Part shown: piece by piece, positions 1 through 64,000 of the stretch | How positions within the stretch are numbered: the stretch's first letter is position 1 | How the letters are laid out: each line of letters begins with the position of its first letter | Source of the DNA: Rhodopseudomonas palustris | GTDB taxonomy: Bacteria; Pseudomonadota; Alphaproteobacteria; Rhizobiales; Xanthobacteraceae | Length of the DNA stretch: 64,000 nt | Reading direction: 5' to 3' | NCBI GenBank assembly: GCA_016215605.1 | Contig: JACRJB010000064.1 | Location: 1-64,000 of the forward strand | Made by a program: the position numbers and the translations under genes | Notes under the pieces: generated by a model | Database searches by the model: none | Told to the model about the DNA's origin: nothing | The model's input: the letters and a program-made list of their open reading frames with translations, nothing else

Positions 1-179
1 AACGCCACCTCCCGAACTCGATCGCAACCATGCGTCTGCTCCTGATCCGCGCACTTGCCAAAACCCTGCCGCGATGCCCCTGTTGTGGCCTCGCCGCAGC
101 ATCAAGCCGGTGGCGGAAACTTATGACGCAGTAGTACTAACCCACCCTACGGTTCTACGCTGACGCTCTCCCCGTCGAA
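1..179. other. Left window edge, no gene recognised
   Basis: Short open stretches run through this end in more than one frame, but none resembles a known protein. A gene may be cut by the window edge. Nothing here can be supported as a feature. Confidence 0.3.
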
Positions 180-797
180 CTACTTCGCCCGGCTGAGCGC
201 GAGCCAGAGGCCACCGCCGATCATGAAGCCGCCGGAGATGCGCGACAGCAGCCGGGTGCGGCGCGCCGAGAACATCGTCCGCGCCCGGCCCGCCAGCAGT
301 GCGTAGATCGCGTCGGTGACGGCGACGATCGCCATGAAGGTGACGCCGAGCAGCGCGACCTGCGGGACGTGATCGCGCTGCATGTCGACGAATTGCGGGA
401 TGAACGCGCCGAAGAACACCAGCACCTTCGGATTGGCGAGCAGCACCAGCAGCCCCTGCAGGAAGAACCCGCCGCGCGGCGGCGGCGGCGGCGCGTCGGT
501 CGCGACGCCTTCGACCGGACGGCGGATCAGCCCGATGCCGAGCCACACCAGATAGGCGGCGCCGAGAAAGCGCACCCAGTCGAACCAATAGCCCATCGTC
601 GCCATCAGCGTGGTCAGCCCCGCCGCCACCAGCGCGATGACGAGGCCGAGGCCGAGCTGCGCGCCGGCGATGTTCGCCAGCGCCGCGCGGGTGCCGTGGC
701 GCAGGCCGTTGGCAATCACCAGCGTCACCACCGGCCCGGGCAGCAGCGCCAGCGCCACGCAGGCGGCCACATAGGTGAGATACAGTTCGAGCGACAT
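180..797 (-). CDS. LysE/RhtB family amino-acid exporter
   Basis: Inner-membrane export protein of 205 residues, the usual length for the LysE/RhtB family. The start is the ATG that gives MSLELYLTYV; the longer upstream reading is not protein-like. The N-terminal segment ALALLPGPVVTLVIANGLRHG carries the family's conserved Pro-Gly-Pro and Gly-x-Arg-x-Gly features, followed by five or so hydrophobic segments. The gene is divergent from the arsR-type gene and shares a 119-bp intergenic region containing that regulator's operator. The substrate cannot be read from sequence; amino acids or related metabolites are likely for the family. Confidence 0.85.
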   Translation of the reverse strand: MSLELYLTYVAACVALALLPGPVVTLVIANGLRHGTRAALANIAGAQLGLGLVIALVAAGLTTLMATMGYWFDWVRFLGAAYLVWLGIGLIRRPVEGVATDAPPPPPRGGFFLQGLLVLLANPKVLVFFGAFIPQFVDMQRDHVPQVALLGVTFMAIVAVTDAIYALLAGRARTMFSARRTRLLSRISGGFMIGGGLWLALSRAK

Positions 798-879
798 CGG
801 CGCCTTCCCATTCGCGATTGGAATCCCGCAGCCACGATAGCAGCCGTGCGCCGCCACCGCATCCGTTCGATCGCCGCGC

Positions 880-909
880 TTGACATGCAACCATTTGGTT
901 GCCTATTAT
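880..909 (+). promoter_or_regulatory. arsR promoter with operator palindrome
   Basis: A perfect TTGACA (880-885) and TATTAT (904-909) are separated by 18 bp. The spacer holds a perfect inverted repeat, GCAACCA (887-893) and TGGTTGC (896-902), with a 2-bp centre. The predicted transcription start falls at about 915-917, on or next to the ATG at 917, so the arsR mRNA is probably leaderless. A dimer bound between -35 and -10 would block RNA polymerase, which fits negative autoregulation by the downstream ArsR-type protein. Confidence 0.75.
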
Positions 910-916
910 CGCCGCC

Positions 917-1231
917 ATGGACGACGTCTTCAAAGCGCTGGCGGATGCGTCGCGGCGCGCACTGCTCGATCGGCTGCACGCCCGCAACGGGCAGACGCTG
1001 ACCGACCTCTGCGACGGCCTGGCGATGACCCGGCAGGCCGTGACCAAGCACCTTGCGATTCTCGAAGCGGCCAATCTGGTCGCGACGGTCAGGCACGGCC
1101 GCGAGAAGCTGCACTACCTCAACCCGGTGCCGATCCACCAGATCGGCGAACGCTGGATCAGGAAGTTCGAGCGCGGCCGGCTCGCGGCGCTCGGTGAGCT
1201 GAAACGAAAGCTGGAGGAACGCGATGAGTAA
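917..1231 (+). CDS. ArsR-type winged-helix repressor
   Basis: A 104-residue DNA-binding repressor. The start MDDVFKALADASRR is the classic ArsR N-terminus, and GLAMTRQAVTKHLAILEAANLV is the recognition-helix region. No Cys-x-Cys metal motif is present, so this is one of the non-metal ArsR proteins that usually accompany an SRPBCC gene. The downstream SRPBCC gene starts 8 bases before this stop codon, so the two are translationally coupled. It probably binds the palindrome at 887-902. The effector is unknown. Confidence 0.9.
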   Translation: MDDVFKALADASRRALLDRLHARNGQTLTDLCDGLAMTRQAVTKHLAILEAANLVATVRHGREKLHYLNPVPIHQIGERWIRKFERGRLAALGELKRKLEERDE

Positions 1232-1676
1232 GCCGGAATTCGTCTACGTCACTTTCATCAAGACCACGCCGGAGACGCTGTGGCACGCGCTGACCGACAG
1301 GGCGTTCACCGAGCGCTACTGGTACGGTTGCAGCCTGACCTCGGACTGGACCGTCGGCGCGCCGATGCGAATGGACAAAGGCGGCCGGACCGTCAACGAG
1401 GGCGTGGTGCTGGAATCCGATCCGCCGCGGAAACTGTCCTACAGCTGGGTGTCGGTCTACGACGAGGAGATGCGCCAGGAGCCGCCGTCGCGCGTCACTT
1501 ATCTGCTCGAGCCGAGCCACGGCGCGGTCAAGCTCACCGTGATCCACGACGGCTTCGCCGACGACAGCAAGACGCTGCCGGACATCTCCACCGGCTGGCC
1601 GATGGTGCTGTCCAGCCTGAAGAGCATCCTCGAGACCGGCCAGCCGCTGATCTTCGACTCCGCGCGCGCGGCGTAG
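1224..1676 (+). CDS. SRPBCC (AHSA1-type) domain protein
   Basis: A 150-residue single-domain START/AHSA1-like protein. The N-terminal KTTPETLWHALTD and central RYWYG motifs are typical of AHSA1-like proteins that follow ArsR regulators. The C-terminal GWPMVLSSLKSILETG is the family's terminal helix closing a hydrophobic cavity. It overlaps the regulator by 8 bases and shares its promoter. The ligand or reaction is not known for these paired proteins. Confidence 0.88.
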   Translation: MSKPEFVYVTFIKTTPETLWHALTDRAFTERYWYGCSLTSDWTVGAPMRMDKGGRTVNEGVVLESDPPRKLSYSWVSVYDEEMRQEPPSRVTYLLEPSHGAVKLTVIHDGFADDSKTLPDISTGWPMVLSSLKSILETGQPLIFDSARAA

Positions 1677-1695
1677 TCCGGAAATATGCCGCGGC

Positions 1696-2547
1696 TCAGT
1701 TCCGAGTCGCGGTGCGCGGCAGCGCCAGTACGTTGTCCGAGGCGATCGTCTCGGGCAACGTCTCCGGCAGCTCGGCCGCGACCGGCGCGACGATCTTGCG
1801 ATACAGATGCCAGGTGGTGTGGCCGAGCACCGGCAGCGTCACCACCAGGCCGAGGAAATACGGCAGCGCCGAGATCGCCAGCAGCAGCACGATCGCCGCA
1901 GCCCAGGCGATCATCGGCCCCGGGCTGGTCACCACGGCGCGGACGCTGGTCAGCATCGCGGTGACGAAATCGACGTCGCGATCGAGCAGCAGCGGAAACG
2001 ACACCACGGTCAGCGAGAACAGCACCAGCGCGAGGCCGGCGCCGACGCAATTGCCGACCGCGAGAAACACCAGCCCCTCGTTGGTGGTCAGCACCACCGA
2101 GATGAACTCCTGCAGGCTGCCGAACGAAGCGCTGACACCGAGGAACAGCGCGATCAGCAGGCGGACCTGATACATCCAGATCACGAACAGGAACAGCGTG
2201 ACGAACGCCATCCAGCCGAGTTCGCCGCGGCTGCGGATCAGCCCGGCGATCTGCATCACCGACGGCCGCTTCCCCGCCTCGCGCTGGCGGCTGACTTCGT
2301 ACAGCCCGAGCGCGACGAACGGGCCGATCAGCGCGAAGCCGGCGGCGAGCGGATAGGCCAGATACACCATGTGCAGTGCGGTGAGGCAGAGCAGGATCAG
2401 CGCGCCGCCGGCGGCGTAGAACGCGCCGAAGGCGAGGCCGTACAGCGGCGCAGCCTGAAAATCGCGCAAGCCCTGGCCGAACGCTTCGGCGATGTCGGCG
2501 AACGTGACGCGCCGCACGACGGGATCAACCTTACCGGAGATCGACAT
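1696..2547 (-). CDS. DUF2189 integral membrane protein
   Basis: A 283-residue polytopic inner-membrane protein. The chosen ATG (MSISGKVDPVVRRVTFADI) has a strong GGGAGGAG ribosome-binding site; the upstream extension lacks protein character. The N-terminal phrase DIAEAFGQGLRDFQAAPLYGLAFG matches the DUF2189 family, followed by about six membrane segments. The function of the family is unknown. It is convergent with the SRPBCC gene, with 19 bp between stop codons. Confidence 0.85.
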   Translation of the reverse strand: MSISGKVDPVVRRVTFADIAEAFGQGLRDFQAAPLYGLAFGAFYAAGGALILLCLTALHMVYLAYPLAAGFALIGPFVALGLYEVSRQREAGKRPSVMQIAGLIRSRGELGWMAFVTLFLFVIWMYQVRLLIALFLGVSASFGSLQEFISVVLTTNEGLVFLAVGNCVGAGLALVLFSLTVVSFPLLLDRDVDFVTAMLTSVRAVVTSPGPMIAWAAAIVLLLAISALPYFLGLVVTLPVLGHTTWHLYRKIVAPVAAELPETLPETIASDNVLALPRTATRN

Positions 2548-2751
2548 GGTCGCTCCTCCCTGAGAGGCGGTTGCGATGATCGCTTGTTGTTTGTTACGAC
2601 GATTAGGCGCCGGGTTCCCGCCGCCGTCAATCGCCGCGCGCGCAGGCCGCATCACAAGATCGAGTGATTAGTTCGCAACGCAACATCGCAACGCAGTGCA
2701 GCAAACAGGTTGGGGATTTGGCCTGACCTCTTTGGGCCTGACCTCTCCGCA

Positions 2752-2991
2752 CGTCGTCCCCGTGCAGGCGGGAACCCATACCCCTTGGCTTTTCGAGGGA
2801 AGGAAGGCCTGTCCCGGAAGGCTTCGAGACGCTGCGATTCGTCTCGCCCTCACCCCAACCCTCTCCCGCAAGCGGCAGAGGGAGCGCGCTGTGCTTGGGG
2901 CTGATCAGCTACGCTTTCGCCGGCCCTCACAACGGAAGCCTCGCGCTCGTCATTCCGGGGCGCTCGCGGAGCGAGCGAACCCGGAATGACG
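2752..2991. repeat. Composite of palindromic repeats (families E, D, A)
   Basis: Three different short palindromic elements lie in the 457-bp gap after the DUF2189 gene. At 2752-2785 is family E (GTCCCCGTGCAGGCGGGAAC core, partial). At 2846-2884 is family D (CTCACCCCAACCCTCTCCCG core). At 2948-2991 is family A (GTCATTCCGGGGCGC and its complement GGAATGAC). All three families recur elsewhere in this window. The rest of the gap (2548-2751) shows nothing recognisable. Confidence 0.8.
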
Positions 2992-3004
2992 GGAAGAGGT
3001 GGAG

Positions 3005-4612
3005 CTACCCCTTCGCGCGCAGTTCGCGGCGGAGCACTTTGCCGGTGGCGGTCATCGGCAGGGTGTCGGTGAAGGCGATCAGCCGCGGATATTCGTGGGC
3101 GGCGAGTTGCACCCTGACGAAGTCCTGGATCTCGCGCGCGAGCGCGTCGCCCTTGGCGAAGCCCGGGCGCAGCACGATCCAGGCCTTGATCTGCTCGGTG
3201 CGGATCGGATCCGGCACGCCGACCACGGCGGCGAACGCCACCGCCGGATGCTTCAGCAGCGTGTGTTCGATCTCCGACGGGCCGATGCGATAGCCGGCCG
3301 AGGTGATGACGTCGTCCTCGCGGCTGTCGTACCAGAAGTAACCGTCGGTGTCCTGCCGGCCGAGATCGCCGGTGAGCAGGAAGCCGCCGGCGAATTTCTT
3401 CGCGGTCGCCTCCGCGTTGCGCCAGTACTCCAGCATCGTCACCGGATTGGGCTGGCGCACGCCGATGATGCCGCGCTCGCCGCGCGGCAGTTCCCGGCCC
3501 TGCTCGTCGACGATGCGGACGTCGAAGCCCGGCGTCGGCTTGCCCATCGAGCCGGGGCGGATCGGAAACAGTTTTGCGTTGTTGCCGACGACGAGATTGC
3601 ACTCGGTCTGGCCGTAGATCTCGTGCGCGTCGACGCCGAAGGTGGCGCGCACCCATTGCAGCAATTCGCCGCCGAGCGACTCGCCGCCGGTGAAGATGCT
3701 GCGCAGCTTGACGCCGTCGTGTTTCACATCGGCCTGCCGCATCAGCTTCAGCGCGGTCGGCGGCAGGAACACGTTGCGGACGCCGTGATCGGCCATCAGC
3801 TGCATCGCCGCCTGCGGCTCGAATTTCTTGGCGCGATGGCCGAGCGTCGCGACGCCGTGATACCAGGCCGGAAACAGCGCATCGAACAGCCCGCCGATCC
3901 ACGCCCAGTCCGCCGGCGTCCACATCAGGTCGCCGGGCTTCGGGAAGAAGTCGTGCGCCATCTCGACATTCGGCAGATGGCCGAGCAGCACGCGATGCGC
4001 ATGCAGCGCGCCCTTCGGGTTGCCGGTCGTGCCCGAGGTGTAGATGATGATCGCCGGATCGTCGCACGACGTGTCCACCGTCTCGAACGCGTCGGACGCG
4101 GCGTCGAGCTTGGACCAGAACAATTCGACCCCGGCCGGCGCCGGCGCGCCGGTGACGTAGATCCGCTGCAGCTCCGGCAGGCGGTCGCGGATCTTGAGCA
4201 GCTTCGGCAGCCCGCTCTCGTCGGTGACCACCGCGCGGGCGCCGGAGTTGCTCAGCCGGAACTCCAGCGCGTCCTCGCCGAACAGCGTGAACAGCGGCAC
4301 CGAGATCAGCCCGGAGCGGAACGCGGCCAGATGCGCGATCGGCAGTTCGATCGATTGCGACAGGAACACCGCGACGCGGTCGCCGCGCACGAGGCCGGCG
4401 GCGCGCAGCACGTTGGCGAAGCGCCGCGACGCGCTGGCGATCTCGGCGAACGACAGCCGCGTCACCGCGCCGGCCTCGTCGACATAGATCAGCGCCGGCT
4501 TGTCGCCGATCGCATGGCGATCGCAGGCGGCAGTGGCGATGTTGAAGCGGGCGGGAACCTGCCAGCGGAAACCGCGCACCAGCGCGTCGTAGTCGGAAGT
4601 CTCGGTCAGCAT
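3005..4612 (-). CDS. AMP-forming acyl-CoA synthetase
   Basis: A 535-residue ANL-superfamily ligase that activates a carboxylic acid to the acyl-AMP and then the CoA thioester. The phosphate-binding motif IIYTSGTTGNPKGALHAH, the EIYGQTECN motif, the hinge region SAGYRIGPSEIE and the C-terminal catalytic lysine in MTATGKVLRREL are all present. The closest style is the medium-chain/acetyl-CoA-synthetase-like group (AcsM-like). The carboxylate substrate cannot be assigned. No operon partner is evident; the upstream neighbour is a pseudogene. Confidence 0.9.
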   Translation of the reverse strand: MLTETSDYDALVRGFRWQVPARFNIATAACDRHAIGDKPALIYVDEAGAVTRLSFAEIASASRRFANVLRAAGLVRGDRVAVFLSQSIELPIAHLAAFRSGLISVPLFTLFGEDALEFRLSNSGARAVVTDESGLPKLLKIRDRLPELQRIYVTGAPAPAGVELFWSKLDAASDAFETVDTSCDDPAIIIYTSGTTGNPKGALHAHRVLLGHLPNVEMAHDFFPKPGDLMWTPADWAWIGGLFDALFPAWYHGVATLGHRAKKFEPQAAMQLMADHGVRNVFLPPTALKLMRQADVKHDGVKLRSIFTGGESLGGELLQWVRATFGVDAHEIYGQTECNLVVGNNAKLFPIRPGSMGKPTPGFDVRIVDEQGRELPRGERGIIGVRQPNPVTMLEYWRNAEATAKKFAGGFLLTGDLGRQDTDGYFWYDSREDDVITSAGYRIGPSEIEHTLLKHPAVAFAAVVGVPDPIRTEQIKAWIVLRPGFAKGDALAREIQDFVRVQLAAHEYPRLIAFTDTLPMTATGKVLRRELRAKG

Positions 4613-4645
4613 GAAGCGAGCCTAGACGATTGCGGCCGTGGCCCG

Positions 4646-4905
4646 CTAGCGCGCCTCGTCTTTCGATTGTCCTTTTTCGACGCGCGCCACGTCCATATGG
4701 CTGACGCGTTTCGGGTCCTGCCCGTGAAATACTGCCGCGAAATCCGGAGCAAAACCTCCCGCCCTTCAATCCGCCGCCCCGTCTGGCGGCCGACCGCATG
4801 CATGATGAAGTCGGCCACTTCGAGCGCCGGAAGCGCTTCGTGCCCCGTGTCGTCCACGAAGACGACGAGGCTTTGATCGGCGATGGTCAGTGCGGCCGGC
4901 GTCAT
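4646..4905 (-). pseudogene. DUF3800 gene remnant (deleted and frameshifted)
   Basis: The N-terminus DQSLVVFVDDTGHEAL matches the start of DUF3800 proteins. It runs straight into PALEVADFIMHAVGRQTGRR, which belongs near their C-terminus, so an estimated 150 or more central residues are missing. Just after RQYFTG the frame shifts: the +1 frame reads GQDPKRVSHMDVARVEKGQ and then stops at 4646, which is the expected DUF3800 ending. The open frame as it stands runs on to 4606 as nonsense. The remnant follows the Fic gene and is probably part of the same decayed accessory patch. Confidence 0.7.
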
Positions 4906-5495
4906 GACCGCATGAAGGCCAGCAGCGGCCCGATGTCATGATTGTCCGCTGCCCGTAGCGCCGCCACGTATTGATTGCGTAGCGTCCCCACATCGGCAAG
5001 GCTGCCGCCACCCCAGCCGAACGCCTTGCCGCCAAGCTTTTCAATCACCAGATCGGCCATCATGCGCGCGTGACGGCCATTGCCGTTGGGGAATCCGTGT
5101 ATCTGCGTCAGCCGGTGATGCAGGCGTGCGGCGATTTCATCGGGCGGATACGTGTTGTGCTCCACCCAGTAGCGGACGTCATCGAGCATCGCCGGCACTT
5201 GCGCCGCGATCAGATGCGGGGCAATGCCGATATTGAGTTCGCCCTGCCGGTATGTTCCCGCACATTTCCATACCTCGCCGAACATCTGCTTGTGCAGCGT
5301 TTTGACGAAGTCCTCCGTCAGAAAATCCGCAGCCTTGCCGCGGCGGCGAAGGGCCCAGGCCGCGCCCTTGACGATGTTTTCCTCTTCGGCCTCATTCAGG
5401 TCGGCGCGGCTGGTGACCCAGCTTTGTAGCAAATCGCCGCGCAGAGCGGGATTGAGCGGCGTTGCGTCATCCGGTTCTTGGAAGAGGTCCGTCAT
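4902..5495 (-). CDS. Mobile mystery protein B (Fic domain)
   Basis: A 197-residue Fic-fold protein of the 'mobile mystery protein B' type. The start MTDLFQEPDD overlaps the upstream stop codon as ATGA (5492-5495), so translation is coupled to protein A. The Fic core reads HGFPNGNGRHARMM; the acidic residue of the usual HxFx(D/E)GNGR motif is Asn here, a feature I recall as normal for this subfamily. Fic enzymes transfer AMP or other phosphate groups to proteins; whether this one is active is unknown. Paired with an XRE protein, it looks like a toxin/antitoxin-type module, but that role is inference. Confidence 0.88.
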   Translation of the reverse strand: MTDLFQEPDDATPLNPALRGDLLQSWVTSRADLNEAEEENIVKGAAWALRRRGKAADFLTEDFVKTLHKQMFGEVWKCAGTYRQGELNIGIAPHLIAAQVPAMLDDVRYWVEHNTYPPDEIAARLHHRLTQIHGFPNGNGRHARMMADLVIEKLGGKAFGWGGGSLADVGTLRNQYVAALRAADNHDIGPLLAFMRS

Positions 5496-5953
5496 GGCTC
5501 GTTCCATATATCGCGGTCTTTGAGGACGTCGCGGACATAGGCCTCCATGCGCGCTTCGAGATTCGTGTCGCCCGTCCCCTGCGCTTCCAGCTTCATTGTA
5601 TGGGCGACCCGGCCCAGTTCGCGCCTCGCAATCTTGCGCGCACGCGCGCTCACGACGCCCTCCAGCGACGTGTTCGGCACGAGCGCGTAGACAAGCGTGC
5701 AGTCGAGCGCTTCCGCGGCGCGGCGCAGCGTCTTGAGCTGGATCGAACCATTCGCTTCCGACTTTTCAAGCGCCTCGACGCTCTGGGGACGGATTTGGAG
5801 CCGTCTGGCGAACTGAACGCCGGTCATCCCGAGGGCGTCCCTGATTGCCCGCACCCAGCCTTTCGGCGGGGCGTTGAAGCGGTCTTCAGGCTTGAGCGCC
5901 GTCAGGCGCTCATCAAGCCGTTTGCGGCCACGTCGGCGAGCGTCGTTTTTCAT
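5492..5953 (-). CDS. Mobile mystery protein A (XRE-type HTH)
   Basis: A 153-residue DNA-binding protein. The region KGWVRAIRDALGMTGVQFARR with RPQSVEALEKSEANGSIQLKT is the helix-turn-helix of the 'mobile mystery protein A' family, always paired with protein B. The phrase LRRAAEALDCTLVYALVP is strongly conserved in the family. It probably represses the operon from the AT-rich region just upstream, which holds repeated TA(T/G)CAGG motifs. The pair is known from mobile or plasmid-borne settings, which fits the local drop in GC content. Confidence 0.9.
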   Translation of the reverse strand: MKNDARRRGRKRLDERLTALKPEDRFNAPPKGWVRAIRDALGMTGVQFARRLQIRPQSVEALEKSEANGSIQLKTLRRAAEALDCTLVYALVPNTSLEGVVSARARKIARRELGRVAHTMKLEAQGTGDTNLEARMEAYVRDVLKDRDIWNEP

Positions 5954-6310
5954 AGTGAGGCCTGATTAGCTTGGCTATATTAGCAGGATACAGCCTTATT
6001 TTATCCATGCTTATATCAGGTTACAATATGATTTGATAAATGATATTATCAGGCTCCAGTCTTATAAAATCCCGTACGAATTGCCCGCTGCGGCCCAGCC
6101 GCTACTCGTCCGGCGAGAAATCGCCTTCATCATACTTGGCGGCCAGCCGGGTACTGCGCACCCGCCCCTCTCAGCGCACAGGCCGGTCGCCCTTGATCAT
6201 GACGAGCCGGAAACGCCGGCGATTATCAGGGCAAGCACGCTCGGCAATGCGTCCTCCGGCATCTGGGAGCTGTACGCGCGCTGGCTCTTGATCTTCCGTA
6301 CCCTGAATCT
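5954..6310. other. AT-rich gap, possible decayed coding DNA
   Basis: Positions 5954-6060 are far richer in A and T than the rest of the window and should hold the mobile mystery operon promoter. Minus-strand DNA from about 6200 to 6030 contains protein-like pieces in broken frames (RRFRLVMIKGDRPVR, then RLAAKYDEGDFSPDE, then GQFVRDFIRLEPDN after an in-frame stop). This suggests a dead gene. I cannot name the family. Confidence 0.35.
5961..6053. promoter_or_regulatory. Three TA(T/G)CAGG iterons at 33-bp spacing
   Basis: TAGCAGG at 5981-5987, TATCAGG at 6014-6020 and TATCAGG at 6047-6053 are spaced by exactly 33 bp, about three helical turns. The first two extend to TAGCAGGATACAG and TATCAGGTTACAA. 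An inverted relative, CCTGATTA, lies at 5961-5968, next to the protein A start codon. The likely role is an operator array for the XRE-type protein A; this is inference. Confidence 0.55.
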
Positions 6311-6393
6311 CGGGATTCCGGGTTCGCGAGCTTACGCTCGCGCCCCGGAATGACCGCAAGTGGAAGAGCTGGCGCTCGCGCCCCGGAATGACG
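6311..6393. repeat. Family A palindromic repeat, 1.5 copies
   Basis: GATTCCGGGTTCGCGAGC pairs with GCTCGCGCCCCGGAATGAC, followed by a second half-unit GCGCTCGCGCCCCGGAATGAC. This is the commonest repeat of the window. The remaining 60 bp before the YqeY gene's stop codon show nothing else. Confidence 0.8.
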
Positions 6394-6453
6394 GTGCTTG
6401 GGGCGAAGACGAACGTGCGGAATTGACGACCAGCCAACTCGCTTGCCGACCAA

Positions 6454-6909
6454 CTAACCGGTCAGCGCCGCCTTGACCAATCCGCTGGCCTTGCCGAAGT
6501 CCATCTGGCCGGCGTATTTCGCCTTCAGGGCGGCGATCACCTTGCCCATGTCCTTGATGCCGGCGGCGCCGGTTTCGGAAATCGTCGCGGCGATTACCGC
6601 TTTGACGTCGTCCTCGGACATCTGCTGCGGCAGATAGGCCTGGATCACCGCGATCTCGCCGCGCTCCTGCTCGGCGAGTTCGGCGCGGCCGCCCTTGTCG
6701 TAGAGCTCGACCGATTCCTGGCGCTGCTTGATCATCTTCTGGAACACGCCGAGCAGATCGCCGTCGCTGAGCGGCGGCTTGCCCTGCCCGCGCGCCTCGA
6801 TGTCGGCGTTCTTGATGGTCGAGTTCATCATCCGCAGCGTCGAGAGCTTGCGCTCGTCCTTGGCGCGCATCGCGTCCTTGACGGCGTTGTTGATGTCGTC
6901 GCGCAGCAT
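6454..6909 (-). CDS. GatB/YqeY domain protein
   Basis: A 151-residue YqeY-family protein. The start MLRDDINNAVKDAMRAKDERKLSTLRMM and the ending MGKVIAALKAKYAGQMDFGKASGLVKAAL are typical, and the length is the family norm. The domain resembles the tail of the amidotransferase subunit GatB that handles tRNA; the role of the stand-alone protein is unproven. The open frame upstream continues through a repeat element into the hydrolase gene and is not real coding sequence. Confidence 0.9.
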   Translation of the reverse strand: MLRDDINNAVKDAMRAKDERKLSTLRMMNSTIKNADIEARGQGKPPLSDGDLLGVFQKMIKQRQESVELYDKGGRAELAEQERGEIAVIQAYLPQQMSEDDVKAVIAATISETGAAGIKDMGKVIAALKAKYAGQMDFGKASGLVKAALTG

Positions 6910-6930
6910 GGTGGTATCCTTAAGTAGGTC

Positions 6931-7010
6931 GTCATTGCGAGCCGAAGGCGAAGCAATCCAGCCCCGTGCACTGCGCTGGATTGCTTCGTCGCTTCGCTCC
7001 TCGCAATGAC
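6931..7010. repeat. Family B palindromic repeat
   Basis: GTCATTGCGAGCCGAAGGCG with AAGCAATCCAG is mirrored by CTGGATTGCTTCGTCGC and GCTCCTCGCAATGAC. This forms a long imperfect hairpin of about 80 bp between the YqeY and hydrolase genes. The same element recurs at 35087-35169 and 63201-63284. Confidence 0.85.
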
Positions 7011-7061
7011 GGAGAGAGGAATGACGCGCCTGATGTAGGCCGTTCGGCCCGTCGAAACAAC

Positions 7062-7763
7062 TCAGTTCCGCAACCAGCCGGCCAGCGCCTCGGCGGTCGC
7101 CTGCGGCTGCTCGATCTGCGGGAGGTGGCCGCACTCCGGGATGATCACCAGCCTGGCGCCGCGGATGCCGTCGGCCATCTCCCGCGACAGGCTGTTGGGG
7201 ATGGTGTTGTCGCTGTCGCCGGAGATCACCAGCGTCGGGCAGCCGATCTCGGCCAGCGTCGGCCGGGAATCGGCGCGGGCGATGATGGCGCGCTGCTGGC
7301 GGATGAAGCCCTCGGCGCCGACGTCGTCGCCCATGTCGTGGACGATGCGCTGCAGCCCGGCGTCTTCCCGGCGCGCCGGATGCACGAAGCCGGGATAAAG
7401 CAGGTCGAGCACCGCGTGCAGTTGCCCGGCCTCGGCCTGGGCGATCTGCCCGGTACGGCGCTCGCTGGCCTCGGGGCTGTCCGGCCGCGCCTGGGTGTTG
7501 ATCAGCCCCAGCTTCGCCACCCGCTCGGGCGCCTGGCGCAGGATCTCGAAGGCGATGTAGCCGCCCATCGAATGGCCGGCGAGCGCGAAACGCGGCGGCG
7601 CCTCGGCGAGAATCCGCCGGGCGATCGCCGGCATATTGTCGTCGCGGACATGGTTGGCCACCGTGACCGGGCCGAACGTCCACAGCGCCGGCAGCACCGG
7701 GGCATAGATCCGCGGCGAACCGGCGAGCCCCGGGACCAGCACGATCGGCAATGATGTGTCCAT
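7062..7763 (-). CDS. Alpha/beta hydrolase
   Basis: A 233-residue single-domain hydrolase. The nucleophile elbow is AGHSMGGYIAFE, the acid is in VISGDSDNTIP, and the catalytic His is in PECGHLPQIEQP. The oxyanion-hole loop is LVPGLAGSPRIYAPV. The substrate cannot be assigned. The gene stands alone, divergent from carA with 147 bp between the starts. Confidence 0.88.
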   Translation of the reverse strand: MDTSLPIVLVPGLAGSPRIYAPVLPALWTFGPVTVANHVRDDNMPAIARRILAEAPPRFALAGHSMGGYIAFEILRQAPERVAKLGLINTQARPDSPEASERRTGQIAQAEAGQLHAVLDLLYPGFVHPARREDAGLQRIVHDMGDDVGAEGFIRQQRAIIARADSRPTLAEIGCPTLVISGDSDNTIPNSLSREMADGIRGARLVIIPECGHLPQIEQPQATAEALAGWLRN

Positions 7764-7910
7764 GAATCCTCCCTCGGCGCACGAATCCGTCCCGTGCGCG
7801 CGGGCCGGAGCCTAGACAGCGGGGTCGCCCTGTCAAATCGCCGAAATGCGCACAATTTGCCGGTCCGGGCGCTTTGACGGCGGCCATGGCCCGTACTATG
7901 TGATGGGCTC

Positions 7911-9104
7911 ATGACCAATTCAGAATCCCATCCCGCCTGGCCGGACCATCAACCGACCGCGCTGCTCGTGCTTGCCGATGGCACCGTGTTCGAGGGCTTC
8001 GGCCTCGGCGCGGAGGGCCACGCCGTCGGCGAGGTCTGCTTCAACACCGCGATGACCGGCTACGAGGAGATCCTCACCGATCCGTCCTATGCCGGACAGC
8101 TCATCACCTTCACCTTCCCGCATATCGGCAATGTCGGCACAAACGACGAGGATATCGAGACGGTGAACATGGCGGCGACGCCCGGCGCGCGCGGCGTGAT
8201 CCTGCGCGGCGCCATCACCGATCCGTCGAACTACCGCTCGTCCAAGCATCTCGATGGCTGGCTGAAGGCGCGCGGCATCATCGGCCTGTCGGGGATCGAC
8301 ACCCGCGCACTGACCGCGCTGATCCGCGAGAAGGGCATGCCCAACGCCGTGATTGCGCATGCGCCGAGCGGCCAGTTCGACCTGCACGCGCTGAAGGAAG
8401 AAGCCCGCGAATGGCCCGGCCTCGAAGGCATGGACCTGGTGCCGATGGTGACGTCGGCGCAGCGCTTCAGCTGGGACGAGACGCCGTGGGCCTGGGGCGA
8501 AGGCTTCGGCCGGCAGGACAAGCCGGAATTCCACGTCGTCGCGATCGACTACGGCGTCAAGCGCAACATCCTGCGGCTGCTGGCGGGCGAAGGCTGCAAG
8601 GTCACGGTGGTGCCGGCGACGACCTCGGCAGACGACATCCTGGCGCTGAAGCCGGACGGCGTGTTCCTGTCGAACGGCCCGGGCGATCCGGCGGCGACCG
8701 GCAAATACGCGGTGCCGGTGATCCAGCAGGTGATCAATTCGGGCGTGCCGACTTTCGGCATTTGTCTGGGCCACCAGATGCTCGGCCTCGCGCTCGGCGG
8801 CAAGACCGTGAAGATGCATCAGGGCCACCACGGCGCCAATCATCCGGTCAAGGATCTCACCACCGGCAAGGTCGAGATCACCTCGATGAACCACGGCTTC
8901 GCGGTCGACAAATCGACGCTGCCGGACAACGTCCAGCAGACGCATATTTCGCTGTTCGACCAGTCGAACTGCGGCATCGCGCTGGCCGACAAGCCGGTGT
9001 TCTCGGTGCAGTATCACCCGGAGGCTTCGCCCGGCCCGCGCGACTCGCACTACCTGTTCCGCCGGTTCTCGGATTTGATGCGGGCGAAGAAGAGCGCCGC
9101 GTAA
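7911..9104 (+). CDS. carA: Carbamoyl-phosphate synthase small subunit
   Basis: A 397-residue glutamine amidotransferase subunit that releases ammonia from glutamine for carbamoyl phosphate synthesis (pyrimidine and arginine routes). The class I amidotransferase Cys is Cys285 in [13 protein letters not shown], and the His/Glu pair is His369-Pro-Glu371 in [14 protein letters not shown]. The N-terminal domain holds [19 protein letters not shown]. The length is normal. carB is not in this window. Confidence 0.97.
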
Positions 9105-9146
9105 GGCCGAAGCGATCGCCGCCTTCTCTGAAGACGACCGCTCCGA

Positions 9147-9842
9147 TTACACCGGATAGCCGCCGGATGTCCGCGCCAGGCCGCCGAACGCGTCGAGCAA
9201 CCGGCCGCGCCAGGCGTAGACCGGATCGTCGGTGTTCAGCAGCGCGAACTCGCTGACGGCGCGGGCCCATTGGAAGCCGCCGAACACGATGTAGTCCGCG
9301 TAGTTCGGCTGCGCGCCGCCGATGAAGGGCTGCGTCTTCAGCGTCAGCCGCAGCGGCTCGAGCGACTTGCGGAAGCCCTCGACCGCGGCGCCGCGGCCGG
9401 CGCTGACTTCCTCCAGCGGCTTGTCGAAGCGCGCGCCGCGGGTCTTGCGGAAATACGCCGCGTCGTCGGGGCCGAGATGCGGCACGATGTCGGCGACGAT
9501 CATCGGAAAGATGCCGCCGACCACGACGAGGTCGCCCCAGGCATTGAGCATCCGCGCCATCGCCCGGCCACCGTCGCCGCCGAACAGCGAAGGGCGATCG
9601 GGATAGCGATCCTCGAGATAGTTGGCGATCACCCAGGAGTCCGCGACCGCGGTGTCGCCGTCGAGCAGCACCGGCACCTTCTCGGATTGGTACGGCGCGA
9701 TCGCGCTCCGCTCGGTGAAGCGCCACGGGATCGTGTCGACGGCGAGCCCCTTGTGCGCCAGCGCCATCCGGATCCGCCAGCAGAACGGCGAAAACGGCCG
9801 CGACGCGTCGGCGCCGACGAGGTCGAACAGTTTGAGAGTCAT
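9147..9842 (-). CDS. Glutathione S-transferase family protein
   Basis: A 231-residue two-domain GST. The N-terminal thioredoxin-fold begins MTLKLFDLVGADASRPFSPFCWRIRMALAHKGL, with a Ser/Cys-containing active-site loop; EKVPVLLDGDTAVADSW holds the cis-Pro and the glutathione-gamma-glutamate site. The C-terminal helical domain includes ADYIVFGGFQWARA. The chosen ATG is where the fold starts; the upstream frame runs into a repeat. It resembles beta-etherase/maleylacetoacetate-isomerase-like GSTs, but no substrate can be assigned. Confidence 0.85.
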   Translation of the reverse strand: MTLKLFDLVGADASRPFSPFCWRIRMALAHKGLAVDTIPWRFTERSAIAPYQSEKVPVLLDGDTAVADSWVIANYLEDRYPDRPSLFGGDGGRAMARMLNAWGDLVVVGGIFPMIVADIVPHLGPDDAAYFRKTRGARFDKPLEEVSAGRGAAVEGFRKSLEPLRLTLKTQPFIGGAQPNYADYIVFGGFQWARAVSEFALLNTDDPVYAWRGRLLDAFGGLARTSGGYPV

Positions 9843-9923
9843 GGTGCGGGTCCTTGGGTCTCGCGGATGGCTGTGGGCGCGCACCCCACACTTCTGGCTT
9901 TGGGTGCTCACCACACTCGTCGC

Positions 9924-9997
9924 GTCATCGCCGGAGGTGATCCGGCGATCCATCGTTCTTCAAGGGGATGGATGCCCGGGTCAAGCCCGGGCATGAC
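9924..9997. repeat. Family C palindromic repeat
   Basis: GTCATCGCCGGAGG with GATCCGGCGATCCATC is followed by GGATGGATGCCCGGG and TCAAGCCCGGGCATGAC. It lies upstream of the first GST gene. The same element is at 25790, 27412 and 36120. Confidence 0.8.
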
Positions 9998-10018
9998 GGC
10001 ATCGTTGTTACTTCCACC

Positions 10019-10119
10019 GTCATTCCGAGGCGCCGCGCAGCGGCGAACCCGGAATCTCGAGCTGCCCTGAACTTCAGGATTCCGGGTTCGCGGGCTGCGC
10101 CCGCGCCCCGGAATGACGA
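10019..10119. repeat. Family A palindromic repeat, paired copies
   Basis: Two head-to-head family A units: GTCATTCCGAGGCGCCGCGC ... GAACCCGGAATC, then GATTCCGGGTTCGCGGGC ... GCGCCCCGGAATGAC. Together with the family C element this fills most of the 307-bp gap between the two GST genes. Confidence 0.8.
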
Positions 10120-10149
10120 CGTGAGTCACTTCACCAACGCCGACGCGAA

Positions 10150-10857
10150 CTACTTCACCACCGCGGCGGTCTGGCCGAACAGCAGTTTCTTTTCTTCCTC
10201 GGAGCGGATCGTCGGCTGGCCGAAATCGGGGTTGATCTCCTTGGCCTTGGCATAGGCGCGCACGGTGGCGGGGCGGGCCGCGATGGTGTCCAGCCAGCGC
10301 TTGACGTGCGGGAAGTCGTCGATGTTCTGGCTCTGGTTCTTGTACGGCACGATCCACGGATAGCTCGCCATGTCGGCGATCGAATACTCCCCGGCGACGA
10401 ACTCGCGGTCGGCCAGCCGCTTGTTGAGCACGCCGTACAGCCGGTTGGTCTCGTTGACGTAGCGGTTGATCGCGTAGGGGATCTTCTCCGGCGCGTAGTT
10501 GTTGAAATGATGGTTCTGCCCGGCCATCGGGCCGAGCCCGCCCATCTGCCAGAACAGCCATTGCAGCGCGTCGTTGCGGCCGTACAGATCCTTCGGCAGG
10601 AACAGGCCGGTCTTGTCGGCGAGATACAGCAGGATCGCGCCCGACTCGAACACCGACAGCGGCTTACCGCCGCCGGCAGGCTGATGATCGACGATCGCCG
10701 GCATCCGGTTGTTCGGCGCGATCGCCAGAAAGTCCGGCTTGAACTGATCGCCCTTGCCGATGTTCACCGGGACAATGCGGTAGGGCAGCCCCGCCTCCTC
10801 CAGCAACATCGTGACTTTGTGGCCGTTCGGCGTGGTCCAGTAGTACAGGTCGATCAT
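10150..10857 (-). CDS. YghU/YfcG-type glutathione transferase
   Basis: A 235-residue Nu-class GST-like protein. The start MIDLYYWTTPNGHKVTMLLEEAGLPY carries the Thr-Thr-Pro-Asn-Gly active-site loop of the YfcG/YghU group, which binds glutathione or its disulfide and has disulfide-reductase activity. NRMPAIVDHQ and SVFESGAILLYLAD complete the glutathione site. The C-terminal helical domain includes QWLFWQMGGLGPMAGQNHHF, also typical. A role in redox or stress defence follows from the family. Confidence 0.9.
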   Translation of the reverse strand: MIDLYYWTTPNGHKVTMLLEEAGLPYRIVPVNIGKGDQFKPDFLAIAPNNRMPAIVDHQPAGGGKPLSVFESGAILLYLADKTGLFLPKDLYGRNDALQWLFWQMGGLGPMAGQNHHFNNYAPEKIPYAINRYVNETNRLYGVLNKRLADREFVAGEYSIADMASYPWIVPYKNQSQNIDDFPHVKRWLDTIAARPATVRAYAKAKEINPDFGQPTIRSEEEKKLLFGQTAAVVK

Positions 10858-11019
10858 CGGCGTTTCCCGCGGCGGTTGGTGGCATCGCAATTGGATGCAG
10901 ATGCATGAACTTTCACCAACTGCCGGCCGAAGTCAATAACCCTCGCAGTCTCGCGCGACAGCCGTTCTGTGTCCGATGGAATCGACACTGGTGTTCCGGA
11001 CGCGCACCACAGGCACAAC

Positions 11020-11126
11020 CTCATGGTGAGGAGGCGCGAAGCGCCGTCTCGAACCATGCGCCGCCCGTCCTGCGTCTCCCCATCCTTCGAGACGCCCGGC
11101 TACGCCGGGCTCCTCAGGATGAGGAG
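11020..11126. repeat. Family G palindromic repeat
   Basis: CCTCATGGTGAGGAGGCGC and GCGCCGTCTCGAACCATG are followed by CCATCCTTCGAGACGCCC and GGGCTCCTCAGGATGAGG. Each half is an imperfect hairpin. It occupies the centre of the 317-bp gap between the GST and sulfatase genes. This is the only copy in the window. Confidence 0.7.
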
Positions 11127-11174
11127 TCCGTGCATCTGGCAGGGGGCATAGTTTCGATCGATCGATGAAGCGCG

Positions 11175-13166
11175 CTACTCGACGCTGGCCTTCTTCGGCT
11201 CGACCACTTCGAAGTCCGGCGCGAATTCGTCGAACAGCGAGAACAGCTCGCGCAGCTTCAGCGGGTTGCCGGTGAGCCACAAATCGCCGGTGGCGACCGC
11301 GCCGAGGAAGCTGCGCTGCTTCAGCGAGATCGCGTCGAAGGTGGCGCGGGTCAGCGTGACGCTGACATCGGCGTTGTCGGACAGTTTGCCGGCGACATGG
11401 GTGAGCGCGGAATTCTCCAGATTCATCACATAGGTCGCCTTCGGTTCGGTGAAGGTCCAGTTGACCACGATGGTCTTGCCCTCGGCCTTGGCGGCGTTGA
11501 GCCGGACGCCGAGAAAGTCGAACGCCAGATCGATGCTGACGCCCTTCAAGAGATCGGCGTTGGCGGTGGAGCCGGTCGGATTCTTCGGCACGCCGCCGCG
11601 CAGTTCCTGCGCGCCGAGCAGATAGGCGTTGCGCCAGGTCGCGGCCTCGGCCTGATAGCCGAGCTGCTCCAGCGCGTCGGCGCCGAGCGCCCGTGCGTCC
11701 TTGTTGGACGGATCGGCGAACACCAGTTTGCTGGCGACCGAGGCGACCCAGCGATACTGGCCGGCGGCGTAGTCGTCGCGCGCCCGCTTCAGCACCGCGT
11801 CGGCACCGCCCATGTAGTCGATCTCCTTCTTCGCCTCCTCGGCACGCGGCAGCGGATCGAGATTGGCCGGGTTGGCGTCGTACCAGCCGAGATAGAACTG
11901 ATACACCGCCTTGGCGTTGTGGCTGAGCGTGCCGTAATAACCGCGCGCCGCGAACTCGCCGGCGAGCGACGGCGGCAGCTTGAGCTTGTCGGCGATCTCT
12001 GTGGGGGTCAGGCCGTGGTTGAGCAGCCGGACGCTCTGGTCGTGGATGAACTTGTAGAGATCGCGCTGCTTCTTCAGGTAGCCGACGATGCGCTCCTTGC
12101 CCCACACCGGCCAGTGATGCTGCGCCACCACGATCTCGGCCTTGTCGCCGTAGCGATCGATCGCCTCGCCGATGTATTTCGACCACAGCCGCCCGTCGCG
12201 GATCTCGGCGCCGCGGATGGTGTAGAGATTGTGCATGGTGTGATTGGCGTCCTCCGCCATGTTCAGCACCTTGACCTGCGGATAGAACGAGATCATCTCC
12301 GCCGGCGCTTCCGAGCCCGGCACCAGATGGAATTCGATCTCGACGCCGTCGATGCTGCGGCTCTCATAAGGCTGCTTGATCACGTCGTTCGGCGCGATCA
12401 GCGAGATCGACCCTTTCGCCAGCGCCTTGCCGAGGCCGACATCGACCTGCGCCCGGTCGCCGACCGGCAGCGGCGTGCCGAACTGGTACTGCGCGCGGCG
12501 GCTCATCGCGTTGCCGGCGATGATGTTCTCCGCCACCGCGTGCTCCATGAAGCCGTCCGGCGCGATCACCTTGACCTTGCCGGAGGAGGCGTCCTCGGCG
12601 CTGATCAATCCGCGCGCGCCGCCGAAATGGTCGGCGTGGCTGTGGCTGTAGATCAGCGCGACCACCGGCTTGCGCGGGCGGTGCTGATAGTACAGCTCCA
12701 GCGCCGCCTTCGCGGTCTGCACCGTCAGCGTCGCGTCGGTGACGATCAGCCCGGTGTCGCCCTCGACGATGGTGATGTTGGCGACGTCGAAACCGCGCAC
12801 CTGGTAGACCCGCTCGGTGACCTTGAACAGGCCGTTGGCGAGGTTGAGCTGCGCCTGCCGCCACAGGCTCGGATTGACCGTCGCCGAGGGCCGGTCGGCG
12901 TTGAGGAATTCATACGGCTTCAGATTCCACACCGGGGGCGCGCCGCCCTCGCCCGGAATCAGGCCGTCCGGAATGCTGCCGATGAAGCCGCGGCGCGCGT
13001 CGTCGAAATCGGTGCGGTCGGCCAGCGGCAGCGCCTTGGCGAAGGCTTCGTTGGCGGCGCGGGTCGCCGGCGTGGCGTCGCCGGATTGCGCGAGCGCCGC
13101 GCCCGTCAGCAATGTCAGGGCGGCCGCAGCCGCGGGCAATGTGGTAACGAGACGAAATGATGTCAT
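11175..13166 (-). CDS. SdsA-type alkyl sulfatase (MBL fold, secreted)
   Basis: A 663-residue zinc-dependent class III alkylsulfatase that hydrolyses alkyl sulfates such as dodecyl sulfate to the alcohol and sulfate. The N-terminal signal peptide ends near ALTLLTGAALAQS, so it acts outside the cytoplasm. The binuclear zinc motif is His175-Ser-His177-Ala-Asp179-His180 in YSHSHADHFGG; further ligands lie in NMAEDANHTMHNLY. A middle dimerisation domain and a C-terminal SCP2-like domain (about 540-655) follow, as in SdsA1. No dedicated transporter is nearby. Confidence 0.92.
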   Translation of the reverse strand: MTSFRLVTTLPAAAAALTLLTGAALAQSGDATPATRAANEAFAKALPLADRTDFDDARRGFIGSIPDGLIPGEGGAPPVWNLKPYEFLNADRPSATVNPSLWRQAQLNLANGLFKVTERVYQVRGFDVANITIVEGDTGLIVTDATLTVQTAKAALELYYQHRPRKPVVALIYSHSHADHFGGARGLISAEDASSGKVKVIAPDGFMEHAVAENIIAGNAMSRRAQYQFGTPLPVGDRAQVDVGLGKALAKGSISLIAPNDVIKQPYESRSIDGVEIEFHLVPGSEAPAEMISFYPQVKVLNMAEDANHTMHNLYTIRGAEIRDGRLWSKYIGEAIDRYGDKAEIVVAQHHWPVWGKERIVGYLKKQRDLYKFIHDQSVRLLNHGLTPTEIADKLKLPPSLAGEFAARGYYGTLSHNAKAVYQFYLGWYDANPANLDPLPRAEEAKKEIDYMGGADAVLKRARDDYAAGQYRWVASVASKLVFADPSNKDARALGADALEQLGYQAEAATWRNAYLLGAQELRGGVPKNPTGSTANADLLKGVSIDLAFDFLGVRLNAAKAEGKTIVVNWTFTEPKATYVMNLENSALTHVAGKLSDNADVSVTLTRATFDAISLKQRSFLGAVATGDLWLTGNPLKLRELFSLFDEFAPDFEVVEPKKASVE

Positions 13167-13394
13167 GCGTGTCCTCCCAGCGCGCGGATGATGGCCCGGT
13201 TCCACGCATCAAGGCCATCCCAATCCGCCGGCCGACGTGGAAATTTCAGCCTCTGCGGCGGCCGCGATCCGGATGATTTCTGCTGCAATGCAAAGCATTC
13301 CGTAACGCGGATTGAACATGATTGCTGGCCGGGTCGACTGAGGACGACGGGCTCCCGAGTCCACCTGTCGGCGAGCCGGATGGAGATTTTTCGA

Positions 13395-14447
13395 ATGCGC
13401 TATTCGGGCGACGACTTGCGGGCTGCGGCGGCGGCCGGCGTGATATCGCCGGCGCAACTGGCGCCGCTGATCGCGTTCCTCGACGCGCGGCGGCCGGCGC
13501 AGCCCGCCGACGGGCCGCGGTTCGATCTGGTGCATCTGTTGTGGTACGCCGGCGCGCTGCTGGTGATCGGCGCGATGGGGCTGTTCTCGACGCTGGCGTT
13601 CTCGTCGATGGGCGGCAAGGCGCTCGCCGCCACCGCTGTGGTCTATGCCTTGCTGTTCGGCGGCACCGGGCACTATCTGTGGCACGGCAAGCAGCTGCGC
13701 ACCCCCGGCGGCCTGCTGATCGCGATCGCGGTGTCGATGGCGCCGCTCGCGGTCTACGGCGTGCAGGACGCGTTCGGGCTGTGGACGGAGTTCGGCAAGC
13801 CCGGCCAGGTGCGCGACTTCTACGTCTGGATCAAGGGCAGCTTCGTGTTCATGGAGCTCGCTACGATCGCGGCGGCGCTGATCGCGCTGGCGTTCTACCG
13901 CTTCCCCTTCATCGTGTTCGTGATGGCGGTGGCGCTGTGGTTCCTGTCGATGGACATCGTGCCGTGGATCACCGGCCTGCCGCACGGCAATTCCGAGACC
14001 GCGCGCAAGATCTCGATCTGGTTCGGGCTCGGCGTGGTGATCGCCGCGCTGATCGTGCATCTGCGCCAGCGCGGCGGCGACTTCGCGTTCTGGCTGTATC
14101 TGTTCGGCGTGATGACGTTCTGGGGCGGCATCACCGCGACTTCGGACGGCACCGCGCTCGACAAGGCGCTGTATTGCGCGCTCAACGTCGCGTTCCTCGG
14201 CATCGCGGTGCTGCTCGGCCGGCGGGTGTTCGCGGTGTTCGGCACCATCGGGATCGCGATCTATCTCGGCGATCTCGCCGCCAAGCTGTTCAAGGATTCG
14301 CTGCTGTTCCCGTTCGCGCTGTCGGCGATCGGCGTCGCGGTGATTGCGCTGGGCCTCTATCTGCACCGCCGCATGCCGGCGATCGAGGCCTGGTTCGACG
14401 CGCGGCTGCCGGAGGGGATGCGGCGGCTGCGAGCCATGCCGACGTAA
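13395..14447 (+). CDS. DUF2157-like membrane protein
   Basis: A 350-residue polytopic inner-membrane protein with about ten hydrophobic segments. The N-terminal soluble part ([30 protein letters not shown]) resembles the DUF2157 head. The start is the ATG preceded at 9 bases by GGAG; an ATG five codons earlier is possible. The function is unknown. It ends 46 bp before uvrB and could be cotranscribed with it. Confidence 0.8.
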
Positions 14448-14493
14448 CGCCCGAACCCTTTATTCGGCGGGCGGGCCGCCCCATATTGCCGGC

Positions 14494-17400
14494 ATGGCGA
14501 AATCCCCCGACTCGAAGACTCCCGCGAAGCCCAAGGCGCCGAAGACTCCGAAATCCAAGGCGCACCGTCCCGACGTGCAGCCGATCGGGCCGGCGCTGGC
14601 GGAACTGCTCAATCCGGCGATCAATCGCGGCGACGCCGGGATGGGGTCGGGCACCGGGCTGCAGCCGCCGCCGGACAATTCGCGCGACCGCCGCACCGGC
14701 GGCGAAGCCGCGGTGCATCGCGGCCGGGCTTCGACGCCGAAGGGTGGCGCATCGCAAATCAACAGCGCCGCATCCGCGGCCTACCCCCCACCCCGACCCT
14801 CCCCCGCAAGGGGGGAGGGAGAACAGAGCACGGCCTCGCCCTCCCCTCCCCCTCGCGGGGAGGGGTCGGGGGTGGGGGGCCACGAGCACGGCTTCGATGA
14901 AGCCGCACAGACGAGCTACGCCCCGAACTACGGCACCGCCGCCACCATCCCGACGCTCGATCCGGAACTGGCGCGGCAGCTCGGGATGCCGACCGAGGAG
15001 GACGACGAAGCCGCGCTGGCGCGGCCGCCGCGCAACAAGATGGAAGCGCTCGGCGTGCAGGCCACCGCCGAGGCGCTGGAGAACCTGATCCGCGACGGCC
15101 GGCCGGAGTTCAAGGGCGAGGACGGCAACGTCAAGCTGTGGGTGCCGCACCGGCCGCCGCGACCGGAGAAGTCCGAAGGCGGCGTCCGCTTCGTCATCAA
15201 GTCGGACTACGAGCCGAAGGGCGACCAGCCGACTGCCATCAAGGAACTGGTCGAAGGCATCGACCGCAACGATCGCACCCAGGTGCTGCTCGGCGTCACC
15301 GGCTCGGGCAAGACCTACACCATGGCCAAGGTGATCGAGGCGACGCAGCGTCCCGCGATCATTTTGGCCCCGAACAAGACGCTGGCGGCGCAGCTCTACG
15401 GCGAGTTCAAGAGCTTCTTCCCGGACAACGCCGTCGAGTATTTCGTCTCCTATTACGACTACTACCAGCCCGAAGCCTACGTCCCGCGCACCGACACCTA
15501 TATCGAGAAGGATTCCTCGATCAACGAGCAGATCGACCGGATGCGCCACGCCGCCACGCGCGCGCTGCTGGAGCGCGACGACGTCATCATCGTCGCCTCG
15601 GTGTCGTGCATCTACGGTATCGGCTCGGTCGAGACCTATACGGCGATGACCTTCGCGGTGAAGCGCGGCGAGCGGATCGACCAGCGCCAGTTGATCGCCG
15701 ACCTGGTGGCGCTGCAATACAAGCGCACCCAGGCCGACTTCACGCGCGGCACCTTCCGGGTGCGCGGCGACGTCATCGACATCTTCCCGGCGCACTACGA
15801 GGATCGCGCCTGGCGGATCAAGACGTTCGGCGACGAGATCGAGGCCATCGAGGAATTCGACCCGCTCACCGGCCACAAGCAGGACGAACTGGAATTCGTC
15901 AAGATCTACGCCAATTCGCACTACGTCACGCCGCGGCCGACGCTGATCCAGGCGATCTCCTCGATCAAGACCGAGCTGAAATGGCGTCTCGACCAGTTGC
16001 ACGCACAGGGCCGCCTGCTCGAAGCGCAGCGGCTCGAGCAGCGCACCACGTTCGACATCGAGATGATGGAAGCGACCGGCAGCTGCGCCGGCATCGAGAA
16101 CTACTCACGCTATCTCACCGGCCGCCGGCCGGGCGAGCCGCCGCCGACGCTGTTCGAATACGTGCCCGACAACGCGCTGGTGTTCGCCGACGAGAGCCAC
16201 GTCTCGATCCCGCAGATCGGCGCGATGTTCAAGGGCGACTTCCGCCGCAAGGCGACGCTGGCCGAATACGGCTTCCGGCTGCCGTCCTGCATGGACAACC
16301 GGCCGCTGCGCTTCGAGGAATGGGACATGATGCGGCCGCAGACGGTCGCAGTGTCGGCGACGCCGGCGGCGTGGGAGCTGAACGAGAGCGGCGGCGTGTT
16401 CGTCGAGCAGGTCATCCGCCCGACCGGGCTGATCGATCCGCCGGTCGACATCCGCCCGGCGCGCACCCAGGTCGATGATCTGGTCGGCGAGGTCCGCGCC
16501 ACCGCGGCGCGCGGCTATCGCACGCTGATCACCGTGCTGACCAAGCGGATGGCCGAGGACCTCACCGAGTTCCTGCACGAGCAGGGCATCCGCGTCCGCT
16601 ACATGCACAGCGACATCGACACCATCGAGCGCATCGAGATCATCCGCGATTTGCGGCTCGGGGCGTTCGACGCGCTGGTCGGCATCAATTTGCTGCGCGA
16701 AGGCCTCGACATTCCGGAATGCGCGCTGGTGGCGATCCTCGATGCCGACAAGGAGGGCTTCCTGCGCAGCGAGACCTCGCTGATCCAAACGATCGGCCGC
16801 GCCGCGCGAAACGTCGACGGCAAGGTCATCCTCTACGCCGATCACATCACCGGCTCGATGCAGCGCGCGATGGACGAGACCTCGCGGCGCCGCGAGAAGC
16901 AGGTCGAATACAACACCGCGCACGGCATCACGCCGGAGAGCGTCAAGAAGTCGATCGGCGACATCCTCAACAGCGTGTACGAGCGCGACCACGTGCTGGT
17001 CGAGATCGGCGACGGCCAGGGCTCCGGCTTCACCGACGACGCCGCGGTGATCGGCCACAATTTCGAGGCGGTGCTGGCCGATCTCGAAACGCGGATGCGC
17101 GAAGCCGCCGCCGACCTGAACTTCGAGGAAGCCGCGCGGCTGCGCGACGAAGTGAAACGCCTGCGCGCCACCGAGCTGGCGGTGATCGACGATCCGACGG
17201 TGAAGCAGCGCGGCGTGACAGCGAAAGCCGGCAGCTACAAGGGCGACAAGAAATACGGCGCGTCCGCCAACCTGCCAAAACTCTCGACCGAACGCGGCGG
17301 CAACAACACGCCGTCATCCAAGGTGCACAAGCCCGACCTCGACGAGATGGGCATCGCCGGCTGGCACGAAGTCAAGAAAGTCCAACGCGCCAAGCCACGC

Positions 17401-17547
17401 AAGCCGACGCTCGACGAGATGGGCCCGGGGACGGAGAGCAGGATCTTCCAGCCGAAGAACAGCCGCGAGTCGGGACCGGAATTCGGGCCCGCGCCGCGCT
17501 CGAGCGGCGGCGCGCCGGGGCATCGGGGTGGGTGGAAGAAGAGGTAG
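14494..17547 (+). CDS. uvrB: UvrABC excinuclease subunit B
   Basis: A 1017-residue helicase-like damage-verification subunit of nucleotide excision repair. Walker A is GVTGSGKT (about residue 268), the damage-probing beta-hairpin is [18 protein letters not shown], and the C-terminal UVR motif is [15 protein letters not shown]. The common UvrB is about 670 residues. This one has a low-complexity N-terminal extension of about 230 residues and a basic C-terminal tail, as seen in related alphaproteobacteria. The extension contains a 32-codon insertion derived from a palindromic repeat (residues 98-129). No GTTC-N7-GTTC LexA box was found upstream. Confidence 0.96.
14784..14879. repeat. Family D repeat inserted in uvrB
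   Basis: Outer arms CCCCCCACCCCGACCC and GGGTCGGGGGTGGGGGG flank two inner hairpins (CCCTCCCCCGCAAGGGGGG and CCCCTCGCGGGGAGGGG). The unit is 96 bp, exactly 32 codons, so the frame is kept. Its right part reads [14 protein letters not shown], almost the same peptide as the family D copy inside ileS. Confidence 0.85.
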
Positions 17548-17576
17548 GACCCACGCCCGGCGGGTATTCTCCTTGC

Positions 17577-17599
17577 GCTATTCCCCAACGGGGAATAGC
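17577..17599. promoter_or_regulatory. higBA operator palindrome
   Basis: A perfect inverted repeat, GCTATTCCCC (17577-17586) and GGGGAATAGC (17590-17599), with an AAC centre. It ends 8 bp before the higB start codon. This is the expected place for HigA (or HigA-HigB) binding and autorepression. Confidence 0.75.
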
Positions 17600-17607
17600 T
17601 TGTCGCG

Positions 17608-17886
17608 ATGATCCGCTCGTTCCGAGATCAAGCGACCGGGCGCCTGTTTGCCGACGAGGACGTGCCGCGGTTTCGTGCGATCGAGCGGCAGGCCCGCCGG
17701 AAATTGCTGCTGCTGGACGGCGCCGCCAAAATCGACGATTTGCGGCAACCTCCCGGCAACAGGCTGGAAATCCTGAAGGGCGACCGCCGCGGTCAATACT
17801 CGATCCGCATCAACGATCAATGGCGGATCTGCTTCGCTTGGCGTGAGGACGGCGCAGAGATGGTTGAAATCGTGGACTATCACTAG
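17608..17886 (+). CDS. higB: HigB-family toxin (RelE fold)
   Basis: A 92-residue RelE/HigB-type ribosome-dependent mRNA interferase. MIRSFRDQATGRLF at the start, KIDDLRQPPGNRLEILKGDRRGQYSIRIN in the middle and WRICFAWREDGAEMVEIVDYH at the end are the conserved HigB blocks. The toxin precedes the antitoxin, the usual HigBA order. Neutralised by HigA. Confidence 0.93.
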   Translation: MIRSFRDQATGRLFADEDVPRFRAIERQARRKLLLLDGAAKIDDLRQPPGNRLEILKGDRRGQYSIRINDQWRICFAWREDGAEMVEIVDYH

Positions 17887-17897
17887 AGGTGGTCAGC

Positions 17898-18203
17898 ATG
17901 GCCAAGGCCAAACAGCTTCCCCCGATCCCTCCCGGCGAGATTTTGATCGAGGAGTTCATGCGCCCGAACGGCATCAGCCAGAACCGGCTGGCGCGTGACA
18001 TCGATATCAACCCAGCCCGGGTCAACGACATCGTGCATGGCCGCTCCGCCATCACGGCCGCCGTCGCCCTGCGGCTGGGGAAGTACTTCGGCACGACGCC
18101 CGAACTGTGGATGAACCTGCAGGCATCCTACGACCTGCGCCGCGCCCGCGCCGCAGACTGGCCCGCCATCGAACCGCGGGTGCGCGTGCTCGCTGCGGAG
18201 TAA
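17898..18203 (+). CDS. higA: HigA-family antitoxin (XRE HTH)
   Basis: A 101-residue antitoxin with a helix-turn-helix (GISQNRLARDIDINPARVNDIVHGRSAITAAVALRLGKYF) and the conserved tail TTPELWMNLQASYDL. The ATG start is preceded by GAGG at 8 bases and begins 11 bp after the higB stop; a GTG three codons upstream is a weaker choice. It binds HigB and the operator at 17577-17599. Confidence 0.93.
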   Translation: MAKAKQLPPIPPGEILIEEFMRPNGISQNRLARDIDINPARVNDIVHGRSAITAAVALRLGKYFGTTPELWMNLQASYDLRRARAADWPAIEPRVRVLAAE

Positions 18204-18296
18204 ACATGCTTTCTGTGTCCTCTCCTCCAGCGGCTTAGAGGCTAGTCGGCACAGCCCTCGGCGTCGTAGTCGCGGATGGAGAGCTGGACGAATAAC

Positions 18297-18623
18297 CTAC
18301 TCGGCATTCCTGCGCGTCAACATTGTCAGCGCCTCCGCCGCCGCTGCCCCATCCCCCAGCAGCACATACTCCCCTCGCCCCAGCGTCGCAGCGCTCGCCG
18401 TGACCACGGCCCGCTTCGGGCAGATACCGAGACAGCCGGTGATGACGAGCTTGGCCCGCTTGCCGCTGCGCGCTTCGGCGGCATGTTTCAGCTCGGCCTT
18501 CAGCGCCTGCTTCAGTTTCTTGCCGCCGTCGATCTTCGACAGGCACTTGCCGCAGATCAGCACGGGCGACGGGCGTTTCGGGCGGGCGATGGTGGGGGAG
18601 GATTTGGTGGGCATGATCGTCAT
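18297..18623 (-). CDS. 2Fe-2S ferredoxin-domain protein
   Basis: A roughly 108-residue thioredoxin-like ferredoxin-domain protein. The cluster ligands are seen as LICGKCL near the start and ITGCLGICPKRA in the middle (Cys-x2-Cys and Cys-x3-Cys). A Lys-rich linker separates them. The start is uncertain: ATG at 18623, 18614 or 18662, none with a good ribosome-binding site. Probably a cytoplasmic electron carrier; partner unknown. Confidence 0.75.
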   Translation of the reverse strand: MTIMPTKSSPTIARPKRPSPVLICGKCLSKIDGGKKLKQALKAELKHAAEARSGKRAKLVITGCLGICPKRAVVTASAATLGRGEYVLLGDGAAAAEALTMLTRRNAE

Positions 18624-18709
18624 ATAGGGACGATCGGCGGGCGTAGGATGGGGCTCAGGCATGTCGCGCGTGATCCCGCACGCTGGTGGTCCGCTCTCCA
18701 GGCATTGCC

Positions 18710-18840
18710 TCTCCGCACGTCGTCCCCGCGCAGGCGGGGACCCATACGCCGCAGCATCTCGATCGAGGCAACGCGAAAGAGACATTCCTTCAGTCGAGAA
18801 GCCAGGGGCTATGGGTTCCCGCCTGCGCGGGAACGACGCG
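18710..18840. repeat. Family E palindromic repeat, paired copies
   Basis: CGTCGTCCCCGCGCAGGCGGGGAC followed by CCATAC is mirrored 80 bp later by TATGGGTTCCCGCCTGCGCGGGAACGACG. Each half is itself a hairpin. It lies in the 424-bp gap between the ferredoxin-domain and thiolase genes; a partial copy is at 2752-2785. Confidence 0.8.
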
Positions 18841-18950
18841 TCGCGAATGCGCCGACTAATGTCCAATGCGTTCGTCGCGTACGAGGCTCGTCGCATGTCC
18901 CACGATCGGCCGGGTCGAGCCGGCCATGACGTGGAGAGTTCGGTCCAAAC

Positions 18951-18981
18951 AAAAAGGGCAGCGCTTGCGGCGCTGCCCTTT
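18951..18981 (-). terminator. Rho-independent terminator after thiolase gene
   Basis: On the minus strand, AAAGGGCAGCGC and GCGCTGCCCTTT form a 12-bp perfect stem around a 5-base loop, followed by a T-rich tail (TTTTTGTTT). It lies 67 bp past the thiolase stop codon and is in the right orientation to end that transcript. Confidence 0.85.
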
Positions 18982-19047
18982 CAGTTAGTTGGGTTGCCTG
19001 GCGACGCGCGAATGACTCGACGCCGCCTTGGTGAACCGCCCCTCGCC

Positions 19048-20301
19048 TCACACCCGCTCGATGATGATCGCCGGGGCCATGCCGCCGGCGGCGCACATCG
19101 TGACCAAGCCGCGCTTCAGGTTGCGGCGTTCGAGTTCGTCGAGCACGGTGCCGATCAGGATCGCGCCGGTGGCGCCGATCGGGTGGCCGAGGGCGATCGA
19201 GCCGCCGTTGACGTTGACCTTCTCGCGGTCGAGATCGAGGTCGCGGATGAACTTCTCGGCGACCACCGCGAAGGCTTCGTTAATCTCCCAGAGGTCGATG
19301 TCCTCCTTCTTGAGACCGGCCTTCTCCAGCACCTTCTTGGCGGCCGGCACCGGGGCGTTCAGCATCAGCGTCGGATCGTCGCCGATATTCGCCATCGCGA
19401 CGATCTTGGCCCGCGGCTTCAGGCCGTGAGCGTCGGCGTACTGCTTCGAGGTCAGCAGCACCGCAGCGGCGCCGTCGACCACGCCCGACGAATTGCCGGC
19501 GTGGTGGACGTGCTTGATCTCGACGTCCGGATACTTCTGGTTGATCAGCTTGCGATAGGTGGTGCCCTTGTCGTCCAGCGGATAGTCGGCCATCGCGGTG
19601 AAGGCCGGCTTCAGCGCGGCGAGGCCCTCGGCGGTGGTCTCGGGGCGCGGATATTCGTCCTTCGCCAGCACGACGTTGCCGTCGTCGTCCTTCACCGGAA
19701 TGATGCTCTTGTCGAAGCGGCCTTCCTTGATGGCGATCGCGGCGCGGCGCTGGCTTTCCAGCCCGAGCGCGTCGAGCGCCTCGCGGCTGATGCCTTCCAT
19801 GCTGGCGATGGCGTCGCCACAGATACCCTGATGCGACTGCGGGTGCACCTTGGCGAGGCGCGCATTGCCCGAGCCCATGCCGAGCGGCGGCTTGCCGGCC
19901 GCCATGTCCTCGGCGGCCATCGCGCTGGTCAGCGACATCATTTCGGTGCCGCCGGCGATCACCACGTCTTCCATGCCGGACATGATCTGCGCCGCAGCGA
20001 AGTTCACCGCGGTGATGCCGCCGCCGCAGAAGCGGTCGAGCGTGGTGCCGGAGGCCTTGATGTCGTAGCCGGCGTCGAGCGCCGCCATGCGGCCGAGGTC
20101 GCCGCCCTGCTTGCCGCGCTGGGTCGAGGTCGACCAGATGATGTCGTCGACTTCGGCGGTGTTGAGCTTGTTGCGCTCGGCGATCGCCTTGAGCACGGCG
20201 GCGGCGAGATGTTGCGGATGCATGTCCGCCAGTTTGCCCTTGCCGACTTTGCCGATGCCGCGGGGGGTGCGGACGGCGTCGATGATGTAGGCTTCGGCCA
20301 T
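19048..20301 (-). CDS. Acetyl-CoA acetyltransferase (thiolase)
   Basis: A 417-residue thiolase that cleaves or condenses acyl-CoA and acetyl-CoA. The acylated Cys is in TTLDRFCGGGITAVNFA, the His in VNGGSIALGHPIGATGA and the second Cys in MCAAGGMAPA. EINEAFAVVAEKF is the conserved active-site loop. The start is preceded by a GGGAGAA ribosome-binding site. The residues around the Cys (FCGGG rather than FCASG) fit the fatty-acid-oxidation-type group more than PhaA. It has its own terminator and so appears to be a single-gene unit. Confidence 0.92.
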   Translation of the reverse strand: MAEAYIIDAVRTPRGIGKVGKGKLADMHPQHLAAAVLKAIAERNKLNTAEVDDIIWSTSTQRGKQGGDLGRMAALDAGYDIKASGTTLDRFCGGGITAVNFAAAQIMSGMEDVVIAGGTEMMSLTSAMAAEDMAAGKPPLGMGSGNARLAKVHPQSHQGICGDAIASMEGISREALDALGLESQRRAAIAIKEGRFDKSIIPVKDDDGNVVLAKDEYPRPETTAEGLAALKPAFTAMADYPLDDKGTTYRKLINQKYPDVEIKHVHHAGNSSGVVDGAAAVLLTSKQYADAHGLKPRAKIVAMANIGDDPTLMLNAPVPAAKKVLEKAGLKKEDIDLWEINEAFAVVAEKFIRDLDLDREKVNVNGGSIALGHPIGATGAILIGTVLDELERRNLKRGLVTMCAAGGMAPAIIIERV

Positions 20302-20484
20302 TTTCTTGTTCTCCCAGGGTTCTTGCGTGTTATTGGCGGCGAGATTGTCCGAGCCGGGTGCGAAGTCAAGCCCGCCGCGCGCGGACGCACCCTGCGCGGC
20401 GAATTGCCATTCGCCGCGCGGCCACGCATATTCCGCCGCGACGAATGTCAGGCGACGTTGAGACGACTTTGGGGGACGACAGGA

Positions 20485-20946
20485 ATGGCCGACGCCGATC
20501 TGGATGGCATCATCCGGCAGCTCGCGAAGCAGCAGAACAAGACGCTCACCGGCGCGGCGAAGGCCCGACGCGATCACTATCTCGGCGTCGCCGCCAAGGC
20601 GAAGGATGCCACCGGCAAGGCGCGCGCCAAGGAGCTGGCCAAGGCGGCGATGGAGCAAGGCCTCGCCGCGGCGAAGCGGCTGCAGGTCGCCGCCGACAAC
20701 GCGGCGGATTCCTACGCCCGCGCGATGCGCAAGGCGGCCGAGACCGCGGCGGCCTCGGCGGCGGCGGAGAGCAAGGCGGCGGCGAAGCAGGCCGACGCCG
20801 GCGCCGCGAAGGCCGCGGCCAAAGCCAAGGCCGCCAAGCCCAAGGTCACCAAGCCCAAGACCACCCAGCCGAAGCCCGGCAGCAAGCCCGCCAAACCGAA
20901 GGCCGCCAAGGCGACCAAGGCGAAATCGGCCAAGGCGAAAGCCTGA
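20485..20946 (+). CDS. Lys/Ala/Pro-rich protein with basic tail
   Basis: A 153-residue very basic protein, divergent from the thiolase gene. The first 60 residues (MADADLDGIIRQLAKQQNKTL onward) are helix-forming with charged repeats. The last 60 are almost only Lys, Ala and Pro with spaced KPK motifs, resembling histone-H1-like tails of bacterial DNA-binding proteins. The ATG has a GGGGGA ribosome-binding site 8 bases upstream. A nucleoid-binding or polyanion-binding role is a guess; low complexity prevents a family call. Confidence 0.65.
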   Translation: MADADLDGIIRQLAKQQNKTLTGAAKARRDHYLGVAAKAKDATGKARAKELAKAAMEQGLAAAKRLQVAADNAADSYARAMRKAAETAAASAAAESKAAAKQADAGAAKAAAKAKAAKPKVTKPKTTQPKPGSKPAKPKAAKATKAKSAKAKA

Positions 20947-21390
20947 CCGCGATCCGGCGGGCGCACCGCGCGGCCGCGCGCGTCGGATACCCCGCGGCTC
21001 CGGCCGGGCACCGGCAGACCGCCTGATTCGCGGCGCCTCGATTCGGGGGAGCGGCGGCCCCGCCGGCGGTCAACTCTCGGTGAACGGAACCGCGGCCGGT
21101 GCGGCCGCGGCGGCGAAATTACGCCGCCAGATCAACCGGGCCGACCCGCAAGTCGTTTGCGTACAAACATCTTTTCGGAGTCGGTCGGGGGCCGGGTTCT
21201 GCCCATTTTTCGGCCTTCCACAGGCATATGTCAGTTTTTGTGCAATGCACAAAGATGGTTGCAATTCTCATCAAATGGTTCTAATTCGTTCGCATTAGCG
21301 CAGCAAATCGCGAAGGGCACGGCGACGCTAAGGCCGCCAGGGTGCCGCTGGCTGAATTGCAATCCAGTTTTCAAGAACCCGGACTGATTC
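20947..21390. other. 444-bp gap with palindromes, no gene
   Basis: No convincing coding sequence. The right half (from about 21150) is richer in A and T and holds two palindromes: GTTTG-CGTA-CAAAC at 21155-21168 and a 17-bp TTTGTGCA-A-TGCACAAA at 21237-21253. It probably serves as the upstream region of the SnoaL-like gene. Confidence 0.5.
21237..21253. promoter_or_regulatory. PhaR-like operator palindrome
   Basis: A perfect palindrome, TTTGTGCA and TGCACAAA around one A. The core TGCAATGCACAA fits TGCRNYGCASMA, which I recall as the consensus for the polyhydroxybutyrate regulator PhaR in Bradyrhizobium. It lies 137 bp upstream of the SnoaL-like gene. The assignment to PhaR is from memory and needs checking. 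Confidence 0.5.
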
Positions 21391-21822
21391 ATGACAGAGC
21401 ACAGCCTCTGGCGTTTCTCGCGCGCATTGCATCGCGCGCTGAATGAACGCCGCATCGACGATCTGGTGAACATCATCGACGAGGACGTCGATTGGGCGAT
21501 CTATGGCCCGATCGACATGTTCCCGTTCTTCGGCGCGCGCCACGGCAAGGCCGCCGTGCTCGAGGTCTGCCGGCAGATCGCCGACAACATCAGCATCCAC
21601 CGCTTCGAACGCGAGGCGATCATGCTCGGCGTCGACAGCTCCGCATCGATGATCCGCTACTCGCTCACTGCGCTCGATACCAACAAGCCGATCAGTCTGC
21701 GGATGGCGCAGTTCGCCCAGTTCAGGGCCGGAAAACTGATCAGCATGCGGATCCTGATCGATACGTTCGACCTGGTCGAACAGGCGATCGGCCAGCCGAT
21801 CCACCTGCCGCGGATCGCCTGA
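21391..21822 (+). CDS. SnoaL-like (NTF2 fold) protein
   Basis: A 143-residue single-domain protein. The pattern LHRALNERRIDDLVNIIDEDVDWAIYGP, then FFGARHGKAAVLEVCRQIAD, is that of SnoaL-like/NTF2-fold proteins, which form a small cone with a hydrophobic pocket. No catalytic residues can be named. The upstream region carries a possible PhaR operator. Confidence 0.75.
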   Translation: MTEHSLWRFSRALHRALNERRIDDLVNIIDEDVDWAIYGPIDMFPFFGARHGKAAVLEVCRQIADNISIHRFEREAIMLGVDSSASMIRYSLTALDTNKPISLRMAQFAQFRAGKLISMRILIDTFDLVEQAIGQPIHLPRIA

Positions 21823-22006
21823 GCGCGCGTCCTTTCGGACAACAAACTCCGCATCGTTAGGACTTGGTTAGCGATTTCGACGAAACAACGGACTGCCGCC
21901 GCAGATTGGCCGCGATGCGGTCAAATTGCGCTGCACTGATGTTTTTGCAACTTGGCGTGCGGGGGACACACCGCGCTGCGCGACGCTCACCCAAGGGGAA
22001 CAGCCG

Positions 22007-22456
22007 ATGAATGCCATTCCATCCGAGAAGATCGATACTCCCGAGACCGACGAGAACCTCGCCGCCGTTTCCGAAGTCGAAGCGGGCATCCGCGACTTCG
22101 TCCGCAACGACATCGCCTATCTGCGCCGGCCGTCGCCGAGCACGCTGAGCGCCGACGCGCCGGCGGCATCGACCTCGTCGGCGGCCGTGCCGCCGCTCGA
22201 CGCCAGCGCGGAAGCCACCGTCTCCAACGTCAACTCGCTGATCCAGCGCGTCGCCGGCACGTCGCTCGCCGAGATCGAGAATCTGATCGGCGAACTCGAA
22301 GCGCTGCGCGACCTGCTGCACGCCGAAGGCCAGCGCGTGCAACGCGAGATCTCGGGATACGCCCAGCTCAGCCAGCAGGCGATGAAGTCGACCCGCATGA
22401 TCGCGGACAACGTGTCGCAGTGGAAGCGCTCGGCGGAGAACCTGCGGAACGGCTGA
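22007..22456 (+). CDS. Small helical protein, unknown function
   Basis: A 149-residue protein I do not recognise. Residues 1-70 are acidic and low in complexity. From VSNVNSLIQRVAGTSLAEIENLIGELEALRD to the end it is predicted helical and coiled-coil-like, with an ending (ISGYAQLSQQAMKSTRMIADNVSQW) loosely like phasin-type helices. The ATG follows AAGGGGAA, and a good terminator lies 41 bp after the stop, so it is a real transcription unit. Confidence 0.7.
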   Translation: MNAIPSEKIDTPETDENLAAVSEVEAGIRDFVRNDIAYLRRPSPSTLSADAPAASTSSAAVPPLDASAEATVSNVNSLIQRVAGTSLAEIENLIGELEALRDLLHAEGQRVQREISGYAQLSQQAMKSTRMIADNVSQWKRSAENLRNG

Positions 22457-22496
22457 CGCCGTTCGCGGCGGCTCGACCGCAGCCACGCATCAACGA

Positions 22497-22528
22497 ATGC
22501 AGCCATCGCGAGGTGGCTGCATTTTTTT
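22497..22528 (+). terminator. Rho-independent terminator
   Basis: ATGCAGCCA (22497-22505) pairs perfectly with TGGCTGCAT (22514-22522) around an 8-base loop, followed at once by a run of seven T. It ends the transcript of the 149-residue helical protein. Confidence 0.9.
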
Positions 22529-22596
22529 GTGCGCGACGATGTTTGGCGAAGGAAGTCTTGACGAGCGGCGTGACGCGCGCTCGGCGAACCGTCAGC

Positions 22597-22749
22597 TCAG
22601 CGGCTGGAGGTTGAAACGCCCGGCGCGGCCTCGAACGTGTAGGCGCCGTCGGCATAGCCCTTCACCACCATGCCGGTGGTGATCATCACGGCCAAGGTGA
22701 TGGTGGCGAAGATGAAGCCCACCCACTTAAGTCCAACTTGGTCCGCCAT
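22597..22749 (-). CDS. 50-residue single-span membrane protein
   Basis: A small gene: MADQVGLKWVGFIFATITLA continues into VMITTGMVVKGYADGAYTFE and ends with Ser-Ser-Arg and a TGA. One hydrophobic segment (about residues 9-29) follows a short polar head, giving a single-span inner-membrane protein. No function is known to me. It is convergent with the helical-protein gene and its terminator. Confidence 0.65.
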   Translation of the reverse strand: MADQVGLKWVGFIFATITLAVMITTGMVVKGYADGAYTFEAAPGVSTSSR

Positions 22750-22894
22750 CGTCCTCTAGTCCCTCTGCCCTGCCGGTATGTCGAGCAATGCCGACGCAGG
22801 GTTCACAACGTCTTAATAACGTGGCCGTTCCGCGCCCGTCTCCCCGAAAAATCCCGCATTTGGTTAAAATGCGAACGGCTGTGGCGCGAGCGCC

Positions 22895-23377
22895 TCACTC
22901 CGACTTCGGACGCCGCGGCACGAACGCCGTGGCGAGAAACGAGAACACCAGTTCGCCGCGCTGATTGGTGCCGGTGTTGCGGGCCTGGACGATTCCCCAC
23001 TCCGGGCGGGAGTCCGACGGCCGCACTGATTCGACCACATTGGCGTAGCTGATGGTGTCGCCGGCGAGCACCGGCTTGATCCAGCGCAGCTCGCGAAAGC
23101 CGGGCGACGGCCCCCACACCGCCACCGGCTCGCCGCGCGCAGCCTCGGCGGCCGCCTCCTGCTGCCGCTCCAGCACCAGCAGCCGCATGCAGGCCGAGGC
23201 GATGTGCCAGCCCGACGCCGCGAGCCCGCCGAACAACGATTTGCGCCCGGCCTCCTCGTCGAGATGGAACGGCTGCGGATCGAACTGCTCGGCGAAGGCG
23301 ACGATGTTCTCGGCCGTGAAGCTGTAGGAGCCGATCTCGCGGCGCTGGCCGATCTGCAAGTCTTCGAGAAAACGCAT
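22895..23377 (-). CDS. MaoC-like dehydratase (hot-dog fold)
   Basis: A 160-residue single hot-dog protein. ENIVAFAEQFDPQPFHLDEEAG is the hydratase motif with the catalytic Asp and His region; FGGLAASGWHIASACMRLL follows as in the family. R-specific enoyl-CoA hydratase activity is typical of such proteins. The next gene upstream is a paralogue, so the two may be cotranscribed and form a heteromer or act on related acyl-CoAs. Confidence 0.87.
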   Translation of the reverse strand: MRFLEDLQIGQRREIGSYSFTAENIVAFAEQFDPQPFHLDEEAGRKSLFGGLAASGWHIASACMRLLVLERQQEAAAEAARGEPVAVWGPSPGFRELRWIKPVLAGDTISYANVVESVRPSDSRPEWGIVQARNTGTNQRGELVFSFLATAFVPRRPKSE

Positions 23378-23499
23378 CGGATGGTCTCGATTTGTCTCGC
23401 TGGAGGTTCGATTCTGACAGGATCGGAACCGACGCTCCAGCCTTGGTGTGTGACGCGTTCAACTCGCGCGAACCGGTGGCCGCTTCGCGCGTCGACGCG

Positions 23500-23970
23500 C
23501 TAATTGGATTCAGTCGCGGCGACCGCGTCGCGGCGGCGGATGATGATCGGGGACGCCATCTCGCACAGCATCTGACCGGCGGCGTTGCGGACGTGGCATT
23601 TGAAGGTGACGATCCCGGTGTCGGGCCGGCTGTTCGACACCCGCGCCTCGACCACGTCGATGTCGATGCTGAGGTCGTCGCCGGGCCGCAGCGGCGCCAT
23701 CCAGCGCATCTCGTTGACGCCCGGCGAGCCGAGCGACGCGGTCTTGTGGATGAAGCCGTCGTACATCATCCGCATCATGATCGAGCACAGGTGCCAGCCG
23801 GAGCCGGACAGCCCTTTCAGCATCGACGCCGCGGCGGCGCGCTCGTCGAGATGCATCGGCTGCGGATCGAATTCGGCGGCGAACGCGACGATCTCCTCGC
23901 GCGTCACGCGGCGAGGACCGAAGCGACCGAAGTGGCCGGGGGGAAAGTCTTCGAAGGTCAGGAGGGTCAT
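23500..23970 (-). CDS. MaoC-like dehydratase (paralogue)
   Basis: A 156-residue single hot-dog protein. EEIVAFAAEFDPQPMHLDERAA carries the hydratase motif, then MLKGLSGSGWHLCSIMMRMM. It lies 122 bp upstream of the other MaoC-like gene on the same strand. The two share about a third of residues by eye, so this looks like an old duplication. Confidence 0.87.
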   Translation of the reverse strand: MTLLTFEDFPPGHFGRFGPRRVTREEIVAFAAEFDPQPMHLDERAAAASMLKGLSGSGWHLCSIMMRMMYDGFIHKTASLGSPGVNEMRWMAPLRPGDDLSIDIDVVEARVSNSRPDTGIVTFKCHVRNAAGQMLCEMASPIIIRRRDAVAATESN

Positions 23971-24052
23971 GGCATTTGCTGGCGGGAGGCCCGATTGTGG
24001 CCGTTATTGGCGGCAATCACAAGTCACGATCCGGACTGCTGGGGAGATCACA

Positions 24053-24346
24053 ATGTTCAATTTTCGGGACCTGTTTCAATGGGACCGTTTCATCACGCCG
24101 ACCATCATCAAACCGTTCTATTGGCTGGTGATCGCGCTGACGGTGCTGTTCGGAATCTCGGGGGTGTTCTCCGGCCTGTCGGCGATGGCGGTGAATCCGT
24201 TCGGCGGCTTCATCCTGGTGCTGTCGAGCCTCGCCGCGATCCTGGTCGGCATCGTCGCCTCGCGCATCGTCGCGGAATTCATCCTGATCGTGTTCCGCAT
24301 CAACGAACACCTCGGTGCGATCCGCGATCAGCAGGGATTCAGGTAG
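24053..24346 (+). CDS. DUF4282 membrane protein
   Basis: A 97-residue protein with two membrane segments. MFNFRDLFQWDRFITPTIIKPFYWL is the conserved DUF4282 head, and EFILIVFRINEHLGAIRD the conserved tail. The ATG follows GGGGAGA. The role of the family is unknown. Confidence 0.88.
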   Translation: MFNFRDLFQWDRFITPTIIKPFYWLVIALTVLFGISGVFSGLSAMAVNPFGGFILVLSSLAAILVGIVASRIVAEFILIVFRINEHLGAIRDQQGFR

Positions 24347-24390
24347 CGGCGGGGGTTCATGTGAGTGGCGGCGCACCGCCCTCTCAGCTT

Positions 24391-24601
24391 GTCATTCCGG
24401 GGCGCGCGCAGCGCGAACCCGGAATCCATAACCCCTTGCCTGATTGTCCTGCGCTGAGACCATCGACTGCCGCCGTGCGTCACCGCATCGCTGCGGCGTA
24501 TGGATTCCGGGTTCTCGCTTCGCGAGCCCGGAATGACGAACGAGACGCTGCGGGAGCCTGAGATTCCGGGTTCGCTCGCTGTGCGAGCGCCCCGGAATGA
24601 C
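24391..24601. repeat. Family A palindromic repeats, cluster
   Basis: Three or four half-units in 211 bp: GTCATTCCGGGGCGCGCGC ... GAACCCGGAATC, then GATTCCGGGTTCTCGC ... GAGCCCGGAATGAC, then GATTCCGGGTTCGCTCGC ... GCGCCCCGGAATGAC. It fills the 296-bp gap between the DUF4282 and ychF genes, which converge here. Confidence 0.8.
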
Positions 24602-24642
24602 TCGCGGAGAGGTGGACGCGCGACGTCTCGCTTATCAGCTGA

Positions 24643-25740
24643 TCAGGTATTGAACCTGAAATGCATCACGTCGCCGTCGGCGACGACGTATTCCTTGCCT
24701 TCGAGCCGCAGCTTGCCGCCGTCGCGGGCGCCGGCTTCGCCGCCGAGCGTCGTGTAGTCGTCATAGGCGATGGTTTCGGCGCGGATGAAGCCCTTCTCGA
24801 AATCGGTGTGGATCACGGCGGCGGCCTGCGGCGCCTTGGTGCCCTTGGTGATGGTCCAGGCGCGGGCTTCCTTCGGGCCGACGGTGAAATAGGTGATCAG
24901 GTGCAACAGCTCGTAGCCGGCGCGGATCAGCCGGTCGAGCCCGGCCTCGTGCAGGCCCAGCGTGTCGAGAAAATCGGTGCGCTCCTCGCGTGACAGCGTC
25001 GCGATTTCGGATTCGATCTTGGCGGAAATCACCACCGCAACCGCGCCCTCTTCCTTGGCGCGCGCCATCACCTGCTCGGAGAATGCGTTGCCGTCGGCGG
25101 CGGAGCCTTCCTCGACGTTGCAAACGTACAGCACCGGCTTCGAGGTCAAGAGGCCGAGCATCCGGAACGCCCGCTCCTCCTCCGGCTTGCGCTCGAGGAA
25201 ACGCGCCGGCTTGCCGTCGCGGAGCAGCGTCAGCGCGCGGGTCACCAGCTCGAGCTGCTCCTTGGCGTCCTTGTCGTTGCCCTTGGCCTTCTTGGTGAGG
25301 TTGTCGACGCGCTTCTCGAGGCTGTCGAGATCGGCGAGCATCAGCTCGGTCTCGATCGTCTCGATGTCGGCGATCGGCGCGACGCGGCCCTCGACATGGG
25401 TGATGTCGCCGTCCTCGAAGCAGCGCACCACATGGGCGATGGCGTCGACCTCGCGGATGGTGGCGAGGAACTGGTTGCCGAGGCCTTCACCCTTGGAGGC
25501 GCCCTTCACCAGGCCGGCGATGTCGACGAAGGTCAGCCGGGTCGGGATGATCTGCTGCGACTTGCCGACTTCAGCCAGCTTGTCGAGCCGCGGATCCGGC
25601 ACCGCGACCTCGCCGACATTCGGCTCGATGGTGCAGAACGGGTAGTTGGCCGCCTGCGCCGCCGCGGTCTCGGTCAGCGCATTGAACAGCGTCGACTTGC
25701 CGACATTCGGCAGCCCGACGATCCCGCATTTGAATCCCAT
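24643..25740 (-). CDS. ychF: Ribosome-binding ATPase YchF
   Basis: A 365-residue OBG-class P-loop protein that hydrolyses ATP and binds ribosomes. [18 protein letters not shown] is the P-loop, [21 protein letters not shown] the switch region, and the C-terminal TGS domain includes [13 protein letters not shown] and [16 protein letters not shown]. The length is normal. It lies downstream of pth and rplY, a common grouping. Confidence 0.97.
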
Positions 25741-25789
25741 AATCGTTTTCCGACTCTGCTGCGCGTTCGCGGCGCGACGAATGGAGACC

Positions 25790-25863
25790 GTCATACGCGG
25801 GCTTGACCCGCGTATCCATCTTCTTCGAAGAGGATGGATCGCCGGGTCGAGCCCGGCGATGAC
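25790..25863. repeat. Family C palindromic repeat
   Basis: GTCATACGCGGGCTTGACCCGCGTATCCATC is mirrored by GGATGGATCGCCGGGTCGAGCC then CGGCGATGAC, a two-hairpin element between pth and ychF. (Sequence strings here are given in parts; the first half ends GCGTATCC.). Confidence 0.8.
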
Positions 25864-25866
25864 GCG

Positions 25867-25908
25867 TGTTACTTGGCGACTGTTACTTGGCGACTGTTAC
25901 TTGGCGAC
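25867..25908. repeat. Three tandem 14-bp repeats at the pth 3' end
   Basis: TGTTACTTGGCGAC occurs three times without a break or mismatch (25867, 25881, 25895). The first copy in the direction of pth encodes its last residues (Val-Ala-Lys) and stop codon; two extra copies follow in the untranslated end. Confidence 0.95.
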
Positions 25909-26520
25909 CTTTTCGGCGCCGGACTTCTTCTTGTCTTCGTCCAAAAATCCCTTGGCCTGCATCGCCAGATGCACCTTGTTGGCGAAGCTGGCGTCCTTGC
26001 CTTTGGCGATCAGGCCGGCATTGTCGGCGGCGATCTCGCACAGCGCCGCGACCCAGGGCCGCTCGCTCTTGGCGAAATCGCCGAGCACGTGGCCGTGGAC
26101 CAGTTCCTTGACGCCGGGATGTCCGACGCCGAGCCGCACCCGCAGATAGTCGTTGCCGATATGCGCCGAGATCGAGCGCAGGCCGTTGTGGCCGGCGATG
26201 CCGCCGCCGACCTTGACCCGGACTTTCGCCGGCGGCAGTTCGATCTCGTCGTGAAACACCGCGACCTCACCCTGCCCGATCTTGTAGAAGCTGGTCGCTT
26301 CCTGCACGGCGCGGCCGGACTCGTTCATGTAGGTCAGCGGCTTGAGCAAAGTGACCCGCTCGCCGTCGAGCGTGCCGTCGGCGGTCTCGCCCTGAAAGCG
26401 ACGGCGCCATGGCGAGAAGCCATGACGCCGTGCGATCTCGTCGATGACCATGAACCCGATGTTGTGCCGGTTGTCCTGGTACTTCGACCCGGGATTGCCC
26501 AGCCCAACAAACAAGCGCAT
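25897..26520 (-). CDS. pth: Peptidyl-tRNA hydrolase
   Basis: A 207-residue esterase that frees tRNA from stalled peptidyl-tRNA. [24 protein letters not shown] holds the catalytic His and the Asn-Pro-Gly loop; [15 protein letters not shown] and [10 protein letters not shown] complete the active site. It has a short Lys-rich tail ([11 protein letters not shown]) beyond the core. It starts 18 bp after the rplY stop codon and is probably cotranscribed with it. Confidence 0.97.
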
Positions 26521-26538
26521 GCCACGGCGTCCCGCGGA

Positions 26539-27252
26539 TTACTTCTTCTTGGCAGCCGGAGCCGCCGCCGGAGCCTTCGCGGCAGCCGCCGGAGCCTTGG
26601 CCGCACCAGCCTTGGCGGCAGGCGCCGCCGCAGCAGCAGCCGCGGGCGCCGCAGCGCCGGCCGCAGCCGCCTTGGTCTCTTCGTTGAAGCCCGACGGCGG
26701 CACGATGGTGACCAGCGTGACGTCCTCGCGCGACACCGATTTGACGCCCTTCGGCAGCTGGATGTCGGACAAATGCAGCGACACGCCGATGTCCAGCGTC
26801 GAGACGTCGGCCTCGATGAACTGCGGAATGTTCTCGGCCGGCGCTTCGAGGTCGACGGTGTGGGTGACGATGTTGAAGGTGCCGCCGCGCTTCACGCCCG
26901 GCGCAACCTCGAGGCCCTTCAGATGCAGCGGCACGCTGACGCGGATGGTCGCGCCTTCGCCGAGCCGCAGGAAGTCGACATGGATCGGGAAATCCTTGAC
27001 CGGATCGAGGTGATAATCGCGCGGAATCACCCGGTGCTTCTGGCCGTCGAGCACGACGTCGAAGATCGTGGTGAGGAACCGGCCGGCCAGGATGCGCTGG
27101 CGCAGCTCCTTGTCCTCGACCGAGATCGGCAGCGGGGGCTTGTTGTCTCCGTAGATCACTCCGGGCACTCGGCCGGCGCGACGCTCTGCCCGGGCGGCCC
27201 CCTTGCCGCTCTTCGGACGCGCAATCGCCTTGAATTCCATGACGGTCGCCAT
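26539..27252 (-). CDS. rplY: 50S ribosomal protein L25 (Ctc type)
   Basis: A 237-residue long-form L25 that binds 5S rRNA. The N-terminal L25 domain (ARPKSGKGAARAERRAGRVPGVIYG) is followed by the Ctc/TL5-type second domain (to about residue 195) and an Ala/Lys/Pro-rich tail that ends KKK. The long form is normal in alphaproteobacteria. A hairpin with a T-rich tail lies in the leader. Confidence 0.96.
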   Translation of the reverse strand: MATVMEFKAIARPKSGKGAARAERRAGRVPGVIYGDNKPPLPISVEDKELRQRILAGRFLTTIFDVVLDGQKHRVIPRDYHLDPVKDFPIHVDFLRLGEGATIRVSVPLHLKGLEVAPGVKRGGTFNIVTHTVDLEAPAENIPQFIEADVSTLDIGVSLHLSDIQLPKGVKSVSREDVTLVTIVPPSGFNEETKAAAAGAAAPAAAAAAAPAAKAGAAKAPAAAAKAPAAAPAAKKK

Positions 27253-27272
27253 CGTTTAAGTCCTTGATCTGT

Positions 27273-27298
27273 AAAAAGTTAAAGGCCGCAACGCGGCC
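27273..27298 (-). terminator. Terminator-like hairpin in rplY leader
   Basis: On the minus strand GGCCGC and GCGGCC form a 6-bp stem with a GTT loop, followed by TTTAACTTTTT. It ends only about 20 bp before the rplY start codon, so it lies in the leader of rplY rather than after another gene. It may be an attenuator; the stem is short and the T tract interrupted. Confidence 0.45.
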
Positions 27299-27411
27299 CA
27301 TTCGAACGCCGCAGCAAGCCTCCAGGGGTGCGGGGGCCGCGGTCGTGCCGGGTTTCTAGCCGCAAAGGGGGGAAATGACAAGGAAATCGGGGGCGATCGC
27401 CCTCCTGTGTC

Positions 27412-27485
27412 GTCATCGCCGGGCTTGACCCGGCGATCCATCTTATTCGCAAGAGGATGGATGCCCGGGTCAAGCCCGGGCATGA
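27412..27485. repeat. Family C palindromic repeat
   Basis: GTCATCGCCGGGCTTGACCC and GGCGATCCATC are followed by GGATGGATGCCCGGG and TCAAGCCCGGGCATGAC. It lies between ubiK and rplY, in the 258-bp gap. Confidence 0.85.
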
Positions 27486-27510
27486 CGATGTGCTGGCGGA
27501 CAGGCTGAGG

Positions 27511-27789
27511 TCACGCCATCGCGGTCGGGGGTTCGGAGCCGCCGCCGAGCTTGGCTTCCAGCACGGCGATCCGCGCCTTGAGGGCTTCGTTCTCCTCGCG
27601 GGCGAGCCGGACCATCTCCTTGAACGCCTCGAACTCCTCGCGCTTCACGATGTCGAGGTCGCGCAGGATCTTTTCGGCCTGGCTGCGGACGACCGAATCG
27701 ACCTCGCGCTTGACGCCCTGCGCCGCGCCGGCGGCGTCGTTCATCAGACGGCCGATCTCGTCGAAAATCCGGTTGCTGGTCTGGGTCAT
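27511..27789 (-). CDS. ubiK: Ubiquinone biosynthesis accessory factor UbiK
   Basis: A 92-residue BMFP-domain coiled-coil protein. MTQTSNRIFDEIGRLMNDAAGAAQGVKREVD is the amphipathic head, and EEFEAFKEMVRLAREENEALKARIAVLEAKLG the coiled coil. UbiK (YqiC) helps organise the ubiquinone synthesis enzymes at the membrane. The long open frame running through it is antisense to the hydrolase gene and is not real. Confidence 0.88.
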   Translation of the reverse strand: MTQTSNRIFDEIGRLMNDAAGAAQGVKREVDSVVRSQAEKILRDLDIVKREEFEAFKEMVRLAREENEALKARIAVLEAKLGGGSEPPTAMA

Positions 27790-27975
27790 GTCGAGAACTC
27801 CGGGTCGCTTGCGCGAGGTTGCAGTCGAAAACGCTGTCTGGACGAGACAATGGCGATCGCGGCGGCGCACTTCAAGGCACGCATGCGGCGCCTCCGCCGC
27901 CTTGTCAGGTTCCGCATTCCTTGCGATGTTCCCGTCGGCATCGCAAGGCCCCATTCGAGAGGACCAATCGTCCGT

Positions 27976-28710
27976 ATGATCGAACAGCAGATCGACATCC
28001 CGACTCTCGACGGCCGTGTCAGCACCTTCATCACGCATCCGGAACGGCACGGCCCGCATCCCGTGGTGCTGCTGTTCATGGACGCGCCCGGGATTCGCGA
28101 GGAACTGCGCAGCATGGCGCGGCGGCTCGGGACCTGCGGCTATTATGTGATGCTTCCCAGTCTGTATTACCGCTCCGGCGTGTTCGAACTCGGCCCGATC
28201 CCGCAGGACGAGCAGTCGCCGGAACGCCGGCGGATGTACGAATTGATGGAATCGCTGACCATCGCGATGGTGATGCAGGACACCAAGGCGCTGCTCGACT
28301 TCGCCGCGATGCAGTCCGCCGCCAGCAAAGGCGCCGCCGGCGCCGTCGGCTATTGCATGAGCGGCCGCTACGCGATCAGCGCCGCGACGCATTTCCCCGA
28401 CCGGATCAAGGCCGCGGCCTCGGTCTACGGCACCCATCTGGTGACCGACGCGCCCGACAGCCCGCACCGCACCGCGCCCCGGGCCAGCGGCGAGCTGTAT
28501 TTCGCCTGCGCCGAGACCGACCGCTGGGCCCCTCCCGAAACCATCGCGGCGCTGCGCGAGTCGCTCGCCGCCGACGGCGTCAACGCCGAGGTCGAAGTGT
28601 ACCCCGGCACCCAGCACGCCTTCGCCTTCCCGCAGCGGCCGGTCTACGACCGCGATGCGGCCGAGCGGCATTGGGAACGACTTTTGGCGTTGTACCGGCG
28701 CAGACTTTAG
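27976..28710 (+). CDS. Dienelactone hydrolase family protein
   Basis: A 244-residue alpha/beta hydrolase of the DLH type. The nucleophile is the Cys in GAVGYCMSGRYAI, the acid is in FACAETDRWAP, and the catalytic His is in PGTQHAFAFPQR. True dienelactone hydrolase opens the lactone ring in chlorocatechol degradation; this paralogue's substrate is unknown. It is divergent from ubiK and ends 18 bp before lgt. Confidence 0.9.
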   Translation: MIEQQIDIPTLDGRVSTFITHPERHGPHPVVLLFMDAPGIREELRSMARRLGTCGYYVMLPSLYYRSGVFELGPIPQDEQSPERRRMYELMESLTIAMVMQDTKALLDFAAMQSAASKGAAGAVGYCMSGRYAISAATHFPDRIKAAASVYGTHLVTDAPDSPHRTAPRASGELYFACAETDRWAPPETIAALRESLAADGVNAEVEVYPGTQHAFAFPQRPVYDRDAAERHWERLLALYRRRL

Positions 28711-28728
28711 GGTTAAGCGAAACGGACA

Positions 28729-29598
28729 ATGCCATTTTTCGCCATCGCCTTCCCTGTGTTCGATCCGGTGGCCGTCGCGGTCGGCCCGTTCGTGGTCCGC
28801 TGGTACGCGCTGGCCTATATCGCCGGCATTCTGCTCGGCTGGCTGTACGCCCGGATGCTGCTGCAGCGGGAGCGGCTGTGGGGCGGCCCGGCGCCGATCA
28901 CGCCGCTGCAGTTCGACGACTTCATCCTGTGGGTGACGATCGGCATCATTCTCGGCGGCCGCACCGGCTACGTGCTGTTCTACAATCTCGACTTCTTCAT
29001 CGCCCATCCCGCCCAGATCTTCGAATTGTGGAACGGCGGGATGTCGTTCCACGGCGGCTTCATGGGCTGCGTGGTCGCGGTGATGCTGTTCGGCTGGAAG
29101 CGCAACGTCTCGATCGCCTCGCTCGGCGACATCACCTGCGCGGTCGGGCCGATCGGGCTATTCCTCGGCCGCATCGCCAATTTCATCAACGGCGAATTGT
29201 GGGGCCGGCCGGCCGACGACACCGTGCCGTGGGCGATGGTGTTTCCGCATGCCGGCCCGCTGCCGCGGCATCCGAGCCAGCTCTATGAGGCCGGCCTCGA
29301 GGGCCTGGCGCTGTTCCTGATCCTGGCGCTGATGATCCGCTTCGGCGCGCTGAAGCGGCCGGGCCTGATCATCGGCGCATTCCTGACCTTCTATGGCCTG
29401 GCGCGCATCACCGGCGAGTTCTTCCGCGAGCCCGATCCGCAGCTCGGCTTCCTGTGGGGTGGCATGACCATGGGCATGCTGCTGTCGATCCCGATGGTGA
29501 TCGCCGGCATTGTGGTGATGCTGGTGGCGCGCCGGCGCACGGCTGGTCCGCCGCGGCCCGCGGGCGTCGCCACCAAACCCGGCGAGGCGATCGAGTGA
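28729..29598 (+). CDS. lgt: Prolipoprotein diacylglyceryl transferase
   Basis: A 289-residue inner-membrane enzyme that adds diacylglycerol to the lipobox Cys of prolipoproteins. The family signature [15 protein letters not shown] is present, with the essential His in FHGGFMG and about seven membrane segments. The stop overlaps the next start as GTGA, so lgt, the methyltransferase and pgeF form one operon. Confidence 0.97.
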
Positions 29599-30725
29599 CC
29601 GACGATTCACCGCTGCTGGCCGAGATCAAGCGGCTGATCAAATCCGCCGGCCCGATGCCGGTGTGGCGCTACATGGAGATCTGCCTCGCGCATCCCGACT
29701 ACGGCTACTACGTGTCGCGCGATCCGCTCGGCCGCGAGGGCGACTTCACCACCTCGCCCGAGATCAGCCAGATGTTCGGCGAACTGATCGGGCTGTGGGC
29801 GGCGTCGGTGTGGAAGGCGGCGGGCGAGCCCGACGTGCTGCGGCTGATCGAGATCGGCCCGGGCCGCGGCACGTTGATGGCGGATGCGCTGCGCGCGTTG
29901 CGGGTGCTGCCGCCGCTGTACCAGTCGCTCAGCATCCATCTGGTCGAGATCAATCCGGTGCTGCGCGAGAAGCAGAAGGCGACGCTGGCCGGGATCCGCA
30001 ACGTGCACTGGCACGAGAGCTTCGCCGAGGTGCCGGAAGGGCCGGCGGTGGTGCTCGCCAACGAATATTTCGACGTGCTGCCGATCCACCAGGCGGTGAA
30101 GCGCGACGGCGGCTGGCACGAGCGCGTGATCGAGATCAGCCCCGGCGGCGAACTGATGTTCGGCGTCGCGGCCGATCCGATCCCCGGCTTCGACGTGCTG
30201 CTGCCGCCGCTGGTGCGGATGGCGCCGGCCGGCGCGGTGTTCGAATGGCGGCCCGACAACGAGATCATGGCGATCGCGTCACGGCTGCGCGACCAGGGCG
30301 GCGCGGCGCTGATCATCGACTACGGCCACGTCCGCAGCGACGTCGGCGACACCTTCCAGGCGATCGCGCGCCACAGCTTCGCCGATCCGCTGCAGCATCC
30401 CGGCCGCGCCGATCTCACCGCCCATGTCGACTTCCAGGCGCTCGGCCGCGCCGCCGAGGACATCGGCGCCCGCATCCACGGTCCGGTGACGCAGGGCGAA
30501 TTCCTCAGGCGGCTGGGGATCGAGACCCGCGCGCTGTCGCTGATGGCCAAGGCCAATCCGCAGGTGTCCGAAGACATCGCCGGCGCGCTCAAGCGTCTGA
30601 CCGGCGAAGGCCGCGGCGCGATGGGCGCGATGTTCAAGGTGATCGGCGTGTCCGATCCCGCCATCGGCTCGCTGGTGGCGCTGAGCGACGATGCCGAGCG
30701 CGCGGCGGAGGGACAGAAGGCATGA
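29595..30725 (+). CDS. SAM-dependent methyltransferase, MidA/NDUFAF7 type
   Basis: A 376-residue class I methyltransferase. [29 protein letters not shown] is the hallmark of the MidA/NDUFAF7 family, and [14 protein letters not shown] is the SAM-binding motif. The mitochondrial homologue methylates an Arg in a complex I subunit; the bacterial target is inferred only. The GTG start overlaps the lgt stop codon, and the TGA overlaps the pgeF ATG. Confidence 0.93.
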
Positions 30726-31489
30726 CCATCGCCTCGAAGCTGCTCGGCTCCGTTCCCGGTCTGCGCCACGCCTTCTTCAGCCGCGACGGCGGCGTCTCGC
30801 AGGGCATCTATGCCGGCCTCAACGGCGGCATCGGCTCGAACGACGATCCCGCCCATGTCGCCGAGAACCGGCGGCGGATGGCGCAGACGATGGGCGTGCC
30901 GCCGGAGCGGTTCCTCACCGTCTATCAGGTGCATTCGCCCGACGTCGCGGTGGCGCAGGCGCCGTGGGACAACGACTCGCGGCCGCGCGCCGACGCGATG
31001 GTCACCGCCACGCCGGGGCTGGCGCTCGGCGTCACCGCCGCGGATTGCGGCCCGGTGCTGTTCGCCGATCCGGCGGCGCGGGTGATCGGCGCCGCCCATG
31101 CCGGCTGGAAGGGCGCGCTGACCGGCGTGCTGGAAGCCACCCTCGATGCGATGGAAGGCCTTGGCGCGGCGCGCGGCCGGGTGATCGCGGCGATCGGCCC
31201 GCTGATCCGCCAGCCGAGCTACGAGGTCGGCGACGAATTCGTCGCGCGCTTTGCCGAGGCCGATTCCGGCTATCGGCGGTTCTTCATTCCGGCCGCGCGC
31301 TCCGGCCACGCGATGTTCGACCTTGGCGGCTTCATCCGGATGCGGCTGGAGAGCGCTGGCGTGGCGACGATCGACGACACCGGCATCGACACCTATCCGG
31401 ACGAGAGCTTCTTCAGCTATCGCCGCTCGGTCCACCGCAACGAGCCCGACTACGGCCGCCAGATCCACGCCATCGCGCTGGAGCCGTAG
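30722..31489 (+). CDS. pgeF: Peptidoglycan editing factor PgeF (YfiH)
   Basis: A 255-residue Cu-oxidase/laccase-domain protein. GVTAADCGPVLFAD and IGAAHAGWKGAL contain the Cys and His metal ligands, with another His in the YQVHSPDV motif. PgeF (YfiH) trims wrongly incorporated amino acids in cell-wall precursors in E. coli, and related proteins act on purine nucleosides. It starts as ATGA overlap with the methyltransferase gene, ending the lgt operon. Confidence 0.93.
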   Translation: MTIASKLLGSVPGLRHAFFSRDGGVSQGIYAGLNGGIGSNDDPAHVAENRRRMAQTMGVPPERFLTVYQVHSPDVAVAQAPWDNDSRPRADAMVTATPGLALGVTAADCGPVLFADPAARVIGAAHAGWKGALTGVLEATLDAMEGLGAARGRVIAAIGPLIRQPSYEVGDEFVARFAEADSGYRRFFIPAARSGHAMFDLGGFIRMRLESAGVATIDDTGIDTYPDESFFSYRRSVHRNEPDYGRQIHAIALEP

Positions 31490-31525
31490 CGGCGCGTCGC
31501 GGCGGAACCGCGGCCTGGCGGAAAC

Positions 31526-31682
31526 GTAAACGGCGATTAACCACACTCGTTTACAATTGGGCCTGCCGCCGGGTCGCCGGATTCGGGCCAATTTGCTGAA
31601 AATTTTCAACAATTCCGAGCGGCACCGGAGCATCAAAGGTTAACCTGGGGGCCGCCCCACCCTAGACCTTAACGCGCTTTAA
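31526..31682. promoter_or_regulatory. TTAA-rich upstream region of lipoprotein gene
   Basis: Four TTAA boxes (31537, 31640, 31669, 31679) and an inverted repeat GTAAACG/CGTTTAC (31526-31532 and 31548-31554) lie in the 250-bp gap. The last two boxes are 6 bp apart, one less than the CtrA consensus TTAA-N7-TTAA. A CtrA link is weak. Confidence 0.3.
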
Positions 31683-31739
31683 CGATATCGCTTGCTCCGT
31701 CCGGTGGCCTCAGAGCCGCGCCTTTCGACGGAAGTCCGC

Positions 31740-32345
31740 ATGACCGTACGCTCGCTCCAGCCTGCCCCGCGCCTCGCGCGCGCCGTCCTGCTGCTGGGCC
31801 TGCTGGGTGGATTGAGCGGCTGCGTCACCGAAGGTGGCGGCGGCCCGATGGCTTCGGCCGGCGGCTCCACCGTGGCGTTCGACTCGATCGACGGGCCGCC
31901 GCCGCAGGTGTTCGACCGCATGGTGTCGATGCTCGACAGCGAGGCCAAGCTGCGCAACATCCCGGTGGTGTCGCGCGAAGGCGGCGCCGCCTATCGCGTC
32001 CGCAGCTATCTCTCCGCGCAAGTGCGTGGCAGCCGCACCAACATCGCCTGGGTGTGGGACGTCTACGACCGCAACCAGCAGCGCGCCCTGCGGCTGTCCG
32101 GCGAGGAAGCCGCCGGCCGCTCCGGCCGCGATGCCTGGGGCCAGGCCGACGACACCGTGCTGCGCCGGATCGCCCAGGCCGGCTTCACCGGACTGAGCGG
32201 CTTGGTGAACGGGACGTTACCCGCCGAACCGGCCCCCGCGCCGGCGGCACCGGCCACACGCGGCCCGGCCATCGCCAGCGCCGCCCCGGACGGCGCAGCG
32301 AGCGACGAAGCGCCCGCAAGCTCCCTGAGTTTCGCCGCGCACTGA
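31740..32345 (+). CDS. Putative lipoprotein, unknown function
   Basis: A 201-residue predicted lipoprotein. The signal sequence ends at LLGGLSGC, so Cys28 would be lipidated by Lgt and LspA, both encoded in this window. The mature core (about 45-160: FDSIDGPPPQVFDRMVSMLDSEA ...) is conserved in style among related bacteria but unnamed. The C-terminal 45 residues are Ala/Pro-rich and probably disordered. Confidence 0.8.
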   Translation: MTVRSLQPAPRLARAVLLLGLLGGLSGCVTEGGGGPMASAGGSTVAFDSIDGPPPQVFDRMVSMLDSEAKLRNIPVVSREGGAAYRVRSYLSAQVRGSRTNIAWVWDVYDRNQQRALRLSGEEAAGRSGRDAWGQADDTVLRRIAQAGFTGLSGLVNGTLPAEPAPAPAAPATRGPAIASAAPDGAASDEAPASSLSFAAH

Positions 32346-32501
32346 CCGCTACCTATGTCGAATCCGCATCGGAAAACCGCGCGCAACGGGTTGCCATCGC
32401 ACGCCAGCGGCTGATATCACCTCGCACGCAAAAGCGTCCGTTTTCATGAGTCAACCGATATGCTGAACGTTGTATCCACCGCGACGAGGGGAGACGCGTC
32501 G

Positions 32502-33455
<954 letters not shown>

Positions 33456-33473
33456 GACCAAATCCTCTCGTTC

Positions 33474-33621
33474 GTCATTCCGGGGCGCGCGAAGCGCGAG
33501 CCCGGAATCCATAACCACCAGATTTGCTTTGATCCGCAGCGGTCCGACGCGCGGGCTTGAACGTGAGTCCAGGGCGTCTGGATTCCGGGTTCGCGAGCTG
33601 CGCTCGCGCCCCGGAATGACG
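33474..33621. repeat. Family A palindromic repeat, paired copies
   Basis: GTCATTCCGGGGCGCGCG ... GAGCCCGGAATC, then about 90 bp later GATTCCGGGTTCGCGAGC ... GCGCCCCGGAATGAC. It lies between the convergent prs and ribH genes. Confidence 0.85.
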
Positions 33622-33682
33622 AACGAGAGAGCGTTTTCCGATCGAGACTCACGCGGCTGTGCAACGGCAGCGGCACAGATCC

Positions 33683-34213
33683 TTACGCGATCCCCGCCGC
33701 GACCTGGCCGCGCAGGCGTTCGAGGCTGAGCAGGGTGTCGGCGCAGGCGTGGGCGACTTCGGCGCCCTTGGCGGCGAAGTGCTGCTTGAAGAACGCGATC
33801 TGCGCGTCGCCGCTCTCGAACGATTGCGGCGTCGCCACCGCCGAGAACACCGGCACTTCGGTGCGCAGCTGGACGTCCATCAGCGCCTTGATCACCGTCT
33901 CGGCGACGAAGCCGGTGAGGCCGCCGTCGACCACCAGGCCCGCGGCGACGATCGCGGTGTAGCGCCGGGTCTTGGCCAGCGTCTGCACGTGCAGCGGAAT
34001 TTCGAACGAGCCCGGCACTTCGAACAGATCGACCTGCGTGGCGACGATGCCGCGGGCGACGATCTCGCGCAGAAACGCCTGCCAGCATTCCGAGACGACG
34101 TCGTGATGCCAGGACGACTGCACGAAGGCGACGCGCTGCGGCCGCGCGAACCGCGGATAGGCGGCGGGCGCAGCCGGCGGCGCGTCGGTGGGATCGGTCA
34201 CGGTGTCGGTCAT
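33683..34213 (-). CDS. ribH: 6,7-dimethyl-8-ribityllumazine synthase, type II
   Basis: A 176-residue lumazine synthase for riboflavin synthesis. RVAFVQSSWHHDVVSECWQAFLREI and DLFEVPGSFEIPLHVQTLAKT are the substrate-binding blocks; the sequence AAGLVVDGGLTGFVAETVIKALMDVQL with VFSAVATPQSFE fits the RibH2 group known from Brucella and related bacteria, which forms decamers. The N-terminal 20 residues are Pro/Ala-rich. Not next to other rib genes; ribF is about 19 kb away. Confidence 0.93.
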   Translation of the reverse strand: MTDTVTDPTDAPPAAPAAYPRFARPQRVAFVQSSWHHDVVSECWQAFLREIVARGIVATQVDLFEVPGSFEIPLHVQTLAKTRRYTAIVAAGLVVDGGLTGFVAETVIKALMDVQLRTEVPVFSAVATPQSFESGDAQIAFFKQHFAAKGAEVAHACADTLLSLERLRGQVAAGIA

Positions 34214-34566
34214 CGGGTCACTCGCCTACTGCTTGGGAAGTCGCCTCAGGCTACCAGCGCACGGCGTCGAATCAAAGGTTAACGGCGCGCCGCCGGACTC
34301 GCGACAGGTGAAATCCAACCACCGGACTCGGCGAACGCGAGTCCGATTCCGTTTTGTTCTTCGCGCAAGTGATCGAACTGTGGACGGGCCGCCCTTTGGC
34401 TGTGGATGGGTCAGCCTCGGGATTGCACGGATTCGGCAAATCACATCATTTCATCCCTGCAACCTCGGTTCGTCCGGATCACGCATTGCAGCGATCCACC
34501 GGGCACAGGCGCGTATCGGCCTGCCACATGCGTATCAGGCACATCCAAAGTGAAGGTCGAGACGGC
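34214..34566. other. 353-bp gap, nothing recognisable
   Basis: Divergent gap between ribH and the YbjN-like gene. No repeat of the families seen elsewhere, no hairpin with a T tract and no convincing promoter boxes. It should hold the promoters of both genes. Confidence 0.4.
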
Positions 34567-35067
34567 ATGGCCATGCTCGAAGGCATCTTCGATTCCCGAA
34601 ACAACCCGCTCGAGGCGGTCGAAGACATCGCCGCGTCGAACGACCTGGTGTTCGAACGATCGGGCGAGGACGAAATCACCATCGCGGCGAAGGGGCAGTG
34701 GACCGACTACACGCTGTCCTTCACCTGGATGAGTGAGATCGAAGCCCTGCATCTGGCCTGCGCCTTCGACATGAAGGTGCCGTCCGCGCGCCGCGGCGAA
34801 GCGCAGCGGCTGATCGCGGCGATCAACGAACAGCTCTGGGTCGGCCATTTCGACATCTGGACGCACACCGGCACGATCATGTACCGCCAGGCGCTGGTGC
34901 TGCCGGGCGGCCTGTCGGCGACCAGCGCGCAGTGCGAGACCATGCTGATCAGTTCGATCAGCGCCTGCGAGCGCTACTATCCCGCCATTCAGTTCACCGT
35001 GTGGGCCGGCAAGACCGCCGCCGAGGCGATGAGCGCCGCGATGTTCGACACCGAAGGCGAGGCGTGA
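34567..35067 (+). CDS. YbjN domain protein
   Basis: A 166-residue YbjN-family protein. NPLEAVEDIAASNDLVFERSGEDEITIAAKGQW and LSFTWMSEIEALHLACAFDMKVP are the conserved blocks, with WVGHFDIWTHTGTIMYRQALVLPGG later. The fold resembles type III secretion chaperones, but the role of the free-standing protein is unknown. The start is chosen at MAMLEG by analogy to relatives. It lies about 200 bp upstream of proC. Confidence 0.82.
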   Translation: MAMLEGIFDSRNNPLEAVEDIAASNDLVFERSGEDEITIAAKGQWTDYTLSFTWMSEIEALHLACAFDMKVPSARRGEAQRLIAAINEQLWVGHFDIWTHTGTIMYRQALVLPGGLSATSAQCETMLISSISACERYYPAIQFTVWAGKTAAEAMSAAMFDTEGEA

Positions 35068-35086
35068 GCCGCAACGCGTCCTCGCC

Positions 35087-35169
35087 GTCATTGCGAGCCG
35101 AAGGCGAAGCAATCCAGCGCCTTGCAGTGAGCCTCTGGATTGCTTCGTCGCTGCGCTCCTCGCAATGAC
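35087..35169. repeat. Family B palindromic repeat
   Basis: GTCATTGCGAGCCGAAGGCG and AAGCAATCCAG face CTGGATTGCTTCGTCGC and GCTCCTCGCAATGAC, forming one long imperfect hairpin between the YbjN-like gene and proC. Confidence 0.85.
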
Positions 35170-35267
35170 GCATGTGTCGCTGCACCCGGCGCTTGTGACG
35201 CCCTCCTTGTTCCCATAAAACGCCTGCGAGAACGCACCGCCGTCGCGGCGCGCGATGGATGCTCGTC

Positions 35268-36104
35268 ATGGCCAACACTCCGAAATCACCAGCTCTGCAG
35301 CAGCTCGGCGGCAATCTCGTGCTCGCCGGCGCCGGCAAGATGGGCGGCGCGCTGCTCACCGGCTGGCTGGCGCAAGGGCTCGACGGCGGCGAGGTGGTGG
35401 TGATCGACCCGCAGCCCTCCGACGAGATCCGCGCGCTGACCGCGCGCGGCGTCCGGATCAACGCCGCGGCCTCCGACGTCGGCGCGGTGGCGACGATGCT
35501 GGTCGCGGTCAAGCCGCAGACCTTTGCGGGCGCCGCTCCGGCGCTGCGGCCATACGCGGCGCCCTCGACGCTGGTGGTGTCGGTGATGGCCGGCACCCCG
35601 ATCGCGGCGCTCGCTTCGCAGATCGGCGGCCATGTCGTCCGCGCGATGCCGAACACGCCGGCGGCGATCGGCCGCGGCATCACCGTGGCGGTCGCCGCCG
35701 CCGACGTCACCGCCGCGCAGCGCGCCACCGCCGACGCGCTGCTGCGCGCCACCGGTGCGGTCGAATGGGTCGACGACGAGAGCCTGATCGACGCGGTCAC
35801 CGCGGTGTCGGGCTCGGGTCCGGCCTATGTGTTCCTACTCGCCGAGGAGCTGGCGCGCGCCGGCGTCGAAGCCGGCCTGCCGGAACAGCTCGCGATGACG
35901 CTGGCCCGCGCCACCGTCTCGGGCTCCGGCGAACTGCTGCACCGCTCCGAGCTCGACGCCGCGACGCTGCGCCAGAACGTCACCTCCCCCGGCGGCACCA
36001 CCGCCGCCGCGCTCGCCGTGCTGATGGCCGACGACGGCTTCCGCCCGCTGCTGACCCGCGCGGTCGCGGCTGCGGCGAAGCGGTCGCGGGAATTGGCGAA
36101 GTAA
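35268..36104 (+). CDS. proC: Pyrroline-5-carboxylate reductase
   Basis: A 278-residue NAD(P)H-dependent enzyme making proline. LVLAGAGKMGGALLTGWL is the Rossmann nucleotide-binding motif; VSGSGPAYVFLLAEEL and NVTSPGGTTAAAL in the C-terminal dimerisation domain are family signatures. Length normal. Confidence 0.96.
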   Translation: MANTPKSPALQQLGGNLVLAGAGKMGGALLTGWLAQGLDGGEVVVIDPQPSDEIRALTARGVRINAAASDVGAVATMLVAVKPQTFAGAAPALRPYAAPSTLVVSVMAGTPIAALASQIGGHVVRAMPNTPAAIGRGITVAVAAADVTAAQRATADALLRATGAVEWVDDESLIDAVTAVSGSGPAYVFLLAEELARAGVEAGLPEQLAMTLARATVSGSGELLHRSELDAATLRQNVTSPGGTTAAALAVLMADDGFRPLLTRAVAAAAKRSRELAK

Positions 36105-36119
36105 TCAACGCATACAAGC

Positions 36120-36228
36120 GTCATGCGCGGGCTTGACCCGCGCATCCAACGCGCGCGCCAGCGCGCATTCATCAATGCAGTGGCATTTCGCGAAGAGGAT
36201 GGATTGCCGGGTCAAGCCCGGCAATGAC
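36120..36228. repeat. Family C palindromic repeat
   Basis: GTCATGCGCGGGCTTGACCC with GCGCATCC is separated by about 45 bp from GAAGAGGATGGATTGCC and GGTCAAGCCCGGCAATGAC. It lies between the convergent proC and histidine-kinase genes. Confidence 0.85.
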
Positions 36229-36247
36229 CCTTGTTGTCAGCGGCGTC

Positions 36248-37636
36248 CTACACCGGCACCCGCACCGTCGCGCGCAGGCCGCCCATCGGGCTGTCGCCGA
36301 GCGTGATGTCGCCGCCGTGGGAGCGGGCGATGTCGCGGGCGATGGCGAGACCGAGGCCGGTGCCGCCTTCGTCCTGGTTGCGTGCGTCGTCGAGCCGCAG
36401 GAATGGCTTGAACACTTCCTCGCGCATCGCCGTCGGAATGCCGGGGCCGTCGTCGTCGATCGTCACCGTCAGATAGCGGTGATCGCGCTGGCCGGCGATC
36501 GCGATGCTGTCGGCATGGCGCGCGGCGTTCGACACCAGATTGGCGAGGCAGCGCTTGAACGACGCCGGCTTGACCGTCACCACCGGCTGGCCGGAGAACG
36601 ACACGGTGGCGCGGTGGCCGTGGCGCTCGGCGTCGCTGCGCAGTTCCTCGAGCGCCGCGGCCATGTCGGTCGGCTGCGCCCGCTCGCCGCTGTCGCCGCG
36701 CGCGAACGCCAGATAGGCCTCGAGCATCGCCGCCATCTCGTCGACGTCCTTGCGCATCCCCTCGGTCTCGGGCGCGTCGCCGATCAGCTCGAGTTCGAGC
36801 TTGAAGCGGGTCAGGATGGTGCGCAGATCGTGGCTGACGCCGGCCAGCATCGCGGTGCGCTGCTCGATCGAGCGCTCGACGCGGGTCTTCATCTCGATGA
36901 ACGCGTAGGCGGCGCGCCGCACTTCGCGGGCGCCGCGCGGCTTGAAGTTGGGCGCGTCGCGGCCCTTGCCGAAGCTCTCGGCGGCGTCGGCGAGCCGCAG
37001 GATCGGCCTGATCTGATTGCGCAGGAACAGCACCGCGACGATCAGCAGCACGGTCGAGGTGCCGACCATCCACAGCAGGAAGATCTCCGAATTCGACGCA
37101 TAGGCGGCGCTGCGCAGCGCGAACACCCGCATCACCGCGTCGTCAAGCTGGATCCGGATCTCGACCAGATTGGAGCGGCCGACGGTGTCGATCCAGAACG
37201 GCCGCGCGATCTGCCGGCTGATCTGCTTGGAGATCGACTGATCGAGCAGCGAGAAGAACGGCTTGGTGCCCGGCGGCGGCATCTCGCCGGGGCCGAGGAA
37301 GTCGACCACCAGGCCGAGCCGGTTCTGCGCGATCCGGCGCAGCGCGGCGCTGTCCTTGTCCTGCGGAAAGCTCTTGTAGACGTCGATCAGCGCCGCGATG
37401 TCCTGCACCACCGCCGCCGACAGCCGCTGCGTCACCGTGTTCCAGTGCCGCTCCATGAACACGAAGGCGATCACCGATTGCAGCAGCACCATCGGCACGA
37501 TGATGATCAGCAGCGCGCGGGCGTACAGGCCCTTCGGCATGAAATCGTTGAAGCGCTGCCCCATCCAGCCATTGACCGCCGACACCCGCTTCGAAGCGGA
37601 GCGGATCAACGTCATGCCGGTGTCGAGCGTGCTCAT
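36248..37636 (-). CDS. EnvZ-type sensor histidine kinase
   Basis: A 462-residue inner-membrane kinase. TM1 spans about 41-61 and TM2 about 185-205, enclosing a periplasmic domain of about 120 residues; then HAMP (about 207-260), the phospho-acceptor His269 in LAGVSHDLRTILTRF, and an ATPase domain with DDDGPGIP and GTGLGLAIARDIARSHGG. It lies downstream of its likely partner regulator but is separated from it by a 306-bp gap holding repeats. The signal is unknown; EnvZ-like proteins often serve osmotic or envelope stress. Confidence 0.92.
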   Translation of the reverse strand: MSTLDTGMTLIRSASKRVSAVNGWMGQRFNDFMPKGLYARALLIIIVPMVLLQSVIAFVFMERHWNTVTQRLSAAVVQDIAALIDVYKSFPQDKDSAALRRIAQNRLGLVVDFLGPGEMPPPGTKPFFSLLDQSISKQISRQIARPFWIDTVGRSNLVEIRIQLDDAVMRVFALRSAAYASNSEIFLLWMVGTSTVLLIVAVLFLRNQIRPILRLADAAESFGKGRDAPNFKPRGAREVRRAAYAFIEMKTRVERSIEQRTAMLAGVSHDLRTILTRFKLELELIGDAPETEGMRKDVDEMAAMLEAYLAFARGDSGERAQPTDMAAALEELRSDAERHGHRATVSFSGQPVVTVKPASFKRCLANLVSNAARHADSIAIAGQRDHRYLTVTIDDDGPGIPTAMREEVFKPFLRLDDARNQDEGGTGLGLAIARDIARSHGGDITLGDSPMGGLRATVRVPV

Positions 37637-37719
37637 GACGCGGCGCGCCCGAATGAGCGCTCGTCGTGCGAGTCGGCGCGGGGGCTGACAGCAAAGCCCC
37701 CGCCCCGCGCACGGCGCGC

Positions 37720-37870
37720 TCCCTCGCCCCGCTGTTGCGGGGAGAGGGTTGGGGTGAGGGGCAACGGCCTCTCCGCAAACGCCGACGCTGGTGACATAGG
37801 CCGTGCCAGGCCCCTCACCCGGCGCGCAACAGCGCGCCGACCTCTCCCCGCGCAGAGCGGGGAGAGGTTA
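37720..37870. repeat. Family D palindromic repeat, paired copies
   Basis: GCTCCCTCGCCCCGCTGTTGCGGGGAGAGGG (given here as CCCTCGCCCCGC and GCGGGGAGAGGG arms) is followed by a mirrored unit, CCCCTCACCC ... CCTCTCCCCGC and GCGGGGAGAGG. It fills most of the 306-bp gap between the response-regulator and kinase genes. Confidence 0.8.
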
Positions 37871-37942
37871 GGCAGTGCCTGCGGAGAGGGACTGCTCGAC
37901 ATCATCAGTAGATCATCGCCTTTCGTGATCAACCAACAGTAC

Positions 37943-38668
37943 CTACGGCGCCGCGACCAGGCGATAGCCGATGCCGCGGACGGCTTGCAGGAACAGCGGG
38001 TTGGCCGGGTCGCGTTCGATCTTGCGGCGCAGCCGGTTGATCTGCACGTCGACCGCGCGCTCGTTGGCGTTGCCGCCGCCGCCGGTCAGTTCGCCGCGCG
38101 GCACGGTCTCGCCCGGAGCCGCCGCCAGCACGCGCAGCATGTCGCGCTCGCGGTCAGTGAGATGGACGATCTCGTCGCCCTGGCGCAGTTCGCCGCGATC
38201 GATGTGAAACACGTAGGGCCCGAAGGCGATGGTTTCGGCCTTGATCGCCGGCGCCGGCGAGGTGCGCTTGAGGATGTTGCAGATCCGCAGCAGCAATTCG
38301 CGCGGCTCGAACGGCTTGGCGACGTAGTCGTCGGCGCCGAGCTGCAATCCCTCGATCCGCGCCTCGGCTTCGTGGCGCGCGGTGAGCATCACGATCGGCA
38401 CGTCGGAGGAGGTCCGGATCGAACGCGCCAGATCGAACCCGGTCTCGCCCGGCATCATCACGTCGAGGATCAGCAGATCGAAGTTCAGCCCGGCGAGCTT
38501 GGCGCGCGCGTCGGGCACGCTCTGCGCGGTGGTGACGCGATAGCCCTCGCTGGCGAGGAAGCGCGACAGCAGATCGCGAATGCGGCGGTCGTCGTCGACC
38601 AGCAGAAGATGCGGCGCATCGTCGGCGGGCCGCACCGGCTTCTTCGCCAGGGTTGCTAACTGGATCAC
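37943..38668 (-). CDS. OmpR-type response regulator
   Basis: A 241-residue response regulator. Receiver: Asp25-27 acid cluster, phospho-acceptor Asp69 in LLILDVMMPGETG, Lys117 in DDYVAKPFEP. The C-terminal winged helix includes VQINRLRRKIERDPANPLFLQAVRGIGYRL, an OmpR/PhoB DNA-binding domain. The start is GTG, overlapping the marR stop codon as GTGA. The kinase gene follows on the same strand. Confidence 0.94.
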   Translation of the reverse strand: MIQLATLAKKPVRPADDAPHLLLVDDDRRIRDLLSRFLASEGYRVTTAQSVPDARAKLAGLNFDLLILDVMMPGETGFDLARSIRTSSDVPIVMLTARHEAEARIEGLQLGADDYVAKPFEPRELLLRICNILKRTSPAPAIKAETIAFGPYVFHIDRGELRQGDEIVHLTDRERDMLRVLAAAPGETVPRGELTGGGGNANERAVDVQINRLRRKIERDPANPLFLQAVRGIGYRLVAAP

Positions 38669-39228
38669 GTGACATCCTTTGCGATGGCGTCGTCGGCTTG
38701 CAGGATCGTCTGAAGCACCTTGTCCGGATCGTCGCGGTCGATCATGGCGCGCAGGAACCGGCCGACGGCTTCCGCTTCGCCCGGGCCGAGGCCGCGCAGC
38801 GCACGATGGATGCGATCGGTCTGCAGGCCGGCGAGTTTCACCACCAGCGCCTCGCCCTTTGCGGTGGCGAAAAGAAGGCGCTGGCGGCGGTCGCTGTCGC
38901 CGGCCTTCTGCACGATGTAGCCCTCGTCGAGCAGTTGCTTCAGCACCCGCCCGAGCGACTGTTTGGTGATCCGCAGCACGTCGAGCAGATCGGCGACCTT
39001 GAGCCCCGGATAGCGGCAGACGAAATGCACCACCCGGTGATGGGCGCGGCCGAAGCCGAACGCCTCCAGCACGTGATCGGCGTCGCCGACGAAGTCCCGA
39101 TAGGCGAAAAACAGCAGCTCGATGATGTCCCAGCGCGGCGGCGCGGCCGGCGCGTCGGCCTGCAACGGGCCGGCGGCCGCGGCCGGCGCACTTCCACGAA
39201 CAAGGCTTTTGAAATTTATGTCAGTCAT
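38665..39228 (-). CDS. MarR-family regulator
   Basis: A 187-residue winged-helix repressor. An Ala-rich head of about 30 residues precedes the core (IIELLFFAYRDFVGDADHVLEAFGFGRAHHRVVHFV); LKVADLLDVLRITKQSLGRVLKQLLDEGYI is the DNA-binding region and DSDRRQRLLFATAKG the wing. It heads an operon with the OmpR/EnvZ-type genes and probably represses it from the palindrome across its own start codon. Confidence 0.9.
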   Translation of the reverse strand: MTDINFKSLVRGSAPAAAAGPLQADAPAAPPRWDIIELLFFAYRDFVGDADHVLEAFGFGRAHHRVVHFVCRYPGLKVADLLDVLRITKQSLGRVLKQLLDEGYIVQKAGDSDRRQRLLFATAKGEALVVKLAGLQTDRIHRALRGLGPGEAEAVGRFLRAMIDRDDPDKVLQTILQADDAIAKDVT

Positions 39229-39237
39229 GTTGACATA
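39217..39237. promoter_or_regulatory. Palindrome over the marR start codon
   Basis: TATGTCA (39217-39223) and TGACATA (39231-39237) form a perfect inverted repeat with a 7-bp centre. The marR ATG is inside it. It is a good candidate for the MarR operator; the divergent ilvE gene starts 280 bp away. Confidence 0.55.
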
Positions 39238-39507
39238 TCTGGGTCTTATGTTACAAAACCGCCGACTGAGACGAAATATTCGACTATTCCGCTTGCGACC
39301 CTTCCCCGCGCAGTCCGATAACCAGATGCGGCGGAACGGCATGCATGCGAATGTCGGACGGCTTGGCCGAAACATAGCGGAGTTCGAGGATTCCGCCAAA
39401 ACATGCCTTCCGGCGGGGCCGGAATGGAGACCCACATCGCGGCCGGCGACAGCCGGTCTCGCACAACCACGGCCACCTGCAGGCGTGCCGATCCAGGAGA
39501 TAGGTCC

Positions 39508-40623
39508 ATGGGAATCTCGTTCGACAAGAAAGTCGACGGCTCGATCTGGCTCACCTTCGACGTCCAGCCCGCGGTCCATCCGGCGTCCGACGCCGATCGC
39601 ACCGCCAAGCTCGCGGATCCGGGCTTCGGCCGGGTGTTCACCGATCACATGGCGATCGTCCGCTACGATCAGGCCAAGGGCTGGCATAGTGCGCGCGTCG
39701 AATCCCGCGCCAACTTCCCGCTCGATCCGGCGACCGCCGTGCTGCATTACGCGCAGGAGATCTTCGAGGGCCTCAAGGCCTACAAGCGCGCCGACGGCGG
39801 CGTGAACCTGTTCCGCCCCGACGCCAATGCGCGGCGCTTCCGCGATAGCGCCGACCGCATGGCGATGGCGCAATTGCCCGAGGCCGTGTTCATCGAGGCC
39901 GTCGAGCAGCTGGTGAAGATCGACCGCGCCTGGATCCCGGGCGGCGAAGGCAGCCTGTATCTGCGCCCGTTCATGATCGCCAGCGAAGTGTTCCTCGGCG
40001 TCAAGCCGTCGGCCGAATACATCTTCGCGGTGATCGCCTCGCCGGTCGGCTCGTACTTCAAGGGCGGCCCGGCGCCGGTGTCGATCTGGGTGTCGGAGAA
40101 CTACACCCGCGCGGCGATCGGCGGCACCGGCGGCGTCAAATGCGGCGGCAACTACGCGGCCAGCCTGCGCGCGCAGGCCGAAGCGATCGAGCACGGCTGC
40201 GATCAGGTGGTGTTCCTCGACGCGGTCGAGCGCAAGTACATCGAAGAGCTCGGCGGCATGAACGTGTTCTTCGTGTTCGAGGACGGCTCGCTGTCGACGC
40301 CGCCGCTCGGCACCATCCTGCCCGGCATCACCCGCGATTCGATCATCGCGCTGGCGCGCGAGGCCGGCCGCACGGTGCGCGAAGAAGCCTACACGATCGA
40401 GCAGTGGCGGGCCGACGCCGCCAGCGGCAAGCTGAAGGAGGCCTTCGCCTGCGGCACCGCGGCGGTGATCTCGCCGATCGGCACGGTGCGTTCGGCGAGC
40501 GGCGACTTCACCATCAGCGGCGGCGCCGCCGGCGAAGTCGCGATGGGCCTGCGCAAGCAGCTCGTCGACATCCAATACGGCCGCGCGCCGGATACGCACA
40601 AGTGGATCAGGAAGGTGTTTTGA
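39508..40623 (+). CDS. ilvE: Branched-chain amino acid aminotransferase
   Basis: A 371-residue fold-type IV PLP enzyme for the last step of leucine, isoleucine and valine synthesis. The PLP lysine is Lys211 in GTGGVKCGGNYAASL. LHYAQEIFEGLKAYK and GMNVFFVFEDG are family blocks. The longer form (about 370 residues) matches the BCAT group that resembles eukaryotic enzymes. AGGAG lies 8 bases before the ATG. Confidence 0.96.
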   Translation: MGISFDKKVDGSIWLTFDVQPAVHPASDADRTAKLADPGFGRVFTDHMAIVRYDQAKGWHSARVESRANFPLDPATAVLHYAQEIFEGLKAYKRADGGVNLFRPDANARRFRDSADRMAMAQLPEAVFIEAVEQLVKIDRAWIPGGEGSLYLRPFMIASEVFLGVKPSAEYIFAVIASPVGSYFKGGPAPVSIWVSENYTRAAIGGTGGVKCGGNYAASLRAQAEAIEHGCDQVVFLDAVERKYIEELGGMNVFFVFEDGSLSTPPLGTILPGITRDSIIALAREAGRTVREEAYTIEQWRADAASGKLKEAFACGTAAVISPIGTVRSASGDFTISGGAAGEVAMGLRKQLVDIQYGRAPDTHKWIRKVF

Positions 40624-40641
40624 ACGACCACTTCTCCACGA

Positions 40642-40888
40642 GTCATTCCGGGGCGCTCACGAAGTGAGCGAACCCGGAATCTCGCTCCGCAGAACATATC
40701 GAGAGTCCGGGTTCGCGAGCTACCGCTCGCGCCCCGGAATGACGGAGAAAGCGAACCTCTCCCGCTTGCGGGAGAGGTCGGATCGCGCAGCGATCCGGGT
40801 GAGGGCCCTCCTCTCCGCGATTAGCTGACTCACTGCCTGGGGCGCCCTCACCCCAGCCCTCTCCCGCAGGCGGGAGAGGGAGAGCGCT
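40642..40888. repeat. Families A and D side by side
   Basis: Family A units at 40642-40744 (GTCATTCCGGGGCGC ... GCGCCCCGGAATGAC) are followed at 40755-40888 by two family D units (CCTCTCCCGCTTGCGGGAGAGG and CTCTCCCGCAGGCGGGAGAGG cores, each about 20 bp). A partial family F end (CTGCATCGCGTCCGGGACAC) follows near 40918. Together they fill the 320-bp gap between the convergent ilvE and mutL genes. Confidence 0.8.
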
Positions 40889-40943
40889 GTGCTCGGGTCG
40901 CAAGCATTGCACTGCGTGCTGCATCGCGTCCGGGACACGGCTA

Positions 40944-42740
40944 CTACCTCCGCCCGAACAGCTTCTCGATGTCGGTCAGGGTCAGCTCGACATAGGTCGG
41001 GCGGCCATGGTTGCATTGGCCGGAGTTCGGCGTCGATTCCATTTCGCGCAGCAGCGCGTTCATTTCTTCGGGCTTGAGGACGCGGCCGGCGCGGACCGAG
41101 CCGTGGCACGCCATCGTGGCGGCAACGTGCATCAGGCGGCGCTCCAGCGGCAGCGCTTCGTCCCATTCGGCCATGTGCTCGGCGAGATCGCGCAGCAGCG
41201 ACGCCGCATCGGTCTTGCCGAGCAGCGACGGCGTCTCGCGCACTGCGACCGCGCCGGGGCCGAAGCTTTCGACGACGAGGCCGAACTTCGCCAGTTCGTC
41301 GGCGCGCGCCACCAGGCGTTCCACAGTGGCCTCGTCCATCTCGACGATGTCCGGGATCAGCAGGATCTGCCGCTGCACGCCATTGGCGTCGAGCGATGCC
41401 TTCAGCCGTTCATAGACGATGCGCTCGTGCGCGGCGTGCTGATCGACCACGATGAGTCCGTCGCGGGTCTGCGACACGATGTAGGTCTCGTGAATCTGCG
41501 TCCGCGCCGCCCCGAGCGGCCGATCGAGCAGATCGGGTGCAGCCTCGTGGTGGCGGACATCCGCGCTCGGTCCGCCGACATCGAACGCGGCTTGCGGCGG
41601 TTCGGCGAAGGACGGCGTGGCAAAGCCGGCGCCGCCGCCGACCGGATAAGACGGCGAACTGCGCCAATCCCAATTGCCCGGCGGCACCGACCCCGGCCGG
41701 AACGTCGAGATCACGCTGCTGGCGCTGTTGGCGGCGGTGCGACGGCCTTCGCGGGCGAGACCTTCCTTCAGCGCGTGGACGATCAGCGCACGGACCAGCC
41801 CGGCGTTGCGGAAGCGCACTTCGGTCTTGGCCGGATGCACATTCGCGTCGACCTCGCGCGAATCCAGCGTCACGAATAGCGCCACCACCGGATGGCGGTC
41901 GCGCGGCAAGTAATCGGAGTAAGCGGCACGGACCGCGCCGAGAATCAGCTTGTCGCGTACCGGGCGGCCGTTGACGAACAGGTACTGGCCGAGCGCATTG
42001 GCGCGGGTCAGCGACGGCGAAGCAGCGAAGCCTTCGACGATCACGCCCTCACGCTCGGCGCGAACCTCGATGGCGTTGGCGCGGAAGTCGGCGCCGAGAA
42101 TGTCGCCCAGCCGCGTCAGCTGCCCCGGCGCGCCGGGCAGCGCCGCCGCCCAGGTCACCGGCGCGCGCTCCTCGCCGGCAAGCGTGAAGGCGACCTCCGG
42201 CCGCGCCATCGCCAGCCGCCGCACCACTTCGCGGATCGCCTCCGCCTCGGTGCGGTCGGTCTTGAGAAATTTCAGCCGGGCCGGCGTGGCGAAGAACAGG
42301 TCGGCGACCTCGACGCGGGTGCCCTGCGACAGCGCGGCGGGCGCGATCGGCGATTTGTCGCCGCCCTCCACATTGAGCGTCCAGGCATGCGGCTCGGTCG
42401 CGTGCCGCGTGGTGATCGTCAGCCGCGCCACTGCGCCGATCGACGGCAGCGCCTCGCCGCGAAAGCCGAGCGTGCGGATCTGTAAGAGGTCCTCGTCGTC
42501 GAGCTTCGAGGTGGCGTGGCGATCGACCGCGAGCGCGAGATCGGCCTGGGTCATGCCCGAGCCGTCGTCGGCGATCACGATCTTCCGCCGCCCGCCGCCG
42601 TCGCTGAAAATGTCGATCCGGCTGGCGCCGGCGTCGATCGCGTTCTCGACCAGTTCCTTCACCACACTCGCCGGCCGCTCCACCACCTCGCCGGCGGCGA
42701 TGCGGTTGACGATGGTCTCGGGGAGCTGGCGAACGGGCAT
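40944..42740 (-). CDS. mutL: DNA mismatch repair protein MutL
   Basis: A 598-residue GHKL ATPase coupling mismatch recognition to strand incision. The N-terminal ATPase holds [31 protein letters not shown] and [14 protein letters not shown] Pro/Ala-rich linker covers about 345-410. The C-terminal endonuclease metal motif [12 protein letters not shown] is intact, with ACHGSVRAG and CNHGRPTY, so this MutL should nick DNA itself, as expected without a MutH. Confidence 0.97.
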
Positions 42741-42808
42741 GCGGAGATCCGGAGAATCGGGCTGGCAATCTAGCATCTAAGAGCTTTTGCCAAGAGGCGG
42801 GAGTCAGC

Positions 42809-42945
42809 GTGCCCCGGATGCTGTGCAACGCGCCGCGCAGCGGCGTGGTGCACTGCTGATCCGGGGCCCCGGTGTCGCAGGCGAACAAACCGGGGTCCCG
42901 GATCTGCGAAGCGGCACTGCGTGCCGCATCGCGTCCGGGACACGG
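42809..42945. repeat. Family F palindromic repeat
   Basis: GTGCCCCGGATGC, GCGCAGCGGCGTGGTGCAC, GATCCGGGGCCCCGG, then ACCGGGGTCCCGGATCTGC and GCATCGCGTCCGGGACACGG, a multi-hairpin element of about 137 bp between arfB and mutL. A sister copy lies at 47904-48047. Confidence 0.75.
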
Positions 42946-42946
42946 C

Positions 42947-43366
42947 TCAATCGTCGAAGCTCTTGCCGCTGCGGCCGGCCTTGATGTCGCCGCGGCGTTT
43001 CTTGCCTTCGAGGCGGCGCTTCTTCGAGCCGAGCGTCGGCCGCGTCGCGCGGCGCGGGATCGGGCGGACCATGGCTTCGCGCAGCAATTCGAGCAGGCGG
43101 TCGATCGCATCCGCCTTGTTGCGCTCCTGGGTGCGGAAGCGCTGGGCGTGGATGACGATCACGCCCTCCTTGGTCATGCGCTGGCCGGCGAGACCGATCA
43201 GCCGCAGCGCGGCGTCTTCCGGCAGCGCGATCTTGCTGGTGTCGAAGCGCAGCTGCGCGGCGGTCGACAGCTTGTTGACGTTCTGCCCGCCCGGCCCGGA
43301 CGCGCGGACGAAGCTGATCTCGATGTCGTCGTCGTCGATCACAAGGTTGCGGCTGATCCGCAGCAT
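42947..43366 (-). CDS. arfB: Alternative ribosome-rescue factor ArfB
   Basis: A 139-residue peptidyl-tRNA hydrolase that releases stalled ribosomes. The catalytic GGQ motif is in RASGPGGQNVNKLSTA, and the C-terminal Lys/Arg-rich tail (GSKKRRLEGKKRRGDIKAGR) enters the empty mRNA channel. The start MLRISRN is the normal ArfB N-terminus; the frame continues upstream without support. Confidence 0.94.
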   Translation of the reverse strand: MLRISRNLVIDDDDIEISFVRASGPGGQNVNKLSTAAQLRFDTSKIALPEDAALRLIGLAGQRMTKEGVIVIHAQRFRTQERNKADAIDRLLELLREAMVRPIPRRATRPTLGSKKRRLEGKKRRGDIKAGRSGKSFDD

Positions 43367-43460
43367 GGGGCACCAAATCGGTTGATGCCGCGCGGACCGC
43401 ACGGCGCGCCCGCTGTCTAGCATATTTGCTCATCGAAGCACTCGCCCCACACCGCAGCGC

Positions 43461-43609
43461 GCTCCCTCGCCCCGCTTTTGCGGGGAGAGGGTTGGGGTGA
43501 GGGGCTACGGCGGCCCGGCAAAGGTTGAAGTTGCGGTGAGGCGGTGCCCGGCCCCTCACCCGCCCGGCTGCGCCGGGCGACCTCTCCCCGCTCAGAGCGG
43601 GGAGAGGTT
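43461..43609. repeat. Family D palindromic repeat, paired copies
   Basis: CTCCCTCGCCCCGC / GCGGGGAGAGGGTTGGGGTGAG on the left and CCCCTCACCC / CGACCTCTCCCCGC / GCGGGGAGAGG on the right, mirrored about a centre near 43535. It lies in the 261-bp gap between the M16 gene and arfB. Confidence 0.8.
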
Positions 43610-43627
43610 AGAAAGAACGACCTCGAG

Positions 43628-45016
43628 CTAGTTCGCCCGCGGCGGCGGCGGGGTGCCTGCCGGCTTGACGGCGTTCGGATCGGCGGCGGCCTGCGGGGTG
43701 CGGCCGACCACGACGGTCAGCAGCCCGTCGGACCACAGCCGCTTGGCGGCGCGCTTGGCGTCGTCGAGCGTCACCGCGTCGACGATGCCGTTGCGCTTGT
43801 CGATGTAGTCGATCGGCAGGCCGTCGTTCTGATACTGCAGCAGCGCCTGGGCGAGCTTCGCCGAGGTGTCGAGCGACAGCATCTGCGAGCCCTTCAGATA
43901 CGACTTCGCCTCGTCGAGTTCCTGCTGGGTCGGGCCCTCGTCGGCGATCCGCTTGATCTCGGAATCGATCGCCTCGATCGACTGCGTGGCGCGGTCGGCG
44001 CGGGTGCCGGTGGCGCCGGTGAACAGCGCCGAATGCTGCATCCACAGCAGCGACTCGTAGATCGAATAGGCCAGCCCGCGCTTCTCGCGGACCTCGCGAT
44101 ACAGCCGCGACGACAGCGAGCCGCCGCCGAGAATGTGGTTGACCACATAGCCCGCCATGAAATCCGGATCGTGGCGCTTGAGGCCGGGACCGCCGAACAT
44201 CACCACGGTTTGCGGCACGTCGAGCGGCACGAAGCTGCGCTGCGGCGGCTTGGTGGCGACGACGTCGGCGACCGGCGTGAGCTGCGCCTTGGCCGGCAGG
44301 CTGCCGAAGGTGTCGTCGAGCAGCTTCGCCAGCGTCGCGGCGTCGACGTCGCCGACCACGGCGATCGTCAGCGTGTCCTTGGCCAGCACGCGGCCGGTGT
44401 AGCTCTTCATATCGTCGATCGTCACCTTCGGCAGGCTCTCCAGCGTGCCGGTCGAGGGCCGGCCGTAGGGATGATCGCCGAACGCGGCTTCGAGAAACTT
44501 GCGGGTCGCCATGGTGTTGGGATCGAGCGACTGGCGGCGCAGCGTCGAGATCAGCTGCGCGCGGATCCGCTCGACGTCCTTGGCTTCGAACCGCGGCGCG
44601 GTCAGCGAGGTGCGCAGCAGGCCGAACGCCTCGTCGCGGTTCTCCGTCAGCATCCGCAACGAGCCGCGGAAGTAATCGCGGGTGACGTTGTAGGACAGCT
44701 CGATGGCGCGGCGGTCGAGCCGTTCGTGGAACGTCGCCGAGTCCATCTCGCCCGAGCCTTCGTCGAGCAGATTCGCGACCATGTGGCCGACGCCGGGCTT
44801 GTCGGCGGGGTCCTGGCTGGCGCCGCCGTCGAAGGAATATTCCATCGAGATCAGCGGCACGGTGGCATCCTGCACGAACCAGACGTGGAGGCCGCCGGGC
44901 GTCACCAGGTTCTGGATTTTCTCGGCGGCCAGACCCGGCGTCGCCGGCAGCGCGGCGGCGAGCGCGACGGTCGCGGCGAGCGCGAGCCGCTTCACGGAAC
45001 GGAGCGAGATGTTCAC
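43628..45016 (-). CDS. M16 peptidase-like protein, no zinc motif
   Basis: A 462-residue M16-fold protein with a signal peptide (RLALAATVALAAALPATPGLAA). At the place of the HxxEH zinc motif it reads GVGHMVANLLDEGSG, so it lacks two of the ligands and is expected to be inactive alone. It starts with GTG overlapping the stop codon of the active M16 gene (GTGA). Such tandem pairs form heterodimers of an active and a structural subunit. A periplasmic protease complex is the likely product. Confidence 0.9.
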   Translation of the reverse strand: MNISLRSVKRLALAATVALAAALPATPGLAAEKIQNLVTPGGLHVWFVQDATVPLISMEYSFDGGASQDPADKPGVGHMVANLLDEGSGEMDSATFHERLDRRAIELSYNVTRDYFRGSLRMLTENRDEAFGLLRTSLTAPRFEAKDVERIRAQLISTLRRQSLDPNTMATRKFLEAAFGDHPYGRPSTGTLESLPKVTIDDMKSYTGRVLAKDTLTIAVVGDVDAATLAKLLDDTFGSLPAKAQLTPVADVVATKPPQRSFVPLDVPQTVVMFGGPGLKRHDPDFMAGYVVNHILGGGSLSSRLYREVREKRGLAYSIYESLLWMQHSALFTGATGTRADRATQSIEAIDSEIKRIADEGPTQQELDEAKSYLKGSQMLSLDTSAKLAQALLQYQNDGLPIDYIDKRNGIVDAVTLDDAKRAAKRLWSDGLLTVVVGRTPQAAADPNAVKPAGTPPPPRAN

Positions 45017-46395
45017 GAGCGCTTCTCCTCGGGCTTCGGCAGCGTGCCCTTGACCAGATAGCCGGTGACCGAGCGATTGCGGTCGAGGAACTGCTGCGCC
45101 ACCGCGCGCACCTGATCCGAGGTGACGGCGCGGATGCGCTGCGGCCAGCTCTGGATGTCCTGCACGGTGAGGCCGGAGGTCACGGCCGCGCCGTACCAGC
45201 GCGCCAGCGTCGCCTGGTTGTCCTGCGCGTAGATCGACTGCGCGATCAGCTGGGTCTTGACCCTTTCGAGATCCTCGGACCGGACCGGATTGCGGACCAG
45301 ATCGGCGATCACATTGTCGACCGCCTTCTCGATCTCGGCGAATTCGACGCCGGGCTTCGGCGTCGCCGCGACGATGAAATGGGTGTCGTCGAGCGCAGTG
45401 CCCTGATAGTTGGCGCCGACATTGATCGCCAGCGGACGGTCGATCACCAGCGCGCGGTACAGATAGGAGTTGCTGCCGCCGCCGATCAATTGCGCCAGCA
45501 CTTCGAGCGCGGGGCTGTCGCCCTTGGCGGCGGTGTTCGCCGACGGCACCAGATAATAGCGGCGCAGGCTCGGCTGCTCGACCCGCGGATCGGCCAGCGT
45601 CACGGTGCGCGGCCCGGCCGGCACCGGCTCCTGCGGCCGCACCCGGTGCGCCGCAATCGCCGGCTGGGGCGGGATCGCGCCGTAGGTGCGCTCGATCGCC
45701 GGCCGGATCGCGGCGGCGTCGACGTCGCCGGCGATCACCAGCGTGGCGTTGTTCGGCGCGTAGAACCGGCGATAGAACGCCAGCGCGTCCTCGCGGTCGA
45801 GCTTCTGGATCTCCTGCAGCCAGCCGATCACCGGGCGGCCGTAGGGATGGTTGAGATACAGCGCCGCCATGATCTGTTCGGTCAGCCGCGCGTCGGGATT
45901 GTTGGCGACCCGCATGTTGTATTCTTCGAGCACGACGTCGCGCTCGGGCAGCACGTTCTCGTCCTTCAACACCAGGCCGGTCATGCGATCGGCCTCGAGC
46001 TCCATCATCCGGTCGAGATGCTCGCGCGGCACGCGCTGATAGTAGCCGGTGTAGTCGAACGAGGTGAAGGCGTTCTCGCTGCCGCCTATCTTCAGCACGG
46101 TCTGCGAGAATTCACCGACCGGATGCTTGGCGGTGCCCTTGAACATCAGATGTTCGAGAAAATGCGCCAGCCCGGACTTGCCCGGCGTCTCGTCGGCGGA
46201 GCCGACCTTGTACCAGATCATCTGCGTCACCACCGGGGTGCGGTGATCCGGGATCACCACGACGTTCAGCCCGTTGCCGAGCGTGAAGGTGGCGGGCGGC
46301 GCGGCGGTGGTCTGCGCGGTCGCGGGGGCAGCGAGACAAACCATCGCGGCGAGAACGGCCAGCACGGCGCGCGGACGACGAACGGATCTGGTCAT
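45013..46395 (-). CDS. M16 zinc metallopeptidase (active subunit)
   Basis: A 460-residue M16 peptidase with a signal peptide (VLAVLAAMVCLAAPATAQ). The inverted zinc motif His78-Phe-Leu-Glu81-His82 is in GLAHFLEHLMFKGT, with the downstream Glu region ERDVVLEEYNMRVANNPDA. YGRPVIGWLQEIQ is typical. It is encoded just before its zinc-less partner. Substrate unknown; the pair resembles PqqL/YmxG-like peptidases. Confidence 0.93.
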   Translation of the reverse strand: MTRSVRRPRAVLAVLAAMVCLAAPATAQTTAAPPATFTLGNGLNVVVIPDHRTPVVTQMIWYKVGSADETPGKSGLAHFLEHLMFKGTAKHPVGEFSQTVLKIGGSENAFTSFDYTGYYQRVPREHLDRMMELEADRMTGLVLKDENVLPERDVVLEEYNMRVANNPDARLTEQIMAALYLNHPYGRPVIGWLQEIQKLDREDALAFYRRFYAPNNATLVIAGDVDAAAIRPAIERTYGAIPPQPAIAAHRVRPQEPVPAGPRTVTLADPRVEQPSLRRYYLVPSANTAAKGDSPALEVLAQLIGGGSNSYLYRALVIDRPLAINVGANYQGTALDDTHFIVAATPKPGVEFAEIEKAVDNVIADLVRNPVRSEDLERVKTQLIAQSIYAQDNQATLARWYGAAVTSGLTVQDIQSWPQRIRAVTSDQVRAVAQQFLDRNRSVTGYLVKGTLPKPEEKRS

Positions 46396-46548
46396 GTCGA
46401 GGCAATCATCCCGGTGGGTGAGATCGGATCAGGCCGACAGGCGGCCGAACGCCGGCGCGCGCCGATCATGGACGCGCCCCGGCGAAGCAGAAGCGATGCG
46501 GCACGGCCGCATCCGGCAAAGGTGAGATGGATGAGCCCGAGCCCAGGC

Positions 46549-47277
46549 TCAATTGCTGACTTCTTTGCCCGTCATCACGTCGATGCGCTTGTTGCCGAGC
46601 GCTTCTTTCGGGCCGGTGCCGTAAGCGAAATTCGGCGACGGGGTCTGGTAGCCGGCCGGCGGCTGGGTCAGCGTCTCGCGGGTCGGCTCGCCGGTGAACG
46701 GCGCGGTCTCGGCCTTGTTGCCGCCGCCGAACAGGCTGCCGAGGCTGCCGTTGAAGCCGAGCTGCGACGGGCTCAGCATCGGGTTGTTCTGCTGGGTGCC
46801 GGGCTGTACCGGATCGGCGTTGGTGCCCTTCTTGGCGTCGGCGCGGACCGCGTTGAGCTCGGACGGCATCAGCGGCCGGGCGGATTCCTGCGGCGTCGGC
46901 TTGCTCTTGCGGGCAGCGGCGCGGGCTTCCCGGCGCGCCTGCACGTCCGGGTCCTTCGGCCAGTTCGGGGCGTTGACTTCCTTGGCGGAGGCTTCCGGCG
47001 GCGGCAGCTCGATCTTGCGCGGCACCACCAGCGGCGAGCGCTCGCGGTAGTTGATGCCGGAATTTTCCATATTGGTGGCGCCGATGCCGCTCATCAGACC
47101 CTTGATGACCTTTTCCTCGAAGGTCGAGTCGTCGTCCTCTGCGGCTTCCTGGGCGCGCGCCATGCCGCCGCTCATCACCAGGCCGATTCCGAGCGCGACC
47201 GCGGCCAGCCGTGCGGCGCGGAGCATCGTGGCGGGCGACTTCTGCAGCATCCAGAAGGTGGTTGCGATCTGGCGCAT
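46549..47277 (-). CDS. Exported protein of unknown function
   Basis: A 242-residue protein with a signal peptide (RLAAVALGIGLVMSGGMARAQ). The mature part is polar and Pro-rich, with DDDSTFEEKVIKGLMSGIGATNMENSGINYRERSPL near the start, a Lys/Arg-rich middle and a Gly/Asn-rich end. I do not recognise a domain. The ATG chosen has AGGA 8 bases upstream; a GTG six codons earlier is also possible. It lies between lspA and the M16 pair on the same strand, so one envelope-related operon is possible. Confidence 0.75.
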   Translation of the reverse strand: MRQIATTFWMLQKSPATMLRAARLAAVALGIGLVMSGGMARAQEAAEDDDSTFEEKVIKGLMSGIGATNMENSGINYRERSPLVVPRKIELPPPEASAKEVNAPNWPKDPDVQARREARAAARKSKPTPQESARPLMPSELNAVRADAKKGTNADPVQPGTQQNNPMLSPSQLGFNGSLGSLFGGGNKAETAPFTGEPTRETLTQPPAGYQTPSPNFAYGTGPKEALGNKRIDVMTGKEVSN

Positions 47278-47367
47278 GGCGTTGATCCTGTTCACGTCTG
47301 GTGGATTGGCCGCCGGCCGCGTGCGGTCGCTGGCCGGCCCTCGCCGCGGTGCCCGTATCGGCCGGGA

Positions 47368-47862
47368 TCAGGGCGCTTTTGCGGCGGGTGCCCCGAAGAA
47401 GGAATCATACAGCAGCGCCGCCACACCCACAACGATCGCCGTGTCGGCAAGGTTAAACACGTACCAGCTATAGGTTTTTCCCGCGATGGCGACGTGAAAC
47501 AGGGCGAAATCGACCACCGCCCCATAGGCCAGACGGTCGATCGCATTGCCGATCGCGCCGCCGATGATCAGGCCGAGACCGATGGTCGCAAGCCGGGTGG
47601 TCGACTTCGCCATCCAGATCGCCAGCGCCACGATCGCCACCGCTTTGAACGCGAGCATAATCGCCTGCCCGGTCGGCCCCTGGCCGGAAAACCAGCCGTA
47701 GGAGATGCCGGTATTCCACGCCAGCACCAGATCGAAGAATGGCGTGACGCTGACCAGCCCCTTGCGGGCCAGATCGAAGCCGAACAGCAGCCAGAGCTTG
47801 GTCGCCTGGTCGAGCGCCAAGGCGACGATGGCGGCGAGGACGCCGGCGCGGAGGGGAGTCAT
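47368..47862 (-). CDS. lspA: Signal peptidase II (lipoprotein)
   Basis: A 164-residue inner-membrane aspartic peptidase that cuts the signal peptide before the lipidated Cys. The catalytic Asp residues are in GGAIGNAIDRLAYGAVVDF and FNLADTAIVVG. Four membrane segments, normal length. Acts after Lgt, encoded about 18 kb away in this window. Confidence 0.96.
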   Translation of the reverse strand: MTPLRAGVLAAIVALALDQATKLWLLFGFDLARKGLVSVTPFFDLVLAWNTGISYGWFSGQGPTGQAIMLAFKAVAIVALAIWMAKSTTRLATIGLGLIIGGAIGNAIDRLAYGAVVDFALFHVAIAGKTYSWYVFNLADTAIVVGVAALLYDSFFGAPAAKAP

Positions 47863-47903
47863 CAGCCGACCTCTTGCATCGTGACGCGCAACCGATCGAC
47901 GGC

Positions 47904-48047
47904 GTGCCCCGGACGCAGCGCAGCGCGCCGCCCTTGCGGCGTGGTGCGCTGCAGAGCCGGGGCCCCGCTTGAGGGCCGGCGGCAAAACCGGGGTTCCGGG
48001 TCTGCGGAGCGGCATGAAGAATGCCGCACCGCGCCCGGGACACGGGT
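47904..48047. repeat. Family F palindromic repeat
   Basis: GTGCCCCGGACGC, GGCGTGGTGCGCTGC and GAGCCGGGGCCCCGC are followed by ACCGGGGTTCCGGGTCTGC and CGCGCCCGGGACACGG. The arrangement is the same as at 42809-42945. It lies in the gap between ileS and lspA. Confidence 0.75.
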
Positions 48048-48088
48048 CAAGCCCGGCCATGACGGTTGTTGGGAACGAAGCACGCCGC

Positions 48089-51000
48089 TCAAGACGGCGT
48101 CGCGCCCAGCGCCTTCCATTCGCGCAGCGCCTTGGCGTCGCGCGGGGAGACGTCGGGGTAGTCGGGGTCGCTGCCGACGCTCGACAGGATCTTCCACGAA
48201 CGGGCGCATTTGGTGCCCTGCGCGCGTTCGACCACGACGGCGACGCCGGCGACGTTGTCGAGCCGGAACGCTCCCTCCGGCGCGTCGCCTTCGCGCACCT
48301 CGTAGTTCGAGGTGATGCAGACCTCGGCGAGGTCAGTGTCGAACACCGTCGCCATCAGCGGCCGGTCGGCGAGATAGATCACCGGCGACGCTTCCAGCGA
48401 CGAGCCGATCCGCTTGGCGGCGCGCTCGAGCTCCAGCGCGCCGGTGACGACGCGGCGGACGCTGCGGATGGTCTCCCACTTCTTGGCGAGCTCATCGTCC
48501 CGATAGGCGCCGAGGTCGAGCGGGAACAGCGTCAGATGCACGCTCGGCTCGGCGCCGGGCCGGTACAGCCCCCACGCCTCGTCGGTGGTGAAGGACAGCA
48601 CCGGCGCCAGCCATTTCAGGATCGCGTCGCAGATGATGTCGATCGCGGTCAGCGCCGCCTTGCGGGCCAGCGACGACGGCGGGTCGCAATACAGCGTGTC
48701 CTTGCGGATGTCGAAATAGAACGCCGACAGTTCGGTGTTCATGAACGCGGCGAGCGAGGCGACCACGGTCTTGTAGTCGAACTCGGCATAGGCTGCGCGC
48801 ACCACCGCGCTCTGTTCGGCGAGCTGATGCAGCATCAGCCGCTCCAGCTCCGGCATCTCGGCGAACGCCACCGCCTCGTCGCGCTTGTAGTGATGCAGCG
48901 TGCCGAGCATCCAGCGGATCGAGTTGCGCAGCTTGCGATAGGTCTCGACCACGTTCTTGAGGATCTCGGGGCCGATCCGCTGGTCGTCGGCATAGTCGGT
49001 GGCGCACACCCACAGCCGCAGGATGTCGGCGCCGGATTGCGAGATCACCTTCTGCGGCTCGGTGGTGTTGCCGAGCGACTTCGACATCTTGCGGCCCTGC
49101 TCGTCGAGCGTGAAGCCGTGCGTCAGCACCACGTCGTAGGGCGCGCGGCCGCGGGTGCCGCAGCTCTCCAGCAGCGACGAATGAAACCAGCCGCGATGCT
49201 GGTCCGAACCTTCGAGATACATCACGGTGTCGGCGCCGCCGTCGACCTTGCGGCGGATGCCGGCGAGGCCGGGGAAATGCACCGGATCTTCCAGCACGAA
49301 GGCGTGGGTGGAGCCGGAGTCGAACCATACGTCGAGAATGTCGTCGACCTTCTGCCAGCCCTCGTTGGCGCGCGAGCCGAGGAAGCGCTCGCGCGCGCCC
49401 TCCATGTACCAGGCGTCGGCGCCCTCTTCGGTGAAGGCGTCGGCGATGCGCTTGTTGACCTCATCGTCGACCAGGATTTCGGCGGAGCCGTCGCCGGCCT
49501 CGCGCACAAACACCGCGATCGGCACGCCCCAGGCGCGCTGCCGCGAAATCACCCAGTCGGGCCGGCCGGAGATCATGCCGGTGATGCGGTTCTGCCCGGC
49601 GGGCGGCACCCATTGGGTCACCGAGATCGCCTGCAGCGCCCTTGCGCGAAGAGTATCACCCGGCAACGCATCGCTGCGCGCTCCCTCTCCCGCTTGCGGG
49701 AGAGGGTTGGGGTAAGGGCGCCCCGAGGATGTGCTCCCGCCGTGGCCCCCCACTCCCGACCCCTCCCCGCAAGGGGGAGGGGAGGAGATGTCGCGATCCA
49801 TCGCGATGAACCATTGCGGCGTGTTACGGAAGATCACCGGCTTCTTGGAGCGCCAGGAATGCGGGTACTGATGCTTGAGCCGGCCGCGCGCCAGCAGCAT
49901 GCCGCGCGCGATCAATTCCTGGATCACCGCCTCGTTGGCGTCGCCCTTCTCGCCCTTGTCGTTGATCACCCGCTTGCCGGTGAAGCCCGGCGCATGATCG
50001 GTCAGCGCGCCGTTCTCGTCGACCGTGTAGGGGATCGTCGACGCAATGCCGCGCGCTTCCAGCGCCCGGGCATTGTGCATCCAGATGTCGAAGTCCTCGC
50101 GGCCGTGGCCCGGCGCGGTGTGGACGAAGCCGGTACCGGTGTCGTCGGTGACGTGATCGCCGTCGAGCAACGGGACGGTGAACGCGTAGCCGTCGCCAAC
50201 GCCTTTGAGCGGATGGGCGCATTCGAGCGACTTCAGAAGATCTGCGGCAACCGCGCTGACTTTCTCATAGTTCACGACGCGCGCCTGCTTGAATACGGCG
50301 TCGGCCAGCGCATCGGCAAGGATCAGCAGGTCGCCGGTCTTCGCCCAGTTATCAGCCGCGGCATCGGTGACCTTGTACAGACCGTAGGAAATTTTCGACG
50401 AGAAGCTGATCGCACGGTTGCCCGGCAACGTCCACGGCGTGGTCGTCCAGATCACTACGGAAGCACTCTTCCAGGCGTCTCGAAGAGCGACCGACTCAGC
50501 TAGAGTTGAGCCGATCCCCATTAAGGGATACCCGCTTGCGCGTCCGACGACCGGAAACTTCACCCAAACCGTATCGCTCGTGTAGTCCTCGTACTCCACC
50601 TCGGCTTCAGCCAGCGCGGTCTTTTCGACCACGCTCCACATCACCGGCTTGCTGCCGCGATACAGCGTGCCGTTGGCGGCGAACTTCATCAGTTCGCGGG
50701 CGATCTGGGCTTCGGCGAAGTAATCCATCGTGGCGTAGGGATGGTCCCAGTCGCCGATCACGCCGAGCCGCTTGAACTCCTCGCGCTGCACGTTCAGCCA
50801 CTTCGTCGCGTAGGCGCGGCATTCCTTGCGGAACGCGACCATCGCGGCCGAGTCCTTGAAGTTCGGCTTCGGCTTGCCCTTGGAGCGGTAGTTCTCCTCC
50901 TCGATCTTCCATTCGATCGGCAGGCCGTGGCAGTCCCAGCCCGGCACGTAGTTGCTGTCGAACCCGAGCATCTGCTGGCTCTTGGTGACGACGTCCTTGA

Positions 51001-51262
51001 GGATCTTGTTCAGCGCGTGGCCAATATGGATGTTGCCGTTGGCGTAAGGCGGGCCGTCATGCAGCACGAATTTGGCGCGCCCCTTGGCGCTCTCGCGCAG
51101 CTTGCCGTAGAGGTCGATCTCCTGCCAGCGCTTGAGCAATTCCGGCTCACGCTGCGGCAGCCCGGCGCGCATCGGAAACTCCGTCTGCGGCAGGTACAGG
51201 GTCTTGGAATAGTCGTTGCCGCTGGGGGCGGCGGCGTCGGATTTCACGGGCTTGTCGGTCAT
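48089..51262 (-). CDS. ileS: Isoleucyl-tRNA synthetase
   Basis: A 1057-residue class Ia synthetase with its editing domain. The HIGH motif is in [15 protein letters not shown] and the KMSKS motif in [30 protein letters not shown] and WDDIL-type regions are normal. Between [13 protein letters not shown] (ending at residue 492) and [12 protein letters not shown] it carries about 42 extra residues (493-534) encoded by a palindromic repeat. Relatives have only a few residues there. The rest of the protein looks intact. Confidence 0.96.
49664..49786. repeat. Family D repeat inserted in ileS
   Basis: Two hairpin units: CCCCTCCCCGCAAGGGGGAGGGG (arms CCCCTCCCC and GGGGAGGGG) and CCCTCTCCCGCTTGCGGGAGAGGG (arms CCCTCTCCCGC and GCGGGAGAGGG). 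They keep the frame and encode residues 493-534. The first part reads [14 protein letters not shown], matching the peptide from the uvrB copy. Confidence 0.85.
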
Positions 51263-51418
51263 GGCGGCGTGAATAGCGGTTTTGGCCCGCCGGGGAAACC
51301 CGAACGAACCGGCGGAGGCGCTAAATCTTCGCCCAATTGCCCCGGTGAAGGGTCGCCGCAAGGCGTCGGTTGCAGAACTGGGCCAAAAGACTAATCTATT
51401 GAAGCGTGGAGGGATTTC

Positions 51419-51748
51419 ATGACCACCAAGCCGCTCGCCGAGGTCTATGAGGAGCTTAAGCAGCTGCGCCGCGAAGGCGACAATGCCGGGCTCGACGCCC
51501 TCGTCCGACAGGCGATGGGGATGGGAATCCCCGGACTGCCTGAATCGCCCGCCGGTTTCGTCCGACAGCTCGATGTTCGCGCGCTCGCCGAGCGGGTGTT
51601 CGGCGATCCCGCCAAAGCACAAGTTTGGCTGAACAGGCCGAACAAATCACTGAACGGGCAACGCCCTGCCGATCTCCTGCAGGACGACCTCGGAGCCGCG
51701 GTCGTTCGCGAGACGCTCGAACAGATCGATCATGGGATCTTCGCCTGA
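51419..51748 (+). CDS. MbcA/ParS/Xre-type antitoxin
   Basis: A 109-residue antitoxin-like protein. The C-terminal part [28 protein letters not shown] with [12 protein letters not shown] is the toxin-binding domain (DUF2384) found with RES toxins. The N-terminal half is helical ([21 protein letters not shown]) rather than a clear Xre HTH. It precedes the RES gene by 9 bp and is divergent from ileS. Confidence 0.9.
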
Positions 51749-51757
51749 GCGCCGCCG

Positions 51758-52204
51758 ATGGAGCTCTGGCGCATTTCGAATTACGCCGACCTTTCGGGCA
51801 TCGGCGGCATCAGGGCGAACGGACGCTGGCACTGGCAGGGCCGCCAGATCGTTTATCTTGCGGACCACCCGGCCAGTGCCCTTCTTGAAATGCTGGTCCA
51901 TCTGGACCGCGACCTGCTGCCATCCAGCTTTCAATTGTTGCGAATAGCTGTCCCCGATACGATCGCCATCGAGTCCGTCGAGGAGGACACTTTGCCGTCG
52001 GCCTGGCGGACAAGGGTGGGTCTGACACGCCAGATCGGGGACCGATGGCTCGATCGTGGCAGCAGCGCCTTGCTGCGAGTACCATCGGTGATCGTGCCGC
52101 ACGCGCGCAACTATCTGCTGAACCCCGCGCATCGCGACGGCTCTGCCATCACCGTCGCGGAGATCATCAAGGCGCCGTTCGATCCACGCCTGTTGGCGAC
52201 TTGA
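51758..52204 (+). CDS. RES-domain toxin (NAD-degrading type)
   Basis: A 148-residue RES-domain protein. The start MELWRISNYADLSGIGGIRANGRWHWQGRQIVYLAD and ALLEMLVHLD supply the family's Arg, Tyr and Glu positions; SVIVPHARNYLLNPAH is the conserved later block. RES toxins such as MbcT break down NAD+ by phosphorolysis or hydrolysis. With the upstream ParS-like gene it forms a type II toxin-antitoxin pair. Confidence 0.92.
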   Translation: MELWRISNYADLSGIGGIRANGRWHWQGRQIVYLADHPASALLEMLVHLDRDLLPSSFQLLRIAVPDTIAIESVEEDTLPSAWRTRVGLTRQIGDRWLDRGSSALLRVPSVIVPHARNYLLNPAHRDGSAITVAEIIKAPFDPRLLAT

Positions 52205-52213
52205 GCTTGCGGC

Positions 52214-52771
52214 TCAGCCGTTTCGGAGCGGCCGGGCTGGGTTGCCGCCGACGATGGCGTGCGGGACGACGTCGCGGGTGACAACGCTGCCGGCACCGAT
52301 CACCGCGCCGTCGCCGATGCTGATGCCGGGCAGGATGATCGAGCCGCCGCCGATCCAGACGTCGCAGCCGATCGTCACTGGACGGCCGAATTCGAGGCCG
52401 TCCCGCCGTGTGGCGGCGTCGCGCGGGTGGTCGGCGGCGTAGATCTGCACCGCCGGGCCGATCTGGGTGCGGTCGCCGATCGACACCGGCATAATGTCGA
52501 GGATGACGCAGTTGAAATTGAGGAAGACGCCGTCGCCGAGCAAAATGTTGTAGCCGCAGTCGCAGAAGAACGGCGGGCGGATCACCGCGCCCTGCCCGAC
52601 ACGGCCGAAATGCTCCAACAGCAGCGCGTGCCGCTCGGCGGCCGGCAGCGCGCCGGCGGCGTTGTAGCGCACGATCCAGGCCTTGTTGGTGGCCTCGTCG
52701 GCCGCCAGCTCCGGGCTGCCGGGGCGGTACAGCTCGCCCGCCAGCATCTTCTCCTTCTCGGTCCGGGTCAC
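52214..52771 (-). CDS. NodL/LacA-type sugar O-acetyltransferase
   Basis: A 185-residue left-handed beta-helix acetyltransferase. TEKEKMLAGELYRPGSPEL is the maltose/galactoside acetyltransferase head; the hexapeptide-repeat body has the acetyl-CoA site and the catalytic His in IYAADHPRDAATR. The start is GTG overlapping the ribF stop codon (GTGA), so it is cotranslated after ribF. Acceptor sugar unknown. Confidence 0.9.
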   Translation of the reverse strand: MTRTEKEKMLAGELYRPGSPELAADEATNKAWIVRYNAAGALPAAERHALLLEHFGRVGQGAVIRPPFFCDCGYNILLGDGVFLNFNCVILDIMPVSIGDRTQIGPAVQIYAADHPRDAATRRDGLEFGRPVTIGCDVWIGGGSIILPGISIGDGAVIGAGSVVTRDVVPHAIVGGNPARPLRNG

Positions 52772-53736
52772 CCGATCGTCCCGAGCTTGGGGAACGCGCC
52801 ATGGTCGGCGGCGAGCGCGGCGCGGGCGCGGGCGGAATCGTCGTCCATCTGCCGCACCAGCGCCTCGATGCTCTCGAACTTCTCCTCGTCGCGGATGAAG
52901 GCGATGAAGGCGATGTCCAGCGTCTCGCCGTAGAGCAGGGCGTTGAAGTCGAACAGGAAGGTCTCCAGCAGCGGTGCGCCGTTGTCGAAGGTCGGACGGC
53001 GGCCGAAATTCGCCACGCCGTCGTAATGCTTGCCGCCGCGGCCGACCCGCACCGCATAGATGCCGTGCTTCAGGCCGCATTGCGGGTCGAGCCGGATGTT
53101 GGCGGTGGGATAGCCGAGCTCGCGGCCGCGCTTCTCGCCGTGGATCACCTCGCCGGTGACGAACCACGGCGCCCCCAGCATCTCGGTGGCGGCGGCAATG
53201 TGGCCCTCTTCCAGCGCCTTGCGGATCGCGCTCGACGACACCGGGTGGTCGCCGAAATCGACATGCGGCTGGACGTCGACCTCGATGCCGAGCGCCGGCG
53301 CTTCGCCGACCAGCATCGCCGGCGAACCGCCGCGGCCCTTGCCAAAATGGAAGTCGTAGCCGACCGCGATGCCCTGAACGCCGAGCCGGCCGATCAGCTC
53401 GTGGTGGATGAAATCATGCGCCGTCGTCGCGGCGCGGACGGCGTCGAAGCGCAGCACCACCGCGCCGTCGAGGCCGGCGCCGGCGAGCAGCCGCAGCTTG
53501 GCGGGCTCGTCGGTCAGGCGGAATTGCGGGGTGTCGGGGCTGAAGAACTTGCGCGGATGCGGCTCGAACGTCACCGCGAAGGCCGGCGCTTTCCTGACCC
53601 GCGCCATTTCGAGGCAGGCGCCGATCACGGCGCGATGGCCCAGATGCACGCCGTCGAAATTGCCCATCGCCACCACCGCCCCCTTGGGGATGGCGGACGC
53701 GGGGGTGTCGTCGCGGATCACGGCAAAGCCAGTCAT
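52768..53736 (-). CDS. ribF: Bifunctional riboflavin kinase/FAD synthetase
   Basis: A 322-residue enzyme that phosphorylates riboflavin to FMN and adenylates FMN to FAD. The N-terminal nucleotidyltransferase has MGNFDGVHLGHRAVI and VSSSAIRKALEEG; the C-terminal flavokinase has GRELGYPTANIRLD and VANFGRRPTFDN. Normal length. RNase T2 lies upstream at a distance of 143 bp. Confidence 0.96.
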   Translation of the reverse strand: MTGFAVIRDDTPASAIPKGAVVAMGNFDGVHLGHRAVIGACLEMARVRKAPAFAVTFEPHPRKFFSPDTPQFRLTDEPAKLRLLAGAGLDGAVVLRFDAVRAATTAHDFIHHELIGRLGVQGIAVGYDFHFGKGRGGSPAMLVGEAPALGIEVDVQPHVDFGDHPVSSSAIRKALEEGHIAAATEMLGAPWFVTGEVIHGEKRGRELGYPTANIRLDPQCGLKHGIYAVRVGRGGKHYDGVANFGRRPTFDNGAPLLETFLFDFNALLYGETLDIAFIAFIRDEEKFESIEALVRQMDDDSARARAALAADHGAFPKLGTIG

Positions 53737-53879
53737 GTCGGATTCATTCGTCGCTTCAAGGTGGGAGCTGGACCGTGACGCGGAGGCGCGCGCGAAGTCA
53801 AGCCACGGGCGAGCCCGGAGCCCGCCGCCGCGGGATCGCGCAACGGCTCGGCGCCCTGCAATCCGGACCGGGTCCGCCG

Positions 53880-54575
53880 TCAGCCGCCGCGGACCGGCGG
53901 CACTTCGAGGCGATCGCGGCGGCAGGCGCGGCGGTCGATTTCCTCGCAGGCGCGGAACTGCAGGTCCTTGCTCATGCAGATCCGGACCTCGGTCAGCCGG
54001 GTGCGATCGCAGGTCACTGCGATCGCCGAGCTGCTGAGGCCCGGATTGACCTTGATGAAGGCGTCCTCGACCTCGGCGGGGGTCACCGTCCGGGTTTCCT
54101 TGGGGTCGATGAAATCCGGCGGGATCCGCACCGCGGCGCGGGCCTTGCGGATGTCCTCGAAATAGCCGCGGGCAGAGGTGCCGGCGCAGGTGCCGTGCTT
54201 GTCCCACTCGTTGAAGATCAGCCCCGGCGCCGGCATCAGGTCGAGCATCGAATTCATGATGCGGCGATCGAGCCGGGGCGACGGGCGCTGGCAATATTCC
54301 GGAAAGCCGCGCTCGTATTGCGGCCACAGCCCGTGCACCACGAAGGAGAACGGCCGGCCGCCGCACTGGATCTGCTGCGAGCGCCCGGCATTGCCGCGCT
54401 CCGAGGCCTGCTCGCAATAAGACGGCGACCACGACAGCGCCAGCACGTAGAAATCGAACTCGCCGGGCGCGTTCTGGCGGCGATCCTGGGCGGGAGCGGC
54501 GGTGGCGATGAAACCGGCCGCGCAGGCGGCCAAGGCGGCGATCCAGGACCGCCGGCGAACGATGAAACTGTGCAT
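53880..54575 (-). CDS. Secreted ribonuclease T2
   Basis: A 231-residue RNase T2 with a signal peptide (WIAALAACAAGFIATAAPAQ). The first active-site block is FVVHGLWPQYERG (catalytic His). The second is IFNEWDKHGTCAG, with catalytic Glu and His; the His that usually precedes Glu is Asn here. Several Cys residues could form the family's disulfides. It should degrade RNA in the periplasm or outside the cell. Confidence 0.92.
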   Translation of the reverse strand: MHSFIVRRRSWIAALAACAAGFIATAAPAQDRRQNAPGEFDFYVLALSWSPSYCEQASERGNAGRSQQIQCGGRPFSFVVHGLWPQYERGFPEYCQRPSPRLDRRIMNSMLDLMPAPGLIFNEWDKHGTCAGTSARGYFEDIRKARAAVRIPPDFIDPKETRTVTPAEVEDAFIKVNPGLSSSAIAVTCDRTRLTEVRICMSKDLQFRACEEIDRRACRRDRLEVPPVRGG

Positions 54576-54680
54576 GATGAAAAGCCCCGCTGCCGTGAAC
54601 CGGCAAAGCCTAGCGAGCGATCAGGAACGTTTCAAGAACACAAATCGTGGAAGGCGACGAGGCGCGATCGCCTCGTCCGC

Positions 54681-55142
54681 TCAGGGCTTGGCGGCCTTGC
54701 AGGCCGGATTGAACGCCCAGTTGCGATCGACCCCGACCACGCAGAATTCGACGCCGTCGGCGAAGCCGGCCAGGCCGCCGTCCTCGACGATCGAGAAATA
54801 CACCGGGCGGACATTGCCGTCGTTCAGATAGGCGTCGGCCGCGCAATAGCGACGTGGAATGTTGTCGCTCTGCCAGGGACGGAACGCGACTTCGCGCAGC
54901 TTCGCGTAGCCGGTAATCCGCAGCGCTGAATTCCAGAAGGTGCCTTCCTTCTCGCCGAACTGATAGGTCACCGACGGCAGCCCCGCCTCGCAAGCCGGCA
55001 GATTGCCGTCATAGCGCGGGCCCGACAGCCAGAAGTTCTTCTCGAGCGGATTGGCGGCCTGCGCCACCGGCGCGAGCGCGAACAGCCCGAGCAGCGCCGC
55101 GCAGGCGGCGACCGGCAATTTCAGAGTCGAAACAAGGCGCAT
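54681..55142 (-). CDS. Exported Cys-containing protein, unknown function
   Basis: A 153-residue protein with a clear signal peptide (LPVAACAALLGLFALAPVAQA). The mature part begins NPLEKNFWLSGPRYDGNLPACEAGLPSVTYQFGEKEG and has four Cys, probably two disulfides. Family not recognised. It lies 105 bp upstream of the RNase T2 gene on the same strand and may be in one unit. Confidence 0.75.
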   Translation of the reverse strand: MRLVSTLKLPVAACAALLGLFALAPVAQAANPLEKNFWLSGPRYDGNLPACEAGLPSVTYQFGEKEGTFWNSALRITGYAKLREVAFRPWQSDNIPRRYCAADAYLNDGNVRPVYFSIVEDGGLAGFADGVEFCVVGVDRNWAFNPACKAAKP

Positions 55143-55306
55143 GGACGAGTCACCGGATTTTTGTGATGCGGACGGTGCCGCGAAGCCATGCCGAGGTCAA
55201 GTGCAGCGCAGCCACACCTGGGCACATCCCGGCTCGCGCAACTCCGCCGTTCTTTCCAACGTTGTCGAGAGGCTCTAGAATCGCAAAAGCCATGAAGGAG
55301 ATTCCG

Positions 55307-55597
55307 ATGCGCATGCTGAAGGCCGCGGGCCTTGCCGTTCTCTGTGCCGTGCTGTCCGGCACCGCTTCCAGCGCCGACACCGTGCCGGTGGTCAAGGGCA
55401 ACGACACCGGCGGGATCATCTCCTCCAATCTGATCGGCCACGCCGACGTCCGCGCGATCGCGATCGATCATTGCGCTCACTACGGCAAGGTCGTGAAACT
55501 GCTCGGCGTGCAGGCGAATTACGGCGGCTACGTCTCGTTCGCCTGCCGCTGGGTGCCGTATGGCGCCGACCAGCGCCCGCTGCGCGTCGCCTACTGA
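55307..55597 (+). CDS. Small exported protein, unknown function
   Basis: A 96-residue protein. The start MRMLKAAGLAVLCAVLSGTASSA is a signal peptide, and the ATG has AAGGAG 6 bases upstream. The mature core (VVKGNDTGGIISSNLIGHADVRAIAIDHCAHYGKVVKL) has two Cys. Not recognised. It ends 13 bp before the DUF3617 gene, so the two are cotranscribed. Confidence 0.75.
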   Translation: MRMLKAAGLAVLCAVLSGTASSADTVPVVKGNDTGGIISSNLIGHADVRAIAIDHCAHYGKVVKLLGVQANYGGYVSFACRWVPYGADQRPLRVAY

Positions 55598-55610
55598 CCG
55601 GGTCCGGGCG

Positions 55611-56147
55611 ATGACTCCCGCACGCATATTCGGGTTCGGCGCGCTGCCGCTGCTGCTCGCCGCAGCGACGACCGCGCAAGCGCTCGACCTGCCGACCCGC
55701 AAACCGGGGCTGTGGGAGCTGAAGATGGTGCGGCCCGGCTCGGCGATCGACGACGTCGCCATGCAGCACTGCACCGACGAGGCGACCGACAAGAAGATGA
55801 ACTCGTCGTTCCAGCCGATGTCGAACGAGGTCTGCTCCAAGCAGGACACCCAGAAGACCGCCACCGGCTATGTCACCGACGCGGTCTGCAACATCGCCGG
55901 CATGACGACGACGTCGCACTCCGAGATCACCGGCGATTTCAACTCGGCCTATTCGGTGAAGGTGACCTCGCAACACGACAAGCCGCCGCCCGGCGTGCCG
56001 AAGAACGCGACCATGACGCTCGAGGCGAAATGGCTCGGCCCCTGCAAGGACGGCCAGAAGCCCGGCGACATCGTGATGCCGGGCGGCATCAAGATGAACA
56101 TCGCCGACATCGAGAAGCTCAAGGCGCTGATGCCGAAGCCGAAGTAA
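55611..56147 (+). CDS. DUF3617-type periplasmic protein
   Basis: A 178-residue exported protein. After the signal peptide (ALPLLLAAATTAQA) the motif LDLPTRKPGLWELKM is the DUF3617 head; TGYVTDAVCNIAGMTTTSHSEITGDFNSAYSVKV is the conserved middle. The function of the family is unknown. Confidence 0.85.
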   Translation: MTPARIFGFGALPLLLAAATTAQALDLPTRKPGLWELKMVRPGSAIDDVAMQHCTDEATDKKMNSSFQPMSNEVCSKQDTQKTATGYVTDAVCNIAGMTTTSHSEITGDFNSAYSVKVTSQHDKPPPGVPKNATMTLEAKWLGPCKDGQKPGDIVMPGGIKMNIADIEKLKALMPKPK

Positions 56148-56226
56148 GGCGCTCGGCCATTGGCCGAGCCGGGGTGACGCGCTCTGGCGCAAAAGTCACA
56201 CCCGCGAACCATCGACTCCACCTCCG

Positions 56227-56265
56227 TTGACAGTCACCGATCTTGCCGCGATGTTACATTGTAAC
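56227..56265 (+). promoter_or_regulatory. Promoter with Zur-like box
   Basis: TTGACA (56227-56232) is followed, where -10 should be, by the palindrome GTTAC-ATT-GTAAC (56253-56265), extended by outer A/T and G/C pairs. Its form is close to alphaproteobacterial Zur boxes (GTTATAN-TATAAC type). It lies 47 bp before a DUF2946-type gene and upstream of the ZnuD-like receptor. Confidence 0.55.
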
Positions 56266-56311
56266 GTCGCATGGCAGGGACAGGCCGTGCGATGGCGAGG
56301 CTTGGGTGGGC

Positions 56312-56671
56312 ATGGGCTGGGTGCGGGCAAATATCCGACTGGGAGCACGGCTGGCGCTGATCGCGTTCGCGCTCCAGTTCGCGATGGCGTTCGGCCACTT
56401 CCACGGCCTCGCGCCGGCCTCGCAGGCGATCGCGCAAGCGGCCTCGGCCATTGGCTCAGACGAGCCTGATACCGACCACCATGACGGCGCGGCCGACCTC
56501 TGCGCGATCTGTGCCGTGGTGGCGATGGCGAACACGCTGCTCGACACCGCGCCGCCGGCGTTGCCGGCGCGGCGCGGCGATCCGCTGCACTATCGCATCG
56601 CCTCGAGTGCCGCCGCCGATCCGAGCCCGCAGCCGGGCGGCTTCCAGCCGCGCGCACCTCCCGTTTCCTGA
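56312..56671 (+). CDS. DUF2946-type small protein
   Basis: A 119-residue protein with an N-terminal hydrophobic segment (LGARLALIAFALQFAMAFGHFHG). The middle TDHHDGAADLCAICAVVAMANTLLDTAPPALP has a His-His/Cys-x2-Cys cluster typical of DUF2946 proteins that accompany metal-linked TonB receptors. It lies 127 bp upstream of the receptor gene, behind a Zur-like box. A role in zinc or copper handling is inference. Confidence 0.8.
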   Translation: MGWVRANIRLGARLALIAFALQFAMAFGHFHGLAPASQAIAQAASAIGSDEPDTDHHDGAADLCAICAVVAMANTLLDTAPPALPARRGDPLHYRIASSAAADPSPQPGGFQPRAPPVS

Positions 56672-56798
56672 CCGCCGTCGATCGAGCCACGCGCAGCACC
56701 GCTTCGGCCGTGCGCGCAGCCCATTCGTTGTCGATCTGCCCCGCGCAGAGTCCGGAGTCCGGCGCGCCAGCGCCGCCCCGGCCAGTCAGGATCCGACC

Positions 56799-59162
56799 AT
56801 GTCACTTTCCATCAAACGCGCCCTCCTGCTCGGAAGCGCAGCTTTCATCGCCTGCGAGGGCTTGCCGATAGCGCAGGCCTTCGCGCAGCAAGCGGCCACC
56901 GCTCTGCCGGAAGTCGTCGTCACCGCGCCGAGCCCGATCGTGCGCCGCCACTCCGCGCCGCCGAGCCGCCCCGCGACCCGCGTTGCCGCACCCGCGCGAC
57001 AGCGCGGCACGGCGCCGGCCGCAACGCCCGTCGTGGCCCAGCCCGCCGCACCGCTGCCCGGCACGCTGCCGATCGTCACCGATCAGTTCGCCACCGTCAC
57101 GGTGGTACCCAACGAAGAGATCCGCCGCAGCGGTGCCGGCACGCTCGGCGATCTGCTCAACAACAAGCCGGGCATCACCGGCTCGAGCTACGCGCCGGGC
57201 GCGTCCAGCCGTCCGATCATCCGCGGCCTCGACGTCAACCGCGTCAGCATCATCGAGAACGGCATCGGCAGCAACGGCGCCTCGGATCTCGGCGAAGACC
57301 ATTTCGTGCCGATCGATCCGCTCGCCACCAACCAGGTCGAAGTGATCCGCGGCCCGGCGACGCTGCGCTACGGCTCGACCGCGATTGGCGGCGTGGTCAG
57401 CGCCACCAACAACCGCATCCCCGACGCGCTGCCGCCCTGCGCGCAGCCGTTTCAGAGCTACGGCCTGACGCCGACGGCGCCAGCGATCGGCGGCTCGAAG
57501 GGCTGCATGAACGCCGAAGTGCGAAGCGCGGTGAGTTCGGTCGATCGCGGCGTCGAAGGCGCGGTGCTGCTGGATGCCGGCGCCAAGAACGTCGCGGTCC
57601 ATGCCGACGTCTACGGCCGCAACGCCAGCGACTACAACATCCCGAGCTACCCGTACGCGCAGCCGGGCCTGCCGTTCAACGGCCGCCAGGCGAACTCCGC
57701 GGCCAGCGCAGCCGGCGCCTCGATCGGCGGCTCGTATCTGTTCGACGGCGGCTTCATCGGCGCGTCGATCACCCAGAACAATTCGCTGTATCGCATCCCC
57801 GGCGTCGAAGGCTCGCAGGTCGGCACGCGGATCGACGCCAAGCAGACCAAGTTCAACGCCAAGGGCGAGTATCGCCCGGATGCGGCCGCGATCGACGCGA
57901 TCCGGTTCTGGGTCGGTGCCACCGACTACAAGCACAACGAGATCGGCCAGGCCACCGCTGGCGATCCGACCACCGACGGCGTGCGCCAGACCTTCACCAA
58001 CCGCGAGCAGGAAGGCCGGCTCGAAGTCCAGCTGACGCCGTGGAACGCCGGCTTCGCCGCGGTGACCACCGCGGTCGGCGTGCAGGCCAGCCATCAGGAG
58101 CTGAACGCGCCGAGCCCGGACAATGTCGGCAGCCCGATCAACGGCCTGTTCGATCCCAACAAGAACACCAAAATCGCCGGCTACGTATTCAACGAGCTGC
58201 GCTTCACCGAGACGACGAAAGCGCAGGTCGCCGGCCGGATCGAGCACGTCGATCTGTCGGGCATGACGCCGTCGGCGATTCCCGAATTGTTCGACCTCAA
58301 CGCCGATCCGAACGCGATCGGCGCCTCGATCGCGCAGAGCCGGTCGTTCACGCCGAAGAGCTTCAGCCTCGGGCTGATTCAGGCGCTGCCGTGGGGGCTG
58401 TCGGCGAGCCTCACCGGACAGTATGTCGAGCGCGCGCCGAAGCCGGCCGAGCTGTTCTCGCGCGGCGGCCACGACGCCACCGAAACCTTCGACATCGGCA
58501 ACCCCAATCTCGGGATCGAGACCGCGAAGTCGATCGAAGCCGGATTGCGCCGCGCCGAAGGACCGTTCCGGTTCGAGATCACCGCCTACTACACGCGGTT
58601 CAGCGGCTTCATCTATCGGCGGCTGACCGGCAACACCTGCGACGACGCCTCCTGCGTCGATCCCGGCACCGGCACGCTCGAACTCAACCAGGCGATCTAT
58701 TCGCAGCGCGACGCCATCTTCAAGGGCGGCGAATTCCAGAGCCAGCTCGACGTCGCCCAGATCTACGGCGGCACCTGGGGCATCGAGAACCAATTCGACG
58801 TGGTGCGCGCCACCTTCACCGACGGCACCAACGTGCCGCGGATTCCGCCGATGCGGCTCGGCGGCGGCCTGTTCTGGCGCGACGCCAACTGGCTGGCCCG
58901 GGTCAATTTGCTGCACGCCTTCGCCCAGAACGACGTCGCGCAGATCGCCGAGACGACGACGCCGGGCTACAATCTGCTGAAGGCGGAGATCAGCTATCGG
59001 ACCAAGCTCGATCCGAACGCCTGGGGCGCCCGCGAAATGCTGGTCGGCCTGGTCGGCAACAACCTGCTCAACGAGAACATCCGCAACGCGGTGTCCTACA
59101 GCAAGGACAACGTGCTGATGCCCGGCATCGGCGTGCGGGCATTCGCCAATCTGAAGTTCTGA
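56799..59162 (+). CDS. TonB-dependent receptor, ZnuD-like
   Basis: A 787-residue outer-membrane receptor. Signal peptide to about residue 27 (PIAQAFAQ), then a Pro/Ala-rich stretch, then the plug (LGDLLNNKPGITGSSYAPGASSRPIIRGLD, with VEVIRGPATLRYGSTAIGGVV) and the 22-strand barrel ending in LMPGIGVRAFANLKF with a C-terminal Phe. The block YVERAPKPAELFSRGGHDATETFDIGNPNL matches ZnuD zinc receptors. The Zur-like box upstream supports zinc (or zinc-complex) import. Confidence 0.88.
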   Translation: MSLSIKRALLLGSAAFIACEGLPIAQAFAQQAATALPEVVVTAPSPIVRRHSAPPSRPATRVAAPARQRGTAPAATPVVAQPAAPLPGTLPIVTDQFATVTVVPNEEIRRSGAGTLGDLLNNKPGITGSSYAPGASSRPIIRGLDVNRVSIIENGIGSNGASDLGEDHFVPIDPLATNQVEVIRGPATLRYGSTAIGGVVSATNNRIPDALPPCAQPFQSYGLTPTAPAIGGSKGCMNAEVRSAVSSVDRGVEGAVLLDAGAKNVAVHADVYGRNASDYNIPSYPYAQPGLPFNGRQANSAASAAGASIGGSYLFDGGFIGASITQNNSLYRIPGVEGSQVGTRIDAKQTKFNAKGEYRPDAAAIDAIRFWVGATDYKHNEIGQATAGDPTTDGVRQTFTNREQEGRLEVQLTPWNAGFAAVTTAVGVQASHQELNAPSPDNVGSPINGLFDPNKNTKIAGYVFNELRFTETTKAQVAGRIEHVDLSGMTPSAIPELFDLNADPNAIGASIAQSRSFTPKSFSLGLIQALPWGLSASLTGQYVERAPKPAELFSRGGHDATETFDIGNPNLGIETAKSIEAGLRRAEGPFRFEITAYYTRFSGFIYRRLTGNTCDDASCVDPGTGTLELNQAIYSQRDAIFKGGEFQSQLDVAQIYGGTWGIENQFDVVRATFTDGTNVPRIPPMRLGGGLFWRDANWLARVNLLHAFAQNDVAQIAETTTPGYNLLKAEISYRTKLDPNAWGAREMLVGLVGNNLLNENIRNAVSYSKDNVLMPGIGVRAFANLKF

Positions 59163-59171
59163 TCGAACGAC

Positions 59172-59269
59172 GTCATTCCGGGGCGCGAGCGACAGCTCGC
59201 GAACCCGGAATCCAGAGGTTGTTGCAAAGAGAGATTCCGGGTTCGCGCTACGCGCGCCCCGGAATGACG
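59172..59269. repeat. Family A palindromic repeat, paired copies
   Basis: GTCATTCCGGGGCGCGAGC ... GAACCCGGAATCC, then GAGATTCCGGGTTCGCGC ... GCGCCCCGGAATGAC. It lies between the convergent receptor and GNAT genes. Confidence 0.85.
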
Positions 59270-59282
59270 ACGTCGGACGAGG

Positions 59283-59801
59283 CTAAGCGCTGCGCGCCTT
59301 GCTCCAATCCGGACGGATCAGGCCGCTGACGCCGTCGAAGGCGCCGTCGGCGAGTTCGAGCACCAGCAGGCGGCTGGCGTCGACCGGTCCCGGCATCGTG
59401 ACGCGGCCTTTGGGAATCGCCTTGAAGCCGACCCGGCTGTAATACGGCTCGTCGCCGACCAGCACGATCAGTTTGTGGCCCTGCGCCCTGGCGTCCGAGA
59501 TAGCGCGATCAAGCAGCAGCCGGCCGACGCCGCGGGACCGGAACGGCGGCTCGACCGTCAGCGGGCCGAGCAGCAGCGCCGGGGTGTCGCCGATCGCAAT
59601 CGGCAATTGCCGCACCGAACCGACCAGCAGGGTGCCGATCCGCGCGGTGAACGACAGCGCGTTGATGTGGTCGACGTGCTCGCGCAGCCGGTAGGCGCTG
59701 AGGACGAAGCGGCCCGGCCCGAAGGTCCGCTCGTGCAGCCGCTCGATGAGCTGGGCGTCGTTCGGGGTCTCAGGCAGGATGGTGAGGGACAGATCGGTCA
59801 T
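59283..59801 (-). CDS. GNAT-family N-acetyltransferase
   Basis: A 172-residue acetyltransferase. The acetyl-CoA-binding motif is VEPPFRSRGVGRLLLDRAI; LVGDEPYYSRVGFKAIPKGRVTMPGPVD is typical of the YhbS-like subgroup. Start at MTDLSLTILPETPND. The substrate is unknown. Confidence 0.9.
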   Translation of the reverse strand: MTDLSLTILPETPNDAQLIERLHERTFGPGRFVLSAYRLREHVDHINALSFTARIGTLLVGSVRQLPIAIGDTPALLLGPLTVEPPFRSRGVGRLLLDRAISDARAQGHKLIVLVGDEPYYSRVGFKAIPKGRVTMPGPVDASRLLVLELADGAFDGVSGLIRPDWSKARSA

Positions 59802-59866
59802 GGCGGACGCCGCAATAGCACCCCGGCCGGGCGGGGTCCACCGCCCGGCCGGGGTCGAAAACGACC

Positions 59867-61588
59867 TCAGGCGCGGGCTGCAGCCCCCGCACGGCGTGGC
59901 GCCGCGCGCTCGCCCTCCGGCTCGTCCGACGGCGCGAGCCCGGGCGCTTGATCCGCCGCAGGCGCCGGATCCCTCATCAGAACGACCGTCTGCTGCGAGG
60001 CGACGGCAAAGCCGGTGCCCGCCGCTTCGACCAGTTCCATCACCCGCAGCGTCAGATCCTCCTGGACCTCGAGGAAGTCGTCGCCATTGACGGCGTGCAC
60101 ATAGGCGAAGATCTCGACCTTCAGCGAATTCGGCCCGAAGCCGAGCAGCCGGACGCGGGCCGGGTCGTTGTCCACCTTCGCATGATCGAGCAACATCTCG
60201 CGGAGCGATGCGATCAGACCGCGCATCTGGTCCGGGGTGGTGTCGTAGCGAAGGTCCAGGATCGGGTGGTACCAGAACTTGTCGCGGCGGCTGAAATTCT
60301 CGATCTGCACGGCCGCCAGCGCACCGTTCGGCACGGTGACCAGGGTGCGGTCGAGCGTCCGGATGCGGGTCGAGCGCATCCCGATATCCTCGATCGTGCC
60401 CATCGTCTCGCCGAATTTGCAGAAATCGCCAACCCGCATCGGCTGGTCGGTCACCAGAGTGAGACTGCCGACCAGATGCTCGATGGTCTTCTGCGCGCCG
60501 AGAGCGATGGCGATACCGCCGATGCCGAGAGCCGCGAGGCCCGCGGTGACGTTGTAGCCCAGCGCGTTGAGCCCGGCGATCGCCGCGAAGGCGATCAGCG
60601 CGAACTTGACGCTGCGCCGGATGAAGGTCACCGCCGACAGCATCGACAGCCGTCCGCGCAACGTCATCCGGGCGATCGCGAATTCGGCGAGCGCATCGAC
60701 CACGCGCCAGACGATCCAGGACAGCGCGATCCAGCCGAGCAGTTCGGTGGCGCCGGACATGTGCTGGCGCGCCACGATCGCCACGCCGGTCAGGACCAGC
60801 GCGATGCGCAGCAGCATCGCGGTGAGGAACAGCCGTATCGGCAGCGCCGACGCGCTCAGCACGCGGCGGATGCGGGAATCGGCCCGGCTCCGAACCCGGA
60901 AGATCACCCAGAAAATCGCCGCGGTGATCGCCCACACCAGCGAGAACGTCAGCACCGCGAGCACGATGACGGCCAGCCAATGACCGACCGGCACGCCGGC
61001 GAGCCGATATTCGTCCCGCAACGCATAGGGGAGAATCCTGTCGACCAGGCTCGACGTCACCGTCCGCGACAACATCGGCAGATCGCCGACCGTCCTCGCC
61101 GAGACCAGCCAGATCTTGACCCCGTCCTTGCCGTCGACCCGCTGCGCGATCAGATCGACGCTGCCGTGATCGGTGCGGACGGCGCCGAACTTGTCCTGAT
61201 CCGGCGCGAGGCCGTCGTCCTGATCGCCCGCCGGTTCCGAACTCAGCCGCAGCCGCGAAAACACGTAACCGCCCTGATCGAGGATGCGCTGGAGCTGCTG
61301 GGCGACGCTCGGCCCCCAGGCGCCCTTCTCCTGGCTGAGATCGAGATATTGCGCGGCCTTCTCGTAATTCTGCTCGGCAGCGGCATCGATGAAACCGGTC
61401 ACCATCCCGGCCGGCGTCTCGCGCCCCAGCGGATCGGCCGGCTTCTCCTCCACCTTCGCGGGCGGGCTGCCATTGCCGTTGGGTGCGGGAATTTGAGCGA
61501 AAGCGACATTCGCCGCGAACAATGCCCATACAATCAGCAGCGATCGAAAAATCGCCTTCGCAAATGCCGCCAAAACCAGTCCTTTCAA
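59867..61588 (-). CDS. MscS-family mechanosensitive channel
   Basis: A 573-residue inner-membrane channel. A signal sequence (LLIVWALFAANVAFA) and a periplasmic domain of about 160 residues precede five or so membrane segments; the pore helix region is GLAALGIGGIAIALGAQKTIEHLVGSLTL, followed by the MscS beta domain (GDFCKFGETMGTIEDIGMRSTRIRT). No ATG is available; the start is TTG, overlapping the stop of a 16-codon upstream frame as TTGA, with GGACGAG before it. Confidence 0.9.
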   Translation of the reverse strand: MKGLVLAAFAKAIFRSLLIVWALFAANVAFAQIPAPNGNGSPPAKVEEKPADPLGRETPAGMVTGFIDAAAEQNYEKAAQYLDLSQEKGAWGPSVAQQLQRILDQGGYVFSRLRLSSEPAGDQDDGLAPDQDKFGAVRTDHGSVDLIAQRVDGKDGVKIWLVSARTVGDLPMLSRTVTSSLVDRILPYALRDEYRLAGVPVGHWLAVIVLAVLTFSLVWAITAAIFWVIFRVRSRADSRIRRVLSASALPIRLFLTAMLLRIALVLTGVAIVARQHMSGATELLGWIALSWIVWRVVDALAEFAIARMTLRGRLSMLSAVTFIRRSVKFALIAFAAIAGLNALGYNVTAGLAALGIGGIAIALGAQKTIEHLVGSLTLVTDQPMRVGDFCKFGETMGTIEDIGMRSTRIRTLDRTLVTVPNGALAAVQIENFSRRDKFWYHPILDLRYDTTPDQMRGLIASLREMLLDHAKVDNDPARVRLLGFGPNSLKVEIFAYVHAVNGDDFLEVQEDLTLRVMELVEAAGTGFAVASQQTVVLMRDPAPAADQAPGLAPSDEPEGERAAPRRAGAAARA

Positions 61589-61635
61589 ATGCTCGTCCGT
61601 TGTGAAGCGGGGGTTTGATCAGAGAAATGAGCCAT
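61585..61635 (-). CDS. 16-codon upstream ORF of the MscS gene
   Basis: ATG GCT ... ATT TGA encodes MAHFSDQTPASQRTSI and stops within the TTG start codon of the channel gene (TTGA). Its ribosome-binding site is weak. It may be a leader whose translation delivers ribosomes to the poor TTG start, or it may be chance. Confidence 0.3.
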   Translation of the reverse strand: MAHFSDQTPASQRTSI

Positions 61636-61678
61636 TGATGTGATCCCGGGGGCGATCGGCCGAGGCCGATTCAGCGGT

Positions 61679-62167
61679 TCAGCGCCAGGTCGACCGCAGC
61701 GGCTCGCGGCCGAGCACTTCGGCGATCCGCAGCCGAGTACCGAGGGTGGTGGCCTCGGGCAAGGCCGCGACGTCGAAGAAGCCGGTGGCGACGATCTCGC
61801 GATTGGGCGCGGGGGCACGGTCCTGATGGAACTGCCGCACCACATAGACGGCGACATGGTCGCGCGGCGAGACGTGGCTGTTGAAGAAGATGCCGTGCAG
61901 CTGCGGATCGCCGGTCAGTTTGATTCGCCCCTCTTCCATCAACTCGCGGCGCAGCGCATCGACGAAGGTCTCGCCGACTTCGACGCCGCCGCCCGGCAGG
62001 TGCCAGCCGCTGACATAGCTGTGCTGGATCAGGAACACGCGATCCTGCGCGTCGAGCACCACGCCGCGGGCGCCGAGCGTCATGCCGCGCGCGAACCGCC
62101 AGTAGAGATGAAACATCCGCCGCAGCGCCGGCTCGAGCTTCACGCGCAAGGTCTGCAGAGCCGGCAA
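61679..62167 (-). CDS. Nudix hydrolase
   Basis: A Nudix-fold pyrophosphohydrolase. The Nudix box is GGGVEVGETFVDALRRELMEEGRI; the usual Gly after the Glu pair is Arg. YVSGWHLPGGG precedes it. The start is uncertain: TTG at 62167 (with GAGG upstream) gives 162 residues, ATG at 62116 is shorter, and a TTG at 62302 would give 207. A mini-frame ATG-ACC-TGA lies just before the TTG at 62167. Substrate unknown. Confidence 0.8.
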   Translation of the reverse strand: MPALQTLRVKLEPALRRMFHLYWRFARGMTLGARGVVLDAQDRVFLIQHSYVSGWHLPGGGVEVGETFVDALRRELMEEGRIKLTGDPQLHGIFFNSHVSPRDHVAVYVVRQFHQDRAPAPNREIVATGFFDVAALPEATTLGTRLRIAEVLGREPLRSTWR

Positions 62168-62301
62168 AGTCAGGTCATCCTCATATCTGCGCCGCAGCGG
62201 ATGCTTGCGCCGGTCCGCCGACCTTGCCAAAACCGGGCTGATTTTGACAGGCGGGATTTCGCGATACGCGCGCAGCCGGCCGGCCGTCGCAGGAAAGCGC
62301 A

Positions 62302-63180
62302 ATGACCTTCACGCTGGCGCATCTGTCCGACCCGCATCTGCCGCCGCTGCCGCAGCCGGGGCTGGCCGATCTCGCGAACAAGCGCGTGCTCGGCTATCTG
62401 AACTGGACCCGCAACCGCCACAGCATCCACCGCCGCGACATTCTCGATGCGCTGGTGGCCGATCTGCAGGCGCGGCAACCCGACCACGTCGCGGTGACCG
62501 GCGACCTGGTCAACATCGCGCTCGCCGAGGAATTCGGCCTGGCCCGGCAATGGCTGGACGGCGTCGGGCGGCCGGATCAGGTCAGCGTCGTGCCGGGCAA
62601 TCACGACGCCTATGTCGCCGCCACCGCGCCGCTGTTCGCCGATAATTTCGCCGACTACATCCGCGGGGACGACGGCGCGCCGGGCTTTCCCTATCTGCGC
62701 CGCCGCGGTCCTGTCGCGATCATCGGCGTGTCGAGCGCGGTGCCGACCCCGCCGTTCATGGCGACCGGATGGCTCGGCAACGCGCAGCGCGCACGGCTCG
62801 AGACCCTGCTACAGGGGCTGGGCTCCGAGCGCATGTTTCGCGTGCTGCTGATCCATCATCCGCTGAGGTCACGATCGCGGATTAAGCGGCTGACCGATTC
62901 GGCCGAGTTGATCGCACTGCTGCAGCGGCATCCGGTCGATCTGGTGCTGCACGGCCACGATCACGTCCACTCCACGATGCGGATCGACACCCCGAACGGC
63001 ACGATCCCGGTCGTCGGCGTGCCGTCGGCCTCGGCGTTCAACGATCAGCATCACCCGTCCGCGGCGTACAATCTGTTCGCGATCAGCGAAGGCAATGACG
63101 GCTGGCGCTGCGAACACCGGATTCGCGGCTTCGGTACCACCGAGACGATCAACGACCTTCAGGCGCCACGGCTGTTGTAG
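62302..63180 (+). CDS. Calcineurin-like metallophosphoesterase
   Basis: A 292-residue phosphoesterase. The metal-binding motifs appear in order: HLSDPHLPP, VTGDLVN, VPGNHDAY, LIHHPLRS and LHGHDHVH. It belongs to the large ICC/CpdA-like group acting on phosphodiesters; the substrate is unknown. It is divergent from the Nudix gene with a shared short upstream region. Confidence 0.92.
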   Translation: MTFTLAHLSDPHLPPLPQPGLADLANKRVLGYLNWTRNRHSIHRRDILDALVADLQARQPDHVAVTGDLVNIALAEEFGLARQWLDGVGRPDQVSVVPGNHDAYVAATAPLFADNFADYIRGDDGAPGFPYLRRRGPVAIIGVSSAVPTPPFMATGWLGNAQRARLETLLQGLGSERMFRVLLIHHPLRSRSRIKRLTDSAELIALLQRHPVDLVLHGHDHVHSTMRIDTPNGTIPVVGVPSASAFNDQHHPSAAYNLFAISEGNDGWRCEHRIRGFGTTETINDLQAPRLL

Positions 63181-63200
63181 CGCCGCACAAGCCCTTCGCC

Positions 63201-63284
63201 GTCATTGCGAGCGAAGCGAAGCAATCCAGCAGCGCCGTGCGAAGCGCGCCTGGATTGCTTCGTCGCTTCGCTCCTCGCAAAGAC
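63201..63284. repeat. Family B palindromic repeat
   Basis: GTCATTGCGAGCGAAGCGAAGCAATCCAG (arms GTCATTGCGAGC and GAAGCAATCCAG) faces TGGATTGCTTCGTCGC and GCTCCTCGCAAAGAC. It lies between the convergent phosphoesterase and tail-anchored-protein genes. Confidence 0.85.
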
Positions 63285-63318
63285 GGGAAGCGGCTGGCGT
63301 TTTTCAGGGATTTGCTCG

Positions 63319-63885
63319 TCACATGTTCCGCAGCGCGGCGAACAGCGCCAGCGCGAACAAGGCCAGCGCGCCGGCGATGAAGCCCAGCACGAAGATGCCG
63401 AAACCGCCGCGGCGCGGCTTGTCGACGGCTGCCGGCGCCGGTTGGACGGGGAGCGGCGTCGCGGCGTTCAGCGCGTGTTCGCGCTCGATCAGCCGCCGCG
63501 CGATGTAGTCGGTGATCGCGTCGACGATCTTCGCGGCCTCGTGCGATTCCGCCAGCACGATGCGGCCGAACCTTGTGTCTTGGACGAAGCGATAGATCCG
63601 CTTGTCGCGGCCCATCATCACATGGGCGACCACGTCGATCCACAGCCGCGGCGTGTCGCCCTGGCTGAGGCCGCGGTCGAACAGATCGACGCCGTCTGGG
63701 ATCTCGGCGAACAGCGGATCGAGCGCCTCGTTGAGGATCTCCAGCCGGGCGATCTCGGCGTCGCGCAGGTCGACCACCACGCCGGTGCGGTCGGCAGCCT
63801 CGATCCGCGCCTGACGCAACGCGTCGCGCAACCGCATCGGCCGCGCCTGCTCCGTCCCCGTGACCTTGTTCTGCGCGTCCGCCAT
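63319..63885 (-). CDS. Tail-anchored protein, unknown function
   Basis: A 188-residue protein with a soluble N-terminal part and one C-terminal membrane segment (GFGIFVLGFIAGALALFALALFAALRNM), so it should face the cytoplasm. The soluble part (EILNEALDPLFAEIPDGVDLFDRGLSQGDTPRLWIDVVAHVMMGRDKRIYRFVQDTRFG) is well formed but not a domain I can name. The start MADAQNK is preferred over the upstream ATG. Confidence 0.8.
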   Translation of the reverse strand: MADAQNKVTGTEQARPMRLRDALRQARIEAADRTGVVVDLRDAEIARLEILNEALDPLFAEIPDGVDLFDRGLSQGDTPRLWIDVVAHVMMGRDKRIYRFVQDTRFGRIVLAESHEAAKIVDAITDYIARRLIEREHALNAATPLPVQPAPAAVDKPRRGGFGIFVLGFIAGALALFALALFAALRNM

Positions 63886-64000
63886 CTGCAACCCGGCTCG
63901 ACTGATCAATATTAACCTATCAGTAACCCTCGGCGCCGAAAAGGGCCTGATCCTTCAGGGATTTGCTTTGTGGGGCCCGGCGTGTCGCACGTGCGCCGCC

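Follow-up and report, generated by a model that had tools for sequence, protein, structure and literature searches.

An in-frame palindromic repeat in the single ileS gene

The window, by which we mean the whole stretch of 64,000 nucleotides that was analysed, lies within contig C47 of a Rhodopseudomonas palustris genome of 5.79 Mb. It carries ileS, the gene of the essential enzyme isoleucine--tRNA ligase (IleRS), and a palindromic repeat, here assigned to family D, is read in frame within this gene:

48092..51262, minus strand: ileS, isoleucine--tRNA ligase, 1057 aa (TIGR00392, 769 bits against a cut-off of 621)
49661..49786, minus strand: insertion loop, residues 493-534, between MDRDI and GDTLR (coordinates by arithmetic)
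49681..49785, minus strand: full-length family D element, 105 nt, read in frame in ileS
49741..49785, minus strand: half A of the D element (in the ileS sense), inverted pair I9
49679..49718, minus strand: half B of the D element

In family D, a spacer separates two imperfect palindromes that are oppositely oriented, and the element as a whole is an imperfect inverted repeat. It is a dispersed repeat: a DNA search of the host genome returned at least 64 match rows, some of which are both strands of one place, and 40 of the 151 candidate places were scored. The best second copy has an E value of 1e-35. The longest perfect stem of the ileS insert is 11 nt, and the RNA fold of positions 49664-49800 (MFE -83.7, z -4.0) is far stabler than the folds of shuffled sequences.

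The first-pass annotation had reported about 42 extra IleRS residues encoded by a family D element, an observation that is partly confirmed. The insertion and its origin in D stand, based on the full-length element at 49681-49785 and its dispersed copies in the genome, and the encoded peptide is indeed one substitution apart from the peptide in uvrB. The size has to be revised. Counted from MD to TLR, the loop has 47 residues in the carrier versus 13 in its commonest form, a net gain of 34 and not 42, because the larger figure also counts residues of the host loop. No intein domain was found among the Pfam and NCBIfam matches of IleRS, and the insert is short and of low complexity.

A protein search of the host genome detected one full-length ileS. 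Of the 22 matches to IleRS, 19 others overlap the insert and two are weak partial matches elsewhere (26-28% identity). A duplicate of ileS, which the first-pass annotation had named as a finding that would speak against its view, is rejected as none of these matches is a second full-length copy.

Recurrent occupation of the IleRS loop

The IleRS loop after TPQWFIAMD is a hotspot of repeat insertion. It is variable in length, and in the best-matching solved IleRS (8c9e) comprises only about 3 residues (query residues 488 and 539 correspond to 415 and 419), which agrees with the earlier proposal that the loop tolerates the insert. The full D element is present in ileS of four of 16 same-genus genomes (G000, G002, G007 and G013, the host genome included), and short forms of D are found in two others (G004 and G005). 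Nine of the 16 have the 13-residue loop without an insert, and one (G001) has a loop of 20 residues without a recognised repeat. When the 210 nt on each side of the loop are compared, G002 and G004 are nearest to strains without the insert (G010/G003 and G006) rather than to further carriers. The insert and its flanks have thus not stayed together, whether through local exchange, re-insertion or a precise loss from the empty strains.

Across a wider set of 111 ileS genes, 71 have the empty 13-residue loop and 14 carry repeats in the loop, which were first sorted by eye and then matched to other copies. Another 26 longer loops were classed as non-repeat, with no match to any fetched locus outside ileS. 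On a quick tree of the 111 IleRS proteins (115 rows minus four duplicates, loop removed, SH-aLRT support only), repeat presence requires at least 10 changes, and 13 if the families are kept apart.

The repeats in the loop belong to different families. Subtypes of D occur in G064, L109 and L155, a palindrome that differs from D in G020 and G060, and another repeat family in G027. The loop of G067 holds a CGTC-type repeat, which by eye fits the pattern of a CGTC tag, an AT-started stem and a CCA tail. Repeats are also found in the loop of Nitrobacter winogradskyi (L123) and, at a contig break, in that of G031. A query made by joining six of these loops detected dispersed copies in the genomes of G020, G060, G064, G067, G027 and G031, and the inserts of L109 and L155 have matches among the D copies at other loci that were fetched. 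N. winogradskyi has five matches to the joined query, and only its own ileS is among the matches listed; copies similar to its loop repeat occur in G027 and G064. In total, four to six families occupy the loop; the number varies with the treatment of the N. winogradskyi type, which may be merged with another, and with the inclusion of G031.

The G031 gene, cut by the contig end, was kept outside the tree and the tests. Its assembly breaks inside the ileS loop, where two contigs (C22 and C7; L063 and L062) have repeat-like ends, and the insert may be longer than seen.

A loop of the same length without the palindrome had been named as a finding that would speak against the repeat, and it was encountered once. 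The G073 loop (L011) has 47 residues and a longest perfect stem of 8 nt, versus 11 nt in the D carrier, and does not match fetched loci outside ileS. The repeat identification stands because it is based on dispersed copies, and the G073 case shows that the loop tolerates other insertions too.

Separately, a 12-residue LDAPAKAGATDI-like extension of the loop is scattered among Bradyrhizobium and Nitrobacter relatives (L107, L110, L116, L139, L161 and L010 of G041). The DI motif is repeated in most of them, and the extension may have arisen by a short duplication or may be what remains after the loss of a repeat.

Family D in other genes of nucleic-acid enzymes

The scan for in-gene copies covered 63 merged D units in stretches of the host genome and in the window. 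Family D was found in ileS, in an ATP-dependent DNA ligase (TIGR04120), in an RluA-like pseudouridine synthase and in uvrB. Only ileS and the ligase passed the strict coding score on both flanks. The RluA-like gene call is backed by a Pfam match across the insert and by relatives without it. In uvrB the coding score of the flanks is weaker than in the other three genes, and the call is backed by relatives, in which the sequences flanking the linker on either side are homologous. The uvrB features in the window are:

14344..17547, plus strand: uvrB open reading frame (UvrB match from residue 283), in which a linker bearing the repeat precedes the UvrB domain
14784..14821, plus strand: half-B-like unit preceding half A
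14841..14878, plus strand: half A of D, in the same frame as in ileS

The ligase and RluA-like inserts are each at one site across the genus. Among the 16 same-genus genomes, 13 have D at the RluA-like site; of the genes in the remaining three, two are split at the insert between contig ends and one is read in two frames. Outside the genus, G036 has D at this site, G031 has a D-like unit read in another frame, G047 has a repeat of a different kind and several genera have a short loop (G034 and G024 were left unclassified). The uvrB linker could be read in 20 of 30 fetched loci and, by eye, ten of these hold paired or single D units and ten do not. Like the RluA-like site, it holds different inserts in different relatives, and both sites look like hotspots similar to the ileS loop.

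Across several genes and species, half A of D contains a nested extra stretch of 8 residues, ACPGLDPG or ARPGLDPG (L065 and L221 in the ligase; L293 and L296 in the RluA-like gene; L325 and L328 in uvrB), which looks as though a smaller repeat had been inserted into the larger one.

One alternative to repeated insertion is a single ancient insertion per site that was inherited, diverged and lost in some lineages, with the families as diverged forms of one insert, which resembles the proposal for the extended RPE-4 in Rickettsia. The constancy of the ligase and RluA-like sites across the genus fits this, as do the ileS inserts of Rhodopseudomonas, which share junctions; by eye, the short forms in G004 and G005 look like deletion derivatives. 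We nevertheless consider this scenario unlikely. It is already weakened by the different families of other genera, which have dispersed copies in those same genomes, by the scatter of repeat-bearing loops among the 71 empty ones, and by the empty loops of G003/G010 and G006, whose flanks are nearest to those of G002 and G004.

One strand and one reading frame

The reading frame of D was assessed in 140 distinct full-length copies from the window, stretches of the host genome, three ileS loci and 90 loci belonging to 12 genomes of the genus, a sample biased towards copies similar to the query, which is itself in a gene. Coding potential was scored on the two flanks alone, excluding the element, with a codon model seeded on ileS. 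At the strict threshold, 23 of the 140 copies are in genes: 11 in the ligase, 8 in the RluA-like gene (11 at the loosest thresholds) and 4 in ileS; looser thresholds give 24 to 26. All of these 23 to 26 copies are read on the ileS strand in frame 0 and none in another frame, with the caveat that they occur in only three genes and are largely orthologous. A bias of in-gene copies to one frame, which the first-pass annotation had suggested looking for, is therefore found. It is unlikely to be due to chance, since each of the six frames is free of stops in 81-125 of the 140 copies. With the four genes, including uvrB, taken as independent events, the probability of one shared frame is 0.005; it decreases to about 3e-5 to 6e-6 with seven or eight events (other genera counted), if these are independent.

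The two halves are in register in 22 of the 23 genic copies versus 34 of the 117 copies classed as non-genic, a number that is as expected without coding; three of the 117 were later seen to be within the RluA-like gene. The sole full-length copy with flanks in different frames is in the ligase of G015 (L273), where a run of unknown residues lies inside the element. The RluA-like gene of G014 (L307), which reads in two frames, was excluded. Two exceptions were identified by eye: the D half-units in the RluA-like gene of G031 and in the second uvrB unit of G005 use another low-charge frame.

Charge and hydrophobicity of the used frame

For 16 inserts in the four genes, trimmed to the repeat, the used frame was compared with every other frame free of stops; this set leaves aside the D insert in the RluA-like gene of G009 and the uvrB insert of G007, which is a single unit. 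By absolute net charge, the used frame ranks lowest in 15 of the 16 inserts against an expectation of 4.8 (P 5e-6, as low as the simulation can go), and in 12 of 16 it has the lowest share of lysine and arginine as well as the fewest bulky hydrophobics (4.3 expected and P 7e-5 for each), although many of these inserts are D and hence non-independent. With one insert per family, net charge remains significant (5/6, P 0.02), while the lysine and arginine share (3/6, P 0.23) and bulky hydrophobics (4/6, P 0.06) do not; two of the six inserts (L123 and G047), which are 73% alike, may represent a single family. Among ordinary coding segments of the window, 62% have the least charge in the frame used, 61% the lowest lysine and arginine share and 2% the fewest bulky residues. 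The charge effect is therefore partly generic to genes of a GC-rich genome, whereas the scarcity of bulky residues is special to the inserts.

These data bear on the possibility that the insertion machinery, for example through a target motif in one codon phase, fixes the frame without any selection on the peptide. The use of a single strand and frame by full-length D in genes is what such machinery would produce. We regard this as improbable, however, given that unrelated families each use the least charged of their frames (15 of the 16 inserts, or 5 when one insert is taken from each of 6 families), that two D half-units are in another frame and that no clear target-site duplication or shared target is apparent by eye between filled and empty ileS loops.

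Selection on the insert

The D peptide shows no sign of constraint. The uncorrected pN/pS among orthologous inserts is 1.24 in the RluA-like gene (6 copies), 2.13 in ileS (4 copies) and 1.56 in the ligase (8 copies), similar in kind to the value of 1.39 for 20 non-genic D copies in the same frame, versus 0.12-0.20 in the host coding sequence directly upstream of the inserts. These comparisons use 6 of 8 RluA-like, 8 of 11 ligase and all 4 ileS copies; the omitted ones contain a nested insert or are in another register. Synonymous divergence is 0.03-0.09 in the inserts versus 0.15-0.33 in the upstream host sequence, about 3 to 8 times lower. Either the inserts are younger than the split of the strains, or they are homogenised with other copies, or their stems are constrained; an old insert drifting neutrally would not by itself account for so low a divergence. 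The nearest neighbour of the 23 in-gene copies is an ortholog in 13 cases, a copy elsewhere in nine and a copy of the same genome in one, with a few of the copies labelled non-genic being in fact within the RluA-like gene.

The insert could also act as DNA or RNA, as a hairpin in the ileS message or as a nucleoid or recombination site, with coding incidental and gene conversion keeping the copies similar. The very stable fold (z -4.0), the reduced synonymous divergence and the fact that some in-gene copies are no closer to orthologs than to copies elsewhere are consistent with such a role. We think it has little probability, as the insert is present in some strains only and a purely DNA-level function would not predict one coding frame.

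That the peptide itself is useful, as a tag, a linker or a regulatory or protein-binding segment, and is selected, as the first-pass annotation suggested and as its recurrence in four genes, all of nucleic-acid enzymes, might imply, is rejected as very improbable because pN/pS exceeds 1 in the inserts (1.2-2.1 versus 0.12-0.20 in the flanks), nine of 16 same-genus ileS genes are without the insert and unrelated peptides occupy the loop in other genera. The earlier interpretation of the ileS insert is partly supported, for the tolerance of the insert and for the shared frame.

Element class and mobilisation

A Y1 transposase (PF01797) was not matched in the host genome at E 0.001. It is detected in six of 15 same-genus relatives, with one or two matches each, and in five of these relatives above the family cut-off. 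The seven RAYT-like loci inspected (L186-L192) have, by eye, their own GTAG repeats of several types. D units are near two of them, close downstream in G008 and as a weak match about 2.4 kb away in G006, but bracket the RAYT-like gene at none of the seven. RAYT is thus rejected as the mobiliser of D on present evidence, as PF01797 has no match at E 0.001 in the host genome and no inspected locus is bracketed by D. These two observations leave no known mobiliser for D here, and a divergent transposase may be behind it. Read by eye, the ends of the D palindromes have no GTAG tag, and no CGTC tag, AT-started stem or CCA tail was seen in D. With regard to a MITE, which would have terminal inverted repeats and a target-site duplication, D is an imperfect inverted repeat over its whole length, and by eye the filled and empty ileS loops reveal no clear duplication.

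The window also contains repeats with a CCGGAAT stem, which by eye are of the CGTC or Br-REP2 type:

2949-2987: CCGGAAT-stem repeat
6307-6354: CCGGAAT-stem repeat
10070-10117: CCGGAAT-stem repeat
24391-24433: CCGGAAT-stem repeat
33474-33622: CCGGAAT-stem repeat
40642-40743: CCGGAAT-stem repeat
59171-59270: CCGGAAT-stem repeat

Relation to known intragenic repeats

Intragenic palindromes are already known. In Rickettsia, the available descriptions of the RPEs report palindromic repeats of about 100-150 bp that are in frame in conserved genes and encode a related peptide, including one RPE-7 within ileS (PMC3767692, PMC10969869). Family D, a 105-nt palindromic repeat with many dispersed copies that is in frame in four conserved genes and encodes a related peptide, resembles the RPEs in its mode of working, the likeness being drawn independently of sequence comparison. 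It differs in its host and in that several unrelated families are found here in one loop of related species. Whether different palindromes at one site reflect a hotspot or one old diverged insert is left undecided in the Rickettsia account, as far as its available text goes (PMC3767692).

Intragenic GTAG/CGTC REPs are described in uvr genes, DNA ligase, tRNA synthetases and pseudouridine synthases, and REPs at the same site in Xanthomonas recB (Di Nocera 2013, PMC3733652, available portions). These gene classes are the same as the hosts of D. Unlike these REPs, D lacks the GTAG and CGTC tags by eye, and the portions of the REP account available give no frame or charge rule. Br-REP1 and Br-REP2, from Bradyrhizobium and Rhodopseudomonas, are likewise dispersed palindromes in the bacterial group of the D host, but in the available part of the report they are unlike D in sequence and are described from intergenic regions (PMC5082802). 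As described there, Br-REP2 resembles by eye the CCGGAAT repeats of the window. We found no report in the openly accessible literature of D-type repeats in Rhodopseudomonas or Bradyrhizobium proteins, or of a frame or charge rule for intragenic repeats.

Discussion

The reading that we consider probable is that selfish repeats land widely and that those in permissive loops with a bland reading frame survive, a filter of tolerance without a useful tag. D and the other short palindromic repeats would be dispersed, probably selfish elements that repeatedly land across the genome. In conserved genes their survival would be confined to a few permissive loops or linkers, namely the IleRS loop after TPQWFIAMD, the UvrB N-terminal linker and sites in the ATP-dependent DNA ligase and the RluA-like synthase, and to insertions whose length preserves the reading frame and whose translation is bland, with approximately zero net charge and few bulky hydrophobics. 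Purifying selection would be the filter, acting on inserts that are presumably translated and tolerated by the protein, and the shared peptide would be the footprint of this survival filter, not of a selected function.

A wider reading, which we put forward tentatively and with some doubt, combines several parts. The permissive loops of IleRS, UvrB, the ATP-dependent DNA ligase and the RluA-like synthase may be standing docking sites for palindromic repeats in nucleic-acid enzymes, where different families enter, swap and leave with little trace. Gene conversion or re-insertion might keep the in-gene copies in step with the dispersed ones, and neutral charge together with few bulky hydrophobics might decide which of the six readings is viable. 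If this is true, the recurrence of repeats in the same classes of gene among distantly related bacteria would amount to a general law of the places in proteins where selfish DNA hides.

For the question raised by Rickettsia, the IleRS loop provides a clear case of a hotspot: unrelated families, dispersed in their own genomes, are found in the same loop of closely related enzymes, and empty sites are preserved. The data suggest a rule, open to testing, about the readings of a selfish repeat that proteins tolerate, and such a rule would be useful for understanding the origin of new protein segments and for the choice of insertion sites and linkers.
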